Positions 1-64,000 of a stretch of DNA of 64,000 bases are shown one piece after another. The notes beneath the pieces were generated by a model. It made no database searches and was not told the origin of the DNA. It saw only the letters and a list, made by a program, of their open reading frames with translations. Position numbers and translations under genes: made by a program. Origin of the DNA: Gracilinema caldarium DSM 7334 (GTDB taxonomy: Bacteria; Spirochaetota; Spirochaetia; Treponematales; Breznakiellaceae); assembly GCF_000219725.1 (NCBI RefSeq), contig NC_015732.1, positions 2,610,972-2,674,971 on the forward strand, given 5' to 3'. Within the stretch, counting starts at the first letter, position 1; each line of letters opens with the position of its first letter.

Positions 1-624
1 ATCCTGTGGCGTGCTTTGTATTGTACCTTCGGCAATTCCTCGAAGAACCGGTGGAAGCAGTTCCGCTCCTCGCTGAGCAGCCCATCGGCTCAATGATTCA
101 GTAGTTTCCCGCCCTGATAATTCGATATGGTCCTGTATAAGTATATCCCCTGAATCCATCTGAAGCGCCAAAGTCTGTATGGTGATGCCGGTTTCGCGGT
201 CCCGGTTCAAAATAGCTGCCGGAATTGGGGTAGCTCCACGGTATTTCGGTAACAAAGAAGGATGAATGTTAATCCCACCCTTCGGGAAAAGACTTAGAAA
301 TTTGGGGCCAAAGATTTTACCATAGGCAAAGGAAACAAGGATATCCGGTTTGAGATTTGCAATCTGGTCCCGAACAGAAGCATCCAGTTTTTCAGGTTTA
401 AGAATAAGAAAGGATTGCAATGACTTTTCACGCAGCATGTCCTGCAAACGTGTCGCAGCAGCGCCTACTTCGGTAGGTTCAAGGGGGCCCTTTCGGCCTT
501 TCCTGCTGTCCGGATTGGTCAAAACACCCACAACTTTTATCTCTCCAGAAGCGATCTGTTCAGCGATCAGTGCCTCGAGGGAAGGAACCGCAATCTCAGG
601 ACTTCCAGCAAATACAATCCGCAT
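1..624 (-). CDS. fmt: Methionyl-tRNA formyltransferase (3' end outside window)
   Basis: This enzyme formylates the methionine on initiator tRNA using 10-formyltetrahydrofolate. Translating the minus strand from the ATG at 624 gives MRIVFAGSPEIAVPSLEAL, the family's N-terminal nucleotide-fold strand. About 80 residues later comes the hallmark formyl-transferase core NIHPSLLPKYRGATPIPAAI, with the catalytic Asn, His and SLLPxYRG loop, and then LALQMDSGDIL. The frame is open to the window edge, so only about 208 of roughly 310 residues are visible and the C-terminal tRNA-binding domain is missing. The gene starts two bases after the def stop codon, so def and fmt form the usual co-transcribed pair. 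It has no promoter of its own that I can see. Confidence 0.95.
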   Translation of the reverse strand, partial: MRIVFAGSPEIAVPSLEALIAEQIASGEIKVVGVLTNPDSRKGRKGPLEPTEVGAAATRLQDMLREKSLQSFLILKPEKLDASVRDQIANLKPDILVSFAYGKIFGPKFLSLFPKGGINIHPSLLPKYRGATPIPAAILNRDRETGITIQTLALQMDSGDILIQDHIELSGRETTESLSRWAAQRGAELLPPVLRGIAEGTIQSTPQD

Positions 625-626
625 GT

Positions 627-1112
627 TTAGGCCCGCATTTTTTTATCATAGAGTTTTAAGAGCCGATTCCGTTTCGGTTCTGTAAGTCGATCTATAAAAA
701 GAACCCCCTCCAGGTGATCATATTCATGCTGGATCACCCGGGCTAAAAGCCCATCCGCATCAAGGGTAAAGGGACGCCCTCGTTCATTCCAGGCCTGAAT
801 GGTTACCTTCTCCGGCCGCGTAACATCCGCATAGAGCCCCGGAATTGAGAGACACCCCTCTTCATATTGAACAATTTCAGAAGAAGTCCCAATAATAGTT
901 GGATTGATGAACACCCGCGGGCTATCTCCATCAACCTGAACCACAAATATCCGCTGCAAAAGTCCTACCTGGGGTCCCGCAAGGCCGATACCTCTACCTC
1001 GGTGCATAGTTTCGATCATTTCCTGAGCCAGCGCTTTGACCTGACCATCTATATCCTGAATTGGCAGCGCTTTTTGGCGTAATACATCATTTCCTAGCGT
1101 AATTATTTCCAT
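627..1112 (-). CDS. def: Peptide deformylase
   Basis: This metalloenzyme removes the formyl group from nascent proteins. At 161 residues it has the family's usual length. All three catalytic motifs are present: GIGLAGPQVG at 41-50 (Gly where most members have Ala), EGCLSIP at 85-91 with metal ligand Cys87, and QHEYDH at 128-133 with ligands His129 and His133 and catalytic Glu130. It is the first gene of the def-fmt operon. No Shine-Dalgarno sequence precedes the ATG. Instead a promoter-like -10 hexamer ends six bases upstream, so the mRNA is predicted to be leaderless. Confidence 0.96.
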   Translation of the reverse strand: MEIITLGNDVLRQKALPIQDIDGQVKALAQEMIETMHRGRGIGLAGPQVGLLQRIFVVQVDGDSPRVFINPTIIGTSSEIVQYEEGCLSIPGLYADVTRPEKVTIQAWNERGRPFTLDADGLLARVIQHEYDHLEGVLFIDRLTEPKRNRLLKLYDKKMRA

Positions 1113-1147
1113 ATATGTAGTTTACTTAAAAATTCTCACCCAGACAA
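1113..1147 (-). promoter_or_regulatory. def-fmt promoter, predicted leaderless
   Basis: On the minus strand, TTGTCT (1142-1147) is followed by 17 bases, then TAAACT (1119-1124), then six bases, then the def ATG. Both hexamers match the sigma-70 consensus at 4 of 6 positions. The expected transcription start falls on or next to the start codon. No purine-rich ribosome site is visible. This is a prediction from sequence only. Confidence 0.55.
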
Positions 1148-1202
1148 GGCGCATCCGGACACTCATAAACGGTTGAATAATCTGAAATAACCACCCCCCC
1201 TG

Positions 1203-3683
1203 CTAGGGCTCACTGAGTATAGTGAAACTCCGATGTAGAGAAGATCCTGTTTCATCTACCAACGTAAGTATATGCGTCCCTGGACCTGGACGAATTTCAA
1301 TTTGATGAATTCCCTTTGTAGAACCTACATAGGTATCATCAAGATGCCAGAAAAGTATTGCGCTGGCTCGTCGATGAGTGGCGGTACATACGAGCCGGCC
1401 AGACTTTCCATCTATTTCTACAGGAATATAGATTGCACTGCTAGCTTCTGGATTTACAAAAGCAATCTCAGGCACCGAATTTCCATCGGAATGTACCTGG
1501 TGTTCCGGTTTTAGTGGCGGAAGCCCCTGGTAGGTCAGATTCCATCGCTTGTAGAAATATTCTTCTGCTGGTGGTAAAACAAAATGTTTTTCATAAACAA
1601 CTGGATCTTTCATATCTGCAGTAATTATGACCCGATTAGTTCGATCAATAGTCATTGGTATGCTAACACAAAAATGACAGCTTTCTTTCCTTGGGGCATT
1701 ATAGGGGATGTAATCGATCCGAGAAGCTTCACAGTTTTGGCTTATCGGCAACCCAGATATAGCACAGACCTCAACAGGAACGAGATCTGCATCGGGCCGG
1801 GGAAACCAGGTGGTTGCCGGCATAGCAGAAAAAAGTTCCCACATAACCACAGCGGCGGTAAGGGAACCCTGTAGTTCAGCCCGCCCTTCACCGGATGCAT
1901 TACCGATCCAGACACCAATGGTATACTCAGGAGTCGTTCCAACTGCCCAGGCATCTCTGTATCCAAAACTAGTTCCAGTTTTCCAGGCAACTTTTCGGGA
2001 ACTTTTAAAGAGTTCCCAAGCTCCATCTTCACCAGGACGATTCACCATGGAAAGAGCATTCAGTGTCAGCCAAGCGGCTCCCCGAGAAAGCAATTGATCC
2101 TCTGAGGCTACTGTAACAACCTTTTTCAGGATGTTTCGCTGTTCAGATTGAGAGGCTTTATGATCATCAGATTGATACCAAGGGGGGAAAAAAGCTGTTT
2201 TGGCTGTATCAAAAAGCGCCCGGCGGGCCAGGCCCGCATACACCGAGGTAACATCCCACAGTGTAACCTCTGCACCGCCTAGTACAAGGGGCAATCCATA
2301 GTCATCCCCCGGTCTAAAGAGGGTTGTAAAGCCCAAACGCCTCAGGAGCCGGGCAAACCTGTCTACACCATAGGTTCGCAATTCTCTTACCGCGGGTATA
2401 TTTAGAGAACGGGCCAGGGCCTGGTCCGCCGGGATTGCACCGAGATAGCTTTTAGTAAAATTCTCAGGATTATAGCTGCCTATTCGCGTAGGTATATCAC
2501 TGACGAGTTCAGCGGGCATTAATTCCCCAGAATCGAGCATAGCCCCATACAGAAAGGGTTTTAACAAGCTGCCGGAACTACGAGGAGCACTAATAATATC
2601 CACAGCACGGCCATAGGAAAGGGCTTCCTCAGTCGCAAACACATTCCCTACATAAGCAAGTACTTCGCCGGTTCTAGTATCCAGGATGAGACAGGCTCCA
2701 TTCATCACCGCATTTTTGGAAAATTGCTGAACATACCGTTCCAGAGTATCCGTAGCCCGCTTTTGAAGCAGACCATCCAAGGTGCTTTCTATAAGGGGCA
2801 AACTATTTTCTGCTACCGCCCGGGCTAGTAGATGGGGAGCAAGACGGGGCAGTGGTTTTGGTGGACCTGGCAAGGGTTCCTGCAAAGCGAGGAAATAGGA
2901 ATCCCGATCCAGATACCTAAGGTTAAAAAGCTTCTGCAGGAGGGCATCTCGCTTTTTCTGCAAAACACTTCGATTGGTCCCGGGGTGTACGAGGCCGGGA
3001 TTGTTCGGTAAAACCGCCAGGGTAGCTGCCTCTGCCCATGACAAATCCTGAGATGCATGACCAAACCAGCGCCAAGAAGCGGCTTCAAGACCAACCACAT
3101 TTCCCCCAAAGGGTGCATGGGCACTATACAAGGCAAGGATGTCTCGTTTTGAATAGGTCCATTCCAGTCGTAAGGCTAGTAGGGCCTCTACCACTTTTTC
3201 AATCATAGTTCGATCGCGGTTTCCCCGCATAAGTCGAACCACCTGCATGGTAATAGTAGAGCCCCCAGAAACAATCCTACCCTTCTGCGCATTTTGCATG
3301 GCCGCCCGCACAAAAGCCAGTGGATCGATCCCTGGGTGCATATAAAAACGGTGATCTTCGAATACCTGGAGGGCAATACTAAATTTCTTATTAATAGGCC
3401 CTGTCGAAGGGAGCCTCCACTGTCCATCCAATGATACCTGTGCCCCTAGAAGCTTACCCCTGCGATCATAAAGCACCGGAGAATAGGGTACGTTGAAGAG
3501 CGGATCTGGCAAAGCCAGCATAAACATAAGAAGAATACCCGTCATGGATGCCCAGACTACTATGAAGTAACCCGGGTGGTGTCGGTGCTTAAGCCAATAC
3601 CTTTGGCACCAGTGCAGGTACAGCTGCTGGTACAACTGACTGCACTGGATTTTTTGCAAATACTTACGAAAAAGCCCGCTCAT
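1203..3683 (-). CDS. pbpC: Penicillin-binding protein 1C (glycosyltransferase/transpeptidase)
   Basis: This is a bifunctional peptidoglycan synthase of 826 residues. A membrane anchor lies at about 37-58. The GT51 glycosyltransferase domain follows, with catalytic Glu109 in EDHRFY and the GGSTITMQ motif at 140-147. The transpeptidase domain has SxxK at Ser372-Lys375 (SLLK), SLN at 426-428 and KTG at 568-570, all intact. The C-terminal ~90 residues have the beta-rich look of the PBP1C-specific C-terminal domain. Its ATG overlaps the stop of the alpha-2-macroglobulin gene by four bases, so translation is coupled. That pairing is known from other bacteria such as E. coli, where PBP1C is thought to repair the wall after protease attack on the envelope. 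Confidence 0.95.
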   Translation of the reverse strand: MSGLFRKYLQKIQCSQLYQQLYLHWCQRYWLKHRHHPGYFIVVWASMTGILLMFMLALPDPLFNVPYSPVLYDRRGKLLGAQVSLDGQWRLPSTGPINKKFSIALQVFEDHRFYMHPGIDPLAFVRAAMQNAQKGRIVSGGSTITMQVVRLMRGNRDRTMIEKVVEALLALRLEWTYSKRDILALYSAHAPFGGNVVGLEAASWRWFGHASQDLSWAEAATLAVLPNNPGLVHPGTNRSVLQKKRDALLQKLFNLRYLDRDSYFLALQEPLPGPPKPLPRLAPHLLARAVAENSLPLIESTLDGLLQKRATDTLERYVQQFSKNAVMNGACLILDTRTGEVLAYVGNVFATEEALSYGRAVDIISAPRSSGSLLKPFLYGAMLDSGELMPAELVSDIPTRIGSYNPENFTKSYLGAIPADQALARSLNIPAVRELRTYGVDRFARLLRRLGFTTLFRPGDDYGLPLVLGGAEVTLWDVTSVYAGLARRALFDTAKTAFFPPWYQSDDHKASQSEQRNILKKVVTVASEDQLLSRGAAWLTLNALSMVNRPGEDGAWELFKSSRKVAWKTGTSFGYRDAWAVGTTPEYTIGVWIGNASGEGRAELQGSLTAAVVMWELFSAMPATTWFPRPDADLVPVEVCAISGLPISQNCEASRIDYIPYNAPRKESCHFCVSIPMTIDRTNRVIITADMKDPVVYEKHFVLPPAEEYFYKRWNLTYQGLPPLKPEHQVHSDGNSVPEIAFVNPEASSAIYIPVEIDGKSGRLVCTATHRRASAILFWHLDDTYVGSTKGIHQIEIRPGPGTHILTLVDETGSSLHRSFTILSEP

Positions 3684-6600
3684 TGAATAAGATTCTTCTT
3701 CCCCTTGGCTTTCTGATTCGTTTTTTCTAATTGCTCCGCGGGCTGGTCAGCAATACGTCGGCCTGGCTCTACGGCCCTGATGCTCTCATCATACATGGCA
3801 TAGGTCTGAATAGCAGGAATAAAATAAAGGCCCCCATAGGTACGATTCACCCTGAAGCTTACCGTTTTTGATTCACCAGCTTTTAAATCCAGGTATGAAA
3901 GAACCCGATCATCCCGGATATCCTGATATTTAATCGGAGTATCTAGGGATTTATCATTTTCATCCACAACCTTTGCTAATCGATAATTCATCAATTCCCA
4001 GGCTGCAGGCAAGGGATGTACCAGAGCAAGTTCTTTAAGATCCCGACTTGTAGTATTCCGTACAGTCACCGATACTTCCATATCTGATCCCAGTGCCAGT
4101 AATGAGGGATCTATACTCTTTCCATCAAGGGTAGTATAGGATACCGAGAGGGACAACCCTTGTCGAATCACTGGCTCTAAACCTTCAGCAGGAAGCCCCC
4201 GAGCCACGAGCCTAACATACAGGTTTTGCTTTGATGTATTTTTAACCTCAAGATTCCCAGAATCAGTGGCATGTTCAGCAAGGAAAATCGTATCCATTGG
4301 CGTCTTAAAGGTTCTACTTCTATTGATTCCTTGAAAAGAACATTCTATGGACAAGGCTTCATTACTACTCGTTTTACCCATAAGAGGTAAAATTGCTATA
4401 AGGGCATAGGCCGTTTCTTGGGTAGAAAGCCAATCCTTTGAAGACAGAGTTTCAGCAATCTCAGTTAGCAGAGAAGAGGCTCTGCTGTAGTCTTCGGTTA
4501 TAACCAGGCTTTCGAGTATCATAGCCTTATCCCGGAACGTTGAACCAAAGTTACCAGAAAGATCTCGATATTTAATTATATTAAATCCAAGATTTTTAAT
4601 CATATTACGGGCAATATCACGTTGACCTGCATACCAGTAGGCTGCAGCAAGGCGCCAGGCAATAGGATCACTGAGGGATGAACTTTCTCGGAGACGATTC
4701 ATAGATCCCATATCGGGTTGACCAACTAATGCCAGGGTATAGAGCCTATAGGCTTGCTCCAGTTTTTCATTAAAACTATCCGCAGACCAGGCAATTGACT
4801 TCTGTCTCTGATATTCAGTCCACCGTTGCAGAAGATACTCAGGCACCTGGTATCCAGCACGGCGAGCTTCGATAAGGAAGTGCCCTGCATAATTGGTTCC
4901 CCATTCATTAACTTCCCCTTCCCCAGGCCAGTAAGAAAAACCACCGCTTGGAGTGAGAAAGGACTTAAGCCGTTCGATACCCGCGATAATGTTTGCCCGT
5001 ACCTTCGAACGCTGGGTGTCATCCAAGGTTATAACCCGATCTAAATACAACTGCGGAAAGACTGAACTGGTAGTCTGTTCGATACAGCCATGGGGATATT
5101 GGGTGAGGAACGTTAAGCGACTTTCCAGGTTGATAGGTGGAAGCCGTGAAAGTTCCAGATTCACCGTATTGGTACCGGACATTCCAGGTAGTGTTATAAA
5201 CTCTTTCCAAGATTCTCCAGCCTTGAGCATCTTGGTCCAGGTTTGTGTAATCGGTATGGCAGTTGAACGAACCATGAGATCAACCTGATGGGTTGCTACA
5301 GGTAAGCCCGGGGACTCTGCAGTAATGGTACAAACAAGTGGTCCCTCTGTAGAACCTGCCGTAAGCTGAAAATACACCACCGTGTCACTGGAAGCATCCA
5401 GAGATATTTGTTGTTCCGTAGGCTGATCTTTAAGACTTCCATTTCCACTTACCAAACAACGAACCTTAACAGGGATTTTTCCCGGAGTATAGTTGAATAC
5501 CGAAATGGGGATCCGTATTTCATCCTGAGGAGACAGGAAGCGGGGTAAGGTCCCCAGAACCATGAGTTCACCCTTAACGGGAACGGAACGCTCCACAACA
5601 CCATAGGCACCAGTATTTCCAGCCACGACCATAATTCTGAGGGCCCCCACATATTGGGGAATATCAAAGGTTTCGGTACGGCTTTCACCAGCTTTCAACG
5701 TTACCGGACCAAAGTATTTAACCACAGGTTTAAACCGCTGTACCTTCCGGTTTCCTCCGCCGAAGCCATCATCACCACCACCAATGGCGAGCAGTGTCTG
5801 GAGACTGCCCGAATAAGCACCAATAACTGCATCATAGAGATCCCAGGATTTCAGCAAAGAGGCCTCTTTTTTATAGAACGTGGATCGTGGATCGGGCATG
5901 GAATACCGGGTGAGTCCAAGGAGTCCTTCATCTACCACCACCGCGGTATAAGTCATAGGCCGACCTGAGGCTTCACTGACCGTAAATGAAGCCTTGCCCA
6001 TAGGCTTCCAAGATTCATCGGAACTGATGAGAGGTTTCAGAATAGTAGCCGGGTCATCAACCAGAATAGGAATTACACCATAAAGCCTTATTGGGAGGTC
6101 GTTCACTGTTTGCAGATGTTCCTGAAGCAAGGATATATGGAGATATATATTAGGAGCCATAAAAGATTCAGCATCTAGTTCCACCACAGTGGTATCTTTT
6201 CCACATCGAATCTGTTCTTGTTTAATAATCTGACCACCCTTCTCTAAAACCATAAGAGCGGAAGCTCTTTCATTGGAGGGGAAACTGACCCGTATCTTCT
6301 CTCCAACTTTGTAGGAAGTTTTATCACTGGTAAGCGTCAGCATAGCCGCCGCTCCCTGACCATCAGCCTGGGCTCTTCCCGCCCAACCAGGCCAATCGAT
6401 ATAAACAATTTTAGCAGTGCCATGACCGCCTCGGGGATCCTGAACAGTAACCAGATAACGTCCCCACTCAGGGTATTTTACCATAAACTTCCAATTGCCT
6501 TTTCCTCCACTTATAGTCACATCTCCCTTAACCACGGGAACCTTGGACAGTGATTCCTGGAAACTTGCCGGTTCATCAGCACCTTTCTCCCACCACCAGC

Positions 6601-9277
6601 GCCATTGAAGTTTATAGACCGCACAACTGAGGGTAACCTTATCTTTTATTAGATTCCCATCCTTATCTAAAAGCACAATATCAACAGGATGTTCAATATC
6701 CGTGAGCAACATCCCCCGAGCCGCATCTCCCTTGGGGAGTTTAATACCTACATAACGAGGATAGGGAGAAAAATCCATAGCAATCTGTTCAGAAGAAAAG
6801 ACCCCTGTAGGTTCAAAAACCCGGGTCATAAATTGGGCCTGCAGGAGACCAGGGACCGATTCTCCCGGAGATAGATTAACAGCAAATTCGGTGCGAGCAT
6901 TGGAATCCAGTGTACCTTTAAATAACATCTGCCGCTCTGAAGATACGGTGCGGCTTGGATCTCTAAAAATATAGTCAGTATACGTCGCAAAGGTCTTTCC
7001 GGTATCTGCAAACACAACTGATACATCTGCCTCCAGGTTTGGTGCCGGAGCCCCATGGAGCCAAGCAGCACTTAGACTATACCTGGTGGGCTTTGTATCC
7101 AAAATTGTTTCTGTCCCGGTGTTAAGGACCATTTTAAGCCGATTTGGCATTACCATTTCGATTTTTATTGGTTTCGTAAAGGTACTGCCTCCGACCTTAA
7201 CCCGGCTCAGCCAAGTGCCGGTTGGGGCATCCTCAGTGGTAGCCGTCGTAATAGGATAAAATCCATTCACGCCACTGGTATAGGTTTGGGTAACCACAAC
7301 TCGTCCAAGAGGATCCTCCAACTCAAATACCACTGGATGATTTGCGGGCAAAATCTTTTTTGGATCATGAAGCAGGAAGGTGAGATACATGGTATCCCCA
7401 GGCCGCCAAACTCCCCGTTCACCATAAATGAACCCCTTAAAGCCTGCGGCGGGAGAATCCCCTCCAATATCGAAGTGGCTTACCGCAAGGGAATTACCGG
7501 AATCAAGCTTCAAATATCCTCTACCACCGCTTCCTTCTGCAACTAAAAAGGCAGGGTCATTTACTGGTTTCAACATAAGCATTCCATCAGTACCGGTAGC
7601 TCCCTTTGCTAGTTCACGATTCTGATAATTAAGAAGTCTAATCGTGGTGTTACCGAGAGGCTTCGTCGTACGCAGATCCGATGCAAACACGAGCCAGCTC
7701 CCATCCACAGCTTTTTTTGCAAGAAGCCCTACATTAGATACCAAGACATTTCGGCCAATAGTGATATTATGGTCATAAAAGGACATATAAAAACCTGGGT
7801 GACAGGGATCATTTCGGTATCGATACAAATCCTCTCGTGCCTCCCAGTCTCCACTCCAGTAATCCCAATAGCTCGATTCTTCATCTCCACTCTTAGTGAG
7901 ATCTGGAAGCTTATCTTCGGGAAATTTTAAATTTGAGAAATCGCCATGCCCTGCAGAACACTCATAACGGATATGTTGTTTTCTGAAGGTTATACGAAGA
8001 CGGAACATTTCTCCAGGATAAGCTTTCGCAAGCTCACTTAAATCCAAACCATGTCGTACCCAGAGATTTTTATCAGAACTTTTCCAATTAAGATCGAGGG
8101 CCTTGGTCCAGACTGGTTCGCCAACCCTATATAACTCTCGGTCCCCATCCATCTGGTTTACTTGGAGAAACTGAATCATATTTGTATTGTGTATTTTATA
8201 GGCTTCGATAATGAGCCCTGCAAGATTTTTTGTTTCTACAACAACCGTTGAGCCCTGATCAGTAGGCAAAATTGTTCCTTTGTCAATAAAGCGAACAGCT
8301 GGTAGTTCCCAGCTCTCTCGAACAGTATAAGCTACAGGTTGTGCTATAGATCGGCCTGCTTCATCGGTCAGATCCCTAATATTCAATTCCGTACCTGGAG
8401 ACAATTCCTCAGTCCCATAAACTCTAACAATGTTTCCTTCTATCGAATAACGAACTTTGGATTCCCTTTCATGGGAAACCAGGGTAATATAACTACGTAA
8501 ATCCTGGTTTTTTTTAAGGGGCTGGGAAAATACGACCTCCAAAGCTGCTTTTGTGTCCTGGATTGGATGAATATCCAGCACTTCGAATTGGTCTGCCGAA
8601 CTAATTTCAATGGTTTTACTACCCATAACAGGGGCACCTATAGACTTACCATTCCATGAAAGCCTTACCTTGGAAAGTTGGGTAGACCGCTTTAGTCCCT
8701 GAAAGCTGAAGCGATGTTCCCCATCCTTATGTTCCCAGCGGATACCAGTAAGACCGGAATACCCGAGACTTTCTTCCACTTTACGGAAATTTTCTCCGGG
8801 ATCGGTGATAATGGTCCCTGAAATATAGACCAATCCATCACCGGTACATTTCACAGGATTCAGCAGCACCTGATACGCGGGAAGATCGGTCTCGAATTGA
8901 AATTGAAAAGCCCTGGAACTACTATGCACACTTGTAACAGAAGAGGATCTGTCAGCAAGTTTATCGGGATAGACCCGCAGGGTAAATCGTTTACCACCGG
9001 GTAATATTTTTTTTGGAGAAAATAGAAGCGTATACTCATCTTGCCATGAGAGGGCCCCCTCAATAAAAGGTTCGATGATGACAGTATCATGCGAAATGGG
9101 TTTAGCAGTATCAAAGGGGACCGTAAACACTATTTTTATAGGATCTGAACGGCCCACCGTTGGCCCCGAAAGGGCTGAGATGAACCGTGGGTTTGGTCCT
9201 GGAAGTGAAACTGGTTTAGACGAACAGCCATTCAACAATGAAAAAAAAGAAAGAACGGCAATAATTACCAGATGCAT
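3680..9277 (-). CDS. yfhM: Bacterial alpha-2-macroglobulin lipoprotein
   Basis: This 1865-residue protein is predicted to trap proteases in the periplasm. The N-terminus MHLVIIAVLSFFSLLNGC is a lipoprotein signal with the lipidated Cys at position 18. A long run of beta-sandwich (MG) domains follows. The thioester motif GCIEQ is at about 1397-1401, where Cys1398 and Gln1401 form the bond that couples covalently to attacking proteases. The alpha/alpha-toroid domain and receptor-binding-like C-terminus come after it. AAGGAG lies just upstream of the ATG at 9277. The gene heads a two-gene operon with pbpC. The intact thioester places it with the pbpC-linked class of bacterial macroglobulins rather than the thioester-less class. 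Confidence 0.93.
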   Translation of the reverse strand: MHLVIIAVLSFFSLLNGCSSKPVSLPGPNPRFISALSGPTVGRSDPIKIVFTVPFDTAKPISHDTVIIEPFIEGALSWQDEYTLLFSPKKILPGGKRFTLRVYPDKLADRSSSVTSVHSSSRAFQFQFETDLPAYQVLLNPVKCTGDGLVYISGTIITDPGENFRKVEESLGYSGLTGIRWEHKDGEHRFSFQGLKRSTQLSKVRLSWNGKSIGAPVMGSKTIEISSADQFEVLDIHPIQDTKAALEVVFSQPLKKNQDLRSYITLVSHERESKVRYSIEGNIVRVYGTEELSPGTELNIRDLTDEAGRSIAQPVAYTVRESWELPAVRFIDKGTILPTDQGSTVVVETKNLAGLIIEAYKIHNTNMIQFLQVNQMDGDRELYRVGEPVWTKALDLNWKSSDKNLWVRHGLDLSELAKAYPGEMFRLRITFRKQHIRYECSAGHGDFSNLKFPEDKLPDLTKSGDEESSYWDYWSGDWEAREDLYRYRNDPCHPGFYMSFYDHNITIGRNVLVSNVGLLAKKAVDGSWLVFASDLRTTKPLGNTTIRLLNYQNRELAKGATGTDGMLMLKPVNDPAFLVAEGSGGRGYLKLDSGNSLAVSHFDIGGDSPAAGFKGFIYGERGVWRPGDTMYLTFLLHDPKKILPANHPVVFELEDPLGRVVVTQTYTSGVNGFYPITTATTEDAPTGTWLSRVKVGGSTFTKPIKIEMVMPNRLKMVLNTGTETILDTKPTRYSLSAAWLHGAPAPNLEADVSVVFADTGKTFATYTDYIFRDPSRTVSSERQMLFKGTLDSNARTEFAVNLSPGESVPGLLQAQFMTRVFEPTGVFSSEQIAMDFSPYPRYVGIKLPKGDAARGMLLTDIEHPVDIVLLDKDGNLIKDKVTLSCAVYKLQWRWWWEKGADEPASFQESLSKVPVVKGDVTISGGKGNWKFMVKYPEWGRYLVTVQDPRGGHGTAKIVYIDWPGWAGRAQADGQGAAAMLTLTSDKTSYKVGEKIRVSFPSNERASALMVLEKGGQIIKQEQIRCGKDTTVVELDAESFMAPNIYLHISLLQEHLQTVNDLPIRLYGVIPILVDDPATILKPLISSDESWKPMGKASFTVSEASGRPMTYTAVVVDEGLLGLTRYSMPDPRSTFYKKEASLLKSWDLYDAVIGAYSGSLQTLLAIGGGDDGFGGGNRKVQRFKPVVKYFGPVTLKAGESRTETFDIPQYVGALRIMVVAGNTGAYGVVERSVPVKGELMVLGTLPRFLSPQDEIRIPISVFNYTPGKIPVKVRCLVSGNGSLKDQPTEQQISLDASSDTVVYFQLTAGSTEGPLVCTITAESPGLPVATHQVDLMVRSTAIPITQTWTKMLKAGESWKEFITLPGMSGTNTVNLELSRLPPINLESRLTFLTQYPHGCIEQTTSSVFPQLYLDRVITLDDTQRSKVRANIIAGIERLKSFLTPSGGFSYWPGEGEVNEWGTNYAGHFLIEARRAGYQVPEYLLQRWTEYQRQKSIAWSADSFNEKLEQAYRLYTLALVGQPDMGSMNRLRESSSLSDPIAWRLAAAYWYAGQRDIARNMIKNLGFNIIKYRDLSGNFGSTFRDKAMILESLVITEDYSRASSLLTEIAETLSSKDWLSTQETAYALIAILPLMGKTSSNEALSIECSFQGINRSRTFKTPMDTIFLAEHATDSGNLEVKNTSKQNLYVRLVARGLPAEGLEPVIRQGLSLSVSYTTLDGKSIDPSLLALGSDMEVSVTVRNTTSRDLKELALVHPLPAAWELMNYRLAKVVDENDKSLDTPIKYQDIRDDRVLSYLDLKAGESKTVSFRVNRTYGGLYFIPAIQTYAMYDESIRAVEPGRRIADQPAEQLEKTNQKAKGKKNLIQ

Positions 9278-9281
9278 AGTT

Positions 9282-9301
9282 GCTCCTTTTTGTTTATTAT
9301 A
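9282..9301 (-). promoter_or_regulatory. -10 element and ribosome site of the A2M-pbpC operon
   Basis: On the minus strand a perfect TATAAT (9296-9301) precedes a good AAAGGAGC ribosome site (about 9282-9290), and the ATG follows at 9277. I see no convincing -35. This operon does have a Shine-Dalgarno sequence, unlike several single-promoter genes in this window. Confidence 0.5.
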
Positions 9302-9400
9302 GACTACTACAAAAACCTTCTGAGGTATGTGTAGTGACCTAGAAGCAATCTTAGCACGGAATATAAACTGATTTCAAATCAATATAAGAAAAATGTATTC

Positions 9401-12376
9401 TTATATAAATATCCGATAACAATTTCTCCCTTCCGCCTTGGCTTGATAGAGTGCTTTGTCGGCTTTTTCTACAATGCTCGCCGGATCTTGTCCAGGTTCA
9501 GGGATAAGGGTCACCATACCAATACTGATGGTGAGTACCGGCAGTACAAAGGATGTCTCATGGGGAATTTGTAAGTCTCGTATGTTCTGTAAGATTTCCT
9601 TGGCCATTATCTCTGCCCCCGCTTTGTCTGTATGAGGCAATAGAACAATGAATTCTTCACCACCATAACGAGCTACCAGATCAGTTGCTCTGCCTGCCCG
9701 ATCGGCTAAAAGAGCTGCAACAGTTTTAAGAACCTCATCTCCTTTAAGGTGCCCATAATGGTCGTTATAATTTTTAAAACAGTCGATATCTAGCATAAAC
9801 ACCGATAAGGGCGATTTATCCCTGCTAGCCTCAGCCACAATACGAGGCAAGAGTTCATCAAGATGACGACGATTCGAAATACCGGTAAGCCCATCTTTCA
9901 TAGTAAGAGTGTCAAGTCTTCGGTTCGCTTCTTCAAGCTTTTTTCTGCTTCGCATTAATGCAATGGTATACCCAATTGTCAAAATAATACAACCATAGAA
10001 CAAAAAGGCCCAGAAACTGAGCCATGGCGGCGATGCAACTTTGATAGGAAAGTTCAATGCATCATCGTTCCAGACCCCTTCACTATTTGCAACCCGGACT
10101 TTTAATAGGTATGTTCCTCCTGGCAGGTTTGTATAGTACGCCACATGGTCAGTAGAGGGAATCGACCAGCTTTTATCAAAGCCTTCAAGCTTATAGGAGA
10201 ACAAATTCCTGTTTGGTTCCTGTAAATCGTTTGCGGAAAAGAAGAAACTAACATTGTTTTTATCATAGGGAAGTTCGAGAGATGTGATATAGGGTGGTGT
10301 TGAGAAAGAAAAATCGTCCCAGAGACTTTTGCTATTAATAGTAATATCAGATATTACAAGCTCTGGTGGTGGCTTTACTTTTTCGGCCGATCTGGGATCA
10401 ATCTCATATAGAGCACTTTGACCACCAAAAAATATTCTTCCATCCCGGGTTTTACAAACCCCTGTGTGAAATTCTCGGTCCTTAAGATCGTTAAATAGAG
10501 AAAAACCTCTAAACTCAAGACCTTGCTTATCAATATAACCAATACCAATTGCAGTTCCAACCCATAAATTCCCCTCATCATCTTCGATGATTGAACGGAC
10601 CGTATTATGGGGAATCCCTTCTTTTTTAGTAAGATGGATAAACTGGTCCTTGTCCGCAACATAACGGGAGAGTCCACCTCCTACGGTCCCCAGCCAGAGG
10701 GTACCCAGGGAATCCCGATAAATATGTCGTATAGTATTAGAAGAAATTCCAGTCTTATTAGTTCGATTATACCGATATCGGATAAACCGGCCCTGCTCAT
10801 ACCGATCCAAGCCATTATTATACCCAATCCACAGATTGCCTACTCCATCATACTCAAGGGCATACACGAGACTGTCCTGCGGATACCGATCATCTTCGCT
10901 GTTCGCTGGAAAATGGGTAAAGGTTTCCCTTTCAATATCCATCAGCTCAAGTCCATGGGTATAGGTTCCAATCCAGAGCTTATAACCGGGAGCTTCCTTT
11001 AACGCATAGATTACCGAGTCGGATATCGAATCAGGATTTGCAGGATCGGGAAGATAAGTAATAAAACTGTCTGTAGATCGATTATAACGGGCAAGTCCTT
11101 CATTAGTAGCCAACCAAATTACGCCCCGGCTGTCTTCATAGATGGTATTGACAATATCATTGGGGAGACTACCCTGTTTATTCTTGTGATGCCGATACTG
11201 TTTAAGAACATCTGTAGTTCGATCCAAAACCTGCAATCCACTGCCATATATTCCAACCCAAAGCAGCCCCTGCTGATCTTCTAAAATTGAGGTTACCTTT
11301 CCCGGTGCTAAACTACCAGGGTTCTCTGGGTTGGCGGTATAAGCCCGATACCGCCTTTTTTTCGATTCCGAACGGGCAATACCACCACCATTGGTACCGA
11401 TCCATAGGATTCTCTGGGAATCAATGAGGCTGGAGTACACCACATCATTCGGAATAGAACCTGTTCCATATGAGGACTTGATACATTCTATTGCTCCGCT
11501 GGATTTTGAGTAAACAAATAGTCCGCCACCCCAGGTGCCGGCATATACAAGGTCCTGATCCTGGGCGTTCACAAAATAAAGCCGTTCATCTTCGAATCGA
11601 ATTGTTTTAAACCGAAATGCAGCCGGATCGGTCAACACCGAAATGCCCCCATACCAGGTAGCAAACCAGAGCTGTCCCTCTGGATCCTCTGAGATTGACA
11701 TGACATAGGGGCTAGGCAGAGCATCAGGATTATTTTTATCATCCTTAATATGATTGAAATTGTCCGTGGTATCCTGATAAAGATAGAGCCCCTTACCACT
11801 GGTTGCAACCCACAATCGTCCCTTTCGGTCTAAATGGAGGTCACGAATCATAATCCTGGGAATACCAGTGCCATCATCCTTTGGACCATAATGGATAAAC
11901 CTACCGCTTTGTTCATCGAACTGATCGAGCCCCTGAGCAGTACCCACCCAAAGCTTGCCCTGAACATCCCGGGCAATTGAAACCACAAGGTTGTCCTGAA
12001 TGCTTTCAGGCCTGGCAGTATCCTTTACATAACTTGATAATCGATTGGTTTTTAAATCAAGTCGGTTAAGGCCACCATAGGTTCCAATCCAAAGTATATC
12101 CCCATCTAGAAAGAGGGTCTGAACTTGGTTATGACTGAGTACATTCTCTTCGAAGGGTTCATTTTCATAGAGCTTAAAGGAATATCCATCATATCGGACC
12201 AGGCCGGCCTGAGTTCCAAACCAGATAAACCCCTTGGAATCCTGAACAATGGCAGACACAGCGGAATTGGGGAGTCCATCCCTCGTTCCTATGATGGTAA
12301 ACACAGGCCGCTCAAGCGTATATGACAAAATAGTAACCAAAAAAAGTAAAATTTCTATAAATTGTTTCTTTTTCAT
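9401..12376 (-). CDS. Beta-propeller sensor diguanylate cyclase
   Basis: This 991-residue transmembrane receptor is predicted to make cyclic di-GMP. A signal sequence is followed by about a dozen two-component-regulator propeller repeats, seen as recurring segments such as GLLWVGIYGSGLQVLDR. A Y_Y_Y-type beta domain comes next, then a membrane helix around 800-822 (FWAFLFYGCIILTIGYTIAL), a short coiled coil and a GGDEF domain. The active-site loop is RYGGEEF at 903-909, which is intact. No histidine kinase or EF-hand is visible. The gene stands alone just upstream of the divergently unrelated pbpC operon and downstream of cheB. The ligand cannot be predicted; propeller sensors of this class often respond to polysaccharide breakdown products. 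Confidence 0.9.
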   Translation of the reverse strand: MKKKQFIEILLFLVTILSYTLERPVFTIIGTRDGLPNSAVSAIVQDSKGFIWFGTQAGLVRYDGYSFKLYENEPFEENVLSHNQVQTLFLDGDILWIGTYGGLNRLDLKTNRLSSYVKDTARPESIQDNLVVSIARDVQGKLWVGTAQGLDQFDEQSGRFIHYGPKDDGTGIPRIMIRDLHLDRKGRLWVATSGKGLYLYQDTTDNFNHIKDDKNNPDALPSPYVMSISEDPEGQLWFATWYGGISVLTDPAAFRFKTIRFEDERLYFVNAQDQDLVYAGTWGGGLFVYSKSSGAIECIKSSYGTGSIPNDVVYSSLIDSQRILWIGTNGGGIARSESKKRRYRAYTANPENPGSLAPGKVTSILEDQQGLLWVGIYGSGLQVLDRTTDVLKQYRHHKNKQGSLPNDIVNTIYEDSRGVIWLATNEGLARYNRSTDSFITYLPDPANPDSISDSVIYALKEAPGYKLWIGTYTHGLELMDIERETFTHFPANSEDDRYPQDSLVYALEYDGVGNLWIGYNNGLDRYEQGRFIRYRYNRTNKTGISSNTIRHIYRDSLGTLWLGTVGGGLSRYVADKDQFIHLTKKEGIPHNTVRSIIEDDEGNLWVGTAIGIGYIDKQGLEFRGFSLFNDLKDREFHTGVCKTRDGRIFFGGQSALYEIDPRSAEKVKPPPELVISDITINSKSLWDDFSFSTPPYITSLELPYDKNNVSFFFSANDLQEPNRNLFSYKLEGFDKSWSIPSTDHVAYYTNLPGGTYLLKVRVANSEGVWNDDALNFPIKVASPPWLSFWAFLFYGCIILTIGYTIALMRSRKKLEEANRRLDTLTMKDGLTGISNRRHLDELLPRIVAEASRDKSPLSVFMLDIDCFKNYNDHYGHLKGDEVLKTVAALLADRAGRATDLVARYGGEEFIVLLPHTDKAGAEIMAKEILQNIRDLQIPHETSFVLPVLTISIGMVTLIPEPGQDPASIVEKADKALYQAKAEGRNCYRIFI

Positions 12377-12383
12377 ATCCTAG

Positions 12384-12412
12384 ATTGTATTACATAGATA
12401 TAAAAAGTTCCA
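12384..12412 (-). promoter_or_regulatory. Possible promoter of the GGDEF gene
   Basis: TACAAT (12384-12389) ends seven bases before the ATG at 12376. A weak TGGAAC -35 (12407-12412) lies 17 bases further upstream. There is no clear ribosome site, so this may be another leaderless start, but the -35 is poor. Confidence 0.3.
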
Positions 12413-12523
12413 TGAAAAAAGATTGACAGAGATAAGTAACCTCCCGTTTCTCGGAGTTCGTATTTGACCAAGAGCTGCTGCTTCATTAACCTGTACAGCA
12501 CGGGAATAGCGTCGGCATAAAGA

Positions 12524-13615
12524 TTACACACAAAATTCAATAATCGATTGAGGGACCTTACTCAAGGGTAGGACTTTTGTGGCAGCCCCTAGTTCCACCG
12601 CAGCGCGGGGCATTCCCCAAACAATTGAGCTATCTTCATCCTGGGCTATTGTTTGAGCTCCAGCTTTTTTCATGGCTAAAAGCCCTTCAGCGCCATCCCG
12701 GCCCATGCCAGTAAGCAGGATGCCAAGAGCATTCTTTCCTACTTCCCGGGCAACCGAACGGAACAATACATCCACTGCAGGCCGCTGGAAATGAATCCGT
12801 TCCTTCTGATTCAGGTTGATAAACAACGACGCCCCTTTACGGACTATCTCCATATGGTTGCCCCCGGGGGCAATATACACAGTCCCGGCCTGGAGCATTT
12901 CTTCCTGTTCCCCTTCCTTTACTTCCAATTGGCTTAATTCATGAAGCCGTTGTGCAAACTGCCGGGTAAAGTCCTGAGGCATATGCTGAACCACTACGAT
13001 AGGATAGAGATGGGCTGGGAGGGAACGGAAAATCTGTTCCAGAGCTACAGTCCCCCCTGTCGATGCACCTATGGCAATAAGCTTGTCGGTGGTCTTTATC
13101 TGGGTCAGCAGGGGGGTCCCCTGAGAGGACTGATGCTTTATCAGACTGGTATTTCTTAAAGAGCTCCGTTTACCCATATCACTCGAGCTTTCCGGATGCC
13201 GCAGAACCCGCTCAACAAACTGATCCCGCACTTCATAGGCTGCACGGATTTTCCGTAACACCTCATCAGTTACTTCCTCAACGGTGATACTACCTCCGGG
13301 CTTATTTACCACATCAAAGGCACCAAGCTCCAGCGCTTTAACTGCCGCATAGGGATCATGGGTGGTAACGGAACTCACAATGATAACTGGCAAAGGGAAA
13401 TAGTGCATAAGCCGTTCAAGAAACGAAAGACCATCCATACGGGGCATTTCGATATCCAAGGTAATAACATCGGGCTTAAGCCGAACAATTTTATCGCGGG
13501 CTACAAAAGGGTCAGGAGCAGTTCCAACCAATTCCATATCAGACTGCTTTTCTATTGCTGAAGAAAGCACATCCCGAACTATGGCAGAATCATCAACTAC
13601 CAGAACCTTAATCAT
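12524..13615 (-). CDS. cheB: Chemotaxis protein-glutamate methylesterase CheB
   Basis: CheB demethylates and deamidates chemoreceptors and so resets adaptation. The 363 residues form an N-terminal receiver and a C-terminal esterase joined by a linker. The receiver has phosphorylation site Asp54 in LDIEMPRMDG and Lys105 in NKPGG. The esterase triad is Ser185 in IGASTGG, His211 in QHMPQDFT and Asp307 in GMGRDGAEG. It is the last gene of the chemotaxis operon, 15 bases after cheD. Confidence 0.97.
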   Translation of the reverse strand: MIKVLVVDDSAIVRDVLSSAIEKQSDMELVGTAPDPFVARDKIVRLKPDVITLDIEMPRMDGLSFLERLMHYFPLPVIIVSSVTTHDPYAAVKALELGAFDVVNKPGGSITVEEVTDEVLRKIRAAYEVRDQFVERVLRHPESSSDMGKRSSLRNTSLIKHQSSQGTPLLTQIKTTDKLIAIGASTGGTVALEQIFRSLPAHLYPIVVVQHMPQDFTRQFAQRLHELSQLEVKEGEQEEMLQAGTVYIAPGGNHMEIVRKGASLFINLNQKERIHFQRPAVDVLFRSVAREVGKNALGILLTGMGRDGAEGLLAMKKAGAQTIAQDEDSSIVWGMPRAAVELGAATKVLPLSKVPQSIIEFCV

Positions 13616-13630
13616 TTAACCGCTCCTTCA

Positions 13631-14149
13631 TTACATATTAGGGTTGTAGAGGTCCTCTAAGGTGATATGTTCTAGACTGGTTACCAAAATCTTGTTGGTT
13701 GCCGTATTAAAAAGAACACGGCGTCCAAATTCTCCGCCCGTATGCATAGCAAGAATTCGAATACCCTCTTTCTTAATTAAATTTTGAGCAACCTCAATAT
13801 TCCGGTCTCCAATAAAAAAGATTTCCCGTTCATCAAACACAATAAAAGCTCCGCCAATAATGGTTGCTACTAGGTTTTCCCGTTTTGATTCATGCCTTAC
13901 TAAAAAGCGATTGAATAGCACCTTAATAGCAATATCTCCGTATTTTGTGCTCCGATGCAGTTCAGAGGGAGCTATGGGAAGCAAATAGTGGCACATGGCT
14001 CCCCATCGATGTACCGTATCGTAGAGGCATACCGCAACACAAGAGCCTAACACAGTTTTTAGTATCACAGGTTTTTTTGAGAATACAAGCTCTCCAGGAT
14101 TTAAAAAGAGTTCCTCGAGAGGCTCTGTACCAGGTACAGATACAATCAT
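13631..14149 (-). CDS. cheD: Chemoreceptor glutamine deamidase CheD
   Basis: CheD deamidates receptor glutamines and in many bacteria partners with the phosphatase CheC. The 172 residues include the catalytic core KTVLGSCVAVCLYD with Cys37, and His54 in GAMCHYLLP. Thr32 completes the active site. The gene lies one base after cheR and 15 bases before cheB. No cheC or cheX is present in this window, so any CheD partner would have to be encoded elsewhere. Confidence 0.95.
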   Translation of the reverse strand: MIVSVPGTEPLEELFLNPGELVFSKKPVILKTVLGSCVAVCLYDTVHRWGAMCHYLLPIAPSELHRSTKYGDIAIKVLFNRFLVRHESKRENLVATIIGGAFIVFDEREIFFIGDRNIEVAQNLIKKEGIRILAMHTGGEFGRRVLFNTATNKILVTSLEHITLEDLYNPNM

Positions 14150-14150
14150 A

Positions 14151-14984
14151 TTAGTTCCTATCTTTTCGATAGATTGAATTATTCAACGTTGTAAAACCAT
14201 GGTGAACCCCAACCAGGCTTTCCGAAAGACCTAAAACAAGATATCCAGGCTCTTTTAATACCTCCCAGATTTTACGTAATATCTGTTCTTTTTCTGGAGC
14301 ACTGAAATATATAAGAACATTTCTTAAAAATATTACATCAAACTGTTTGGTAAAAGGGAAAGGATCCATCAAATTAAATTCCCTAAAGGTGATAAGCGAC
14401 TTGACCTGATCTTTCACAGTAAAACTCTTTTCCTGCGGATGAAAGGTAAAATATCGGCGTAAGTAAGCATCGTCCAATTCACCCCGAAATCCTGAATAAT
14501 GATACACCCCACTTTGTGCCCTCGACAGCACTTTCTGAGAAATGTCACTGGCTAAAATGCGAATATCCCGTTCAGGTCCTTTAAAACCCTCCTCAAGACA
14601 GGTTATTGCCATACTGTAGGCCTCTTCTCCGGACGAACAGGCTGCGCTCCAGAGACGTATATAATTCTGTTGTTTTCCATAGGTTTTCAGGTAATAGGCT
14701 AAAAATCGAAAATGAACAGGCTCTCTGAAAAAAAAGGTATAATTAGTGGTGAGGCTGTTGATAAAAAGGGTTTTTAATTTACCACTTTGATCCTGTTGCA
14801 GGGCCTGAAAAAAATCATAATAGCTGGAGAACTCCTTATCTGGACCGATAAATTTCTGGAGCCGGTATTCCACAAGGTATTTTTTATTTTTATTGAGGGT
14901 AATACCAGTCTCCAGAAAAAAATAATCCCTCATTTCTTTAAAAAGAGGTTCAGATAATACCGGCCCCTGAGCCACGATATCCAA
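14151..14984 (-). CDS. cheR: Chemotaxis protein methyltransferase CheR
   Basis: CheR methylates receptor glutamates using S-adenosylmethionine. The 277 residues show the helical N-terminal domain and the SAM-binding motif LWSAACSSGEEAYSMAI. Further conserved segments are DVIFLRNVLIYF and GYLVLGLSESL. It lies between the receptor gene and cheD in the operon, 20 bases after the receptor stop. The neighbouring receptor lacks a C-terminal NWETF-type pentapeptide, so CheR here presumably docks without a tether. Confidence 0.96.
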   Translation of the reverse strand: MDIVAQGPVLSEPLFKEMRDYFFLETGITLNKNKKYLVEYRLQKFIGPDKEFSSYYDFFQALQQDQSGKLKTLFINSLTTNYTFFFREPVHFRFLAYYLKTYGKQQNYIRLWSAACSSGEEAYSMAITCLEEGFKGPERDIRILASDISQKVLSRAQSGVYHYSGFRGELDDAYLRRYFTFHPQEKSFTVKDQVKSLITFREFNLMDPFPFTKQFDVIFLRNVLIYFSAPEKEQILRKIWEVLKEPGYLVLGLSESLVGVHHGFTTLNNSIYRKDRN

Positions 14985-15004
14985 GATCTCCCCGTTGGTG
15001 TTGC

Positions 15005-16714
15005 TTAAAATCCCTTAAATTCATCCATGGGGATCACCTTTTCAGGACTAATTCGTTCCAGGTCATCGGCGCCGCTCTTGGAGCCGGGAAGTCCCGCATT
15101 CACCCTGTGGACTTGGGCAAGCTCTTCATGGATGGTTTGTTTAAGGGATTGATCTCCACTGTCGCTGGTTCGCTGCTTTTTCCCAGAGCTGGACAGCACG
15201 GCTTTCCCGCTGGCCGTCGAAGCTGTATGCCCTTCCACAGCCTTCGCACCCTGGGTGATCCGGTTCAGAACCGTCACAATCTCCCGCAGCTGTTCCACCT
15301 GGGCCAGCATCTCTTCACCCGCAGAAGCGGTCTCTTCACTGGATGCTGCGGTCTGCTGTACCACCGTATTCACCTGGCTTATCGCCTTCGTAACCTGGTT
15401 CGCTCCTTTACTCTGTTCCTTAAAGGCCCGGTTTATCTCATCCAAGAGAATATTGACCTTATTCGCCGCCTCACTCACCTTCTTCACGCCAGCGGTCACT
15501 TCCTGGGTTCGCTCGGTCCCCTTCTCGATGTTGTTCACCACTGTCTCGATAAGTTCACTGGTTTCACTGCTCGCTTCAGCACTCTTCTGCGCCAAAGCCT
15601 TCACCTGGTCCGCAACTACTGCAAACCCCCGGCCCGCTTCACCCGCCCGGGCCGCCTCGACCGCCGCATTCAGCGCCAAAATCGAAGTTTGGAAGGCGAT
15701 ATCATCGATCACCTTGTTCACCTTGACGACTTTCCGACTGTTTTCGTTAATCTCCTGCATCATAACCAGTAATTCGTCCGTACGGGTACTGGAGGTAGCC
15801 GCCGCACTAGCGGTCTCCTTCATGAGGAGCTCCGCCTCATTCACACTCTTCGTGTTACTTTCGATGATCGACTGGAGCTCTTCCATACTGCTCGTGATTT
15901 CTTCCACCGAGCTTGCCAGTTCACTTGCCCCGCTCGAGAGCTCCTGGCTGGCCGAAGCAATCTGGTTCGCCGCACCCTCCAGGTTATTCCCCGACAAATT
16001 TAGGTCCCCCGTGGCCTTATTCATGGGTTTCATGATGGAGTTAGTTATAAGAAGGGCCAACACAATGGCAAGCACCACACCAAGCACAAGGGTAATCTGA
16101 ATAACCACAATCATCATATTCGAGGTTTTTATAGTGTCGTCGACCCGTTCTTCCCCATAGTAACGCTTGACATATTCAAGTAGTTTTGTCTGGGTTTCGA
16201 TCATAATATCAAAGGCTTCCCGGTTGGCGCCCGCGAGAGCCTGACTATTAATTGTTTCTATCAGGCGAGTTCGCTCCTGGCTTTCAGAGAGCGTGAGGAG
16301 CCGTTTTGCTTCCTCAATAATTTTATTATTTTCATTTTTAGACCTATCCATTTTTTGCCTAAAATCCTGATAGAGCTTTTCTTCATCAGGAGTACGCTTA
16401 CTTTTGTCATAGGCATCCAGAGCCACGGTGTATTCGGTCCGGGCTTTTTCAATATTATCAAACTGACGCTGCAGATCTTCTTTGGATAGATAAGGAGAAC
16501 CTATTGTTCTGATTGCCGATTTAATTCGTTCCATGCGTACTAAGATAGTCTCTAGGTAAACAATTGATGGTATCGATCCTTTTCCAAGCATTATTATATT
16601 TTCTGACAGAATAGATAATCCATACCAGCCGACGGATCCTATGACTATAGAAATAAGAACCGCAGTCATAAAACCTGATATAATTTTTATCCGTAAACTT
16701 AAGTTATTAAACAT
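15005..16714 (-). CDS. Methyl-accepting chemotaxis protein
   Basis: This 569-residue membrane receptor has a first membrane helix at about 11-35, a periplasmic helical sensor (four-helix-bundle type) to about 198, a second helix at 199-223 and a cytoplasmic signalling domain. The HAMP region is short or degenerate. The hairpin tip that binds CheA and CheW is canonical: [20 protein letters not shown] at about 339-358, then [18 protein letters not shown]. There is no C-terminal pentapeptide; the protein ends in MDEFKGF. Base use changes along the gene. The first ~600 bases (16100-16714) are AT-richer, while the signalling part is GC-rich with long antisense open frames, as if the two halves had different histories. 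Confidence 0.95.
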
Positions 16715-16727
16715 ACCCTCGCCTCCT

Positions 16728-17213
16728 CTATTTCGTTTCCTCTACAAGATGTTCCTGAATCTCCACCACTTCTTCTGTAGAAAGAATAGCATCCAGGTTC
16801 AAGAGCATGACCATACGGCCAGTTAACTGAACAATTCCAAGCAGATACTTGCTTTTAAATTTAAAACCTACTTCAGGGGTCCTGTTGATCTGTTCTTCCT
16901 GAATATCAGCCACATCCTGGACTGCATCGACCGCCATACCGATGTGGCTTACTTCCCGGGGACCTAAGATTTCTACAATGATAAACACCGTCCGGTCCGT
17001 ATAAGGCTTCTCCTGAAGATTAAACTTTAGCCTCATATCAATTATTGGAATAATACGACCTCGCAGATTTATCACCCCTTTCAGGAAGCGGGAAGTTTCA
17101 TGGAGCGGTGTTATTGGGGTAAAACGGATTACTTCCTGGACCTTTACAATCGGAATCGCATAGAATTCTTTCTCTATCGTAAATACCAGATATTTATTAG
17201 TCGTCCCTGCCAT
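16728..17213 (-). CDS. cheW: Chemotaxis coupling protein CheW
   Basis: CheW links receptors to the kinase CheA. The 161 residues fit the family. They begin [20 protein letters not shown], continue with [21 protein letters not shown] (here cited as the RGRIIPIID core) and end with LLNLDAILS. It lies between the receptor gene and cheY in the chemotaxis operon, 13 bases each side. Nothing unusual is seen. Confidence 0.96.
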
Positions 17214-17226
17214 GGGGCATGCCTCC

Positions 17227-17598
17227 TTATGGTTTCAGATACATCTCTACAATCCGGATGAACTTATCTCCCTGGAAGGGCTTGATTATCCAGCCGGTGG
17301 CCCCGTTTTCTCGAGCGGTCATCATCTTAGCTTTATCGGTTTCGGTGGTCAGCATGATGATAGGAGTGGTGCTGTCAAAAGCCCGAATTTCCTTAACGAG
17401 ACTGATCCCATCCAGTTTTGGCATATTAACATCAAATACATAGAGTCCTATCTCATTACGGTTTGCCTTTGCCTTTGCTAATCCATCTTCACCATCTATA
17501 GCGGTAATAATATGATCATAATGGTAAAGCCTCAGGGTTTGCTCAACAATACTTCGAATAACATCCGAGTCATCCACCACTAGAATAGTCTGTTTCAT
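17227..17598 (-). CDS. cheY: Chemotaxis response regulator CheY
   Basis: This is a single-domain receiver of 123 residues predicted to carry the signal from CheA to the flagellar motor switch. It has the acidic pair Asp9-Asp10 (VVDDSD), phosphorylation site Asp56 in VFDVNMPKLDG, switch Thr in MLTTE and Lys in WIIKPF. It sits 20 bases downstream of cheA. No CheZ, CheC or CheX phosphatase is encoded in the window. Confidence 0.95.
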   Translation of the reverse strand: MKQTILVVDDSDVIRSIVEQTLRLYHYDHIITAIDGEDGLAKAKANRNEIGLYVFDVNMPKLDGISLVKEIRAFDSTTPIIMLTTETDKAKMMTARENGATGWIIKPFQGDKFIRIVEMYLKP

Positions 17599-17618
17599 GC
17601 TCTATCCTCCCTCGTTTC

Positions 17619-19871
17619 TCATTTAAGGGCTTCTAAAAATCCCTGCATATCTACAACAAAGCCAATGCTTCCATCACCAAAAATGGTACCTCCAGAAAAG
17701 AAGGTACAATCCTTGAGTATGGTCTGGCTCATGCTTTTTACGACAATTTCCTGCTTACCAATTAACTCATCCACCACGACACAATAATGGGACTGGTCCA
17801 GACTAAAGAGCAGAGAAAGAAGTCTTCCATCCTCTGTATCATGAAAAGCTTCCCGGAATACCCGGTGGGCATAGAGCACCGGAATATGCAGCCCCCGGTG
17901 AAAAATCATCGCTTCCGAATCTTCATCATTCTGAAAGAGCTCATTCTTCTGTATCACCTTTATTTCTTCTATAGAAGAGAAGGGAAATACATATTTATTA
18001 TCTCCAACCCGGGTTACAAAGCCTTCGATAATGGCCAGGGTTAAGGGAAGTTTAATAGTAAACTTTGTACCTTTACTTGGTTCTGAAGTTACTTCGACCC
18101 TGCCATGAATGCTGTCCAAATTCTTTTTGACCACATCGAGCCCTACGCCGCGGCCTGATACATTGGTAACCTGTTCGGCGGTAGAAAAACCTGGCAAAAA
18201 GAGTAAATTGTAGATATCCTTCTGGCTCAGTTTTCCCACATCATCCCGTTTTATCAGTCCCTTTTCCAGAGCCTTTTTTACCACAGTTTCAGTATCAATC
18301 CCCTGACCATCATCCTGCACCACAATCTCAATACCGCTCCCCTTATGTTCTGCGGAAAGCAAAATACGCCCCAAACGATTTTTACCCCGCTCATCCCGAA
18401 TCTCTGCCTCTTCGATACCATGATCAATAGCATTACGGATGAGATGCATGAGGGGTTCATAGATTGTTTCTATAACATTCCGATCCAGTTCAGTTTCTTC
18501 ACCTTTAAGCTCCAGGTAGACCGTTTTTCCCAATTCTTCCGCGGTATTCCGGGCAACCACCCGTAATTTGTTAAAAATATCAGCAATAGGGACCATGCCC
18601 ATGGAAAGTACGAGATTCTTTATAGTGGTGGTAATGCTTTCAAGCTGGGTAATACTCCGTTCAGTAACTTCCGATACCTGCAGATTCAAAAGCTCCTGTT
18701 TCACCATTGACTGATTTATTACCAGTTCGCCCACAATATCGATAAGAGTATTCAGTTTCTCGTTAGATACCTTTACGATACCGCTTTTTTTAATTCGGTT
18801 TGCGAGGTTGTTTTGCTTTTTAAGAGCCTCTACCACATCTTCGGGCCGGGCAATCTTTTCTTCGACAAGAAGCTCTCCTATTTTCTTATCCGTATCCCGT
18901 TGCTTTTGCAGGACTGATTGTAAAACACCAATTTGAACCTTCCCTTCTTCTGCAAGGATTTCACCAATTTTTTTATACCTGTACTGTTCCTTTATTTTCT
19001 TAAAAAGCCGGATATGGGGGTATATATTGATGATTCTAAAGGACGCTTCCATCTCAGCTTTTCGAAAATCATTAGCCTGCATGGATTCAAGAAGATTTTT
19101 TAATAGCTCCATACCATAAAAAATAATATCGATGAGTTCCTTGTTCAGGATCAATTTACCATCCCGAACAATAGCAAGAAGGTCTTCTACGGCATGGGCG
19201 GTTTCTTCAATATTCTTTAAACCAAGGAAAGCACTGGATCCTTTAATAGTATGGAAGCTTCTGAAAATGGTATTGAGCAGTTCTTTATTGGTATTGTCAT
19301 ACTCCAGTTCCACCAGGGTTGCCTGGGCTTCTTCCAGGTGTTCCTGGGCTTCGGCATAGAACTGTTCGAGCAGTTTTGTATCTTCGATAATTCCTGAGAA
19401 GTAATCCGATGGATAGGTATCGAGGGTTTCCGTTTTCTCAGTTTCATGAACAGGTTGATGCGCAGCGGATACTTCAGACTCTTTAGGGGATTCATTTCCC
19501 ACCGGTCCAGATTGAGATGGTTCATAACTCGCAAAATTACGCAGCTCACCCTGATACTTCCGGATTGTACTACCAAACATTTTTCCAGTCAGACGCCCTG
19601 TAAAATAGAGCTCAAGGCCTTCGCTCAATTCAGTCAGAATCTGCAAGGCCCGTTGCTCCGTATCCTGTTTTGTGAGAGCCTTTGCTACTGGAATAAGGTG
19701 ATAAACCAGCGACACCAGACGCTCGAAGCCTGGTTTGGCTGTAAACAAGGTATGAAGCTCTGTAAGAGCATCCTGAATATCCAGGGCACCCATCACATCA
19801 CCGGATTCATAGGCATCAACCTGAGCACGTATCTGTTGTATTTTTACAAGCAGAGCAGAGCTCTTTGCCAT
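17619..19871 (-). CDS. cheA: Chemotaxis histidine kinase CheA with MshEN-like insert
   Basis: CheA phosphorylates CheY and CheB under receptor control. The 750 residues contain an unassigned helical N-terminal region (1-115), an Hpt domain with phospho-His207 in SFHTIKGSSAF, dimerisation and ATPase domains (DHGIEEAEIRDERG, GQGIDTE, SGRGVGLDVVKKN) and a C-terminal CheW-like domain. Between Hpt and the dimerisation domain, residues about 302-354 hold two 24-residue repeats separated by five residues: KIGEILAEEGKVQ... and KIGELLVEEKIAR.... This matches the layout of the MshEN (T2SSE N-terminal) fold, which binds cyclic di-GMP in other proteins. A P2 CheY-binding domain is not evident in its place. 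It is the second gene of the operon. Confidence 0.95.
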   Translation of the reverse strand: MAKSSALLVKIQQIRAQVDAYESGDVMGALDIQDALTELHTLFTAKPGFERLVSLVYHLIPVAKALTKQDTEQRALQILTELSEGLELYFTGRLTGKMFGSTIRKYQGELRNFASYEPSQSGPVGNESPKESEVSAAHQPVHETEKTETLDTYPSDYFSGIIEDTKLLEQFYAEAQEHLEEAQATLVELEYDNTNKELLNTIFRSFHTIKGSSAFLGLKNIEETAHAVEDLLAIVRDGKLILNKELIDIIFYGMELLKNLLESMQANDFRKAEMEASFRIINIYPHIRLFKKIKEQYRYKKIGEILAEEGKVQIGVLQSVLQKQRDTDKKIGELLVEEKIARPEDVVEALKKQNNLANRIKKSGIVKVSNEKLNTLIDIVGELVINQSMVKQELLNLQVSEVTERSITQLESITTTIKNLVLSMGMVPIADIFNKLRVVARNTAEELGKTVYLELKGEETELDRNVIETIYEPLMHLIRNAIDHGIEEAEIRDERGKNRLGRILLSAEHKGSGIEIVVQDDGQGIDTETVVKKALEKGLIKRDDVGKLSQKDIYNLLFLPGFSTAEQVTNVSGRGVGLDVVKKNLDSIHGRVEVTSEPSKGTKFTIKLPLTLAIIEGFVTRVGDNKYVFPFSSIEEIKVIQKNELFQNDEDSEAMIFHRGLHIPVLYAHRVFREAFHDTEDGRLLSLLFSLDQSHYCVVVDELIGKQEIVVKSMSQTILKDCTFFSGGTIFGDGSIGFVVDMQGFLEALK

Positions 19872-19885
19872 ATCGTGACCTCTTG

Positions 19886-21250
19886 TTAAAAGCTAATAAA
19901 ATCATTGATATCACCAACCAATGATCCATGATCTGCTTCACGATCTTCATTCAAAAATTCGTCAAAAAGATCATTCACCATTCTGCGTTCTTCATCGGTG
20001 TTTGCAATTTTAGCTAGTTCTTCCAGCATGGCCCGTCGCTGGGGGCAGGCAAAACCCTTACAGGTTTTCGAATTTCTCAATATTTTCTGCACATACTCAT
20101 TGGCTTTTTCTAAAAAAATAAAATAATAAGAAACCTGGTGCTCAAGTTCTTCTTTCACGATTGCAATCTGCTGTAATGCGGTAAAAAATTGTAGTAATAT
20201 TGTTTTTTGTTCTACCTGGTTTGTGTTAATTCGCTCAATAGATTTTTGCATATATACACTTAATTTTTCTGATGCAGTGTCATACTCTTTTAAAAGCCCT
20301 TGAAACTGTTGTAGTACCTCATCTAAAGTCCTCAGTTCTTTCTCCTGACTCGATCGACTTTTATTTAGTTCTTGAATTGCCTCAGCAATGGATATACCTA
20401 TTCCTTTTAAAGTTTCTTCAGTATTCTGAGAAAGCCTGCGTAATTCCCGTGCAAGGAATGAAAAAGATTCAGCCCCACGAACCTTAGAAGCCTCTATGCT
20501 TAAATTCAAAGATATCATGCGTATTTTTTCTGTAATATCTTCTATAAGGCTAAATTGGTGAAAAGTCTCTTCTATCTTATGTGCTGAGTTTTTTAAATCT
20601 TCTGTGATTGCATTTCGAGCATGGGTTGCTCGCTGGGTATAGGATTGCATGGTCTGTTGATATTTTTTAGTAAAATCCGTAAAGGTTGCTTGCTGTACAC
20701 CAAACTCTCGAAATACTTCCGAAATAAACTCCTGATTCTCGTCATTCATACGTTTTATATCATTTAAGTTCTTTAATGCATCCTGATTTACTTTACCCCA
20801 TTCACGTTGTATCATCATTTGCCAACGGTCTTTAATATCAATCGGTATGTGCAAACTACAAAGATGCTCTATTTCTGGGTTTGTGTAGTGTAAAGATTCC
20901 ATCTCGGTTTGTAATCTGGTTACTTTTTCATGGATGTCTCGATTTTCCTGCTGCAATGCTTGTATCTTCGAGACAATACTATCGCTTATCGTTACATAAC
21001 TACTGATAAAATCTGTTATATCATGCAGATTGACATCCGGTTCAACACTCTGAAAAACCTTCTTAAGAGCATCCCTAGAAATCTCAATCTCCCGTAACAG
21101 GTTTTTACTAGTCCTGATAAAAAAAAACATCCAAATTCCAAAGCCTATGAGGAACACCCATAATAACATTGGTATGAATAATAATGAGAACACACAGAAA
21201 ATAAGTAACAACAGTGAAAATATTATTAATTGATTGTATTTTGTCATCAT
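19886..21250 (-). CDS. Membrane coiled-coil protein with degenerate receptor signalling tip
   Basis: This 454-residue protein heads the chemotaxis operon, 14 bases before cheA. Two close membrane helices (about 9-28 and 29-46) anchor it, with almost no periplasmic part. The rest is long helices. Residues 243-278 (IRMISLNLSIEASKVRGAES, then FSFLARELRRLSQNT) align with the hairpin tip of chemoreceptors, but the canonical [22 protein letters not shown] core has diverged strongly. A CKGFAC motif (Cys397, Cys402) follows near the end. It is probably a receptor-derived scaffold or adaptor for the CheA array, or a sensor of the membrane or redox state. I do not recognise a named family. AAGGTGG precedes the ATGATG start. 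Confidence 0.85.
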   Translation of the reverse strand: MMTKYNQLIIFSLLLLIFCVFSLLFIPMLLWVFLIGFGIWMFFFIRTSKNLLREIEISRDALKKVFQSVEPDVNLHDITDFISSYVTISDSIVSKIQALQQENRDIHEKVTRLQTEMESLHYTNPEIEHLCSLHIPIDIKDRWQMMIQREWGKVNQDALKNLNDIKRMNDENQEFISEVFREFGVQQATFTDFTKKYQQTMQSYTQRATHARNAITEDLKNSAHKIEETFHQFSLIEDITEKIRMISLNLSIEASKVRGAESFSFLARELRRLSQNTEETLKGIGISIAEAIQELNKSRSSQEKELRTLDEVLQQFQGLLKEYDTASEKLSVYMQKSIERINTNQVEQKTILLQFFTALQQIAIVKEELEHQVSYYFIFLEKANEYVQKILRNSKTCKGFACPQRRAMLEELAKIANTDEERRMVNDLFDEFLNEDREADHGSLVGDINDFISF

Positions 21251-21381
21251 TCTACCACCTTGTATCTATTATTATTAATTAAAAAAGTATATAAATCAAG
21301 AAAATCCGCTTTATTTTTTTTGATAAACAATTACCCTGTAAGCAAATGGATATATTTGATAATTTTGCTAAACTTTTAATT

Positions 21382-21783
21382 TTAGACTATTTTAATAAAA
21401 TTTAAAAGTGAAAGGAACTGTTCTTTTTGTATTGGTTTTGTGAGGTAAAAATCACATTCTTGAGCAAAAGAACCTGCAGTATATTTTAAATCATCCAAAG
21501 CGGTTAGCATTATAATTTTAGTAGGCTGATACACCTCTTTGTACATGGGGTCTGTTCTAATCATTTGTAATAATTCTGAACCAGTGCCATCGGGCAAGAG
21601 AATATCTAAAATAATCAGTTTATAGGGGCTATTGGTAGTAATACTTGTTTCAAGTAAGTATTGGGCTTCCTTTTTAGTGCCTGCAATATCTGCGGAAATA
21701 TCAAGCCGTTCTAAAATCATTTCTAAATATTCCTGTTGAGAGAGGTCATCCTCAACAAGCAAAATAGAACCATGCTGTACCAT
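21382..21783 (-). CDS. Stand-alone response regulator receiver
   Basis: This is a single receiver domain of 133 residues, with no output domain. It has acidic residues in LLVEDDLSQ, phosphorylation site Asp60 in LIILDILLPDGTG and Lys in LTKPIQ. It may act as a phosphate relay or a CheY-like motor or array modulator. It lies upstream of the chemotaxis operon, in the same orientation but 131 bases away and with its own strong promoter. The region is AT-rich compared with its neighbours. Confidence 0.9.
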   Translation of the reverse strand: MVQHGSILLVEDDLSQQEYLEMILERLDISADIAGTKKEAQYLLETSITTNSPYKLIILDILLPDGTGSELLQMIRTDPMYKEVYQPTKIIMLTALDDLKYTAGSFAQECDFYLTKPIQKEQFLSLLNFIKIV

Positions 21784-21818
21784 ACTGAAACTTTAATTTT
21801 ACTAACACTGAATGTCAA
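21784..21818 (-). promoter_or_regulatory. Promoter of the receiver gene, predicted leaderless
   Basis: On the minus strand a consensus TTGACA (21813-21818), a 17-base spacer and TAAAGT (21790-21795) end exactly six bases before the ATG at 21783. No Shine-Dalgarno sequence is present. The geometry puts the transcription start at the start codon. Confidence 0.65.
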
Positions 21819-21898
21819 TTTTTTTTTCACTATCAGTTATGTTTCAGTTGTTCTTTACCGGTTCTAGAGCAGGCACTCGGTAAAAAGTAAGCCAACCT

Positions 21899-22954
21899 TC
21901 ACTCGATATCGAAGGTTACTGCAACCTTGCCACAACTTCCTTCAGCCATTAATTTATAAGCGTCTCCTGCCTGTTCCAGACTAAAGCGGTGGGTTACCAG
22001 GTCCTCAGGGTGAATCCCCCAGCGAAGAATTCGTTCGACCAAATCTTCCATACGCCAGATTGAAGTTACCCAAGATCCATAGATCGTTTTTTGGTCATGG
22101 ATGATATCGGGACTGGGATTAAAGGCAACTGAATTACCTTCACCTACCATAGCTATTTTACCCCACTGCCGTGTTGCCCTAATAGCAAGGGCTCGTCCAT
22201 CAGGATGAGCAGAACAATCTATAGCTTTTTCAAATCCTCGACCGCCGGAAAGTTTTTTTAATGCTTCCAAAGCATTTGGACCTGGAGCCACCACATAATC
22301 CGTCAGGTGCAGCTTCTTTGCCAGCTCGATCCGCTGAGGATTTACTTCCACCCCTACAGTCATCTGAGCCCCCATAGCTTTTGCTAACATGAGGGTAGCC
22401 AGACCAACAGGACCTAAACCAACGACTAATACCGCATCATTCCCCGAAATTCCTATTTTTTCCAGAGCTTCATATACGGTACCAAACCCGCATGCAACTT
22501 GAGCACCATCAACATAGGAAAGAGAATCTGGTAGAGCTACTAGGTCTTTCTCGTCTGCTAAAATATAGGGGGCCATTCCACCATCTCTTTGCCATCCATA
22601 TGCGGCTCGATAGGGACTAGAACAGGAAATCATATATCCCATCCGGCAATCATGACAGACCCCGCACCCGGAAATGTGATAAATAATAACCCGATCCCCT
22701 ACTTTAAAACGCTTAAGCCCCGGTCCAGCCTCCACAATTTTACCTGCCGGTTCGTGCCCCGCGATCACCCCCTGGTATCCCTCGGGGCCTTTGCCAAGGT
22801 GTTCCCGGTAAATAGCCCGGATATCGGAGCCGCAGATCGTCGAAGCCCCGGTTGCTACCAGAACCTGTCCATGTCCGGGGGTGGGAATATCATATTCCCT
22901 CAGTTCCACCGTACTGTTTCCGGGCAGTACCGCCCCTTTCATTTTGCCTTTCAT
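21899..22954 (-). CDS. Zinc-dependent alcohol/polyol dehydrogenase (MDR family)
   Basis: This 351-residue medium-chain dehydrogenase oxidises or reduces an alcohol with NAD(P). Catalytic zinc ligands are Cys41 (ICGSD), His67 and Glu68 ([11 protein letters not shown]). Structural zinc ligands are Cys97, Cys100, Cys103 and Cys111. The Rossmann motif is [14 protein letters not shown]. The sequence resembles the sorbitol/xylitol/threonine dehydrogenase branch; the exact substrate cannot be read from sequence. Its ATG overlaps the aldo/keto reductase stop by four bases, so the two are translated together and probably act on successive steps of one sugar or polyol pathway. Confidence 0.9.
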
Positions 22955-24027
22955 ACGTTCACCTCCTCGCTATTCCAACCTGCTATTTTTCCGTCCAAAT
23001 CCCATAAATCTTCCCAGCCCCGCGCTCCCTTCCATAGGAACACCTGGCCTTTAATGAGTCGACAGTTTTTATCAATCGAAGAAATAGCTCTCATTTCCTG
23101 ATCTGTCAAAGGGTCTTGAATAACCGATTCCAGATTGGAACGAATGTTTTTTGGATTTACCGAAAAGGGAATCGGAATTTGGCCCCGTTTTATAGCCCAC
23201 TTTAAACAAACCTGTGCTGGGTGAATCGATCGTCGCCGGGCTATCTCGAGAATCACTGGATCTTCCATATCCACTGTATCATCCACAGTTCTGTCCCGTT
23301 CCGGACGGCCAGGAGAACCGAGGGGCGCATAGGCTATGGGGACCATTCCCTGAGAAACTACGTAGGTAAAGAGCTCCGGCTGTTGAAAGTGGGGATGAAG
23401 CTCCATTTCATTCACCACAGGCCGAATTCGGGCATCCCTCAATACTAACTGCAGTTTCGGGATGGTCATATTTGATGTTCCGATGTACCGCACTAAGCCC
23501 TGATCTACTAATTTTTCCAATTCCATCCAAGTTGCCATGAATTCGTCATGAATATAAGGGCGTGCATTGGGACTACGAGAATTTACATCACACTTTGGTG
23601 GGTGATAGTTTGGAAAGGGCCAGTGTACTAGATATACATCTAAGTACTCCAAACCTAAATCATATAGAGATTGTTTAAAAGCTTCGGATACATCGTGAGG
23701 AGCATGTTTATCATTCCATAATTTAGATGTAATCCAAAGATCTTCTCGTTTAATCGCAGGATACCCTGCACGGCCGTCCATTGCATCCCGTAGGACTTCT
23801 CCAATTTCTTTTTCATTCAAATAGACCGCAGCACAATCAATATGCCTATATCCAATTCCTAAGGCATATCGAACTGCTGCTGCTACTGTTTTTGCATCTA
23901 CCGAATCTGAACCAAAAGTTCCCAAACCTATGCCTGGGATCTTTCCTCCCCCTGGTAAGCTATGATAGGGAACCTGACAGGGATCTATCGGTTGTTCCAA
24001 TCCAATTGGATTAGTCTCATATTCCAT
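22951..24027 (-). CDS. Aldo/keto reductase (xylose-reductase-like)
   Basis: This 358-residue NAD(P)H-dependent carbonyl reductase carries the complete catalytic tetrad: Asp64, Tyr69 ([13 protein letters not shown]), Lys102 (WITSKLWND) and His135 (YLVHWPFP). The late cofactor-binding segment reads [17 protein letters not shown], a variant of the usual IPKS motif. The ribosome site AGGTGA precedes the ATG. It is the first gene of a two-gene operon with a zinc dehydrogenase and is divergent from a XylR-like regulator. The context suggests a reductase/dehydrogenase pair working on a pentose or similar sugar, which is an inference. Confidence 0.9.
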
Positions 24028-24043
24028 GATTTCACCTCATTTT

Positions 24044-24061
24044 TAGAATAGCTCTATTCTA
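24044..24061. promoter_or_regulatory. Palindromic operator candidate between AKR operon and XylR-like gene
   Basis: TAGAATAGCTCTATTCTA is a perfect inverted repeat with 8-base arms and a 2-base centre. It lies between the two divergent genes, where a regulator would control the reductase operon and possibly itself. A TATACT -10 for the regulator gene lies at 24072-24077, ten bases away. It is a natural binding site for the LacI-like/AraC-type regulator encoded next to it, but that is untested. Confidence 0.5.
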
Positions 24062-24144
24062 TCAGAGGCGCTATACTCAAAATGCGACGATTTTATATTA
24101 TTTTGCGCAATACTAGAGTATCATATAGGTTGAGGACCATAGTA

Positions 24145-25284
24145 ATGCCAAGAATTCAACTGTTACTGGGTTTAGATGATGCTTTTGGCCGGGCCATTGC
24201 CCGCGGAGTTATACGATATGCAAAAGCAAAACCAGACTGGAAAGTTTATGGTTATGGTAGGCTCTTTACAGGGGAGCTTGCTCAACCGGATGGGCTGATT
24301 GTCCGAGCAGAAACCCCAGAAGAATCAGAACGTTTTTCTGCTATGAACATTCCAGTAGTGGACGTGGCATGTGCATATCCGGGAACTGGCCTTATGGAAG
24401 CTTACAACGATGATGAAGAAACTGGCCGTCGAGGAGCGGCATATCTTCGTTCTCTTGGATTTCAATCCTTTGCTTTTGGAGGAATAGAAGGAACACTCTG
24501 GTCTCGTCGGAGATTTCAGGGTTATTTTGAATTCCTACATAGAGATTTTTCATTAATAACCCAATTTGAACGACCGTTGCATTGGTGGCGGGACCCTGCT
24601 CTCGATCGGACTGACTTAAAACAGTGGCTGCAATCTCTATCACGACCGACAGCATTGTTCGCTGCAAATGATATCGTAGGACTACGTATTATTGAAAGCT
24701 GTAAAGAAGTCGGCCTTTCTGTACCCTCTGATATATCCGTACTTGGAGTAGATGACGAAGACCTCCTCTGTGAATTGGCAGATCCATCCCTCTCTAGTAT
24801 ACGCCTGAACTGTGAAGGGATTGGTATGGTTGCGGCAGAATTGTTAGATAAAGCATTGAATCAGCAATCTGATTCTATCAGGGTCTTAAACATAGAAAAA
24901 GGGCTACACCCTATGCATATTGTTGAACGAGAAAGCACCCAAACGGTTATCCATAGTGACCCATTGGTTGTTCAAACGGTAACATGGCTCCGAGCCAACG
25001 CCCGAAAGCATATCGATGTACGTGATCTTGTAATTAACCTTCCTGCATCTCGCAGAACTGTAGAAAAACGTATTAGAAAGGCACTAGGATGTTCACCCCG
25101 ACAATTAATTGAGCAGTATAGGTTAGAATATGCAAAATATCTTCTCGCAACCACCAATATGCCCTTAGATTCTGTGGCTCAAAGCTCTGGGTTTACTGTA
25201 ATTCAGCGATTTTATAGTGTTTTTAAAAAAAGTGAAGGATGCACCCCCGCTATCTGGCGTCGAAACAATCGAAAAAATCCATAA
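24145..25284 (+). CDS. XylR-like transcriptional regulator (periplasmic-binding plus AraC domains)
   Basis: This predicted sugar-responsive activator has an N-terminal LacI/periplasmic-binding-like sensor, starting MPRIQLLLGLDDAFGRAIAR. It includes IAVSFL-type strands and the LacI signature SVLGVDDEDLLCELADP. The C-terminal AraC DNA-binding domain ends with LDSVAQSSGFTVIQRFYSVF. I chose the ATG at 24145 (379 residues) because homology to XylR begins there. A further in-frame ATG at 24082 would add 21 residues unlike the family and would lie only four bases from a -10. It is divergent from the AKR/dehydrogenase operon and next to a GH31 remnant, which suggests control of xylose or xyloside use. 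Confidence 0.88.
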   Translation: MPRIQLLLGLDDAFGRAIARGVIRYAKAKPDWKVYGYGRLFTGELAQPDGLIVRAETPEESERFSAMNIPVVDVACAYPGTGLMEAYNDDEETGRRGAAYLRSLGFQSFAFGGIEGTLWSRRRFQGYFEFLHRDFSLITQFERPLHWWRDPALDRTDLKQWLQSLSRPTALFAANDIVGLRIIESCKEVGLSVPSDISVLGVDDEDLLCELADPSLSSIRLNCEGIGMVAAELLDKALNQQSDSIRVLNIEKGLHPMHIVERESTQTVIHSDPLVVQTVTWLRANARKHIDVRDLVINLPASRRTVEKRIRKALGCSPRQLIEQYRLEYAKYLLATTNMPLDSVAQSSGFTVIQRFYSVFKKSEGCTPAIWRRNNRKNP

Positions 25285-25313
25285 ACAAGGAGGCCGTTTC
25301 ATCAACTTAGATT

Positions 25314-25625
25314 TTACAATAAAATCTTCTTTCCCAGATCGGTTGAACTAAAACCTTTGAACGATTCATCAAATCGAATTATTTGAACCTTTGACAGTTC
25401 CATTTCTTTTGTACATTGAACAATCTCAGGATAGAAGGGTATTTCCGCACCATCTTTAACGAACAGAGGTATTCGTTCCAGGGGACTTACTATTTCTTTT
25501 AACCAGAGGCCACCTTTTAACTTCTCTCCAGACCAGAAATCAATCCAGCTTCCAGCGGGCAGATAGACATCTCGAATACCTTGGCTATTCATGACTGGAG
25601 CGACCAAAATAGAAAAGAAACGAAT
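25314..25625 (-). pseudogene. Remnant of a GH31 alpha-glucosidase/alpha-xylosidase (C-terminal end)
   Basis: The minus strand encodes about 100 residues matching the C-terminal barrel edge and beta domain of GH31 enzymes: ILVAPVMNSQGIRDVYLP, then AGSWIDFWSGEKLKGG, then PLERIPLFVKDGAEIP. A stop codon lies immediately upstream in the same frame (TGA at 25626-25628). The only possible start is a TTG, and the whole catalytic barrel is absent, so this is a decayed fragment. Its position beside a XylR-like regulator suggests that a xyloside-use locus was once larger here. Confidence 0.8.
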
Positions 25626-25748
25626 TCAACCTTCACATATCATTATTCAAACTCAGCTAGTAGAAAGAGAGAGCACATAAACAGTATTCCCTTTCTCTTT
25701 ACAAACCGCGAAAATGTAAGTAAATTTAAAGCGGTGATGGAGTCCACC

Positions 25749-25777
25749 TTGGCACCAGCCTGAACCGCCCGGGATAT
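25749..25777 (+). promoter_or_regulatory. Possible promoter of the MutS-like operon
   Basis: TTGGCA (25749-25754), a 17-base spacer and GGATAT (25772-25777) would start transcription near 25784, just before the hairpin that covers the ribosome site. The -10 is poor, so the assignment is weak. Confidence 0.25.
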
Positions 25778-25790
25778 CCCCTGCTGATGA

Positions 25791-25838
25791 CTCCTTCCGA
25801 TACGGTCCGTATTGCGGACCACAAGAGACGGAAGGAGG
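25791..25838 (+). promoter_or_regulatory. Leader hairpin covering the ribosome site of the MutS-like gene
   Basis: CTCCTTCCG (25791-25799) is perfectly complementary to CGGAAGGAG (25829-25837), which contains the Shine-Dalgarno sequence GGAAGGAGG of the gene starting at 25844. Inside it a second perfect stem pairs GGTCCG (25804-25809) with CGGACC (25815-25820) around a five-base loop. Folded, the leader would block translation. Such a design fits a thermosensor, a protein-binding leader or a small riboswitch. No known class is recognised. Confidence 0.6.
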
Positions 25839-25843
25839 CTACC

Positions 25844-27448
25844 ATGATATCTATCAGTCTGCTTTTTCCTGATCCACAGGATCCACGAAGATTAGAATCT
25901 CAGGATATGCCAGATTATTTCATCGATCTCAATCTGGATCAGATTCTAACTACCATTACCAACTCACTGCCGGACTATGGCTTGGAATCAGTTTTTTACC
26001 AAAACCTGCATTCCCTTGATGAAATTCGTTACCGGCAACAGATCTTTCAGGACCTGGAACAGCCTGAACTTTTACAAGGCTTCAGAACCTTTTCCAGCAC
26101 CCTTCGCTCTGTACGGCGAACCCTCAGTTCCCTGGAAAAGCTATACAATCCCTGGCATCGCCGGGGGTGGTTTTTGGAATCTGCCCGGGTCTACCAGGAT
26201 GCGGTCGAAGGTCTTTACAGCATACTCCAACATATATCTCTCCATTCCAAAGGCTTTTTAGCCCTGCGGGAATACCTTAGCTCCTACAGGGCTTCTGCGC
26301 AATTCCAAAACTTACAAACCGAAATAGAAAGCCTCACCAGAGATCTTTCATCCATCCGATACAGTATTGTTATTAAGGGACTTACGGTTAGAGTCAAAAA
26401 ATACGAGGGGGAGCCGGACTACTCATCGGACATTGAATCTTTTTTCAGTCGCTTCCGTCAGGGGGATACTAAAACTTACCTTGTTAAAATGAACGAACCC
26501 GCTGGACTCAGTAATGTGGAGAGTCAAATACTCAGTGGTGTAGCAACCTTGTATCCGGAACTATTTAGCCATCTTACCACCTTCTGTGAAGTCTATACTA
26601 GTTATATTGATGAAACCCTGGATACTATTGAACGGGAACTGCAGTTCTATATCACCTATCTGGATTACATACAACCAATCCTGGATGCAGGTTTGCCCTT
26701 CTGTTATCCTGATTTTGATACCTCTAAAAACCTTGATATTCTGGAACTCTATGACCTGGTCCTGGCAAAAAAACTAAGAAGCCCCTCTACCTCAGTGGTT
26801 ACTAATGACCTTGACATATCTGGTGAAGAACGAATTGTGGTGATCACCGGTCCTAACCAGGGAGGAAAGACCACCTTTGCTCGAGCTGTAGGACAGTTAC
26901 ATCATCTGGGGGCCCTTGGGTTTCCCGTTCCAGCCCGCAGAGCTCATCTGCTATTAATCGATGCCATCTACACCCATTTTGAACGGGAAGAAACCACAAA
27001 AAGCCAACGGGGCCGGCTCCACGAAGAACTCATCGCTTTGCATAATCATCTCAAGCAAGCCACCGATACGAGTCTCTTTATTTTGAATGAAGTCTTTTCA
27101 TCAACCACCTTACAAGATGCTCTGTATTTAGGAACTCGGATTCTGGAGCAGATTCTGAAACTCGATGCCATTGCTATCAGTGTAACCTTTCTGGATGAGC
27201 TTGCAACCTTGAACGATCATGTGGTTAGTATGGTTACCAGCATCGATCCGGCAGATCCCTCCATCAGAACCTTTAAGGTTATCCGCAGACCAGCGGACGG
27301 TCTGGCTTATGCACGGTCTATTGCTGAAAAATACCATCTTACCTACGAATGGCTGCACAAACGGTTTCAAAACAAAGAGTATTGCATAGCTGATAAAAGA
27401 CAAAATCGGTGTCTGGTTACTACCGTAACCGAGGAGGTTCAGAGATGA
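25844..27448 (+). CDS. MutS-like ATPase lacking mismatch-recognition domain (first of pair)
   Basis: This 534-residue protein has a helical N-terminal and middle region like the MutS core/lever, then a MutS-type ABC ATPase. Walker A is GPNQGGKTT at about 336-344. Walker B is LFILNEVFSSTT, with Asn where many MutS proteins have Asp, followed by the signature-like helix. The N-terminal mismatch-binding domain and its Phe-x-Glu motif are absent, as is a C-terminal Smr domain, so it is neither MutS1 nor MutS2. The start at 25844 is set by GGAAGGAGG; an in-frame ATG at 25787 has no ribosome site. It overlaps its paralogue downstream by four bases, so the two products are probably made in equal amounts and may form a heterodimer. 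The cellular role is unknown. Confidence 0.85.
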   Translation: MISISLLFPDPQDPRRLESQDMPDYFIDLNLDQILTTITNSLPDYGLESVFYQNLHSLDEIRYRQQIFQDLEQPELLQGFRTFSSTLRSVRRTLSSLEKLYNPWHRRGWFLESARVYQDAVEGLYSILQHISLHSKGFLALREYLSSYRASAQFQNLQTEIESLTRDLSSIRYSIVIKGLTVRVKKYEGEPDYSSDIESFFSRFRQGDTKTYLVKMNEPAGLSNVESQILSGVATLYPELFSHLTTFCEVYTSYIDETLDTIERELQFYITYLDYIQPILDAGLPFCYPDFDTSKNLDILELYDLVLAKKLRSPSTSVVTNDLDISGEERIVVITGPNQGGKTTFARAVGQLHHLGALGFPVPARRAHLLLIDAIYTHFEREETTKSQRGRLHEELIALHNHLKQATDTSLFILNEVFSSTTLQDALYLGTRILEQILKLDAIAISVTFLDELATLNDHVVSMVTSIDPADPSIRTFKVIRRPADGLAYARSIAEKYHLTYEWLHKRFQNKEYCIADKRQNRCLVTTVTEEVQR

Positions 27449-28944
27449 AAGTGCATTTATTACATGAAAATACCGATTTTGATACAGCGGCTTCTCTCCC
27501 TCCTCAAACAGATGCTCTCATGCAGGACCTGGACTTGGACATCCTCATCCGGGCCATGTCCGATGATGACAAATATCTGGCAGAGGTTGCAAAAAGCGTG
27601 CTGTTCCAAAGCCTTTTAGAAAAGGACCACATACTTTACCGACAGGAAATTCTACAGGATGCCATAGATAATGAAGGACCGCTTCGGGACCTCTACGCCC
27701 TAGCCAATGAGGCCATAGAAGCAAAGCGGCATAGTTGGTTCAGCATGTTTGGAGCCTATCCCAGTTCCATTTTGTACGGTTCAGTCCGGCTGTTACAAAT
27801 GTATGTACCCATTCTGGAGCAGCTTCGAAAATGGACAAAACAATATCAGCAGCTGTTCCGGTCCCGGGGGCTCCGCCGGTTCTGCCTCATGATACAGGAA
27901 GAATTGAACGACGACTATATGAAAAATCTCGTATTGTATCTTAAGGAACTCCAGTTTATCGATGGGGTCATGATCAGTGCAGGACTGAAGGCAGGGAATG
28001 AACCTTTCCAGTATGAACTGAGAAAACCCCACAGACGGGACCCAAACTGGATCCGTCGCTTATTCTCACCACGGACCCCCTCCTTTACCTTTTCTTTAGA
28101 CCCCAGAGATGAAGCCGGAGGACGAGCCCTTGGGGAACTGCGGGATCGAGGTATTAATTATGCGGCCAACGCGGTAGCCCAATCAGCGGACCATATAGAA
28201 AATTTTTTTAAGATTCTTAAACAAGAGCTAGCCTTTTATATTGGCGCTTTGAATCTTAAGCAACACCTGGTAAGTCTTGGAGAACCCTACACGTTTCCAA
28301 TCGTGAATACCGATCCGGTCCCTACCTTTGAATGCTCTGGTCTGTACAACATCTGTCTAGCCCTGGTGGCAAACAAAGCGGTAATGGGGAACTCGGTCCA
28401 GGCAAGGGGTAAACATCTCGCCATTATTACCGGTGTTAACGAAGGTGGAAAATCGACCTTTCTACGAAGTGTCGGCATTGCCCAGCTTATGATGCAGTCC
28501 GGACTTTTTGTCCCAGCCCAGAGTCTCATCGCCGATATTCGCAGTGGAGTATTTACCCATTACCGCAGAAAGGAAGATCGGAATCTTGGGTCCGGTAAGT
28601 TTGATGAAGAATTAAAGCGAATGAATACCATTGTGGACCTTATGGGACCTAATAGTCTTATCCTTTTTAACGAGTCCTTTGCTTCTACTAATGAACGAGA
28701 GGGTTCCGAAATTGCCCGATACATTGTTTCAGCCCTTCTGGAAGCGGGAACGAAAGTATTTTTTGTAACCCACCTCTACACTTTTGCGCACTATTTTCAG
28801 GAGCAGGCATCAGCCACCACGATTATGCTCCGGGCAGAACGGCGTCAGGATGGAAGCCGGACCTTCAGGATTGTGATGGGAGCCCCATCACAGCATAGTC
28901 ATGGGGAAGACCTATACAAACAGGTTTTTACCGAAGCTCTCTAA
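27445..28944 (+). CDS. MutS-like ATPase lacking mismatch-recognition domain (second of pair)
   Basis: This 499-residue paralogue of the preceding gene has a helical core to about 310 and then the MutS ATPase. Walker A is GVNEGGKST at about 330-338. Walker B is LILFNESFASTNEREGS, and a conserved His lies in FFVTHLYTF. As in its neighbour, the mismatch-recognition and Smr domains are absent. GAGGAGG within the end of the upstream gene and the ATGA overlap fix the start at 27445. The two proteins differ clearly in sequence, which fits a divergent pair with distinct halves of one composite ATPase. I do not know an assigned function. Confidence 0.85.
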   Translation: MKVHLLHENTDFDTAASLPPQTDALMQDLDLDILIRAMSDDDKYLAEVAKSVLFQSLLEKDHILYRQEILQDAIDNEGPLRDLYALANEAIEAKRHSWFSMFGAYPSSILYGSVRLLQMYVPILEQLRKWTKQYQQLFRSRGLRRFCLMIQEELNDDYMKNLVLYLKELQFIDGVMISAGLKAGNEPFQYELRKPHRRDPNWIRRLFSPRTPSFTFSLDPRDEAGGRALGELRDRGINYAANAVAQSADHIENFFKILKQELAFYIGALNLKQHLVSLGEPYTFPIVNTDPVPTFECSGLYNICLALVANKAVMGNSVQARGKHLAIITGVNEGGKSTFLRSVGIAQLMMQSGLFVPAQSLIADIRSGVFTHYRRKEDRNLGSGKFDEELKRMNTIVDLMGPNSLILFNESFASTNEREGSEIARYIVSALLEAGTKVFFVTHLYTFAHYFQEQASATTIMLRAERRQDGSRTFRIVMGAPSQHSHGEDLYKQVFTEAL

Positions 28945-28953
28945 GGACAGACC

Positions 28954-29322
28954 ATGAAACATCACAATGAAGAAGCGGAACTTCATTCACCAAAACTTTC
29001 CGAGGAATTGGAAGACCAACTGCGGCCATCTCGTTATCTTGGCTATGATAGGGATCACCTGGGAGTAGCGCTACTCCGCCGCGAAATGTTCGAAGCGGCT
29101 GCATCCCAGTTTAAACGGGCCGTATACCTGAATCCTTACGAGAGCGCTTTTAAACAGCATCTAGCTTGGTGTTTATATAAGATGAACCGGCTATCCGAAG
29201 CGTTAACAGAAATAGAAACAGCATTGCAACAAAAACCTGAAGACCCTGATTCTCTTACTGTTCGAAAACGGATCCTGCGGGCTCAAAAAGAAGAGGGCCC
29301 ACGCAGAAAAGAGTCCCCCTAA
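28954..29322 (+). CDS. Small TPR-repeat protein
   Basis: This 122-residue soluble protein contains about two tetratricopeptide repeats. The clearest run is LGVALLRREMFEAAASQFKR followed by AVYLNPYESAFKQHLAWCLY. The ends are charged and probably disordered. It starts nine bases after the second MutS-like gene, so it belongs to that operon and may be an adaptor for the ATPase pair. No enzymatic motif is seen. Confidence 0.8.
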   Translation: MKHHNEEAELHSPKLSEELEDQLRPSRYLGYDRDHLGVALLRREMFEAAASQFKRAVYLNPYESAFKQHLAWCLYKMNRLSEALTEIETALQQKPEDPDSLTVRKRILRAQKEEGPRRKESP

Positions 29323-29329
29323 GAATTTA

Positions 29330-29348
29330 GCAGCAGGGCTCCTGCTGC
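29330..29348. repeat. Short hairpin in the 3' region of the MutS-like operon
   Basis: GCAGCAGG, a GCT loop and CCTGCTGC form a perfect 8-base stem immediately after the TPR gene. A 14-base palindrome AGCAGGGCCCTGCT follows at 29375-29388. The CAGCAGG core recurs three times within 80 bases, so several alternative stems are possible. Confidence 0.5.
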
Positions 29349-29381
29349 ACCACTCGAAAGCACCCGAAATGCTGAGCAGGG

Positions 29382-29426
29382 CCCTGCTAAACCCATAAGG
29401 TTCAGCAGGGGCGCTTTTTATTTTTT
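29382..29426 (+). terminator. Terminator of the MutS-like operon
   Basis: CCTGCTAAACC pairs with GGTTCAGCAGG around a five-base loop with one mismatch. The stem is followed by GGGCGCTTTTTATTTTTT on the plus strand. This T-run contains the stop codon of the convergent GGGtGRT gene (29418-29420), so the two transcription units meet with no spare sequence. Confidence 0.7.
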
Positions 29427-30419
29427 AAGTGCTTCGGCAAGGGCTACTGCAACCGCTACAGAGGCTCCGACCATGGGATTATTACCCATACCAAGGAAAC
29501 CCATCATTTCCACATGGGCTGGAACTGAAGAAGAGCCGGCAAACTGAGCATCAGAATGCATTCGGCCCATCGTATCGGTCATACCATAGGATGCAGGTCC
29601 TGCAGCCATGTTGTCTGGATGCAGAGTTCGTCCCGTTCCACCGCCAGAGGCTACAGAAAAATATTTCTTTCCCTGTTCGACACATTCCTTTTTATAGGTT
29701 CCTGCTACTGGATGCTGGAAACGGGTTGGATTGGTACTGTTCCCTGTTATGGAAATATCAACCTTTTCCTTATGCATAATGGCCACTCCCTCGCGGACAT
29801 CATCGGCTCCATAACAACGAACCTGTCCCCGTTCTCCGGAGGAATAGGGAATAACTTCCACAACCTTAAGCTCTCCAGTGTAATAATCAAACTGGGTCTT
29901 TACATAGGTGAATCCATTGATACGGCTGATTATCTGGGCAGCATCCTTACCAAGACCATTAAGGATAACCTGCAGGGGTTTCTTTCGAGCCCGGTTTGCA
30001 CTTTTAGCGATACCGATGGCACCTTCGGCAGCCGCAAAGGATTCATGCCCCGCTAAAAAACAGAAGCAGTTGGTTTCTTCCGAAAGGAGCATAGCCGCCA
30101 AATTTCCATGACCTATACCAACCTTACGATCATCCGCCACTGAGCCAGGAATACAAAAGGCTTGCAAGCCTTCGCCTAATGTACGGGCAATTTCTGCCGC
30201 CGAGCGAGAACCCTTCTTAATGGCAATGGCTCCACCAACAATATAGGCCCATACAGCATTATCAAAACAAATTGGCTGAATTCCCCTGACAATACCGGGG
30301 ATATCCAGGCCCTTGGATTCACAGAGGGCCTTTGCTTCCTCGAGGGAATTGATACCATATTTATTAAGGACCGGAAGAATCTGCCCGATCCGACGTTCAT
30401 AACTTTCAAATAACGCCAT
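29418..30419 (-). CDS. GGGtGRT family protein
   Basis: This 333-residue soluble protein is named for its motif. Here SGGGTGRTLHPDN lies at about 258-270. Other conserved-looking segments are GIGHGNLAAMLLSEETNCFC, FLAGHESFAAAEGAIGIAKS and ITGNSTNPTRFQHPVAGTY. Six or more cysteines are spread through it. The family is typically encoded next to an IscU/NifU-like scaffold protein, exactly as here, and its biochemical role is not known to me. It starts 11 bases after the scaffold gene and so is the second gene of a two-gene operon. A role in iron-sulfur or sulfur handling is inferred from the neighbour only. Confidence 0.9.
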   Translation of the reverse strand: MALFESYERRIGQILPVLNKYGINSLEEAKALCESKGLDIPGIVRGIQPICFDNAVWAYIVGGAIAIKKGSRSAAEIARTLGEGLQAFCIPGSVADDRKVGIGHGNLAAMLLSEETNCFCFLAGHESFAAAEGAIGIAKSANRARKKPLQVILNGLGKDAAQIISRINGFTYVKTQFDYYTGELKVVEVIPYSSGERGQVRCYGADDVREGVAIMHKEKVDISITGNSTNPTRFQHPVAGTYKKECVEQGKKYFSVASGGGTGRTLHPDNMAAGPASYGMTDTMGRMHSDAQFAGSSSVPAHVEMMGFLGMGNNPMVGASVAVAVALAEALKK

Positions 30420-30430
30420 GCTGTTCCTCC

Positions 30431-31123
30431 TTATTCGTGCCGTGGATCGATAACCTTAACCGCTTCGGCGAAACGGCCATAGGTACCCTTTGCCTTTGCC
30501 AGGGCTTCGTTTGCATCCACACCCTTTTTAATGGCATCCATCATTTTCCCCAGATTTACAAATTCATAGCCGATTATTTCGTCCTTCTCGTTTACACCGA
30601 CCCGGGTAACATACCCTTCGGCCATTTCCAGATACCGGGGCCCCTTCAGTTTTGTTGCAAACATGGTTGCAACCTGGCTCCGCAAACCTTTTCCCAGATC
30701 TTCCAGACTGGCTCCAATGGGAAGCCCCCCTTCAGAAAAAGCAGACTGGCTTCGGCCATAAGCAATTTGCAGGAACAGTTCCCTCATGGCCGTATTGATA
30801 GCGTCACAAACCAGATCGGTATTCAGGGCTTCCAGAATAGTTTTACCAATAAGGATTTCTGCAGCCATTGCTGCTGAATGGGTCATACCAGAACAGCCGA
30901 TAGTTTCTACCAGGGCTTCTTCTATAATACCATCTTTGATATTCAGGCTCAGTTTACAAGCTCCCTGCTGGGGTGCACACCAGCCAACACCGTGGGTAAA
31001 CCCAGAAATATCCTTAATTTCCTTTGCTTGGACCCATTTTCCCTCTTCTGGTATAGGGGCTGGACCATGATAGGCCCCCTTTGCTAGGGGACACATGTGC
31101 TCTACTTCGGTAGAATACATCAT
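30431..31123 (-). CDS. IscU/NifU-like iron-sulfur scaffold protein
   Basis: This 230-residue protein is related to the NifU N-terminal/IscU scaffold fold, on which iron-sulfur clusters are assembled. Candidate cluster ligands are Cys49 and Cys56 (GWCAPQQGACKLS), Cys77 (ETIGCSGMTHSA) and Cys106. The segment IIEEALVETIGCSGMTHSAA matches the family's core, but it is longer than IscU (about 125-150 residues) because of a C-terminal extension. No IscS, IscA or Suf gene is adjacent. It heads an operon with the GGGtGRT gene. GAGGAG precedes the ATG, and the mRNA leader is unusually long (about 180 bases) for this genome. Confidence 0.85.
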   Translation of the reverse strand: MMYSTEVEHMCPLAKGAYHGPAPIPEEGKWVQAKEIKDISGFTHGVGWCAPQQGACKLSLNIKDGIIEEALVETIGCSGMTHSAAMAAEILIGKTILEALNTDLVCDAINTAMRELFLQIAYGRSQSAFSEGGLPIGASLEDLGKGLRSQVATMFATKLKGPRYLEMAEGYVTRVGVNEKDEIIGYEFVNLGKMMDAIKKGVDANEALAKAKGTYGRFAEAVKVIDPRHE

Positions 31124-31305
31124 GAGAGACTCCTCAGATTATATTTTTTAAAGGGATTACCAAGGAAAACAGATCGAATTCCCACTGAAACCCCTCGCTA
31201 GCGTTCATCTTGTGGCCAGCCTCATCGCTTCCACAGCTACAACAGGAGTCATCAGCCGACTGGGAAGTCTAGGCAGAGAATACCACGGGCAATTTCTATC
31301 GCCCG
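31124..31305 (-). promoter_or_regulatory. Structured mRNA leader of the scaffold/GGGtGRT operon
   Basis: The predicted transcript starts near 31304 and runs about 180 bases before the ATG. Its 5' end forms a strong hairpin (31286-31305): CGGGCGAT, loop AGAA, ATTGCCCG. Further on, GACT-TCCC-AGTC sits inside GCC...GGC, and TGTGG pairs with CCACA. Multiple stems and a long leader suggest a cis-regulatory RNA. I compared it with known riboswitch cores from memory and recognised none. Confidence 0.4.
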
Positions 31306-31311
31306 CTATCC

Positions 31312-31340
31312 ATTGTGATGAAATTGTAAAAACAAGTCAA
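31312..31340 (-). promoter_or_regulatory. Promoter of the scaffold/GGGtGRT operon
   Basis: TTGACT (31335-31340), 17 bases and CACAAT (31312-31317) form a reasonable sigma-70 promoter on the minus strand. This is the only promoter-like pair I found upstream of the gene, and it implies the long leader described separately. Confidence 0.45.
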
Positions 31341-31601
31341 TTCTTTTCAGGAATTTATTATTGTAATCTACCCCTAATATATATCGTCCTTAGGTACAAG
31401 GTTTCTTTGTACATAGAACTGTGAAGCTCCATAACTATGTTTATTCAATACCTCTGCTTTTAAACCCCTTACCGTCTACCTAAGTATTTTTACTCAGCCA
31501 AAGAGTAATTTTACTCAATCGACAACGCTGTAAATCTATCCTCACAATAGCCTGCATATACAACAACAGCCTAGACTGTTTGAAAACTTTGGAGGATTGG
31601 T
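31341..31601. other. Intergenic region upstream of the porin-like gene
   Basis: With the leader to its left this makes the only gene-free stretch above 300 bases in the window. It is AT-rich and has no convincing reading frame, tRNA or repeat array. It contains an inverted repeat TTACTC (31490-31495)/GAGTAA (31503-31508), with a second TTTTACTCA copy right after it, a possible operator for the porin-like gene. TGGAGG at about 31590-31595 is that gene's ribosome site. Confidence 0.5.
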
Positions 31602-33128
31602 ATGAAAAAACTTCTCGCAGGGTTATGTACCCTTGCCCTTTGTGCTGGATCCCTTTGGGCAGAGGATACTCTTGTAAAAGAACAGGATTACTCCGTAAAA
31701 GTAAGCGGAGATGTTAATCTGGTCATTAAAAAACAAGATTCCTATCGCTGTCCCTTTGATATTCCAGAATGGGGATGGGATCAGCGGGCAGGTGCAAGTG
31801 ATCGTGACACCCAATGGTATCGGATTACATCGAACCTTACCGTATCTTCAGGGATCCTTGGACGCACCGAATGGTTTGGTGTCGTAAGCCTCGCCGCAGA
31901 TGTAAATAGTCCAGATAATAATAAAACTACATTTACTAGCAATGGCACAATTGATGAATATAACCTCAATACCGAAATAAAAAAGATTGAATTAACCAAT
32001 GCTTTTGTAATGTGGCGGCCTGAACTTTTAGGCGGTCGCCCCCTGGGGATAACCCTCGGTAATTTTAGCATAGCCCAGACAGCAAATGCAGCCTATTCCC
32101 ATGTATTTTCAGGCGATCCGGATAGTGATTTTATTGGGTATACCATTTCAGCACTCATGAATAAACCCATGATTCACATCGATTTTCATATCTCAGGTGA
32201 TACAGGTATTGGAATTGCCCTTGTTAAGGGGGCATCGGATTTTATTCAAAATTCCGCAGGATTTGATGATAAAACAGCCTTTACCGGGGTCCTGTGGGCA
32301 GAGGCTGCTTATAAAGGCTTTGCTCTGAACACTGCATATCAGTATACCCGAGGAAACCGACGTATCATTAAGAATGTTTCAATTGATGATTCAAGCGTTA
32401 CCTATCCATCACTCCAATGGGATCCAAAATATTGGAATTCTAATTTTAATGCCCTGATCTCTTATCAGTATAACACTGAACTTTTTGGTATTAAACCATT
32501 TATTGGCTATAATCTGCAGTACGGTCAGGAAGCATCCATGAAGGAAATACAGGAATTGACCCAGGATTATAAAACCAAAATGACCCTTGCCCAAGTTGTT
32601 TCCGGAGGAACCGTTATCTCTTCCAAAATTGGTTCTATTCCGATTCGGCTTTCCGGAGAATACAGTAAAGTCATTATTCCAGACCTCAATGGGCTCGATG
32701 CTCTCGAAGATGGTAATCTTGACAGAAAGAGTGTGCTTGAAGGGATAAATAACAAAATTGATTTATTAAATATGAGCCTACCTCATCTTTCAGAAGGAGT
32801 TTTCAAGGACCTGTGCGGGTCAAGCGATACCGTATATACCTTCGCCGGACTCGATGCTCAGTATCATTTTGAACTCGCCGCCGATCTGAGTTCTCAGGTG
32901 ACAGTCTCCCTTTTCATGAATGGGACCCTGCCAAAAACAACGGACTACAAGGTTACAGAAAAACAAAGGCAACAGATGATTGATCGAGTAATAGCTCAAG
33001 GAATACCCGCTCCTGTTGCTACAGGAATTGTGGATGGATTGATACAAGAAATTGATAAAAGCAATGATATAGGAACACGATGGACCAAAACAATGTCCTA
33101 CGGCTTAACTGTTACCTATAGGTTCTAA
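31602..33128 (+). CDS. Outer-membrane porin-like beta-barrel protein
   Basis: This 508-residue secreted protein has a clear signal peptide, MKKLLAGLCTLALCAGSLWA. A long series of alternating amphipathic strands follows, typical of a beta barrel. It ends in VTYRF, with the terminal aromatic residue used by the outer-membrane assembly machinery. A helical-looking insert lies near 340-410. It probably lets small solutes through the outer membrane. I cannot name the substrate or a precise family. TGGAGG precedes the ATG, and a strong terminator follows, so it is a single-gene unit. The long upstream region suggests regulated expression. Confidence 0.75.
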   Translation: MKKLLAGLCTLALCAGSLWAEDTLVKEQDYSVKVSGDVNLVIKKQDSYRCPFDIPEWGWDQRAGASDRDTQWYRITSNLTVSSGILGRTEWFGVVSLAADVNSPDNNKTTFTSNGTIDEYNLNTEIKKIELTNAFVMWRPELLGGRPLGITLGNFSIAQTANAAYSHVFSGDPDSDFIGYTISALMNKPMIHIDFHISGDTGIGIALVKGASDFIQNSAGFDDKTAFTGVLWAEAAYKGFALNTAYQYTRGNRRIIKNVSIDDSSVTYPSLQWDPKYWNSNFNALISYQYNTELFGIKPFIGYNLQYGQEASMKEIQELTQDYKTKMTLAQVVSGGTVISSKIGSIPIRLSGEYSKVIIPDLNGLDALEDGNLDRKSVLEGINNKIDLLNMSLPHLSEGVFKDLCGSSDTVYTFAGLDAQYHFELAADLSSQVTVSLFMNGTLPKTTDYKVTEKQRQQMIDRVIAQGIPAPVATGIVDGLIQEIDKSNDIGTRWTKTMSYGLTVTYRF

Positions 33129-33164
33129 GACTTCATTCTTTCAGCAAGTTATTTCGTACATGAT

Positions 33165-33215
33165 GTCTTGCCTGGGGTTTTTATATAGGGCCTTTCCCCA
33201 GGCAGACTTTTTCTT
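33165..33215 (+). terminator. Terminator of the porin-like gene
   Basis: GTCT-T-GCCTGGGG pairs with CCCCAGGC-AGAC (12 base pairs with a single bulge), followed by a run of T residues (33208-33215). It is a textbook intrinsic terminator. Confidence 0.85.
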
Positions 33216-33248
33216 CTCGTAAAGACCAATCCTGTTCATTATTTTTCC

Positions 33249-33287
33249 TTGCCCTCACTTCAAAAGGGGCCTATAATGAGCAGGAGG
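33249..33287 (+). promoter_or_regulatory. Promoter and ribosome site of the gcv operon
   Basis: TTGCCC (33249-33254), 17 bases and a perfect TATAAT (33272-33277) lie just before AGGAGG (33282-33287) and the ATG at 33294. The predicted start near 33284 would leave a leader of about 10 bases and would cut into the ribosome site. There is no room for a glycine riboswitch. Confidence 0.65.
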
Positions 33288-33293
33288 TTATCT

Positions 33294-34412
33294 ATGAAGA
33301 CAACATTACTGCACTCCTGGCATGAAACTGCGGGAGCCCGCTTTGCGCCCTTCGCAGGCTTTGATATGCCCATCCAATATCCCACAGGAGCCATAGAAGA
33401 ACACCGGCTCACCCGCCGTTCCGTGGGCCTTTTTGATATTGACCACATGGGTCAGGTGCTAATCTGGGGGCCTGGGGCGGGGGAAGCTCTTTCCCGTCTG
33501 GTTTCTAACAGACTGCTCGATATGAAACCGGGAGAAGCCCGCTATGCTTTACTGCTTAACGAGACAGGCGGTGTTATAGATGACCTCTTTATCTATCGGC
33601 TAGCCGCTTCCCAATCGATGCCTGATCGATGGTTTATAGTGGTGAATGCAGGGAACCGGGAAATTGATGTAGCATATTTCCAAAACAATCTAAAACCACC
33701 AATACAAGTTCAGGACATTTCCGACGAAACCTACATGATCGCCGTACAGGGGCCTCAGGCAGTGCCACTAATCGACAGTATAACCGGGGGAGCCCTTTCC
33801 GCAACCAGTCGTTTTACCATGATCGAAGCGTATATTGATGGGATCCTCTGCAGGATTGGCCGTACCGGTTATACCGGGGAGGATGGGGCTGAACTCTTTT
33901 ATCCTGCAGAAAAGTCGGTCCATATCTGGGAATTCCTGTTGGCTGCAGCTCAAAAACTGGGCATAGAAGCCGGCCCCATCGGACTGGCAGCTCGGGATTC
34001 CCTCCGGTTCGAAGCAGGAATGCCCCTTCATGGCCATGAGATCACCCCCAGTATTACCCCCCTGGAGGCTTTGCTCTCCTGGGCCTGTGATTTTGAAAAG
34101 GACTTTGTCGGTAAATCGGCCCTGATCGAACTGAAAGCCCGGGGACTTTCCCGAAAGCTGGTTACCATCAATGTAACCGGTGGAGTTCCTCGGGAGGGGT
34201 ATCAGGTACTTGACCGGGAAGGCAAGGAAATAGGAATCTGTGTCGCTGGGATGTATTGTCCGACTACGGAAACCTATTCAGCCAATGCCTTTGTACCGCC
34301 TGCTTATGCAAAGGTCGGAACCCAATTGGCCGTCAGTATCCGTGGAAATGCAAAACCGGCGGTCGTTGTACAACGGCCCTTATATGTTCCAACCTACAGG
34401 AGAACCACATGA
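33294..34412 (+). CDS. gcvT: Glycine cleavage system T protein (aminomethyltransferase)
   Basis: The T protein moves the methylene group from the H-protein-bound aminomethyl to tetrahydrofolate, releasing ammonia. The 372 residues start MKTTLLHSWHETAGARFAPF. They contain the family's GLFDIDHMGQ, the folate-site region GRTGYTGEDGAELF and the catalytic-region GPIGLAARDSLRFEAGMPLH. The ATG at 33294 is chosen because AGGAGG sits seven bases upstream; an earlier in-frame ATG at 33279 overlaps that site. It is the first gene of the gcvT-gcvH-gcvPA-gcvPB operon and overlaps gcvH by four bases. Confidence 0.96.
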   Translation: MKTTLLHSWHETAGARFAPFAGFDMPIQYPTGAIEEHRLTRRSVGLFDIDHMGQVLIWGPGAGEALSRLVSNRLLDMKPGEARYALLLNETGGVIDDLFIYRLAASQSMPDRWFIVVNAGNREIDVAYFQNNLKPPIQVQDISDETYMIAVQGPQAVPLIDSITGGALSATSRFTMIEAYIDGILCRIGRTGYTGEDGAELFYPAEKSVHIWEFLLAAAQKLGIEAGPIGLAARDSLRFEAGMPLHGHEITPSITPLEALLSWACDFEKDFVGKSALIELKARGLSRKLVTINVTGGVPREGYQVLDREGKEIGICVAGMYCPTTETYSANAFVPPAYAKVGTQLAVSIRGNAKPAVVVQRPLYVPTYRRTT

Positions 34413-34792
34413 AACTGGATGAACGCTGTCGTTATGCAAAAACCCATGAATGGGCCCGCAAAGAGGGCAATGAATTCGTTATTGGCATATCCGACCATGC
34501 CCAGCATAGTCTGGGGGATATTGTGTTTGTGGATTTGCCTAAGGTCGGTACCAGTTTTGGTAAGGGTGCAGCCTTTGGTGTAGTAGAATCGGTAAAGGCA
34601 GCCAGCGATATTTACGTTCCTCTCGCCGGCAAAGTAACTGCAGTAAATACCCAACTCCAGGACGCCCCGGATCTTATCAACAAGGACCCTTACGGAGATG
34701 GCTGGATTATCAAAATAGCTCCGGAAAACCCCGCAGACTTCGATAAACTTCTTTCTCCTGGGGAATATGAAAAGATAGCGGCGGAGGAATAA
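34409..34792 (+). CDS. gcvH: Glycine cleavage system H protein
   Basis: This lipoyl carrier shuttles the aminomethyl group between the P, T and L proteins. The 127 residues contain the lipoylation site Lys63 in GVVESVKAASDIYVPL. GISDHAQHSLGDIVFVDLP and the C-terminal NKDPYGDGWIIKI are typical. The start is set by AGGAG and by the ATGA overlap with gcvT; longer upstream frames are out of register with the family. It ends two bases before gcvPA. Confidence 0.97.
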   Translation: MKLDERCRYAKTHEWARKEGNEFVIGISDHAQHSLGDIVFVDLPKVGTSFGKGAAFGVVESVKAASDIYVPLAGKVTAVNTQLQDAPDLINKDPYGDGWIIKIAPENPADFDKLLSPGEYEKIAAEE

Positions 34793-34794
34793 TC

Positions 34795-36123
34795 GTGCCC
34801 TACATCCCGGTTACCGATGCTCAGCGAGAGAACATGCTCCACCAGCTGGGAGTACTATCACTGGAAGACCTCTTTACCGATATTCCCCAGGAACATCGTT
34901 TCCCAAAGCTTGCCCTGGACAAAGGAAAAAGCGAACTGGAGGTTCTGCGGGAATTGGGTACCTTTTCCCGGGCTAATGCCCAGGCGGACACCTATCGCTG
35001 GTTTTTGGGAGCTGGAGCCTATGACCATTTTATTCCCACGGTCGTACCAGCCCTTGCATCCCGGGGCGAATTTCTCACGGCCTATACACCCTATCAACCT
35101 GAGGTAAGCCAGGGGACCCTTCAGGCTATCTTTGAATACCAGAGCATGGTAGCAGAACTGACCGGGATGGATGCGGTGAATGCAAGCCACTACGATGGAG
35201 CTACCGCCCTGGCAGAAGCGGTCCTCATGGGACTTAAAAACAGTGAGGCACACACCCGGATTTTGCTCCCCCAGGGTTTACATCCCGAATATAAAGAGGT
35301 GATCCACACCTATCTCTCTGCATTTACCTGTACGATCCAGGAATATGCCGGTTCCCCTGCAAGTGCCGCCGAAGCTTTACCAGCCAATGATCTAGCAGTG
35401 CTGGTAGTTGCCTATCCGGACTTTTTTGGCAGAATCCCGGATTTGACTGGTGTAGCAGAGGCGGTCCATGCAAAGGGAGGCCTCTTCGTAGTCCATGCAG
35501 ACCCCATTATGCTGGGTCTCTTTAAAAGCCCCGGCGCCTGGGGAGCCGATGTGGTAACCGCCGAAGGCCAGAGCCTGGGAAATGACCTGAATTATGGGGG
35601 GCCCTTCCTGGGTATCATGGGGACCACCAGTGCCCTGGTTCGCCGGCTCCCAGGCCGTCTTGTCGGTGAGACCCGGGACGCCCAGGGACGCCGGGGCTTT
35701 GTCCTCACCCTGGTAGCCCGAGAACAACATATCAGGCGGGAAAAAGCCGTATCCAACATTTGTTCCAACCAGGGGCTCATGGCCCTCAGGTCCTGCATAT
35801 ATCTGGCCCTGATGGGCCGCCAGGGATTACGGGAAGCGGCGGAACTCTGCTGGCACAACGCCCATTATGCGGCGAAGAAAATCGCAGAACTCCCCGGCTT
35901 CTCTGTGGAACCAGGACTGTTTTTTAAAGAATTTGTGGTCCATACGCCGATTTCGGCAGAAGCACTGGCAGAAAAGCTGTACCAAAAGCAGATTGTACCA
36001 GGGCTTCCCCTGTCCCGGTATTACCCGGATCGGACAAAGGAACTTTTAGTCTGTGTTACCGAAAAACACAATCGTGCAGACATAGACGACCTAGTGGAAG
36101 CCCTACGGGAGGCGGTAGCATGA
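34795..36123 (+). CDS. gcvPA: Glycine dehydrogenase (decarboxylating) subunit 1
   Basis: This is the N-terminal half of the split P protein, which decarboxylates glycine. The 442 residues begin at a GTG codon preceded by GGAGG and read VPYIPVTDAQRENMLHQLG. Family landmarks include GAGAYDHFIPTVVPALASRG, TPYQPEVSQGTLQAIFEYQS and LNYGGPFLGIMGT. The stop overlaps the start of a 20-codon mini-ORF that separates it from gcvPB. Confidence 0.96.
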   Translation: MPYIPVTDAQRENMLHQLGVLSLEDLFTDIPQEHRFPKLALDKGKSELEVLRELGTFSRANAQADTYRWFLGAGAYDHFIPTVVPALASRGEFLTAYTPYQPEVSQGTLQAIFEYQSMVAELTGMDAVNASHYDGATALAEAVLMGLKNSEAHTRILLPQGLHPEYKEVIHTYLSAFTCTIQEYAGSPASAAEALPANDLAVLVVAYPDFFGRIPDLTGVAEAVHAKGGLFVVHADPIMLGLFKSPGAWGADVVTAEGQSLGNDLNYGGPFLGIMGTTSALVRRLPGRLVGETRDAQGRRGFVLTLVAREQHIRREKAVSNICSNQGLMALRSCIYLALMGRQGLREAAELCWHNAHYAAKKIAELPGFSVEPGLFFKEFVVHTPISAEALAEKLYQKQIVPGLPLSRYYPDRTKELLVCVTEKHNRADIDDLVEALREAVA

Positions 36124-36182
36124 TGCAACACTTTAAGATCAGTTCTACGTTGATACAGCAGCCAGAGGGAGGCCTACAATGA
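36120..36182 (+). CDS. Possible 20-residue mini-ORF linking gcvPA and gcvPB
   Basis: The reading frame MMQHFKISSTLIQQPEGGLQ starts at an ATG that overlaps the gcvPA stop (ATGA at 36120-36123). It is preceded at seven bases by GGGAGG (36107-36112). It ends with a TGA that overlaps the gcvPB start (ATGA at 36179-36182), and its last third contains the gcvPB ribosome site GAGGGAGG. Both junctions are those of translationally coupled genes. It may simply carry ribosomes across the spacer, or be a relic of an older gcvPB start. The peptide resembles nothing I know. Confidence 0.4.
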   Translation: MMQHFKISSTLIQQPEGGLQ

Positions 36183-37630
36183 TGCAGCAACCGGTACCCC
36201 TACTACAGGAAGAAAGTGTTCCAGGACGCCGGGCAGTTCAATTACCGGCCCTGTCAGTTCCCGAAACCACACTTCCGGCAGAACTGCTTCGGGAACCGCC
36301 AAAGCTTCCCGAACTGGATGAGCTTACCGTAGTTCGACATTTTACTCGGCTTTCCCAGATGAACTTTTCCATAGACGGCCAATTTTATCCCCTGGGATCT
36401 TGTACCATGAAATACAACCCCAAAATGAACGAAGTGGCTGCTTCTTATGACGGGTTCCGCCGTGCCCATCCCCTAGCCCCTGAAAGCCTGTCCCAGGGGG
36501 CCCTTGCGCTGATCCATGGCTTACAGGAAGCCCTGAAGACAATCACTGGTTTTACAGCTGTAAGTCTTCAGCCAGCCGCAGGAGCCCATGGGGAACTGAC
36601 GGGGGTATTGATCATCCGGGCCTGGCATGCTAGCCGGGGAGATGCCAAACGAAACCGGATTCTCATTCCCGATTCGGCCCATGGCACCAATCCGGCAACC
36701 TGTACCATGGCAGGACTCGTTGCGGAAACAATTCCCTCCGATAGCTCCGGCGGTGTTGACATGGACGCTCTGCGTGAAGCCTGTTCAGGCGAAAAGGCCG
36801 AGACCATAGCGGGACTCATGATAACAAACCCCAGCACTTTGGGTTTATTTGAACGGAATATCAAGGAAATCATGAGCATTGTGCATCGGGCCGGTGGGCT
36901 TGTGTATGGCGATGGGGCCAACATGAATGCCCTGGTAGGCATCGTAAAACCTGCAGATTTAGGTTTTGATGTGATGCACCTGAACCTGCACAAAACCTTC
37001 TCTACACCCCATGGAGGCGGCGGCCCCGGAGCTGGAGCCGTCGGAGTCACGGCAGGCCTGGCAGAGTTCCTGCCGGGTCCCGTGGCGGTTAAAACCACCG
37101 AAGGTTTCAGCACCCGTATGCCGGCCCACTCGATTGGCAGGATTAAGGCCTTTTATGGCAATTTTGCCGTTCTGGTGCGGGCCTATGCCTATATCCGGCG
37201 CCTTGGCTCCGAAGGCCTGCGCCGGGTCGCCGAATACTCGGTTCTGAACGCCAACTATATCCGCAGTCTCGTGGCAGAAAAGTACCCGGCGGTGTATGGA
37301 GAAGGCCGGTGGAACATGCACGAATTCGTCGCCTCTCCGGAGCTTGGCAACGGCATCCACACCTTGGACATAGCCAAACGGCTTATCGATTACGGCTTCC
37401 ATCCCCCCACAATCTACTTCCCCCTCATCGTAAAGGAAGCTCTGATGGTGGAACCCACAGAAACCGAAAGTCCCGAAACCCTGGAAGCCTTTGCAAAGGC
37501 CCTGCTGGCCATCGCCGACGAGGCTCAGAACAATCCGGACCTGGTTAAATCGGCCCCCCACAACACCCCTGTGGGCCGGCTCGACGAAACCACCGCCGCC
37601 CGCAAGCCCATCCTCTGCTACAAGGGGTAA
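36179..37630 (+). CDS. gcvPB: Glycine dehydrogenase (decarboxylating) subunit 2
   Basis: This is the C-terminal, PLP-binding half of the split P protein. It has 483 residues. The cofactor lysine is Lys272 in HLNLHKTFSTPHGGGGPGAG. PLGSCTMKYNPKMNE, IPDSAHGTNPATCTMAG and FHPPTIYFPLIVKEALMVEP are family landmarks. Tandem ATGATG codons begin the gene and GAGGGAGG lies six bases upstream. It is the last gene of the operon. The L protein (lipoamide dehydrogenase) and lipoylation enzymes are not in the window. Confidence 0.97.
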   Translation: MMQQPVPLLQEESVPGRRAVQLPALSVPETTLPAELLREPPKLPELDELTVVRHFTRLSQMNFSIDGQFYPLGSCTMKYNPKMNEVAASYDGFRRAHPLAPESLSQGALALIHGLQEALKTITGFTAVSLQPAAGAHGELTGVLIIRAWHASRGDAKRNRILIPDSAHGTNPATCTMAGLVAETIPSDSSGGVDMDALREACSGEKAETIAGLMITNPSTLGLFERNIKEIMSIVHRAGGLVYGDGANMNALVGIVKPADLGFDVMHLNLHKTFSTPHGGGGPGAGAVGVTAGLAEFLPGPVAVKTTEGFSTRMPAHSIGRIKAFYGNFAVLVRAYAYIRRLGSEGLRRVAEYSVLNANYIRSLVAEKYPAVYGEGRWNMHEFVASPELGNGIHTLDIAKRLIDYGFHPPTIYFPLIVKEALMVEPTETESPETLEAFAKALLAIADEAQNNPDLVKSAPHNTPVGRLDETTAARKPILCYKG

Positions 37631-37644
37631 AAATGTACGTTTTT

Positions 37645-37690
37645 GGGAGCTTCTAAAAACTTTGCCAATTTTTTAGCGCTCCCTATATTT
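37645..37690. terminator. Bidirectional terminator between gcvPB and vapC
   Basis: GGGAGC (37645-37650) pairs with GCTCCC (37678-37683), and inside it CTAAAAA (37653-37659) pairs with TTTTTAG (37670-37676). T-rich sequence follows on the plus strand and A-rich sequence precedes it, so it can serve both converging units. Its right arm touches the last base of the vapC frame. Confidence 0.6.
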
Positions 37691-38054
37691 TTGTATACTG
37701 TTTCATAATTTCAAAGTGCTTATCAAAACTGAAAAGTTGGACTTGGTTTTGTATTGAATTCTGAGCAATGATTAAATCCGGAATTCCAACCCTATTCAAA
37801 CCATTTTTTAAATTTATTGTTTGCATTCGGATAATATCATCCCAATTAATATCGATTTTTATCTTTTCAATTGATCTAAGCAAATCTACTAATAGTAATT
37901 CCCTTTAATGTATTAGGGCAGGCAGAAGCTCTGTTAAGATGAGGTCATTAACACATGCTTGATTAGAATCCAGTAATGGGAATAATAGCTTTCCTTCTTC
38001 ATTCCCTTTAAGAAAGGATATCCAAACAGATGAATCAACTAGGATTTTGCTCAT
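37683..38054 (-). pseudogene. vapC: VapC-like PIN-domain toxin with an in-frame stop codon
   Basis: The frame begins MSKILVDSSVWISFLKGNEE at 38054, overlapping the vapB stop by four bases. It runs to LILTELLPALIH and meets TAA at 37905-37907 (codon 50). The same frame then continues without shift through LLRSIEKIKIDINWDDII, GIPDLIIAQNS and LFSFDKHFEIM to a natural stop, for about 123 codons in all. The PIN acidic residues Asp7, Glu42, Asp93 and Asp111 are all retained, so the break is a single nonsense codon (TAA could derive from CAA or AAA). It looks recent, or is a sequencing error. Intact, it would be an RNA-cleaving toxin. Confidence 0.8.
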
Positions 38055-38242
38055 CGTTTTCTCAGTACATCAAGATCAATATCCAAATCTATCTTTCCAA
38101 AATAATCTTTTAGTTCTTTGCTTTTTTCTTTCTGTATAAGGTTTTGTAGAGCTATCTTAATGAGATCAGTCTTTGTAGAAATATGAGTTATCTTCATCGC
38201 CTCTTGTATAAGATCTTCAGGCAAATCGAGGGTAGTTCTCAT
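38051..38242 (-). CDS. vapB: VapB-like antitoxin
   Basis: This 63-residue protein starts MRTTLDLPEDLIQEAMKI, the ribbon-helix-helix DNA-binding pattern of VapB antitoxins, and ends in a toxin-binding tail (LDIDLDVLRKR). GGAGG precedes the ATG. It overlaps the vapC frame by four bases. The antitoxin is intact although the toxin frame carries a nonsense codon. Palindromes upstream are likely autoregulatory sites. Confidence 0.85.
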   Translation of the reverse strand: MRTTLDLPEDLIQEAMKITHISTKTDLIKIALQNLIQKEKSKELKDYFGKIDLDIDLDVLRKR

Positions 38243-38253
38243 ATATAGCCTCC

Positions 38254-38287
38254 GTATGCATACAAAGTACTTTATATTTTATGCATA
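38254..38287 (-). promoter_or_regulatory. Operator cluster of vapBC
   Basis: Three perfect palindromes lie side by side upstream of vapB: GTATGCATAC (38254-38263), AAAGTACTTT (38264-38273) and TATGCATA (38280-38287). The two TATGCATA cores are 25 bases apart centre to centre, on a similar face of the helix. This fits repression by the VapB or VapBC complex. The region also overlaps the end of the ogt gene. Confidence 0.5.
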
Positions 38288-38288
38288 A

Positions 38289-38855
38289 TCAAGCAATTGA
38301 GGCTGCCCCTTCCAGGGCCAACAGCCGTGCTTTGCGCCAGAGGCCGCCGGAGTAGCCGCCAAGACTGCCCCCGGCGGCGACGACCCGGTGGCAGGGAATG
38401 ATGATGGGGATGGGGTTTGCCCCGCAGGCATTCCCTACGGCCCGGCTTGCCCCGAGGGTTAAACCAAGGGAACGAGCCAGGTCCCCATAGGTGCGGGTCT
38501 CTCCGTAGGGTATGCTGAGCAATGCCTGCCAAACCTTTTTCTGAAATTCAGTACCAGTCTCCACAGCAAAAGGGACTGTGAATACCTGCAGAGTACCTGA
38601 GAAATAGGATGCAAGCTCTTTTTCAAACTGTTCAATAATGGAAGAGACTTTCATCATACAAATTGATTTCTGATCGGCCGCCAACAAAGGGGTCTCCTTT
38701 TCATCAACAGGGATGGACAGGATGGCCACCTGTTCTGCAGCGCTCCCCGGTATTTCATCAATCTGATTTACAAAATCGATACCTGACAGAGCCGCATCTG
38801 TTGTGATAACCCTTAATGTTCCCAGAGGACTTTGCATCAAAAAGGTGTATTTCAT
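38289..38855 (-). CDS. ogt: Methylated-DNA--protein-cysteine methyltransferase
   Basis: This suicide enzyme transfers the alkyl group from O6-alkylguanine to its own cysteine. The 188 residues contain the active site IIIPCHRVVAAGG with Cys155, preceded by the helix-turn-helix region KKVWQALLSIPYGETRTYGD and followed by GGYSGGLWRKARLLALE. Length and domain order fit Ogt. No ribosome site is visible. A TGGTATACT extended -10 ends six bases before the ATG, so the mRNA may be leaderless. Confidence 0.95.
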   Translation of the reverse strand: MKYTFLMQSPLGTLRVITTDAALSGIDFVNQIDEIPGSAAEQVAILSIPVDEKETPLLAADQKSICMMKVSSIIEQFEKELASYFSGTLQVFTVPFAVETGTEFQKKVWQALLSIPYGETRTYGDLARSLGLTLGASRAVGNACGANPIPIIIPCHRVVAAGGSLGGYSGGLWRKARLLALEGAASIA

Positions 38856-38861
38856 GGGTGT

Positions 38862-38870
38862 AGTATACCA
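38862..38870 (-). promoter_or_regulatory. Extended -10 promoter of ogt, predicted leaderless
   Basis: On the minus strand TGGTATACT (TGn plus TATACT, 38862-38870) ends six bases before the ATG at 38855. I see no good -35, which is usual for extended -10 promoters. There is no Shine-Dalgarno sequence. Confidence 0.5.
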
Positions 38871-38970
38871 TTATTTGATATATTATAGATAACGACCGAG
38901 GGCTATTGTATCGGTCTGATATGGCCGATTGTTATTGTAGAGAGGTTATAGTATTCCTATGGAGGTTTTC

Positions 38971-41900
38971 ATGCGTTTATTACGGCAGCTGCAACGCACA
39001 GCATCCTTTTTAGTAATTATATTGATGGGCTCCCTTTCGGTCTTAGCACAGACCGTGGGGGTTGATACAGCCCAGGATCTCTATTCGCCGCAAGCCGCAG
39101 GGGGAGGGCTTTTTTCCACCTCTACAGGGACTTCGGCGGCTCAATCACTGAACCCAGCCAGTGCTGGCCAAGCACAGCGAACCCTTCTGGATGCGGGCTA
39201 CCTTGTATTAACCGGGCTTGGCTCAGAAACAGGCATTGGCCATGCCATCTCGCTCGGGGCTATCTATCCCACTAAATATGCTGTTTTTTCTGGATCTACT
39301 CGACTTCTTTCAAGTCCCTTTGATGCCTTTCCTATCGGAACAACCTTCGCCATTGACTTGGGTGTGGCAAAAGAACTCTACCCCGGAATGACTGTCGGTA
39401 CAGGCCTTAACTTCGGTCTTGGCAGCGATTGGACCGCCGCCCTCGACCTGGGTTTCCGGTACAACATGGGAAAACTCTATATGCTCGATGACTTTACCTG
39501 GGCGGTGGTGTTTGGCGGACTCGGAAAGAGTTTTTTACCCTCCCCATTCACTTTGGCGGGGGGTGTCTCCTTCGATTATCTCCACATTTCTGGCAAGGAT
39601 GGAAAACCAGACCCTCTACGGCTCGGATTTGCCACAGACCTTTCCATACCAACATTAACCAATCTAATTTGGAAACTAGGGCTTTCAGCAACAATTGCAC
39701 AAATAATCACAATTTCGAGTTCTACAGGCTTTAATATACAGGAAGCCCTCGATGGCAATCATCCTTCAGTAATTCCTTCGATCGGTATTACCGCGAACTT
39801 CACCTTGAAAGGAACTACTACAAACCAACAGGGTGATGTAGGGGGAACATTAGCAGCAAAACCCTTATATAATGATATTTGGGCATTTGGAACCGGTGTA
39901 AGTTGGACCATGGGCGTGGCCGATAAAAAACCACCCGTTATCACCATAGAGTACCCCGAAACCCGGTATATCTCACCAAACAATGACGGCAAAGCAGACG
40001 CATTGGAATTTCCTATTAGTATCACAGATCAGCGTTATGTTGATTGGTGGAAATTTGAAATTTACGATAATAATAACAATGTGGTCCGAACCTACCGAAA
40101 CAAGGAACGACGTCCTGAAACCCAGGGATTCCGAAATGTTCTTGATCGCATCCTGGATGTTAAGTCTGGCGTGACCGTACCAGAAACCCTCCGGTGGGAT
40201 GGCATCCTGGAATCTGGAGAAGTAGCACCGGATGGTATTTATTACTTCTCCCTTTCTGCGGCGGATGATAATGAAAACACCGCTACCTCCCCTCGATACG
40301 AGGTAATCGTCGATACTACAGCCCCTATTGTGGAAATTACTTCAGCAGGGGGATCTTCGGATCTTTCGAAACTAAAGATTTTTTCCCCCGATGGAGACGG
40401 GAATAAGGACTCCTTTGAAATTATCCTAAAAGGTTCCCAGGAAGACCTCTGGGATGCAGGTATATATACTGCCGCAGGTACTAAGATACGATCTTTTAAT
40501 ATAATAAACGGATCCCCTGAACGGATTGTCTGGGATGGGAAAAATGACAATGGGGCTATCGTTCCCGATGGGGTCTATTCATACCGTATTACTGCTACCG
40601 ATCGGGCTCACAATTCGATAAGCATGCAACTGGATAATATTATTGTTAATACCGAACGGCCTGTGGTAAGCCTTCTTATTGGCGACAGTTATTTCTCTCC
40701 CAATGGAGATGCTATAAAGGACACACTCAGGATGAGCCCCGGAGTCCCCGTAAAAGAGGGAATCGTAGAATGGAAATTAGTGGTAAAGAACCAAAATGGT
40801 ACCATTGTACGAAATTATTTCGGGAAACAATCAATACCCCCACAGACCGATTTTGACGGTCGTAATGACAGTGGGAATCTCATCGCTGAGGGTATTTACC
40901 AGGCTGAACTTAGTGTCATCTATCAGAATGGACATATAGCAACAACCCTTTCTCCGACCTTTGTTATGGACATTACCGCACCTTCAGGTACCGTACAGAC
41001 TGAGTATCCGGCTTTTTCTCCCAACAACGATGGTAAACAGGATGTAATGGTCTTTATCCAGGAAGGGTCTGAAGAACAAAGCTGGCAGGGAGAAATACGA
41101 AGAATCATTACCGGTGATCCGGTTTATAAAGAAGGCAGTGGGGTACTGGTAAAGACTTTCAGTTTCGCTGGTCAGCCAGATAAACGAATTCTCTGGGACG
41201 GTCGAGACGATGCAGGCCGGCTCGCTGCAGACGGTGATTTTGAATACCGACTTGCTGCAACCGATAGAGCAGGAAATAGGGGAACTTCAAATTCGGTTCG
41301 GTTTACCCTGAGTACTGCCGATACACCGGTTTTGGTAAGCACCGATCTCCGGGCCTTCTCTCCGAATGGAGACGGTGTCAAAGATTCCATCAATATACTA
41401 CCACAACTTCAGGTAAAGGATGGTATTCAGACCTGGAAGATTAGTATCGTAGACAGTAGCGGCAAAGCGGTTCGCAATTTTGAAGGCCGTGGCAGAGTAC
41501 CAGAAAGCATCCTTTGGAACGGCAAGAATGATGAAGGAACCGTTGTGAGCGATGGACAGTACATAGCACGGGCTGACATTACGTATATCAATGGAAATAA
41601 TCCCGTTGCTCAATCCCAGACCTTTACAGTAGACACGATTGCACCGGAATTATCGCTTAAAGCCCCCTATACACTCTTCTCACCTAATCAGGATGGTAAA
41701 AAAGATTTCCTGATACTGGAAATTGCAACCTCCGGCCAAGATAACTGGAAAGCAGAAATTGCTGATATGACAGGCAAAGGCATCATGAGCTGGGCATGGA
41801 AGGGAGCCGCCTCAGATATCCGCTGGAATGGTACAGATAATGCAGGAAACCAGGTGACTGATGGGAACTATCGGCTCACCGTAAGCGCTACCGACGATGC

Positions 41901-42993
41901 TGGGAATAGGACATCAAAGTCCCTGGAACCAATAACAGTAGATGCCCGTAATCCCCGAGCCTTTTTCACAGCATCAGCTCTTGGAATTTCGCCAAATGGG
42001 GATGGTAAATTTGATACGACAACTTTCTCCATCATTCTGAATCCCAGGGATGGTATTGAGTCCTGGAAACTTGAAATTCTCAGCACCTCCGGTTCCGTGT
42101 ACCGGACCCTTGGTTCCGGCAAGACTACTCCTCCAGAAACAGTACTCTGGGACGGGAAAAATGATGCCGGACAGGTTATCGAAGGCAGTTATACAGCCCA
42201 TCTCCAGGTTCTATATACCAAAGGTGATGTAATTGAACAGACTATTACACCCATGGTGGTAGACATTTCTGGGCCAAAGATCAGTTTTTCCACCTCACCT
42301 CAGTATTTCAGTCCCGACAACGATGGAGTAGATGATGAGCTTACGATACGTATCAATGTTCAAGATGCCTCCCCGATAGCTACATGGAATATGGAAATCC
42401 GTGAGCCCGAAGGACCTAAACAGCTTTTCTATCGTATCGAAGGAAGGGGTACTCCAGCATCTCAATACACTTGGGATGGCCGAAGCAACAAGGGAGAACT
42501 TGTACAGGCCGCCACTGATTACCCAGTACAGGTTCAGGCTGTCGATACCCTGGGCAACACAAGCACTATAGCAGCAGTCATAGGAATTGATGTATTGGTA
42601 ATCCGAGAAGGGGATCTGCTAAAAATTAAGGTCCCATCTATCATATTCCGTGAAAATGCTGCAGATTTTAACAATCTGCCCAATGAAAAGGTAGATAATA
42701 ACCTTCGGGTCCTGCGGCGTATCGCAGAAATTCTGAATAAGTTCCGGGATTACCGGGTTAAGGTAGAAGGTCATGCAAACCCTGTAACCAGAACCGTAAA
42801 AGAAGAAACGGAAGAACTCCAGCCTTTAAGCGAAGCCAGGGCTAAAGCTATTGTAGAGAAACTTGTTGAGTTCGGGGTCGATAGAAGCCGCCTGAGCTAT
42901 GTCGGCATGGGCGGCAGCCGACCTGTTGTCAGGTATGAAGACCGGGACAACTGGTGGAAGAACCGCCGGGTAGAATTTATATTGATTAAATAA
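38971..42993 (+). CDS. OmpA-family protein with barrel-like N-terminus and eight FlgD-like repeats
   Basis: This 1340-residue envelope protein has a signal peptide (MRLLRQLQRTASFLVIILMG, cleaved near VLA-QT). A glycine-rich region to about residue 310 is probably a membrane beta barrel of the PorV/UPF0164 type. Eight repeats follow, each opening with a Ca-loop-like SPNGDG-xxD motif (near bases 39970, 40384, 40694, 41020, 41360, 41680, 41990 and 42310) and closing with a FlgD-like WDGKNDNG...DGxYxYRxxATD segment. The last ~130 residues are an OmpA peptidoglycan-binding domain (VEGHANP, LSEARAKAIVEKLVEFGVD, NRRVEF). It thus seems to span outer membrane, periplasm and wall. GGAGG sets the ATG at 38971; an ATG at 38959 overlaps that site. 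Confidence 0.88.
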   Translation: MRLLRQLQRTASFLVIILMGSLSVLAQTVGVDTAQDLYSPQAAGGGLFSTSTGTSAAQSLNPASAGQAQRTLLDAGYLVLTGLGSETGIGHAISLGAIYPTKYAVFSGSTRLLSSPFDAFPIGTTFAIDLGVAKELYPGMTVGTGLNFGLGSDWTAALDLGFRYNMGKLYMLDDFTWAVVFGGLGKSFLPSPFTLAGGVSFDYLHISGKDGKPDPLRLGFATDLSIPTLTNLIWKLGLSATIAQIITISSSTGFNIQEALDGNHPSVIPSIGITANFTLKGTTTNQQGDVGGTLAAKPLYNDIWAFGTGVSWTMGVADKKPPVITIEYPETRYISPNNDGKADALEFPISITDQRYVDWWKFEIYDNNNNVVRTYRNKERRPETQGFRNVLDRILDVKSGVTVPETLRWDGILESGEVAPDGIYYFSLSAADDNENTATSPRYEVIVDTTAPIVEITSAGGSSDLSKLKIFSPDGDGNKDSFEIILKGSQEDLWDAGIYTAAGTKIRSFNIINGSPERIVWDGKNDNGAIVPDGVYSYRITATDRAHNSISMQLDNIIVNTERPVVSLLIGDSYFSPNGDAIKDTLRMSPGVPVKEGIVEWKLVVKNQNGTIVRNYFGKQSIPPQTDFDGRNDSGNLIAEGIYQAELSVIYQNGHIATTLSPTFVMDITAPSGTVQTEYPAFSPNNDGKQDVMVFIQEGSEEQSWQGEIRRIITGDPVYKEGSGVLVKTFSFAGQPDKRILWDGRDDAGRLAADGDFEYRLAATDRAGNRGTSNSVRFTLSTADTPVLVSTDLRAFSPNGDGVKDSINILPQLQVKDGIQTWKISIVDSSGKAVRNFEGRGRVPESILWNGKNDEGTVVSDGQYIARADITYINGNNPVAQSQTFTVDTIAPELSLKAPYTLFSPNQDGKKDFLILEIATSGQDNWKAEIADMTGKGIMSWAWKGAASDIRWNGTDNAGNQVTDGNYRLTVSATDDAGNRTSKSLEPITVDARNPRAFFTASALGISPNGDGKFDTTTFSIILNPRDGIESWKLEILSTSGSVYRTLGSGKTTPPETVLWDGKNDAGQVIEGSYTAHLQVLYTKGDVIEQTITPMVVDISGPKISFSTSPQYFSPDNDGVDDELTIRINVQDASPIATWNMEIREPEGPKQLFYRIEGRGTPASQYTWDGRSNKGELVQAATDYPVQVQAVDTLGNTSTIAAVIGIDVLVIREGDLLKIKVPSIIFRENAADFNNLPNEKVDNNLRVLRRIAEILNKFRDYRVKVEGHANPVTRTVKEETEELQPLSEARAKAIVEKLVEFGVDRSRLSYVGMGGSRPVVRYEDRDNWWKNRRVEFILIK

Positions 42994-43005
42994 TAATGCT
43001 GATGC

Positions 43006-43031
43006 GAGCGGCGTTTTACCTATCGCCGCTC
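43006..43031 (+). terminator. Hairpin after the OmpA-family gene
   Basis: GAGCGGCG (43006-43013) pairs perfectly with CGCCGCTC (43024-43031). There is no clear T-run after it, so termination is likely but not certain. Confidence 0.5.
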
Positions 43032-43043
43032 AGATTCAAATAA

Positions 43044-43082
43044 GGGCGCCTTTACAAACGCTGTCAGGTTTTGAAGGCGCCC
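43044..43082 (-). terminator. Terminator of the methyltransferase gene
   Basis: GGGCGCCTT pairs with AAGGCGCCC over nine bases. Read on the minus strand the stem is followed by TTATTTG, which fits weak intrinsic termination of the convergent methyltransferase transcript. Confidence 0.5.
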
Positions 43083-43100
43083 ATGGTTACTACCTGCTCA

Positions 43101-43931
43101 TTATTTTCGCCCCATCACTATCAGCTTCTGGGCTTTCATATCATAAGGCCGCCGATCCCAGTCTCCAAAAACCATAACCGACACGAAACCCGCTTCCAGC
43201 ATTATCCGCTTGAGCTCCGTTGCTGCATAAAGCCGCTGGTTAAAGCTCCGTTCAAATCGCTGTCCATCCTTTAACAATATCCAGCGGTTTTTAAGATATT
43301 CCCAATCAGCAAGGGGCTCAAACTCAGTCAGTACCACCGCACCAGAACGTTCAAACCATTCACCTTCGGTAAAATCTCGAACCGCCAGTTCTTTGCCTAG
43401 GGTCTCAATAACATAGAGGCCGCCCGGGACAAGAGACTCGTAGGCATTGGCCACCACCTGCCGATCATCGGCTTGTTCTTCAAAATAGCCAAAGGATGTA
43501 TACAGATTCACTACCAGGTGATATGAATCCAGACGTACAAAATACCGCACATCGGCTTCTATAAACTCGATCGCAAGCCCTTCATGCTGGGCACTTTCCC
43601 GGGCGGCCTCGAGGTAGCTGCAAGTTATATCAATCCCTGTAACCTGGTGGCCCCGGCGGGCAAGTTCCACTGACAGACGCCCAAGCCCACAGCACTGATC
43701 AAGAATAGTGAGGGGACCAGCAACGGTAGCACCGACAATTCCCGTGGGAACTCGCATACCAGGAGCACCATCCAGGGCATTACATGGGGCTCCATAGGTC
43801 ATATACAGTGCTTCTATGCCATCAGCGACTGCAGAGACCTCTGCCCAGCGTTGTTCATCGAACATGATCGGTGCAAAGTGATCCCAGAAGGCTTCGTCAT
43901 AAAACCATTCATCTTTTTTCTTTGTTTCCAT
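43101..43931 (-). CDS. SAM-dependent class I methyltransferase
   Basis: This 276-residue protein has a Rossmann SAM-binding core: motif I ILDQCCGLGRLSVELARRG, motif II GIDITCSYLEAARE and the acidic strand FIEADVRYF. The C-terminal part ends VMVFGDWDRRPYDMKAQKLI. It is of the small-molecule methyltransferase type, but the substrate is unknown. It is divergent from manC with 59 bases between the two start codons. A TGGTATCAT extended -10 ends six bases before its ATG, and no ribosome site is seen. Confidence 0.85.
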   Translation of the reverse strand: METKKKDEWFYDEAFWDHFAPIMFDEQRWAEVSAVADGIEALYMTYGAPCNALDGAPGMRVPTGIVGATVAGPLTILDQCCGLGRLSVELARRGHQVTGIDITCSYLEAARESAQHEGLAIEFIEADVRYFVRLDSYHLVVNLYTSFGYFEEQADDRQVVANAYESLVPGGLYVIETLGKELAVRDFTEGEWFERSGAVVLTEFEPLADWEYLKNRWILLKDGQRFERSFNQRLYAATELKRIMLEAGFVSVMVFGDWDRRPYDMKAQKLIVMGRK

Positions 43932-43937
43932 AAAGAT

Positions 43938-43946
43938 ATGATACCA
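43938..43946 (-). promoter_or_regulatory. Extended -10 promoter of the methyltransferase gene
   Basis: TGGTATCAT on the minus strand (hexamer 43938-43943) ends six bases before the ATG at 43931. No Shine-Dalgarno sequence or clear -35 is present. It lies back to back with the manC promoter. Confidence 0.5.
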
Positions 43947-43954
43947 CTGAACAG

Positions 43955-43984
43955 TTGCTCCACATAGTGCTCATGGCGTATAAT
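43955..43984 (+). promoter_or_regulatory. manC promoter, predicted leaderless
   Basis: A perfect TATAAT (43979-43984) ends six bases before the ATG at 43991. A weak TTGCTC (43955-43960) lies 18 bases upstream of it. There is no ribosome site. Transcription should start at or beside the start codon. Confidence 0.55.
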
Positions 43985-43990
43985 CGAGTA

Positions 43991-45241
43991 ATGTTTCACG
44001 ATTGTATCATTATGGCAGGCGGATCAGGGACCCGGCTCTGGCCTGCAAGCAATTCCTATTGTCCAAAGCAATTTTTAAATATCCCCGGCGGAGGTACTTT
44101 TTTTCAGGCAGCATTGGAACGGGCCTTTGCGGTAACCGAAGCGGATGGGAAGGTACTCATCGTTACGGGGAATTCTCATGTACCCCATGTCATGAAAGCC
44201 TGTGAAAGTCTTCCAGAAACTCAAAAACAACGGGTCGTGGTTATTCCAGAACCGGCAGGACGGAACACAGCCCCTGCGATTGCCTGTGCTGCGGTGTACA
44301 TTACAAGAACATCTAGCAAACAGACTAGCCTTCAGCCCCCCCCCAACAAACAGGTCAATCCCAAGGCCCAGGCGAAACATCCAGTCTTAGTACTCACCAG
44401 CGACCACATCATCGAGCCCCTCAAAGATTTTATCGCCGACGCCCTGGCCGCAGCGGAACTAGCGAAGTCAGATCATCTTGTGGTTTTTGGGATTCAGCCG
44501 AGCAGACCCGAAACCGGCTTTGGGTATATCGAAGCAGGCCCGGCCATGGCGGCTCTGGACGCCCGGGCTTTCCAGGTAATGAGCTTCCGGGAAAAACCGG
44601 ACCTGGCCACCGCAGAGGAGTTTCTTGCTAAGGGAACCTTTTTCTGGAACTCCGGCATGTTCGCCTTTGACGTACATTTTATGCTGAGCCAGTTCCGCCA
44701 GCATGCACCGGCTATTCTGGCTCCCTTTGAACAGCTGGGACAGCCAGATGAGGACCATGTTGAGCAGTTAAACATGCCAGGTCCGGACCGTGCTGGATCC
44801 CAGGGGGGCCTCACCCTGGTGAGCCGCTGGCCAGGCCTTGAGACAGCCTACAACACCGTACCATCCATATCGATAGACTATGCCATTGCAGAACATTGTA
44901 CTTCCGTCGCCATGGTGGCAAGCCGTTTCCAATGGACCGATGTGGGCAGTTGGGACGAGTATGCCAAAGTCCTTGAGAAAAGCGGGAAAACCACACAGGG
45001 CGTCAGTGACGACACCACGACAGAACAGCAGGCAGCCATCTTTACCGCCGATTCATCAAATTGTTTTGTCGATTCGGATATTCCCGTGGCCCTCTGCGGG
45101 GTAGAAGACTTGATTGTGGTCGTCCGTTCGGGCAAGGGAGGAGGGATCCCTTCGGTGCTTATCTGTAAAAAGGGTGATAGCCAACAGGTAAAGACCATAG
45201 TAGAAGCAATTCGAAAATCCAACCGGGGGGATCTTTTATAG
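43991..45241 (+). CDS. manC: Mannose-1-phosphate guanylyltransferase
   Basis: This nucleotidyltransferase makes GDP-mannose from mannose-1-phosphate and GTP for envelope glycans. The 416 residues carry the signature IIMAGGSGTRLWPASN with the CPKQFL lysine, PEPAGRNTAPAIACAA, LTSDHIIEP, FREKPD and FFWNSGMFAFD. The ATG at 43991 begins the conserved N-terminus; upstream frames lack homology. Between AAVYI and VLVLTSDH there is a linker of about 20 residues encoded partly by nine C bases in a row (44336-44344), longer than in typical homologues and prone to slippage. No C-terminal isomerase domain is present. Confidence 0.93.
   Translation: MFHDCIIMAGGSGTRLWPASNSYCPKQFLNIPGGGTFFQAALERAFAVTEADGKVLIVTGNSHVPHVMKACESLPETQKQRVVVIPEPAGRNTAPAIACAAVYITRTSSKQTSLQPPPNKQVNPKAQAKHPVLVLTSDHIIEPLKDFIADALAAAELAKSDHLVVFGIQPSRPETGFGYIEAGPAMAALDARAFQVMSFREKPDLATAEEFLAKGTFFWNSGMFAFDVHFMLSQFRQHAPAILAPFEQLGQPDEDHVEQLNMPGPDRAGSQGGLTLVSRWPGLETAYNTVPSISIDYAIAEHCTSVAMVASRFQWTDVGSWDEYAKVLEKSGKTTQGVSDDTTTEQQAAIFTADSSNCFVDSDIPVALCGVEDLIVVVRSGKGGGIPSVLICKKGDSQQVKTIVEAIRKSNRGDLL
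44336..44344 (+). repeat. Poly-C tract (9 C) inside manC
   Basis: Nine consecutive C bases encode the PPP of the linker insert in manC. Gain or loss of one base would shift the frame about 115 codons into the gene. It is the longest homopolymer of C or G that I noticed in the window. Confidence 0.9.
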
Positions 45242-45247
45242 GATGGA

Positions 45248-45267
45248 GAAATCCCTTGTGGGATTTC
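45248..45267. repeat. Hairpin between manC and ackA
   Basis: GAAATCCC and GGGATTTC pair perfectly around TTGT just after the manC stop. No T-run follows on either strand, so it may be an mRNA end-stabiliser or processing site and not a terminator. Confidence 0.5.
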
Positions 45268-45328
45268 AAGACCATTACTAGAACCATTCCCTATTTTGAT
45301 AGTCTTAACACACATTGTGGAGGTTTTC

Positions 45329-46666
45329 ATGGTCATTTTAACACTGAACTGCGGTTCATCATCAGCCAAGTACCAGGTCTATGACTGGGATGCCAAAGAA
45401 GTACTCGCGGTCGGCATTGTGGAACGGGTTACCCAGGGGAACTCCTTTATTACCCACAAGGCAAAGGGCAAGGAAGAATATACTTTGCATCACAACTGTC
45501 CCAACCACACCGAAGCGGTCGAGCTTATCATCAAAACCCTAACCGATCCGGTTCACGGGGTCATTCACGACATGGGAATGATTAAAGCAGTAGGACACCG
45601 GGTTGTACACGGAGGTTCCAAATTTACCAAATCGGTTATCGTAACCGACGAAGTTATGAAAGCCTTTCATGAGGTCTCCGACCTGGCACCCCTGCACAAC
45701 CCCGCCAACATCATGGGTATTGAAGCGGCTAAAAAAGTGCTTCCCAATGTGCCCCACTGTGCCATCATGGATACGGCCTGGCACCAGACCATGCCCGAAT
45801 CGAGCTACCTTTATGCGGTACCCTATGATTGGTATGAACAGCATGCGGTCCGCCGCTATGGCTTCCATGGAACAAGTTTTCTCTATACCTCAAAACGGGC
45901 AGCTGCGCTGTTAGGCAAGGATTTCCATAATGTCAATCTCATTATTGCCCATATCGGAAACGGTTCATCTATTAATGCGGTGAAAAATGGTTGTTCCTTC
46001 GATACCTCCATGGGGCTCTCTCCCCTGGAAGGCCTTGTCATGGGGACCCGATCGGGCGATGTGGACCCCGCAGTGCCCTTCTACATGATGCGGAAAACCG
46101 GTGCCAGTGCTTCAGAAATCGAAAACATCCTGAACAAAAAATCGGGCCTGCTCGGTATAACCGGCCAGTATACCGATCGCCGGGATATACAGGCGGCGGT
46201 GGAAAAGGGAGACCGGAGAGCGGAGCTTGCCCAGGATGTCGAAGCATACCGGCTTAAAAAATACATCGGTGCCTATATGGCCGCCCTTGGCCGGGTGGAT
46301 GCCCTGGTCTTTACCGCCGGGGTTGGCGAAATGGCACCCTTTATCCGCAAAAAGGTTCTTGAAGGACTGGAAGGCCTCGGTATTGTCTACGATCCGGAAA
46401 AGAACGCCATAGCCAGGACCCGGAATGCGGAAACCAACATTGCCGCCAGCAACTCAAAAATCCCGATCTTCATCATCCCCACCGATGAGGAACTGGTAAT
46501 GACCGAAGATGCCTATGCCCTCATGGCCGGGACCTACGACATTCATACCAACTTTACCTACACCTTCCAGAGCCCCGACTATGTCAACAAAGCCCGGGCC
46601 GAGGGCCTGAAAAACGACCTGGTAAAAAATCCAGCTTTGGCTTCTATATTGGTCAAGGCAAAATAA
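45329..46666 (+). CDS. ackA: Acetate kinase
   Basis: This enzyme interconverts acetyl phosphate and ADP with acetate and ATP, the energy-yielding end step of acetate fermentation. The 445 residues begin [18 protein letters not shown] with the family signature. [37 protein letters not shown] and [10 protein letters not shown] follow, and [13 protein letters not shown] lies near the end. TGGAGG fixes the start at 45329; the upstream in-frame codons are non-homologous. The partner phosphotransacetylase is not in the window. A PfkB kinase follows 19 bases later. Confidence 0.96.
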
Positions 46667-46685
46667 TACGATAGGTTGATGAAGG

Positions 46686-47714
46686 ATGCTCGCTGACTTT
46701 GAACTTGTAGGAATTGGTAACGCCCTGATCGATGTGTTTGCAGATCTGAAGGGAACCGCCACACCGAACATTATCGAGGAATTGGTATCTCTTGAGACAA
46801 ACCGCCATATCAGTCATGACCAGCTTGCCACCCTGGTCAGCGAGCTTTCCGGTCCAGTGCTGTGTGCCGGAGGCGGAGCGGCCAATACCATAAAACTTGC
46901 CGCCCAGTTGGGTATTCACAGTGCCTTTATAGGCAGTGTGGGCCGGGATGAATGGAGGAATCAGTTCGCCCAGGAACTTTCAGCGGCAGGAGCGGCGCCG
47001 CTTCTCGTATGTACAGAAAAGCCTACCGGCGGCTGTGTGATCCTGAGAAAAGCCGGTGAGGCACCACGGATTGTAGCCAGTCCTTCGGCAGCCCTGGAAT
47101 TGGGACCTGAACATATTAACGAAGAGGTGATCCGCCAGAGCCGACTCATTATGATCGATGGATACATTCTTGGAAGAACTGCCTTAGTCGACCATATCGT
47201 ACACCTGGCAGAACGTTATGGTACCTTCATAGCCCTTGATGCAGGCTCAGAAGCTATTGTACAGGCCCATGCGGATCGGCTTGAAACCTATTGTAAAACT
47301 AAACCACTCATGCTGTTTCTCAATGAAGCTGAAGCCAAGGCTTTCTGTCACCACCTGGATCCCCGCTTAAGCCTTGTAAGTGCCGCCGACATTGATGAAA
47401 CAGACCTGTACCGGCCGCTTCAGACCCTCACCCGGCATGACATATTTCCCATCATCGCTGTAAAACGTGGTGATCAGGGTGGACTGGTTTATGCGAATGG
47501 GGAGATTTACAGAGCTCCAACCCAGGCTATTGTCCCCTTTGACACAACCGGTGCAGGGGACGCCTTTGCGGCGGGCTTTATCGCCGGCTGGCTCCGCGGC
47601 AAATCCCTGGAAGACTGTGCCGATCTGGGGAACCAGCTGGCCCGGGAAATTATTCAAATCCCCGGCACCCGGATCGCAACCCAAAAGCTCGCCCGCTACA
47701 GGCGAATAATATAG
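46686..47714 (+). CDS. PfkB-family carbohydrate/nucleoside kinase
   Basis: This 342-residue ribokinase-fold kinase has the N-terminal signature GGGAANTIKLAAQLG and the catalytic anion-hole motif DTTGAGDAFAAGFIAG with its base Asp. The opening FELVGIGNALIDVFADL resembles the adenosine kinase/sugar kinase branch. The sugar or nucleoside it phosphorylates cannot be told from sequence. It lies 19 bases after ackA, with only a weak GAAGG ribosome site, so co-transcription with ackA is likely. Confidence 0.9.
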   Translation: MLADFELVGIGNALIDVFADLKGTATPNIIEELVSLETNRHISHDQLATLVSELSGPVLCAGGGAANTIKLAAQLGIHSAFIGSVGRDEWRNQFAQELSAAGAAPLLVCTEKPTGGCVILRKAGEAPRIVASPSAALELGPEHINEEVIRQSRLIMIDGYILGRTALVDHIVHLAERYGTFIALDAGSEAIVQAHADRLETYCKTKPLMLFLNEAEAKAFCHHLDPRLSLVSAADIDETDLYRPLQTLTRHDIFPIIAVKRGDQGGLVYANGEIYRAPTQAIVPFDTTGAGDAFAAGFIAGWLRGKSLEDCADLGNQLAREIIQIPGTRIATQKLARYRRII

Positions 47715-47740
47715 ATCCGACGGACTTGTCCTGCAAACTA

Positions 47741-48322
47741 TTAACCCTGCCGTTGTAACAGAACCGCCGAGGCCACCTTTTCCGCCCCGTCGGAGCCCAT
47801 CAATTTTTTAATGATTTCATAGGCCCACTCACCGGCGGTTCCCGCTGAACGGCTGGTAATCAGGTTTCCATCCACCACAACCCGTTCTTCCTTCCAGATT
47901 GCGCCGGACACCTGCTTTTCCATTCCCGGAAAACAGGTAAACCGTTTCCCCGCCAGAATTCCCAGAGGTGCGAGCACCACCGCAGGGGAGGCGCAAATAG
48001 CGGCTACAACTTTTCCCGCATGGTGCATATCTTTGAGAAAGGTTACCGCCGTCACAGAACCTGCAATGTTGGAAGCCCCCGGCATACCGCCGGGAATAAC
48101 CAGACCATCCCATCCAGATGGGTTCAATGCACCTCGGGATGCAAGCTCTGCCAGGGTTGTATCAGTCATGAGGGTAAGCCCCCGACTGCTCTTTACCACC
48201 GTATTTGCGCCAACTGCGACAAGGGTTACCTCAATCCCGGCCCGTCTGAGATAGTCCGCAGGAGTCACAGCCTCAACATCTTCAAAGCCCTCCGCAATAA
48301 ACTCTAATACCCGTTTTGCCAT
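47741..48322 (-). CDS. DJ-1/PfpI family protein
   Basis: This 193-residue single-domain protein of the DJ-1 class resembles YajL/ThiJ. The reactive cysteine lies in AAICASPAVVLAPLG, and the Glu partner is in IAEGFEDVEAVTP near the N-terminus. GLVIPGGMPGASNI and TSRSAGTAGEWAYEII are typical. Relatives act as glyoxalases, deglycases or oxidative-stress chaperones; which applies here is open. GGAGGT precedes the ATG. It is convergent with the PfkB gene. Confidence 0.92.
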   Translation of the reverse strand: MAKRVLEFIAEGFEDVEAVTPADYLRRAGIEVTLVAVGANTVVKSSRGLTLMTDTTLAELASRGALNPSGWDGLVIPGGMPGASNIAGSVTAVTFLKDMHHAGKVVAAICASPAVVLAPLGILAGKRFTCFPGMEKQVSGAIWKEERVVVDGNLITSRSAGTAGEWAYEIIKKLMGSDGAEKVASAVLLQRQG

Positions 48323-48340
48323 TTTCTACCTCCTCGTCTC

Positions 48341-48369
48341 TTGCATCTTATAATATACTCTCCTAAAAT
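48341..48369 (+). promoter_or_regulatory. Promoter of the double-receiver regulator operon
   Basis: TTGCAT (48341-48346), 17 bases and TAAAAT (48364-48369) lie 11 bases before the ATG at 48381. This would leave a leader of only four or five bases and no ribosome site. Confidence 0.45.
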
Positions 48370-48380
48370 ACATTATAACT

Positions 48381-49655
48381 ATGAAACATATTATCATTAT
48401 CGATGAATCTCCCCTCCTACGAGAATACCTTCGCATCAAACTCAGCACTGCGGGCCTCGAAGTCAGTATAGCTATTAACGGCCTCGACGGCATAGCGAAA
48501 ATACGTAATAATCTGCCGGATCTGGTTATCATCGATTATAACTTGAGCCGTCAGAGCTGTATTGAAGTTTTAAAAGAAAAAAAGAAAAATCCTAATACAG
48601 CTTCCATCCCGGTCATTGTAATGGCCCAGAAGATTGACCAGAAAAAAATTATCGAACTTGTACAATATAACGTCAAGAAGGTGTTTACCAAACCAATCAA
48701 AATCGATGCTTTGTTTGCAACCCTGTCAGAGCTCCTGCAGGTAAGCTTTGATATTGATGATACCCCATCCATTATAGAAACTCATGTTAATGACAATATA
48801 CTTTTTATAGAGATTGCCAAAGGATTAAACCGAGAAAAATTGGACTTGCTACGTTTTCGAATTCTTGAACTTATCGATCTCTATGACATAAAAGTTCCCA
48901 AGGTTATCGTGATGATGAGTGATATCAAACTATCCTTTGCTGACGGAACGAACCTTCAAAAATTACTCGATACGGTGATTCAGGCTTCACGGGCAAAACT
49001 TCGTCATATCCGTATCCTTACCAACGATGATTTTGTAAAAAATTTTATTAAAGGTAGAAAAGAATACGATGGTATCGAAGTAACCACCAATCTCCAATAT
49101 GCACTGGAAGGACTCCTTGCGGAGATGGATGGAAGCATTGAATTTGGAGAAAAAAAGGCTGAAATTATCAGCGAAAAGGTTTTACAGGCAGAAACAAATA
49201 TAGCATCTGAATCGGTTATGCTTAAATTTGATACTGAGGTAACTAAAAAAACTGTTTTCACCATTTCCGATATGCGGGAACGGATGGAAGACATGCAGAT
49301 TGCTACAGTAGACGACGACTTTGTAATTCAGGAACTCTTAAAATCAACCTTCGAGCAGGTAGGAGCTCATGTCGACGCATACCCGGATGGAGAAAGTTTT
49401 CTGAATACTGTTGCAGACAAAGAATATGACCTTGTTTTTTTGGACCTACTCATGCCTAAGGTTGATGGATTTAAGGTTCTACAGGAGCTCAAAGTCCGGG
49501 ATATTCGGTTGCCGATTATTGTACTGTCTGCAGTCACCCAACGAGACTCAGTTATCCGAGCATTTCAGGCAGGGGTAAAAAGTTATTTAATAAAACCCCT
49601 TCAGCCAATAGAAATCTTAAAAAAAACTATTGAAGTAGTACGGCCTATTATATAG
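48381..49655 (+). CDS. Response regulator with two receivers and a central STAS-like region
   Basis: These 424 residues contain an N-terminal receiver (phospho-site Asp52 in VIIDYNLS), a central region at about 125-260 and a C-terminal receiver (Asp355 in FLDLLMPKVDG, Lys in LIKPLQP). The N-terminal receiver starts IIIIDESPL and so lacks the usual acidic pair in part. The central region (NILFIEIAKGLNREKLDLLR, then VPKVIVMMSDIKLSFADG) looks like a STAS/anti-sigma-antagonist fold, but this is a guess from pattern. No DNA-binding or enzymatic output is seen. It is the first gene of an operon with a hybrid kinase that could feed both receivers. Confidence 0.85.
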   Translation: MKHIIIIDESPLLREYLRIKLSTAGLEVSIAINGLDGIAKIRNNLPDLVIIDYNLSRQSCIEVLKEKKKNPNTASIPVIVMAQKIDQKKIIELVQYNVKKVFTKPIKIDALFATLSELLQVSFDIDDTPSIIETHVNDNILFIEIAKGLNREKLDLLRFRILELIDLYDIKVPKVIVMMSDIKLSFADGTNLQKLLDTVIQASRAKLRHIRILTNDDFVKNFIKGRKEYDGIEVTTNLQYALEGLLAEMDGSIEFGEKKAEIISEKVLQAETNIASESVMLKFDTEVTKKTVFTISDMRERMEDMQIATVDDDFVIQELLKSTFEQVGAHVDAYPDGESFLNTVADKEYDLVFLDLLMPKVDGFKVLQELKVRDIRLPIIVLSAVTQRDSVIRAFQAGVKSYLIKPLQPIEILKKTIEVVRPII

Positions 49656-49664
49656 GGGTAGGAC

Positions 49665-52178
49665 ATGAAGGACCCCATGCCAGAAGAATCGGTAACTATA
49701 CCATTTAACCTGTACCAACGACTTTTTTCACATGCAAGTACTGCGATAGGCTTACTTAATGAAAACGGTTATCTCGTCGATGCAAACGATCTTTTTAAAC
49801 GAACCTTCGACTCTTTAACAGGTCAGGATATAACATCATTAGATGAACCATTTACAGAATTTCTTCATGCCAGGGATGCCTACAAATTTGCCTATCATTT
49901 TTCTCGACTCATCACTGGCTCTAGTCATTCTGTAAGTTTTAATACGCTTTTTAGAAATGCTTCAGGACATGCCCGCTGGCTCTCTATTAAAGCATGGACA
50001 ATACCAAAAGATGAACGGGCGCTGCCCCACCAACGAGGCCCCTTTGTAGCGGTTTTAGTAGAAGATGAAACAGAGGAACAGCAAGAGGGTAAACGACTTC
50101 TGGAAGCAAAGGAAATAGCTGAACGGGCTATTGAGACTAAAAGTCAGTTTTTAGCAAATATGAGCCATGAAATCCGAACCCCCATTCAGACGATTATTGG
50201 TATGAGTGAACTTCTTCAGGACACACGCCTCGACCATGAGCAGAGTGAGTATGCCCGGCAAATACGTTTCTCTGCTGATGTTTTACTATCTCTCGTCAAT
50301 GATATTCTGGATTATTCCAAAATAGAAGCTGGAAAGCTTGCCCTGGAACATATCGATTTTTCTGTAGAAGAAATGATAGAACAATCGGTAGATATGATAT
50401 CTTTAGAAGCTCACAAAAAGGGGCTTGAGATTGCTATTGATATACCAAAAGACGCGGCATTACACATTAAGGGAGATCCTAACAGGTTTAGACAGATTAT
50501 CATCAATCTCGTGAAAAATGCGGTAAAGTTTACCCATGAAGGTAGTATCATTGTTTCTTGTAGAAAAACTAAATACCATGATTCAGAAGCTATTACAATT
50601 ACCGTAGCTGACACTGGTATCGGAATTGCTCCAGAATTACGACCTAAGCTGTTTACTACCTTTTTCCAGGGGGATCCCTCAACGACCCGCCGTTTTGGGG
50701 GAACAGGGTTAGGTCTGGCCATCTCACGCCATCTGGTTCAGTCTATGGGTGGAGAAATTTCCATGGTACCCAATGAAGGTGGAGGTTCCATATTCCGTTT
50801 TATCATACCCATAGAACATTCCCATTTTGAATTTGCACCATCCTATCCTAAGGTGCAACAGGATGACCGGATACTTATTGTAGACGATTTCAGCGAAACC
50901 CGACGGATTCTTGCAAATTATCTTTTTGAGCAGGGATATTCTCATATTGAAGAAGCCGCTTCAGGGGAAGAAGCCCTGAGTAAATTGGTAACCGCTGCTG
51001 CCGCAGGGAGGCCTTTCTCAGTCGCCCTGATCGATATGATCATGCCCAAAATGGACGGATGGCGCCTCGCAGCGGAGATAAACAACGACAAAGCTATTAA
51101 CGGAATAAGTCTTATTCTCATGGTACCCCAGGGGACCCTGGGAGCTGATGCTAAGATGACCTTACTTAGATGGTTCAATGCGTATATAGTTAAACCGGTC
51201 AAACGCCGTGAATTATACGACGCCCTGGGGACTACTGAAGTTACACCCCTAGATTTGGACAGCGATGGCGATCAGATACAAACCAACGACAGACCAGCTT
51301 CAACTGGGACAGGGGTTGTACCACAGGCTCACAGGGGAACCATATCAGTACGTAGGGAAATTAAAACCGATACTCATCTTTTAATAGTAGAAGATCATCC
51401 AGTAAACCAGCAATTATTCTGTACCATTCTAGAAAAAATCGGTTTTGCGTACATCAGCACCGCTTCGGACGGTATTGAAGCGCTCGAAAAAGTACAAGCC
51501 CAGCCCTTCGACATTATTTTTATGGATATACAGATGCCCCGGATGAACGGCTATGAAACAACCCGTAAATTACGCCAGAGAAACTTTACAGGTCCCATAA
51601 TTGCCGTTACAGCCAGTGCCCTGGCAGATGAGCGGGAACAATGTATCGAGGCAGGCATGAACGATGTACTGATTAAGCCCTATAAACGAAGCGATATCGA
51701 AGCAATGTGCGATAAATGGCTTGGAGAGAGCCTTTCAATAGATCTACAATCCACAGAAGATCCAGGAACAAGCTCCGGCGAAATCGAGGAACTTGAAGAA
51801 CTGGAAGAAATAGCAGAGCCAGAGGATGGGTCTATCCCTGACCGCGATATTTTAAATACGAACCAGCTCCTGGACAACTTTTTTGGCAATACCGAGTCGG
51901 TACAGAAACTTCTAACCCGTTTCATGGAACGGACCGAAGCAGAACTTACTGAGCTTCCCAGCCTGATTGCAAAGGAAGACTGGGAAACAGCCCGAAGAGA
52001 AGCCCATACCATAAAAGGGAGTGCTCTTAATCTTTCCGCCCAGGACCTAGGCCAGGCTGCAGGGCGTCTTGAGCTTGACATAAAGGATCTTAAACGGGAG
52101 GATATCCCCGCTGCATTGAAAGCGCTTACAGAGGCTTATATGCGGTTTAAAGAACGAGTAGCAAGGTTAACCCTATGA
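49665..52178 (+). CDS. Hybrid sensor histidine kinase with PAS, two receivers and Hpt
   Basis: This soluble 837-residue phosphorelay protein has a PAS-like domain (1-140), a HisKA domain with His168 in [14 protein letters not shown], an ATPase domain ([33 protein letters not shown]), receiver 1 with Asp457 ([12 protein letters not shown]), receiver 2 with Asp621 ([13 protein letters not shown]) and a C-terminal Hpt with His781 ([11 protein letters not shown]). There is no membrane segment, so it senses an internal signal. An acidic Glu-rich linker precedes the Hpt. It follows the double-receiver protein by nine bases and overlaps the next gene by four. Confidence 0.95.
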
Positions 52179-53080
52179 ATTATGCATGTTTACACACCCA
52201 TACCACCTTTTGTGACGGTAAAAACACCGTAGAAGAACTCTGCCAATCCGCATATGAACAGGGTCTTTCCATGCTGGGATTCAGCGCCCATGCCCCCTTG
52301 CCTGTGGGGAGTGGCATTGTATCCCAGTGGCACCTGCCACAGAATAAACTCGATGCCTATGTAGAGGCGGTTCAAAAGGCAAAAAGGGAGTGGGAAGGCA
52401 GGATCAGCATCTATCTAGGGCTCGAAATCGATTATATCGAAGGAGTTTGTGGTCCTGCAGATCATCGGTTCAGTGCCTATAACTTAGATTACACGATCGG
52501 TTCGGTGCATTATTTAACTAAAGAGGACCTGTCATACTATTTTACCGTCGATGGCCCCCGAGATGAATGGCAGCAAGGTGTACAGGAACTCTTTTCCGGC
52601 GATTATGAAGCTGCAGCCCATGCATATTGGACCAATGTCCGGGCTATGATAAAAGCTGGTGGGTTTGACATTCTCGGACATATTGACCTGGTTAAAAAGA
52701 ATAATCCTGCCTGGTGGAACGATCAGGCACCAGCAAGCTACCAGAAGGATGCAGAGCAGCTTTTACCAGAGCTTAAAAATGCCGGCATCGTGGTAGAAGT
52801 AAACACAGGGGCTATGAATCGAGGTACCATGAATGAAACCTATCCTTCAGCGGGAATTCTCAGAAAAATGGCCCATTATACTATTCCAGTTACCATTAAC
52901 GCCGATGCCCACAGTACGGCCCATTTACGAGGAAACTACGACCAGGCTATTGAGGTTCTAAAAAAAAGCGGGTATGGGGAAATTGTAAACTTTATCGGAA
53001 AATCAAGGGATTTACAAAACAAAGGCCCCCTTGCATACACAAGCGGGCCCGAAGGATGGGTTACCGAACTACTTCCCTAA
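52175..53080 (+). CDS. PHP-family histidinol-phosphatase-like phosphoesterase
   Basis: This metal-dependent phosphatase of 301 residues has PHP motifs [14 protein letters not shown] at the N-terminus, [33 protein letters not shown] and the late [10 protein letters not shown]. It fits the HisJ-type histidinol phosphatase of histidine synthesis. It is encoded at the end of a signalling operon with no other his gene near. Histidinol phosphatase is therefore the best family call, but the real substrate may be something else. Confidence 0.85.
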
Positions 53081-53087
53081 ACCGGAA

Positions 53088-53444
53088 TTACCGATTGCGC
53101 CGTTCCTCTTCAGACTTACATTCTATGCACATTAACGCATAGGGGATCGCTTCCAACCTATCCTGAGGTATTTTCTTACCGCATTTTACACAGAGCCCAT
53201 ATTTCCCCTGCTGTATCCGGCTGAGGGCATTATCAATTGCCTTAAGCCGTTTTACATCCTGGGTGCCAATCGCCTCAATCATCTTGCGGTCGATATCATC
53301 GGAGGCTATATCGGCAAAATCCTTGGGATCCATTTCCTCTACGATTTGTTTGAAATCTTCGTTTCCTGCAATCAGGTTATTGATGATCTCTTTCTTGAGA
53401 TCGATCAAGGATTGCTTCATTTTTTCAACAAATTCTTTATCCAT
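53088..53444 (-). CDS. DksA/TraR-type zinc-finger protein
   Basis: This 118-residue protein has an N-terminal coiled coil with acidic tip residues (EEMDPKDFADIASDD) and a C-terminal four-cysteine zinc finger, CVKCGKKIPQDRLEAIPYAL followed by MCIECK. DksA-like proteins enter the RNA polymerase secondary channel and tune transcription, often with ppGpp. GGGGGG serves as ribosome site. It is convergent with the PHP gene and divergent from infA. Confidence 0.9.
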   Translation of the reverse strand: MDKEFVEKMKQSLIDLKKEIINNLIAGNEDFKQIVEEMDPKDFADIASDDIDRKMIEAIGTQDVKRLKAIDNALSRIQQGKYGLCVKCGKKIPQDRLEAIPYALMCIECKSEEERRNR

Positions 53445-53530
53445 GCCGGTCCCCCCTTAATAAGTCCGGCTACATTGCCGTACAACGTAACTTTTGTCAA
53501 GATGTTTTTACCCAGGTTGATTACCTAGGT

Positions 53531-53605
53531 TGACAAACTATAGCACTTGACTATAGCATTATAAACGTACCGAGAGTCGGATTGCAAATTTTTCAAGGAG
53601 TTTTT
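53531..53605 (+). promoter_or_regulatory. infA promoter region with direct repeats
   Basis: Candidate -35 elements TTGACA (53529-53534) and TTGACT and a TATAAA lie close together, so the exact promoter is ambiguous. ACTATAGCA occurs twice (53537-53545 and 53550-53558), 13 bases apart, as a possible protein-binding site. AAGGAG precedes the GTG start of infA. Confidence 0.4.
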
Positions 53606-53830
53606 GTGGCGAAAGAAGAAGCTATAGAAGTAGAAGGGATCGTTCGTGAAGCCCTTCCCAACACCATGTTCCGTGTAGAACTGGACAACCAGAACGGACA
53701 TCTTATTCTAGCCCATCTGTCAGGTAAAATGCGAAAGCACTATATACGTATTGTCCCCGGAGATCGGGTTCGTATTGCATTATCTCCCTATGACCTTAGC
53801 CGTGGCCGTATTATCTATCGCGAGCGGTAA
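53606..53830 (+). CDS. infA: Translation initiation factor IF-1
   Basis: IF-1 binds the ribosomal A site during initiation. The 74 residues form the usual S1-like OB fold: [46 protein letters not shown] and the end GRIIYR. The start is a GTG at 53606 with AAGGAG upstream, which gives the family's normal length. A longer frame from TTG at 53582 would add eight non-conserved residues. The 3' end overlaps the convergent smr gene by 20 bases. Confidence 0.96.
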
Positions 53831-54350
53831 TATCCTTTTTTAAGCACACCCAGGTAGCCCCGGAACCGCCTCCTTCGGCGGGGGGATGCCCATGCATTCC
53901 CGCATAGGGACACTGTTCAATAAACTGCAGGGTCGTTCTTTTTAAGACCGCTTCCCCCTCAGAATGATTTCCCTTTCCATGGATAATAAGCACCTTTTCT
54001 GCCCCATGATTTTTCGCCTTGTTAAAAAATAGAATCAATTGATCCCAGGCTTCATCTCTGGTTAGACCATGCAAATCTACTACTGCATCGGGAGCTTTCT
54101 GCGAGAGCCGCTTCCGTTCCTGCCTACGCAATTCCATATCTGAAAGTTCCCTGTCAGAACTTTTGTTATCTTTATCCTCAACACCATGAACACGCAGCCA
54201 TGCCGTTAAAGGGTTTACCTTTTCATCAGGGGGCAGTACTCCATTATGGGCCTGTTGGTTTAAAGCCCGCTCTTGAGCCTTAATTGCTTTTTTACCTGCA
54301 GGCTTTGCGGTTTGCCGTTCCCATTCATCAAGAATATCACCAAAATCCAT
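53811..54350 (-). CDS. Smr-domain protein
   Basis: This 179-residue protein has a charged, probably disordered N-terminus and a C-terminal Smr domain. [16 protein letters not shown] and [17 protein letters not shown] (the HGxGxxS loop) end in [13 protein letters not shown]. Stand-alone Smr proteins act as nucleases on DNA or RNA. It is the last gene of the moxR/bat operon, 12 bases after batD. Its last 20 bases overlap infA on the other strand. Confidence 0.9.
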
Positions 54351-54362
54351 TACTTTTTTTCC

Positions 54363-55829
54363 TTAATAAGTAAAGATAGATGACCGGAGTATCCAACCAG
54401 ATCGATGATCAAAGGCAGTAACAAAAACCCACGTATCGGTCTCCTCTTGTATCATCACACCTTCTCCTTCTGAAAAATGAGTATTCATTGAACCTGATGT
54501 ATCGGGTATCGAATAGGCAAGAACTTCCCGATCCCGGATAACACCAATAAGTCCGCCACGCAGATGAGGGATGAGAAGTGTTTGGCCGAAGGAGGAATAT
54601 ACCAGAATGATCGCAGTAAAGGCAATAAGAACTATACTTCTTTTTATTAGTTTCTTCACCCCTGTTATGACAGCAAAACCTATACAAAGAATCGCCAGAC
54701 AATACAACAATCTTTGAGGGATCCACCATTCATCTGGACTTGAGGTGATCCCCACAAGTGCCTCCGCATCTTTTCTGACATTCCGGTAGAGCGGACCCAT
54801 CAAACTATCCCGTTCCACCTTTCTCAGAAGTACAAGGGCCTGTGCATAGGTTCCGGCGTTCCAAAGCTCTTCACAATTTAGGAGCACCGACTGGACCGAA
54901 CCTGCTATCAAAGGCCACAGCACTAACCAGGGAAGATCCGGTTTGTATTCAGAAAAGAGGACTGCCTTAGTTTTATCACTATGGATCTGTTTCTTTTTAG
55001 GAGGCTGCTGACTGCGAGCGGCTTGGGAAGTGCTTACTACATTTGATTTCTTTTGAGCATCAGTAACCATAATTGTTCTGGGTTCTGAATACAGAATCTC
55101 CTTCTCCAAATGGAGTGTTGCCTCTGGCAAAGCTAAGGGCCCTTGCACCAGAGGCGTAAAACGAATCCGATACAGCACCCCCTGCTCCCGCTCCGAATCG
55201 CTTACCGGGAGGGACTCGACAAGGGCATTCTGAACTAGATTCACCGAAAGGGCAGTAATCTTCGCAGGGATCTCAGAATGAGAAGAGCCCAGATGTAGTT
55301 CAAAAACAAGGGGGGCGCCAACAGGAGTAGAATCGAAGGTACTTACCGGTAAGCTGCTGGACCAGAAAAGTCTAGGCAGTATAGTGGTTGTCAGTTCATT
55401 TTGATTTTGGATGCTCAAAGCCTGAGGACTCGTACGAAGCAGGTTGCCGGGAATTTGTATTTCGAAGGGGCCTAAGACAAGGGAGCCTGCAGTTTTTGCA
55501 ATAAAGGTATACTCAACCGTTGTCCATGGTTTCTGGGAAATGAGACGTACTCCTGTTCGTATGCGGTCTAAGACCAGATGTTCTGGAATAGGGGGAAGCT
55601 TAATCCGCACCTGATCCGGTTCCGGGTAGTTAATGATCAGGGTAAGCTTCCAGCTCTGGCCGAGGTTTAACACAGAACCTTCTATCTCGACCAATACCTG
55701 AGCAGGTTCATGAAGCCCTTGTTCAGCATAAATGGAACCTATAGGGCTACAAACCAGTACAACCAGGAACCCATAGCTTAATAATCGATGGAACTTTCTT
55801 CGGAACTTTTCGATTGTTGACTTTTCCAT
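54363..55829 (-). CDS. batD: BatD-like membrane protein with C-terminal SH3-like region
   Basis: These 488 residues start with a signal/anchor segment (about 14-36). Beta-sandwich oxygen-tolerance (BatD) domains fill the periplasmic part to about 280. A cytoplasmic-looking stretch follows, with one or two membrane helices near 375-418 (LLYCLAILCIGFAVITGVKK and IVLIAFTAIILVYSS). The last ~65 residues resemble a small SH3 domain, as in BatE-type proteins. It may therefore combine BatD and part of BatE. AGAAGGAG lies before the ATG, inside the preceding gene, which it overlaps by 52 bases. Confidence 0.75.
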   Translation of the reverse strand: MEKSTIEKFRRKFHRLLSYGFLVVLVCSPIGSIYAEQGLHEPAQVLVEIEGSVLNLGQSWKLTLIINYPEPDQVRIKLPPIPEHLVLDRIRTGVRLISQKPWTTVEYTFIAKTAGSLVLGPFEIQIPGNLLRTSPQALSIQNQNELTTTILPRLFWSSSLPVSTFDSTPVGAPLVFELHLGSSHSEIPAKITALSVNLVQNALVESLPVSDSEREQGVLYRIRFTPLVQGPLALPEATLHLEKEILYSEPRTIMVTDAQKKSNVVSTSQAARSQQPPKKKQIHSDKTKAVLFSEYKPDLPWLVLWPLIAGSVQSVLLNCEELWNAGTYAQALVLLRKVERDSLMGPLYRNVRKDAEALVGITSSPDEWWIPQRLLYCLAILCIGFAVITGVKKLIKRSIVLIAFTAIILVYSSFGQTLLIPHLRGGLIGVIRDREVLAYSIPDTSGSMNTHFSEGEGVMIQEETDTWVFVTAFDHRSGWILRSSIFTY

Positions 55830-56404
55830 CGATCAATCTCCTTCTGACGGATATATTCAAACAATACCGGATTTGGTAAATTTTGCTGTATTGTAGACAC
55901 TGCCCCTGCAGAAGCTGCTGAACCCCGCTTTTTTGTTTTTGCTAAGAGACTTAATTCCAAATTGCGTTTGGCATTCCATCGACTGCCATCAATGAGCAGG
56001 GCCGAACGGAAGGCTTCAACAGCTCCATCAAAGTCCTCAAGCCCATAGAGACAAAGCCCCCGATTGTACAAGGCCCGATACATAAGTTCCTTCTCAGGCC
56101 CTTTAGTGGGCAGCCCTTCATCCGAAAGTTCATGAATAATCCCATCATACAGGGTTATAGCTGACCGGGATTCACCCATATCCGCATAGACCGTGGCTAA
56201 GCCATACCGAGCATAGCGTCGGCTTTCTGGAGAGGTAGATGCTATAGCCTGTGAATAGGATGCTATAGCCTGTACATTCTGTTTGTTCTTCGCCTGCAGG
56301 GTCCCTAAAAAAGTATAATACATTCCCACCCCATCTAAAGAACAGGAGAAATTCATCAATATAAAACCCACTATACAGAGTAAGAAGCCTAGCGTTTTTT
56401 CCAC
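55778..56404 (-). CDS. TPR lipoprotein (BatC/BatE-like)
   Basis: This protein is best started at the GTG at 56404, which has GGAGGAAGG upstream. That gives a 208-residue lipoprotein VEKTLGFLLCIVGFILMNFSC with a relaxed spirochaete-type lipobox (NFSC). An earlier in-frame ATG at 56464 would bury the signal. Three to four TPR repeats follow, such as ALYNRGLCLYGLEDFDGAVE, with a Ser-rich tail. TPR proteins in Bat operons are thought to assemble the VWA proteins. It overlaps batB by 16 bases and batD by 52. Confidence 0.8.
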   Translation of the reverse strand: MEKTLGFLLCIVGFILMNFSCSLDGVGMYYTFLGTLQAKNKQNVQAIASYSQAIASTSPESRRYARYGLATVYADMGESRSAITLYDGIIHELSDEGLPTKGPEKELMYRALYNRGLCLYGLEDFDGAVEAFRSALLIDGSRWNAKRNLELSLLAKTKKRGSAASAGAVSTIQQNLPNPVLFEYIRQKEIDRWKSQQSKSSEESSIDY

Positions 56405-57372
56405 AAACCTTCCTCCAAAAAACGAGCGACTGTAAAAAACAGCAGGGCTGCCAATATAAACCACACCTGTCGAGAGGGTACTTCACGACGATACTCAAGG
56501 GAGGCACGGCTACTGGCTTGAGAATCTAAATAGGCCAATACTGCTTCGGGGCTGCTTTCACGGGATGCATTCCAATATATTCCACCAGTAAGTTCTGCCA
56601 GTTGTTGTAATTGGTTTTCCCGTAGCTGGCTCAGGACAGGGCTCCCATCAGCTCGACGCAGTAAGGTCTTGCCATCGGCCTGGGGAACAGGCAAGCCCTG
56701 AAGACTTCCCACACCAACTGTAATGAGACCAATACCCTTTGCCTGAAGGAAGCGTTCAATTCCAGTTAGAGAACCTTTTGTATCCTCTCCATCGCTGAAG
56801 AGGATTATCCTGCGTTTCCCTGGACTCTCCTCTGGAAAAGTCTGACTAGCGATCTCCAAGAGGTCCTGCAGGTTCGTTCCTGCTGCAGAGAGGGTGTCCG
56901 TAGAAAGGGATGTAATAAGATTGATGACTGCCTCCTGGTCATCGGTGAGGGGGATTGCAAGTACCGCCTTACCCTTCCCCAAACTTACGGCATACCGAAA
57001 GTCGGGCCTAGCTTCTAGTATTGATAGGGCAGCCTGCCGTGCTACATCCAAACGACGTAACCCTTCACCACCATCCTTAAGATCCATACTCCGGGAAACA
57101 TCAAAGGCCAGCACAATATCGAGGCCGCTGTAGTATTCTGGAACCAACCGTTCACCCCAACGGGGTCCTGCAAGTCCTATAATAAGGCTGGAAAAACAGA
57201 GCAGAAACAGTATTGCCTGTTTCATGGACAGCCTATACAGTTTTTGATATCCCTTTGGACTTGTCATAGCTTTATATAACGTAAGTCGAATAGAACGGCG
57301 GCGTATCAATAAAATCCACAGCGGAACTAAACCAGCTAAAAACCATAGTATCTGAGGCATATCGAAGCTCAT
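56389..57372 (-). CDS. batB: BatB-like VWA-domain membrane protein
   Basis: These 327 residues form two N-terminal membrane helices, a von Willebrand A domain and a C-terminal membrane helix (VWFILAALLFFTVARFL). The metal-binding MIDAS motif is intact: DVSRSMD, with the Thr at AAGTNLQD and the Asp at LFSDGEDTKG. The start at 57372 overlaps batA by four bases and has GGGAGC upstream; a longer ATG at 57393 is possible but lies inside batA. Bat proteins are linked to aerotolerance and envelope stress. Confidence 0.9.
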   Translation of the reverse strand: MSFDMPQILWFLAGLVPLWILLIRRRSIRLTLYKAMTSPKGYQKLYRLSMKQAILFLLCFSSLIIGLAGPRWGERLVPEYYSGLDIVLAFDVSRSMDLKDGGEGLRRLDVARQAALSILEARPDFRYAVSLGKGKAVLAIPLTDDQEAVINLITSLSTDTLSAAGTNLQDLLEIASQTFPEESPGKRRIILFSDGEDTKGSLTGIERFLQAKGIGLITVGVGSLQGLPVPQADGKTLLRRADGSPVLSQLRENQLQQLAELTGGIYWNASRESSPEAVLAYLDSQASSRASLEYRREVPSRQVWFILAALLFFTVARFLEEGLWKKR

Positions 57373-58370
57373 AGCAAGGCTCCCATAATCCACCAGCGAA
57401 TACCTCGAGCCAAAGCAATACAGATAAGTACCACATAGAGGAGACTGCTTGCCAGAGCTTGGGTAACCCGATAGGTACGGGACCGCCCCGGAGTAAGACC
57501 AGAGTTGTTCATACGGTTAAAGGCTTCTTCCAGTGCACCGATAGAATCTGCAACAAGAAAAGTACCACCACCAGAGCGGGCAATTGAACGAAGCGCCTCA
57601 GGATCATAGCGGGACTCAAAGATTCCCGTTTTCCGTTGACCAGAAAGAGGATCCACATAATCAAGGGGAACTTCCCCGGAGGTACCGATACCGACAACCC
57701 AGAACTCAGCCCCCGATTCCCGTACCATGGTAGCTCCCGTAAAGGGGTGGACCGCACCGGCATTGTTCTCGCCATCGGTTAAAAGCACCACGATCTTTTT
57801 GGAGGCTTTGGAATTCCGCAGATGGACTGCGGCAATCGCCAGCCCCGTTCCAATCGCAGTACCATCCCCCAATTCAGCAATGGCGAGGCTGGAAAGCCGT
57901 TGTGAAAATACGGTGCGGTCCACCGTAGGCGGAAGCAGGAGAGCCCCATCGGCACCAATGGCAACCAGAGCAATTGCATCGTTGGGCCGCAGTTTTGCAA
58001 AACGGGCCACAAGATTTTTTGCCACCACAAAGCGGCTTTGTCCCTGCATATCAAGGGCAGACATACTGGGACTCGAATCTATGACAAAAAACACATCGGC
58101 TCCCCTGTCAAGCCATACCGTTCGATGCTGAACAAGAACAGGCCCAGCCAGAGCAATCAGAAGTAGAACCATGGCAATCCCCTCAAGGAAGCGGGTAAAT
58201 CGAAACAGGAGCTGAACCGGTACCGGGGACTGAAAAATCGCGCCGCCCGGTGGGCCCAGGGGCAAATCGAAAACAAAGGATCTTTTTTTAAACCGAAACC
58301 AAATAAACAGGCTTATGAGTACCAGAAGACCAAGGGCTAAAAATTGAGGATGTTCAAAACTCAAACTCAT
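57369..58370 (-). CDS. batA: BatA-like VWA-domain membrane protein
   Basis: These 333 residues have the BatA layout: N-terminal membrane helices (7-24 and about 60-78), a VWA domain with MIDAS DSSPSMS, a Thr in DGTAIGTGL, and LLTDGENNAG, then a C-terminal helix (LLYVVLICIALARGIRWW). It is coupled by ATGA overlaps to the genes on both sides. Confidence 0.9.
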   Translation of the reverse strand: MSLSFEHPQFLALGLLVLISLFIWFRFKKRSFVFDLPLGPPGGAIFQSPVPVQLLFRFTRFLEGIAMVLLLIALAGPVLVQHRTVWLDRGADVFFVIDSSPSMSALDMQGQSRFVVAKNLVARFAKLRPNDAIALVAIGADGALLLPPTVDRTVFSQRLSSLAIAELGDGTAIGTGLAIAAVHLRNSKASKKIVVLLTDGENNAGAVHPFTGATMVRESGAEFWVVGIGTSGEVPLDYVDPLSGQRKTGIFESRYDPEALRSIARSGGGTFLVADSIGALEEAFNRMNNSGLTPGRSRTYRVTQALASSLLYVVLICIALARGIRWWIMGALL

Positions 58371-59362
58371 CCCTTACCTCCAAGAGGATTCTCCCTGGGT
58401 TTTAATACATGTGACCTCTTCAAAACACCTGAGACAAGCTGGCTCTTATGGATATCTTCCCTTTCCATAAGTAGTATTAACTCCCGACTGTCAGCACACA
58501 GTTGCTTTAGCTCTAAGCTTTTTACTATTCTTCCACTAAACCGTAACACATCCAAAGAGGCTACTAAATTTGCAAACCGGAGGATCAAGTTCTTAAAAGG
58601 GGAGGAACCGGCTTCGGCAAGGAGTTCCTGACTAGTTTTTGTAAGACAGGGAAAAGCGATAACCTGTTCAATATAGGTACGCAACAACACAAGCAGAGTC
58701 CCCAATTCATCCGAAGTAGGGTTCCTGCCCTGGGCAATCCCCTGTTCAATATGTAAAAGGGTCTGTTTCAGATTACGGCTCACCTGCCTTTTCCGGAACC
58801 ATGTTTGCACATTTCTATACCATGCACTGCCCCAGATAAGGCCTGTCAGCAATAGGGCCGCAAGAAGAACGGCACCTGCAATTATGCTATACAACAACAG
58901 CCGACTTCCCGGTATCAGAAGTGGTTCTTCAAGGGGCGCCGTTTCCAGACCCGCTTGTCCCCCTTCCAGTACCGAAGTTACATCAATTGCCTGTTTTGTT
59001 ATCAGATAGGGACCAATTTCAAAGGATGGTAGTGGAATGCGTCCAGGTTCAAAAGCGACAAAATCGATAGAAATTTTCGGATTTTTGCCATGGGGATCCA
59101 ATTCAATCCGGGAAATTTGTACTGCCTTAGATTGGGGTAATTTATCCACCACATCTACTGTTATCGTCTTACTACCTACCGAAGCATTGGGAACCATGGT
59201 CAGCACAAGCTGAGCATTATCTCCAACAAAGACCTGGGGTGGAACCTGTACTACGGAAAGAGTATCGCTGTTCACAGAACCTGTAGACTTTCCTGGGGTA
59301 TCACTAAAAAGAAAGACAGGAAAAAGCAGCAGCACCAGATTGATGAACTTAAACCGCTTCAT
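58367..59362 (-). CDS. Membrane protein of the Bat operon, periplasmic BatD-like N-terminus
   Basis: These 331 residues have a signal peptide (KFINLVLLLFPVFLFS), a periplasmic beta-rich domain to about 140, one membrane helix at about 152-174 (LLLYSIIAGAVLLAALLLTG) and a helical cytoplasmic domain. The layout resembles proteins of the DUF4381 type that sit between DUF58 and VWA genes in these operons, though I am not certain of the family. Start and stop overlap both neighbours by four bases. Confidence 0.75.
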   Translation of the reverse strand: MKRFKFINLVLLLFPVFLFSDTPGKSTGSVNSDTLSVVQVPPQVFVGDNAQLVLTMVPNASVGSKTITVDVVDKLPQSKAVQISRIELDPHGKNPKISIDFVAFEPGRIPLPSFEIGPYLITKQAIDVTSVLEGGQAGLETAPLEEPLLIPGSRLLLYSIIAGAVLLAALLLTGLIWGSAWYRNVQTWFRKRQVSRNLKQTLLHIEQGIAQGRNPTSDELGTLLVLLRTYIEQVIAFPCLTKTSQELLAEAGSSPFKNLILRFANLVASLDVLRFSGRIVKSLELKQLCADSRELILLMEREDIHKSQLVSGVLKRSHVLKPRENPLGGKG

Positions 59363-60240
59363 CGGCGCTGTCTCCCGGAAAAAAATTTAGCAAGTTCAGT
59401 AGCAGCATTGGCTGTCGTAAGCAATTCTGTATGGCGGATTCGGTATTTTGTACAAATAGTATCCCAGACAGTACTACGATCTCGATTCCAGGCCTGCCAT
59501 GAGGCTTGAAAGGATTTAAAGGACGTAGGTGCATGAAGAACCGCATCTGTTTCAGGATCCTGAAAGGTTACCAAACCAAGCGCTGGCATAGCCTGTTCGA
59601 GGGGATCTGTAATACGAAGTGCCGCCACATCATGGTGATGACTCAGGTAGGCCAAGGGCTGTTCCCAGCCTAATGCAAGAAAATCCGAAATAATGATGAT
59701 CATACTTCGCTTTTTCAGTATCCGGCTGGCCGCTTCAATCGCCGCCGCAAGGGCAGAGCCCCGACTAGCGTCAGTATCAGTAGGATCCTGATCCAAGGCT
59801 TCCAGGATCCAGGCCATAATTGCGGATCGTCCCTTTTTCGGCATAAGGACCCGACTCACCCCCCGATTAAAAAACAATCCTCCAAAACGCTGTCCAGTTT
59901 TTTCTGCCGAAAAGGCAATGAGACTCGCGGCAAGAAGCGCCTGATCATAACGGCGTATGGGGCCGCCGGTTCTCATTGACGCGGAAACATCAAGGATGAT
60001 AAAAACCGTCAGTTCCCGTTCTTCCCGGTATAATTTTACATAGGGATGCCCAAAACGGGCACTGACATTCCAGTCGATGGTACGGATATCATCCCCAATC
60101 TGATAGGTTCTGACTTCCTCAAATTCAATACCCTGACCGCGAAATATAGAACGGAAATCTCCTGAAACAAGATCCTCCGCGAGACTCTCTGCAGAGAGGG
60201 AAAAGGTATTTATTTTTTCCAGTAATTCTGCTCGGGTCAC
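59359..60240 (-). CDS. DUF58 protein
   Basis: This 293-residue soluble protein has the DUF58 signature EFEEVRTYQIGDDIRTIDWN, then ARFGHPYVKLYREERELTV and a VWA-like strand ILDVSASM. DUF58 proteins regularly follow moxR and act with it as a chaperone/metal-insertion-like unit; the client here is presumably the Bat VWA proteins. It starts nine bases after moxR and overlaps the next gene by four bases. Confidence 0.9.
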   Translation of the reverse strand: MTRAELLEKINTFSLSAESLAEDLVSGDFRSIFRGQGIEFEEVRTYQIGDDIRTIDWNVSARFGHPYVKLYREERELTVFIILDVSASMRTGGPIRRYDQALLAASLIAFSAEKTGQRFGGLFFNRGVSRVLMPKKGRSAIMAWILEALDQDPTDTDASRGSALAAAIEAASRILKKRSMIIIISDFLALGWEQPLAYLSHHHDVAALRITDPLEQAMPALGLVTFQDPETDAVLHAPTSFKSFQASWQAWNRDRSTVWDTICTKYRIRHTELLTTANAATELAKFFSGRQRR

Positions 60241-60249
60241 GATAACCTT

Positions 60250-61263
60250 TTATGGAAGAGGAACCAGAGAGAGTATGCGGTTTATCAGGGTATCCGCATC
60301 TACATTGTCAGCTTCGGCCTCATAGGATAACACCAACCGATGCCGTAAAACCGCAGGAGCTACCGCCTTAATATCTTCGGGGAGCACAAAGTCCCGCCCA
60401 TTAAACAATGCCTGTATTTTACTGCACCGATACAGCGCTATGGAAGCCCGTGGCGAAGCGCCAAAGGAAATGTACCGGTAAAAATCATCACGATTTCCCC
60501 GTTTTGTTTTCTCCACAGGCCTGCTGGCGGCAACAAGAGCAACGATATAACCCACCAGTGCATCATCAAGACGAACCTCATCAGCCGTATCTCGGAGCAG
60601 AGACAGCGCATCATTTTTCAGAACCGGTTTTATGGAAACCGAGCCGTCACTGGCGATGAAGCTATGTTCGTTAGAAGGACCATTTCCCGAACGCAACACG
60701 ATACGCTGTTCCTCTTCCCGGGATGGATAACGAAGGACCAGCTTAAGCAAGAAGCGATCTAATTCAGCTTCCGGAAGCGGATAGGTTCCTTCATGTTCAA
60801 TAGGATTTTGCGTAGCCAGAACAAAAAAGGGTTCTGGTAAAGAAAGGGTTGTTTCTCCAATAGTTACCTGCTTTTCTTCCATGGCCTCGAGCAGGGCTGA
60901 CTGAACCTTGGCAGGAGCCCGGTTAATTTCATCAGCCAGAATAATATTGGCAAACACTGGTCCCCGGCGTACCGAAAAAGCCAGAGATTTCTGGTCCCAG
61001 ATAAGGGTTCCTGTAACATCCGCAGGCAACAGATCAGGAGTAAACTGAATTCGTTTAAAGGATAAACCCGTGAGTTCTGCCAGGGATTTTACTGCAAGGG
61101 TTTTAGCAAGACCGGGTACACCCTCGAGGAGCGCATGGCCTCCGGCAATAAGGGCCATCAGAAGGCCTGAAATCATCGTTTCCTGACCGACTATACGTAG
61201 GGCCAGCTCTTTCCGTGCATCTGCAAGAATGAGCGATGCCTGTTCCCATTTTGATTGATCCAT
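60250..61263 (-). CDS. moxR: MoxR-family AAA ATPase
   Basis: These 337 residues contain Walker A GVPGLAKT (48-55), Walker B IILADEINRAP with Asp111-Glu112, and the AAA lid domain ending in LIPRAPDIKAV-like text (here LPEDIKAVAPAVLRHRLVLS). MoxR ATPases remodel VWA-containing complexes. It heads the eight-gene bat operon that runs to smr. No ribosome site is visible. A -10 ends five bases before the ATG, so the operon mRNA is predicted to be leaderless. Confidence 0.95.
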   Translation of the reverse strand: MDQSKWEQASLILADARKELALRIVGQETMISGLLMALIAGGHALLEGVPGLAKTLAVKSLAELTGLSFKRIQFTPDLLPADVTGTLIWDQKSLAFSVRRGPVFANIILADEINRAPAKVQSALLEAMEEKQVTIGETTLSLPEPFFVLATQNPIEHEGTYPLPEAELDRFLLKLVLRYPSREEEQRIVLRSGNGPSNEHSFIASDGSVSIKPVLKNDALSLLRDTADEVRLDDALVGYIVALVAASRPVEKTKRGNRDDFYRYISFGASPRASIALYRCSKIQALFNGRDFVLPEDIKAVAPAVLRHRLVLSYEAEADNVDADTLINRILSLVPLP

Positions 61264-61268
61264 AGCTT

Positions 61269-61297
61269 ATTGTACCGGTACAAAACTTCTATGACAA
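61269..61297 (-). promoter_or_regulatory. moxR-bat operon promoter, predicted leaderless
   Basis: On the minus strand TTGTCA (61292-61297), 17 bases and TACAAT (61269-61274), both 5 of 6 matches, end five bases before the ATG at 61263. No Shine-Dalgarno sequence is present. Confidence 0.65.
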
Positions 61298-61299
61298 TA

Positions 61300-61328
61300 T
61301 TGACACAAGCCTTTTTGCCCCCTAGTCT
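61300..61328 (+). promoter_or_regulatory. Aminotransferase promoter, predicted leaderless
   Basis: A consensus TTGACA (61300-61305), 17 bases and TAGTCT (61323-61328) end six bases before the ATG at 61335. The -35 lies two bases from the -35 of the divergent moxR promoter. The -10 is weak (3 of 6). Confidence 0.5.
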
Positions 61329-61334
61329 ATAGGC

Positions 61335-62636
61335 ATGAATACCTTAGCAACAGAACTCAATTCCCAGTTGGAAGGAACGATAGCCTATCGACTGCTATCG
61401 AACCTAGGAAAACGGTTATATTTCCCCAAGGGCATTATTGCCCAATCAGGGGAAGCAAAGAAATTCGCTCACAAGGCCAATGCTACTATCGGTATGGCCT
61501 ATGACGGCGGGCGACCTTTGATACTCTCGACGATTGCTGAGGGGATGCCTACCCTTTCTGCGGTAGAAGCGGTTACCTATGCACCAACCGCTGGTGTCGA
61601 TACAGCTCGTCAGGCCTGGAAGGATGGGATCATTAAGAAAAATCCGAGCCTCGCAGGGGCCTCCATATCACTACCGGTTGTGGTTCCAGGGCTGACAGCG
61701 GGCATTTCCTACATCGCAGATCTGTTCCTTGATGAAGGCGATGAAATTCTTGTAAGCGATCCCTGCTGGGACAACTACAGCCTCATCTTTGCGGACCGCC
61801 GGGGCGCTACCGTTATCGAAACAGCCTTTTTTAAAGACGGCCCGGGGCTTGACTTGGAAGGTATACAAAAGGCAGTTGAAAAGCAGGCGCAGAAAGGAAG
61901 CTTGAGGCTCATCCTCAACTTTCCCAACAACCCCTCTGGTTACTCACCAACCCATGCAGAGGCAGAAGCGCTCATCACTATGATTAAGGACATAGCCAAT
62001 GCAGGCACCGATGTGCTGGTCATTACCGACGATGCTTACTTTGGACTCGCCTACGAATCAGACATCTATCCGGAATCTCTCTTTGGACGCCTCGCCAAAC
62101 TCCATGAAAAGGTGCTGGCGGTAAAAATCGATGGGCCCACAAAAGAAGACTATGTGTGGGGCCTCAGGATGGGTTTTGTTACCTTTGGCTCCGCGGGCCT
62201 CAATGAAACCCACTATGATGCCCTCATTAAAAAGCTCATGGGAACCATCCGGTCCAGCGTATCCTGTTCCAATACACCAGCCCAGTACCTCATGCTTAAA
62301 ACCATAAACGACAGCCGCTCGGAAGAGGAAAAGAAACGGTATAAAGAGATTCTACATAAACGGTATCAGATTGTAAAAACCCTGGTCCAAACCCATCAGC
62401 ATCATCCCGTTTTGCAAGCCCTGCCCTTTAATTCAGGCTACTTTATGAGTTTCCGCTGCAAGGGTGTAAGTCCCGAAACCTTGAGGCAAACCCTGCTCAA
62501 GGACCATGGTATTGGAACTATAGCTCTGGGAAGTCAGTACCTGCGGATTGCCTTCTCCAGTGTCGAAGCTGAACATATCTCCTATGTGTATGAAACGCTC
62601 TTTAAGGTAGCCGAAGATCTGGCACAACAAAGGTAA
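61335..62636 (+). CDS. PLP-dependent class I/II aminotransferase
   Basis: These 433 residues have the fold-type I aminotransferase core: LILNFPNNPSGYSPT (Asn199-Pro200), VITDDAYFGLAY with Asp232 and Tyr235, and the cofactor lysine region VKIDGPTKEDYVWGLRMGF, with Lys270 the likely Schiff-base residue and Arg278 binding phosphate. Class members make or break amino acids; the substrate is not clear. It is a single gene with its own promoter, divergent from moxR. Confidence 0.88.
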   Translation: MNTLATELNSQLEGTIAYRLLSNLGKRLYFPKGIIAQSGEAKKFAHKANATIGMAYDGGRPLILSTIAEGMPTLSAVEAVTYAPTAGVDTARQAWKDGIIKKNPSLAGASISLPVVVPGLTAGISYIADLFLDEGDEILVSDPCWDNYSLIFADRRGATVIETAFFKDGPGLDLEGIQKAVEKQAQKGSLRLILNFPNNPSGYSPTHAEAEALITMIKDIANAGTDVLVITDDAYFGLAYESDIYPESLFGRLAKLHEKVLAVKIDGPTKEDYVWGLRMGFVTFGSAGLNETHYDALIKKLMGTIRSSVSCSNTPAQYLMLKTINDSRSEEEKKRYKEILHKRYQIVKTLVQTHQHHPVLQALPFNSGYFMSFRCKGVSPETLRQTLLKDHGIGTIALGSQYLRIAFSSVEAEHISYVYETLFKVAEDLAQQR

Positions 62637-62658
62637 AAAAGGCCCGCCCGGCTCTTTG

Positions 62659-63141
62659 CTAAAAAACCAGCTCACGGCCCAGATCCTTTAATTCAGGCAT
62701 CTGGGCATAGAGCGGAAGCCTCCCGTTGCTTGAGGTTTTATCAATTTCCACTAGTTTTACATAGAGTTCGTTTAATAGGTCTGCAAAAATTTTTAAATTT
62801 GAAGAGAAATTGTTTATTGCCATCTCTCTGAGTACCTTGTCGGCCTCGTTCGTTCTACCGGTAGCATTGAGTCTATTTCTAAGAGAAGGCACCAATTCTT
62901 TCCTGGCCATCCCAATAAAACGGGCGGCGGCGGCAATTTGGCGATACAGTTCATCAAGATGAAAGCCCTGATATCGATATTGTTCACTTTTTTCAGTCAG
63001 GGTCTCGATGAGATCCCAGGCTTGATTATCCAAGGGAAGGTGAAGCAGGGCGGGTCGTAAATGACGGTTGGCAATATTAGACTTATAATGATCTCCAATA
63101 TGCTCAATAAGTCTAATAATCTCTGAATCACGGATCTGCAT
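62659..63141 (-). CDS. Hypothetical helical protein
   Basis: No family is recognised. From the ATG at 63141 it is a 160-residue, mostly helical soluble protein (MQIRDSEIIRLIEHIGDHYK) ending DLGRELVF. A longer frame up to 63270 exists but would run 62 bases into the divergent lipoprotein gene and includes a promoter-like stretch, so I prefer the shorter start. TTGTCA (63174-63179), 17 bases and TACTAT (63151-63156) precede it by nine bases, again with no ribosome site. Confidence 0.65.
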   Translation of the reverse strand: MQIRDSEIIRLIEHIGDHYKSNIANRHLRPALLHLPLDNQAWDLIETLTEKSEQYRYQGFHLDELYRQIAAAARFIGMARKELVPSLRNRLNATGRTNEADKVLREMAINNFSSNLKIFADLLNELYVKLVEIDKTSSNGRLPLYAQMPELKDLGRELVF

Positions 63142-63172
63142 ATAGTTTATATAGTATCCCGTCATTGCGGGA

Positions 63173-63202
63173 TTGACAAGCCAAGAAGGACCACAATAGG
63201 AT
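63173..63202 (+). promoter_or_regulatory. Promoter of the lipoprotein gene, possibly leaderless
   Basis: TTGACA (63173-63178), 18 bases and TAGGAT (63197-63202) end six bases before the ATG at 63209. The AGGA inside the -10 could also serve as a ribosome site, so leaderless status is less certain. The -35 overlaps that of the divergent gene. Confidence 0.5.
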
Positions 63203-63208
63203 AAAATA

Positions 63209-64000
63209 ATGAAAACTATCAAAGCATGTTTATTTTGTATGTATTTGTTTAGCGCTGTAAGTATGAGCATACTGTTTTCCGCCTGCCAATCTAGCAGTAC
63301 TAAAACAGTAACCCTTTGGACAAATCAGAGCGATTTTGCCATTTATACAGAGATATATAACACCAAACAAAAAAAATACAAACTAGAAACTTATTATTTT
63401 GAAAATCTAACGGACACTTTAGCAAAAGCAAAAAAATACCCTGATATTGTCGTTGGTACAGGATTAAAAAATAGTGAAACCAGACGGCTTTTTAAAAGTC
63501 TTGATTATTTTTTTGATGAACTACTCCTGAAACAAACCAGTTTTTATATAAATTTATTAAGACTTGGTAATATTGATGGTAAACAATATTTGCTTCCTGT
63601 TTCTTTTAATCTTCCAGCAGTTATTTTTTCAAAAGATAACAGCAGTCTTATCACCAAACCTTTTTATCTGACCCTTGATGAAATTCAAAGTATTGGAAAA
63701 TCCTTTAACCAACAAACAAAAGAAGGGGTCTATACAAGAATGGGGTTTTCCCCTCGCTGGGACGATGACTTTTTATTTATCGTTACTAGGCTCTTTAATG
63801 TATCCTACCGCGAAAGCAACCCACTCGCTTGGGATGCGGTTGCCCTTGAACGAGCTATGAATTATGTTTACCAATGGAGTATAACGACCAACGGAAGTCC
63901 AGATACAGAAGATGACTTTGCCTTTAAATACCTCTATAATCCACCTTCAGTTATCATAACCAGTGGAAAAAGTCTTTTTGCATATATTTCGAGCGACAAT
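63209..64000 (+). CDS. Solute-binding-protein-like lipoprotein (3' end outside window)
   Basis: The open frame runs 264 codons to the window edge. It begins MKTIKACLFCMYLFSAVSMS and has a lipoprotein signal ending ILFSAC. The start of the mature protein (TKTVTLWTNQSDFAIYTEIY) and later KYPDIVVGTGLKN and YLLPVSFNLPAVIFSKDN resemble ABC-transporter sugar-binding proteins, which open with a VTLW strand and contain a YxxP-type segment. It would sit on the outer face of the inner membrane. Transporter permeases, if any, lie outside the window. Confidence 0.75.
   Translation, partial: MKTIKACLFCMYLFSAVSMSILFSACQSSSTKTVTLWTNQSDFAIYTEIYNTKQKKYKLETYYFENLTDTLAKAKKYPDIVVGTGLKNSETRRLFKSLDYFFDELLLKQTSFYINLLRLGNIDGKQYLLPVSFNLPAVIFSKDNSSLITKPFYLTLDEIQSIGKSFNQQTKEGVYTRMGFSPRWDDDFLFIVTRLFNVSYRESNPLAWDAVALERAMNYVYQWSITTNGSPDTEDDFAFKYLYNPPSVIITSGKSLFAYISSDN

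Follow-up and report, generated by a model that had tools for sequence, protein, structure and literature searches.

What frees a ribosome-binding site that is buried in a hairpin in front of a MutS-like operon? The question is posed by positions 25791-25838 of a 64,000-nucleotide stretch of the Gracilinema caldarium DSM 7334 genome (this whole stretch is referred to here as the window). A preliminary description, made from the letters alone, had proposed translational control of the operon by temperature, a ligand or a protein. The hairpin itself, the RNA element directly upstream, the leaders of related genes and the regulated genes were analysed.

The leader hairpin and the upstream aptamer

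The hairpin and the genes behind it comprise the following features.

25791-25799, forward strand: left (anti-Shine-Dalgarno) arm of the putative expression-platform stem, CTCCTTCCG; assigned from sequence and fold, retained in orthologues
25829-25837, forward strand: right arm of the same stem, CGGAAGGAG; sequence and fold, likewise retained in orthologues
25804-25820, forward strand: inner platform hairpin, 7 bp (25804-25810 with 25814-25820); fold
25832-25838, forward strand: Shine-Dalgarno (SD) sequence AAGGAGG, 5 nt before the ATG at 25844; sequence
25844-27448, forward strand: MutS-like protein A (MutS-A), 534 aa, Walker A motif TGPNQGGKTTFA; Pfam MutS_V 2.6e-18, structure model and SD position
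27445-28944, forward strand: MutS-like protein B, 499 aa; Pfam MutS_V 2.9e-22 and sequence
28954-29322, forward strand: small TPR protein, 122 aa, probably on the same transcript; Pfam TPR_2 5e-9

The arms CTCCTTCCG and CGGAAGGAG are perfect complements over 9 bp (C25791-G25799 with C25829-G25837), exactly where a 9-base perfect stem had been claimed. The right arm holds most of the SD sequence AAGGAGG of the ATG at 25844, and the proposed burial of this sequence, and with it of the ribosome site of the MutS-like operon, was borne out. The enclosed second stem, described as six perfect pairs, was shown to consist of 7 bp, i.e. six Watson-Crick pairs and one G-U pair (GGTCCGT/GCGGACC, 25804-25810/25814-25820). 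The predicted folding energy of the 61-nt hairpin segment is -25.6 kcal/mol (z -4.05), and 0 of 200 shuffled sequences were equally stable. Downstream, the stop of A and the start codon of B overlap in ATGA (27445-27448), and B has an SD-like sequence of its own, GAGGAGG, inside A.

An Rfam scan of the whole window returned a single match, the fluoride riboswitch aptamer, directly upstream of the hairpin and overlapping its stem. The preliminary description had caught the output half of a switch and missed its sensor. The leader features are as follows.

25724-25803, forward strand: fluoride riboswitch aptamer, RF01734; cmscan 43.5 bits, cut-off 34, E 9e-9 (whole window)
25733-25748, forward strand: pseudoknot helix, GGTG 25733-25736 with CACC 25745-25748; covarying among 21 aptamers, 98.8% of cells paired
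25739-25744, forward strand: P1 5' strand GGAGTC, pairing with 25789-25794; two-sided changes at five of the six P1 pairs among 21 aptamers
25789-25794, forward strand: P1 3' strand GACTCC, its last four bases common to the SD-sequestering stem; sequence and helix counts
25698-25726, forward strand: promoter-like TTTACA-17-TAAATT, a possible, weak leader promoter; consensus scan 9/12, 0.5 expected by chance

Beyond its score, which exceeds the curated cut-off (43.5 versus 34 bits), the element possesses the P1, P3 and pseudoknot helices with the conserved core, and lies in a leader position, with 40 nt from the aptamer match to the MutS-A start, in front of genes that are repeatedly linked to fluoride riboswitches. 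Model R1 scores it at 50.5 bits, and every one of its P1 and pseudoknot pairs is standard. Across an alignment of 21 aptamers (A3), P1, the pseudoknot and P3 were shown to covary, with 97.4% of cells paired and two-sided changes at 9 of 13 pairs; 0 of 500 shuffles reached the pairing counts and none reached the covariation score. The bases A, U and G at 25737-25739 and U and G at 25788-25789, which we take to be the equivalents of the fluoride/Mg2+ ligands in the Thermotoga petrophila structure, are all present, and U25795 presumably corresponds to the P1-closing base of the ligand-bound Thermotoga aptamer. These features indicate, with high confidence, that fluoride would be the ligand. The MutS-A ORF is open upstream of its start (25787-25843), and automatic gene calling could set that start 57 bases early, hiding the riboswitch; the longer ORF, from an ATG at 25787, would begin inside the aptamer and is unlikely.

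As a background for the SD complementarity, the window and sampled stretches totalling 400 kb, together 464 kb of the host genome, were surveyed for SD-bearing starts of ORFs that span 100 codons or more, which gave 489 cases. Of these, 417 lack any perfect stem of at least 5 bp over the SD, and only two have one of 9 bp. Both lie behind fluoride aptamers: one is the MutS-A leader, the other that of the second fluoride riboswitch in this genome. When the P1 strand was kept and the downstream bases were shuffled, the stem was matched in ~0.2% of 5000 shuffles. Approximately five of the nine pairs are nearly free, because the CUCCU of the aptamer is itself an anti-SD sequence that complements any strong SD, the UCCG/CGGA pairs being the added part. 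This partial gift of the aptamer is what can be said for a complementarity that arose by chance and has no function, a possibility that is close to negligible given the counts above and the retention of both stem and inner hairpin in orthologues.

The proposed switch and its alternatives

The left arm of the stem begins inside P1, C25791-C25794 belonging to both helices. Since this arm reuses the last four bases of P1 and the next U, the two folds are mutually exclusive, and the ribosome site should become free in the presence of fluoride. Once P1 is formed, the platform can keep only the pairs of 25796-25799 with 25829-25832. An anti-SD strand that is common with a ligand-stabilised aptamer helix, combined with the lack of a terminator U-run, is the layout of a translational ON riboswitch, and the hairpin is very probably the expression platform of such a switch, turned on by fluoride.

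Without fluoride, 25791-25799 would pair with 25829-25837, burying the SD sequence of MutS-A and leaving A untranslated; B, if coupled to A via the ATGA overlap, would be largely untranslated as well. Fluoride and Mg2+, on binding the aptamer, would cause P1 (25739-25744/25789-25794) and its closing pair to hold C25791-U25795 captive. The five outer platform pairs would then be lost and AGGAGG (25833-25838) exposed, so that ribosomes may start at 25844. Both the binding of fluoride by the present copy and the size of the effect are inferred. The closed fold is predicted to be better by ~11 kcal/mol (-45.4 versus -34.7 kcal/mol, pseudoknot and ligand energies being ignored), a preference that implies action of fluoride while the RNA is made. 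Fluoride thus probably acts during transcription, in the ~40 bases between the aptamer and the SD arm, and control would be kinetic (co-transcriptional) rather than at equilibrium.

Of the three signals originally listed, the ligand is the one that gained support, from the aptamer that adjoins and overlaps the stem, whereas temperature is disfavoured. An RNA thermometer, whose hairpin would open at growth or heat-shock temperature to expose the ribosome site, would suit an SD-covering leader hairpin and a moderately thermophilic host (published growth optimum of Spirochaeta caldaria H1 48-52 °C, upper limit 60 °C). However, the hairpin appears too stable for this role, as computation alone indicates that the SD core hardly opens at any of the temperatures computed (37, 48 and 60 °C), with bases 25832-25837 at least 94% paired in the predicted fold even at 60 °C. 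None of the Rfam thermometer families was matched and a fluoride aptamer overlaps the stem, and a thermometer is therefore considered very improbable.

Under control by a protein, a regulator such as MutS-A would bind the hairpin to govern translation, and the aptamer would be a relic. Autoregulatory leader hairpins do exist in other operons, but the conserved aptamer positions and the overlap of P1 with the platform are all kept; no evidence of a protein regulator was found in this analysis, nor any pointer to a protein-binding motif, and we find this explanation barely tenable.

It is unlikely, though less so, that a genuine aptamer acts mainly on transcription, with the SD-blocked, untranslated mRNA undergoing degradation or Rho-dependent termination. 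Translational riboswitches are known to have Rho-linked effects, and many of the homologous switches upstream of MutS genes carry intrinsic terminators, which likewise compete with P1. In the present leader, no T-run follows the platform stem (after 25837), which rules it out as an intrinsic terminator, and any effect of Rho would be secondary to blocked translation. The translational switch preferred here gives a precise picture of how a single strand may act both as aptamer helix and as anti-SD.

Leaders of relatives and the second switch of the genome

Five spirochaete leaders (that of the window and those of G001, G066, G052 and G043) have in common the aptamer, CTCCTTCCG, a hairpin in the corresponding position and, ahead of the start, CGGAAGG. 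In the four orthologues, the inner hairpin differs in sequence and retains its position, and the G043 leader has a mismatch at the outermost stem pair. Covariation of the stem in relatives, put forward as a check of the hairpin, was not found for the outer stem among these five close orthologues, where the stem is nearly invariant and the test uninformative; support comes from the inner hairpin, which varies yet is always present. The near-invariance follows from the left arm being fixed by the aptamer and the right arm by the SD sequence; since these other functions fix the outer stem, its missing covariation is no clean refutation.

Support also comes from the SD stems of more distant switches; G098 has AACTCCT/AGGAGTT. 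In the wider SD-type set, stems were chosen as the best complement, a procedure that favours apparent covariation, and only 55% of them individually beat shuffles at p<0.05. Switches with a GGAG-type P1 account for 20 of the 33 that are SD-type and for 15 of the 39 that are terminator-type, a difference that is suggestive only and confounded by relatedness. The G098 locus (C15, L060) carries, between its fluoride switch and MutS-A, a short ORF that resembles the start of a sodium/proton antiporter and is perhaps the remnant of a replaced gene.

The G. caldarium genome (3,239,340 bases, one contig) encodes a second fluoride switch (G000:C1:2576532-2576609; L001 1501-1578), in which ATAACTCCT/AGGAGTTAT forms on the SD sequence of an MFS transporter gene. 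This transporter has relatives at further fluoride loci and is a candidate fluoride-response transporter. Genes for CrcB and CLC are also present in the genome, and the aptamer model gave no match in the stretches examined around them. Across 496 kb of control and side-check sequence, the model gave no match with E <0.6 beyond the two known switches there.

The MutS-like pair and its genomic setting

In both A and B, Pfam detected domain V only, and a mismatch-binding domain was not detected. Neither protein qualifies as MutS1 or MutS2: the NCBIfam MutS model (MutS1) gave 82 bits against a cut-off of 480, and the MutS2 model TIGR01069 scored the two proteins at 54 and 71 bits (cut-off 400), with no Smr domain found by Pfam. 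The structure model of MutS-A (mean pLDDT 85.8, from a 33-sequence alignment) aligned with the cores of MutS and MutS2 at Z values close to 30. Its predicted fold resembles the MutS2 core (7vuk, Z 28.7 across 370 residues) and corresponds to MutS/MSH proteins from approximately residue 171 of E. coli MutS onward, the position at which most structural alignments to that protein begin. Sequence identity in these comparisons is 16-22%. Two other assignments were rejected: PADLOC matches to anti-phage systems were weak and mostly confined to the ATP-binding site, and the NCBIfam KamC model, representing a KamC-like reactivase, matched A and B over the ATPase region only and far below its cut-off. 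A MutS2-like or chaperone-like ATPase function seems more likely than mismatch repair.

The 80 best relatives of the window gene were compared, a sample chosen by similarity, so that its proportions are not those of all MutS-like genes. In 65 of these 80 loci, a fluoride riboswitch is located within ~6 kb (the flank examined); it lies <450 nt upstream of the MutS match in 45 loci and further upstream on the same strand in 18. The aptamer upstream of the MutS gene of G041 is a weak match (28.9 bits). The order A then B was observed in 66 of the 80 locus sets, mostly with the same overlap, and the genomes in which the pair accompanies fluoride riboswitches are assigned to many phyla. Neighbours in the compared loci include enolase (16), a dynamin-like GTPase (16), DUF190 (15), MFS (14), CrcB (11) and sodium/proton exchanger (9) genes, as well as Usp and pyrophosphatase genes. 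No homologue of the small TPR protein was found in the related MutS loci compared. In nine loci (L068, L071, L092, L100, L104, L108, L112, L118 and L121), between three and six matches to the fluoride riboswitch fall within 14 kb, some as divergent pairs; these loci represent fluoride-resistance islands.

Two further observations concern the flanks of the operon. On the reverse strand, genes for a GGGtGRT protein and a NifU-like protein (29418-31123) adjoin it. G041 and G053, which belong to other families, have the same pair beside fluoride-riboswitch genes (MutS and CrcB, respectively), but in six further genomes no riboswitch was detected in its vicinity. Also on the reverse strand, 25314-25607 encodes a 97-aa fragment that matches the C-terminal domain of glycoside hydrolase family 31 and is apparently a gene remnant.

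Fluoride was reportedly named as the ligand of this RNA class by Baker et al. in 2012. The crcB-motif RNAs upstream of mutS had been described earlier by Weinberg et al. (2010, PMC2864571), who suggested a link to DNA damage; that report preceded the identification of fluoride as the ligand (PMC7266159). The RNA class and its position upstream of genes annotated as mutS are the same here, but terminators were stressed in that report, whereas the present leader has a translational platform and precedes a tandem pair of short MutS-like ATPases with Pfam domain V only. Translational RF01734 members are known, those of Pseudomonas syringae and Burkholderia pseudomallei having served as translational controls in one study (PMC13273304); these switches likewise have P1, P3 and the pseudoknot, a P1 that competes with a downstream stem, and an ON response to ligand. 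In the present case, by comparison, the SD arm pairs with the CUCC of P1 over nine pairs, the inner hairpin is variable and a MutS-like pair is regulated. Given both precedents, the kind of switch is not new: the leader is a clear SD-capture layout within an already known RNA class.

The fluoride-resistance operon of Enterobacter cloacae FRM (PMC5533749), in which one fluoride riboswitch drives ppaC, uspA, eno, gpmA and crcB, lacks a MutS-like gene, whereas homologues of most of its genes lie beside the MutS pair in related loci. The word MutS is absent from a 2024 review of microbial fluoride resistance, and in the literature collection searched no paper named the fluoride riboswitch and MutS together, the link appearing only under the older name crcB motif. 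The larger point of this locus is the controlled gene, a MutS-like pair that is found beside fluoride riboswitches, next to enolase, CrcB and pyrophosphatase. Unlike MutS and MutS2, these proteins occur as an A-B pair in fluoride islands, with no mismatch-binding domain detected, and the pair is probably part of the fluoride response. As a tentative proposal, it may constitute a dedicated and widely transferred fluoride-tolerance machine without a mismatch-repair role, perhaps an ATPase that rescues enzymes or ribosomes from fluoride poisoning, whose riboswitch control would be exerted by termination or by SD capture, depending on the lineage.
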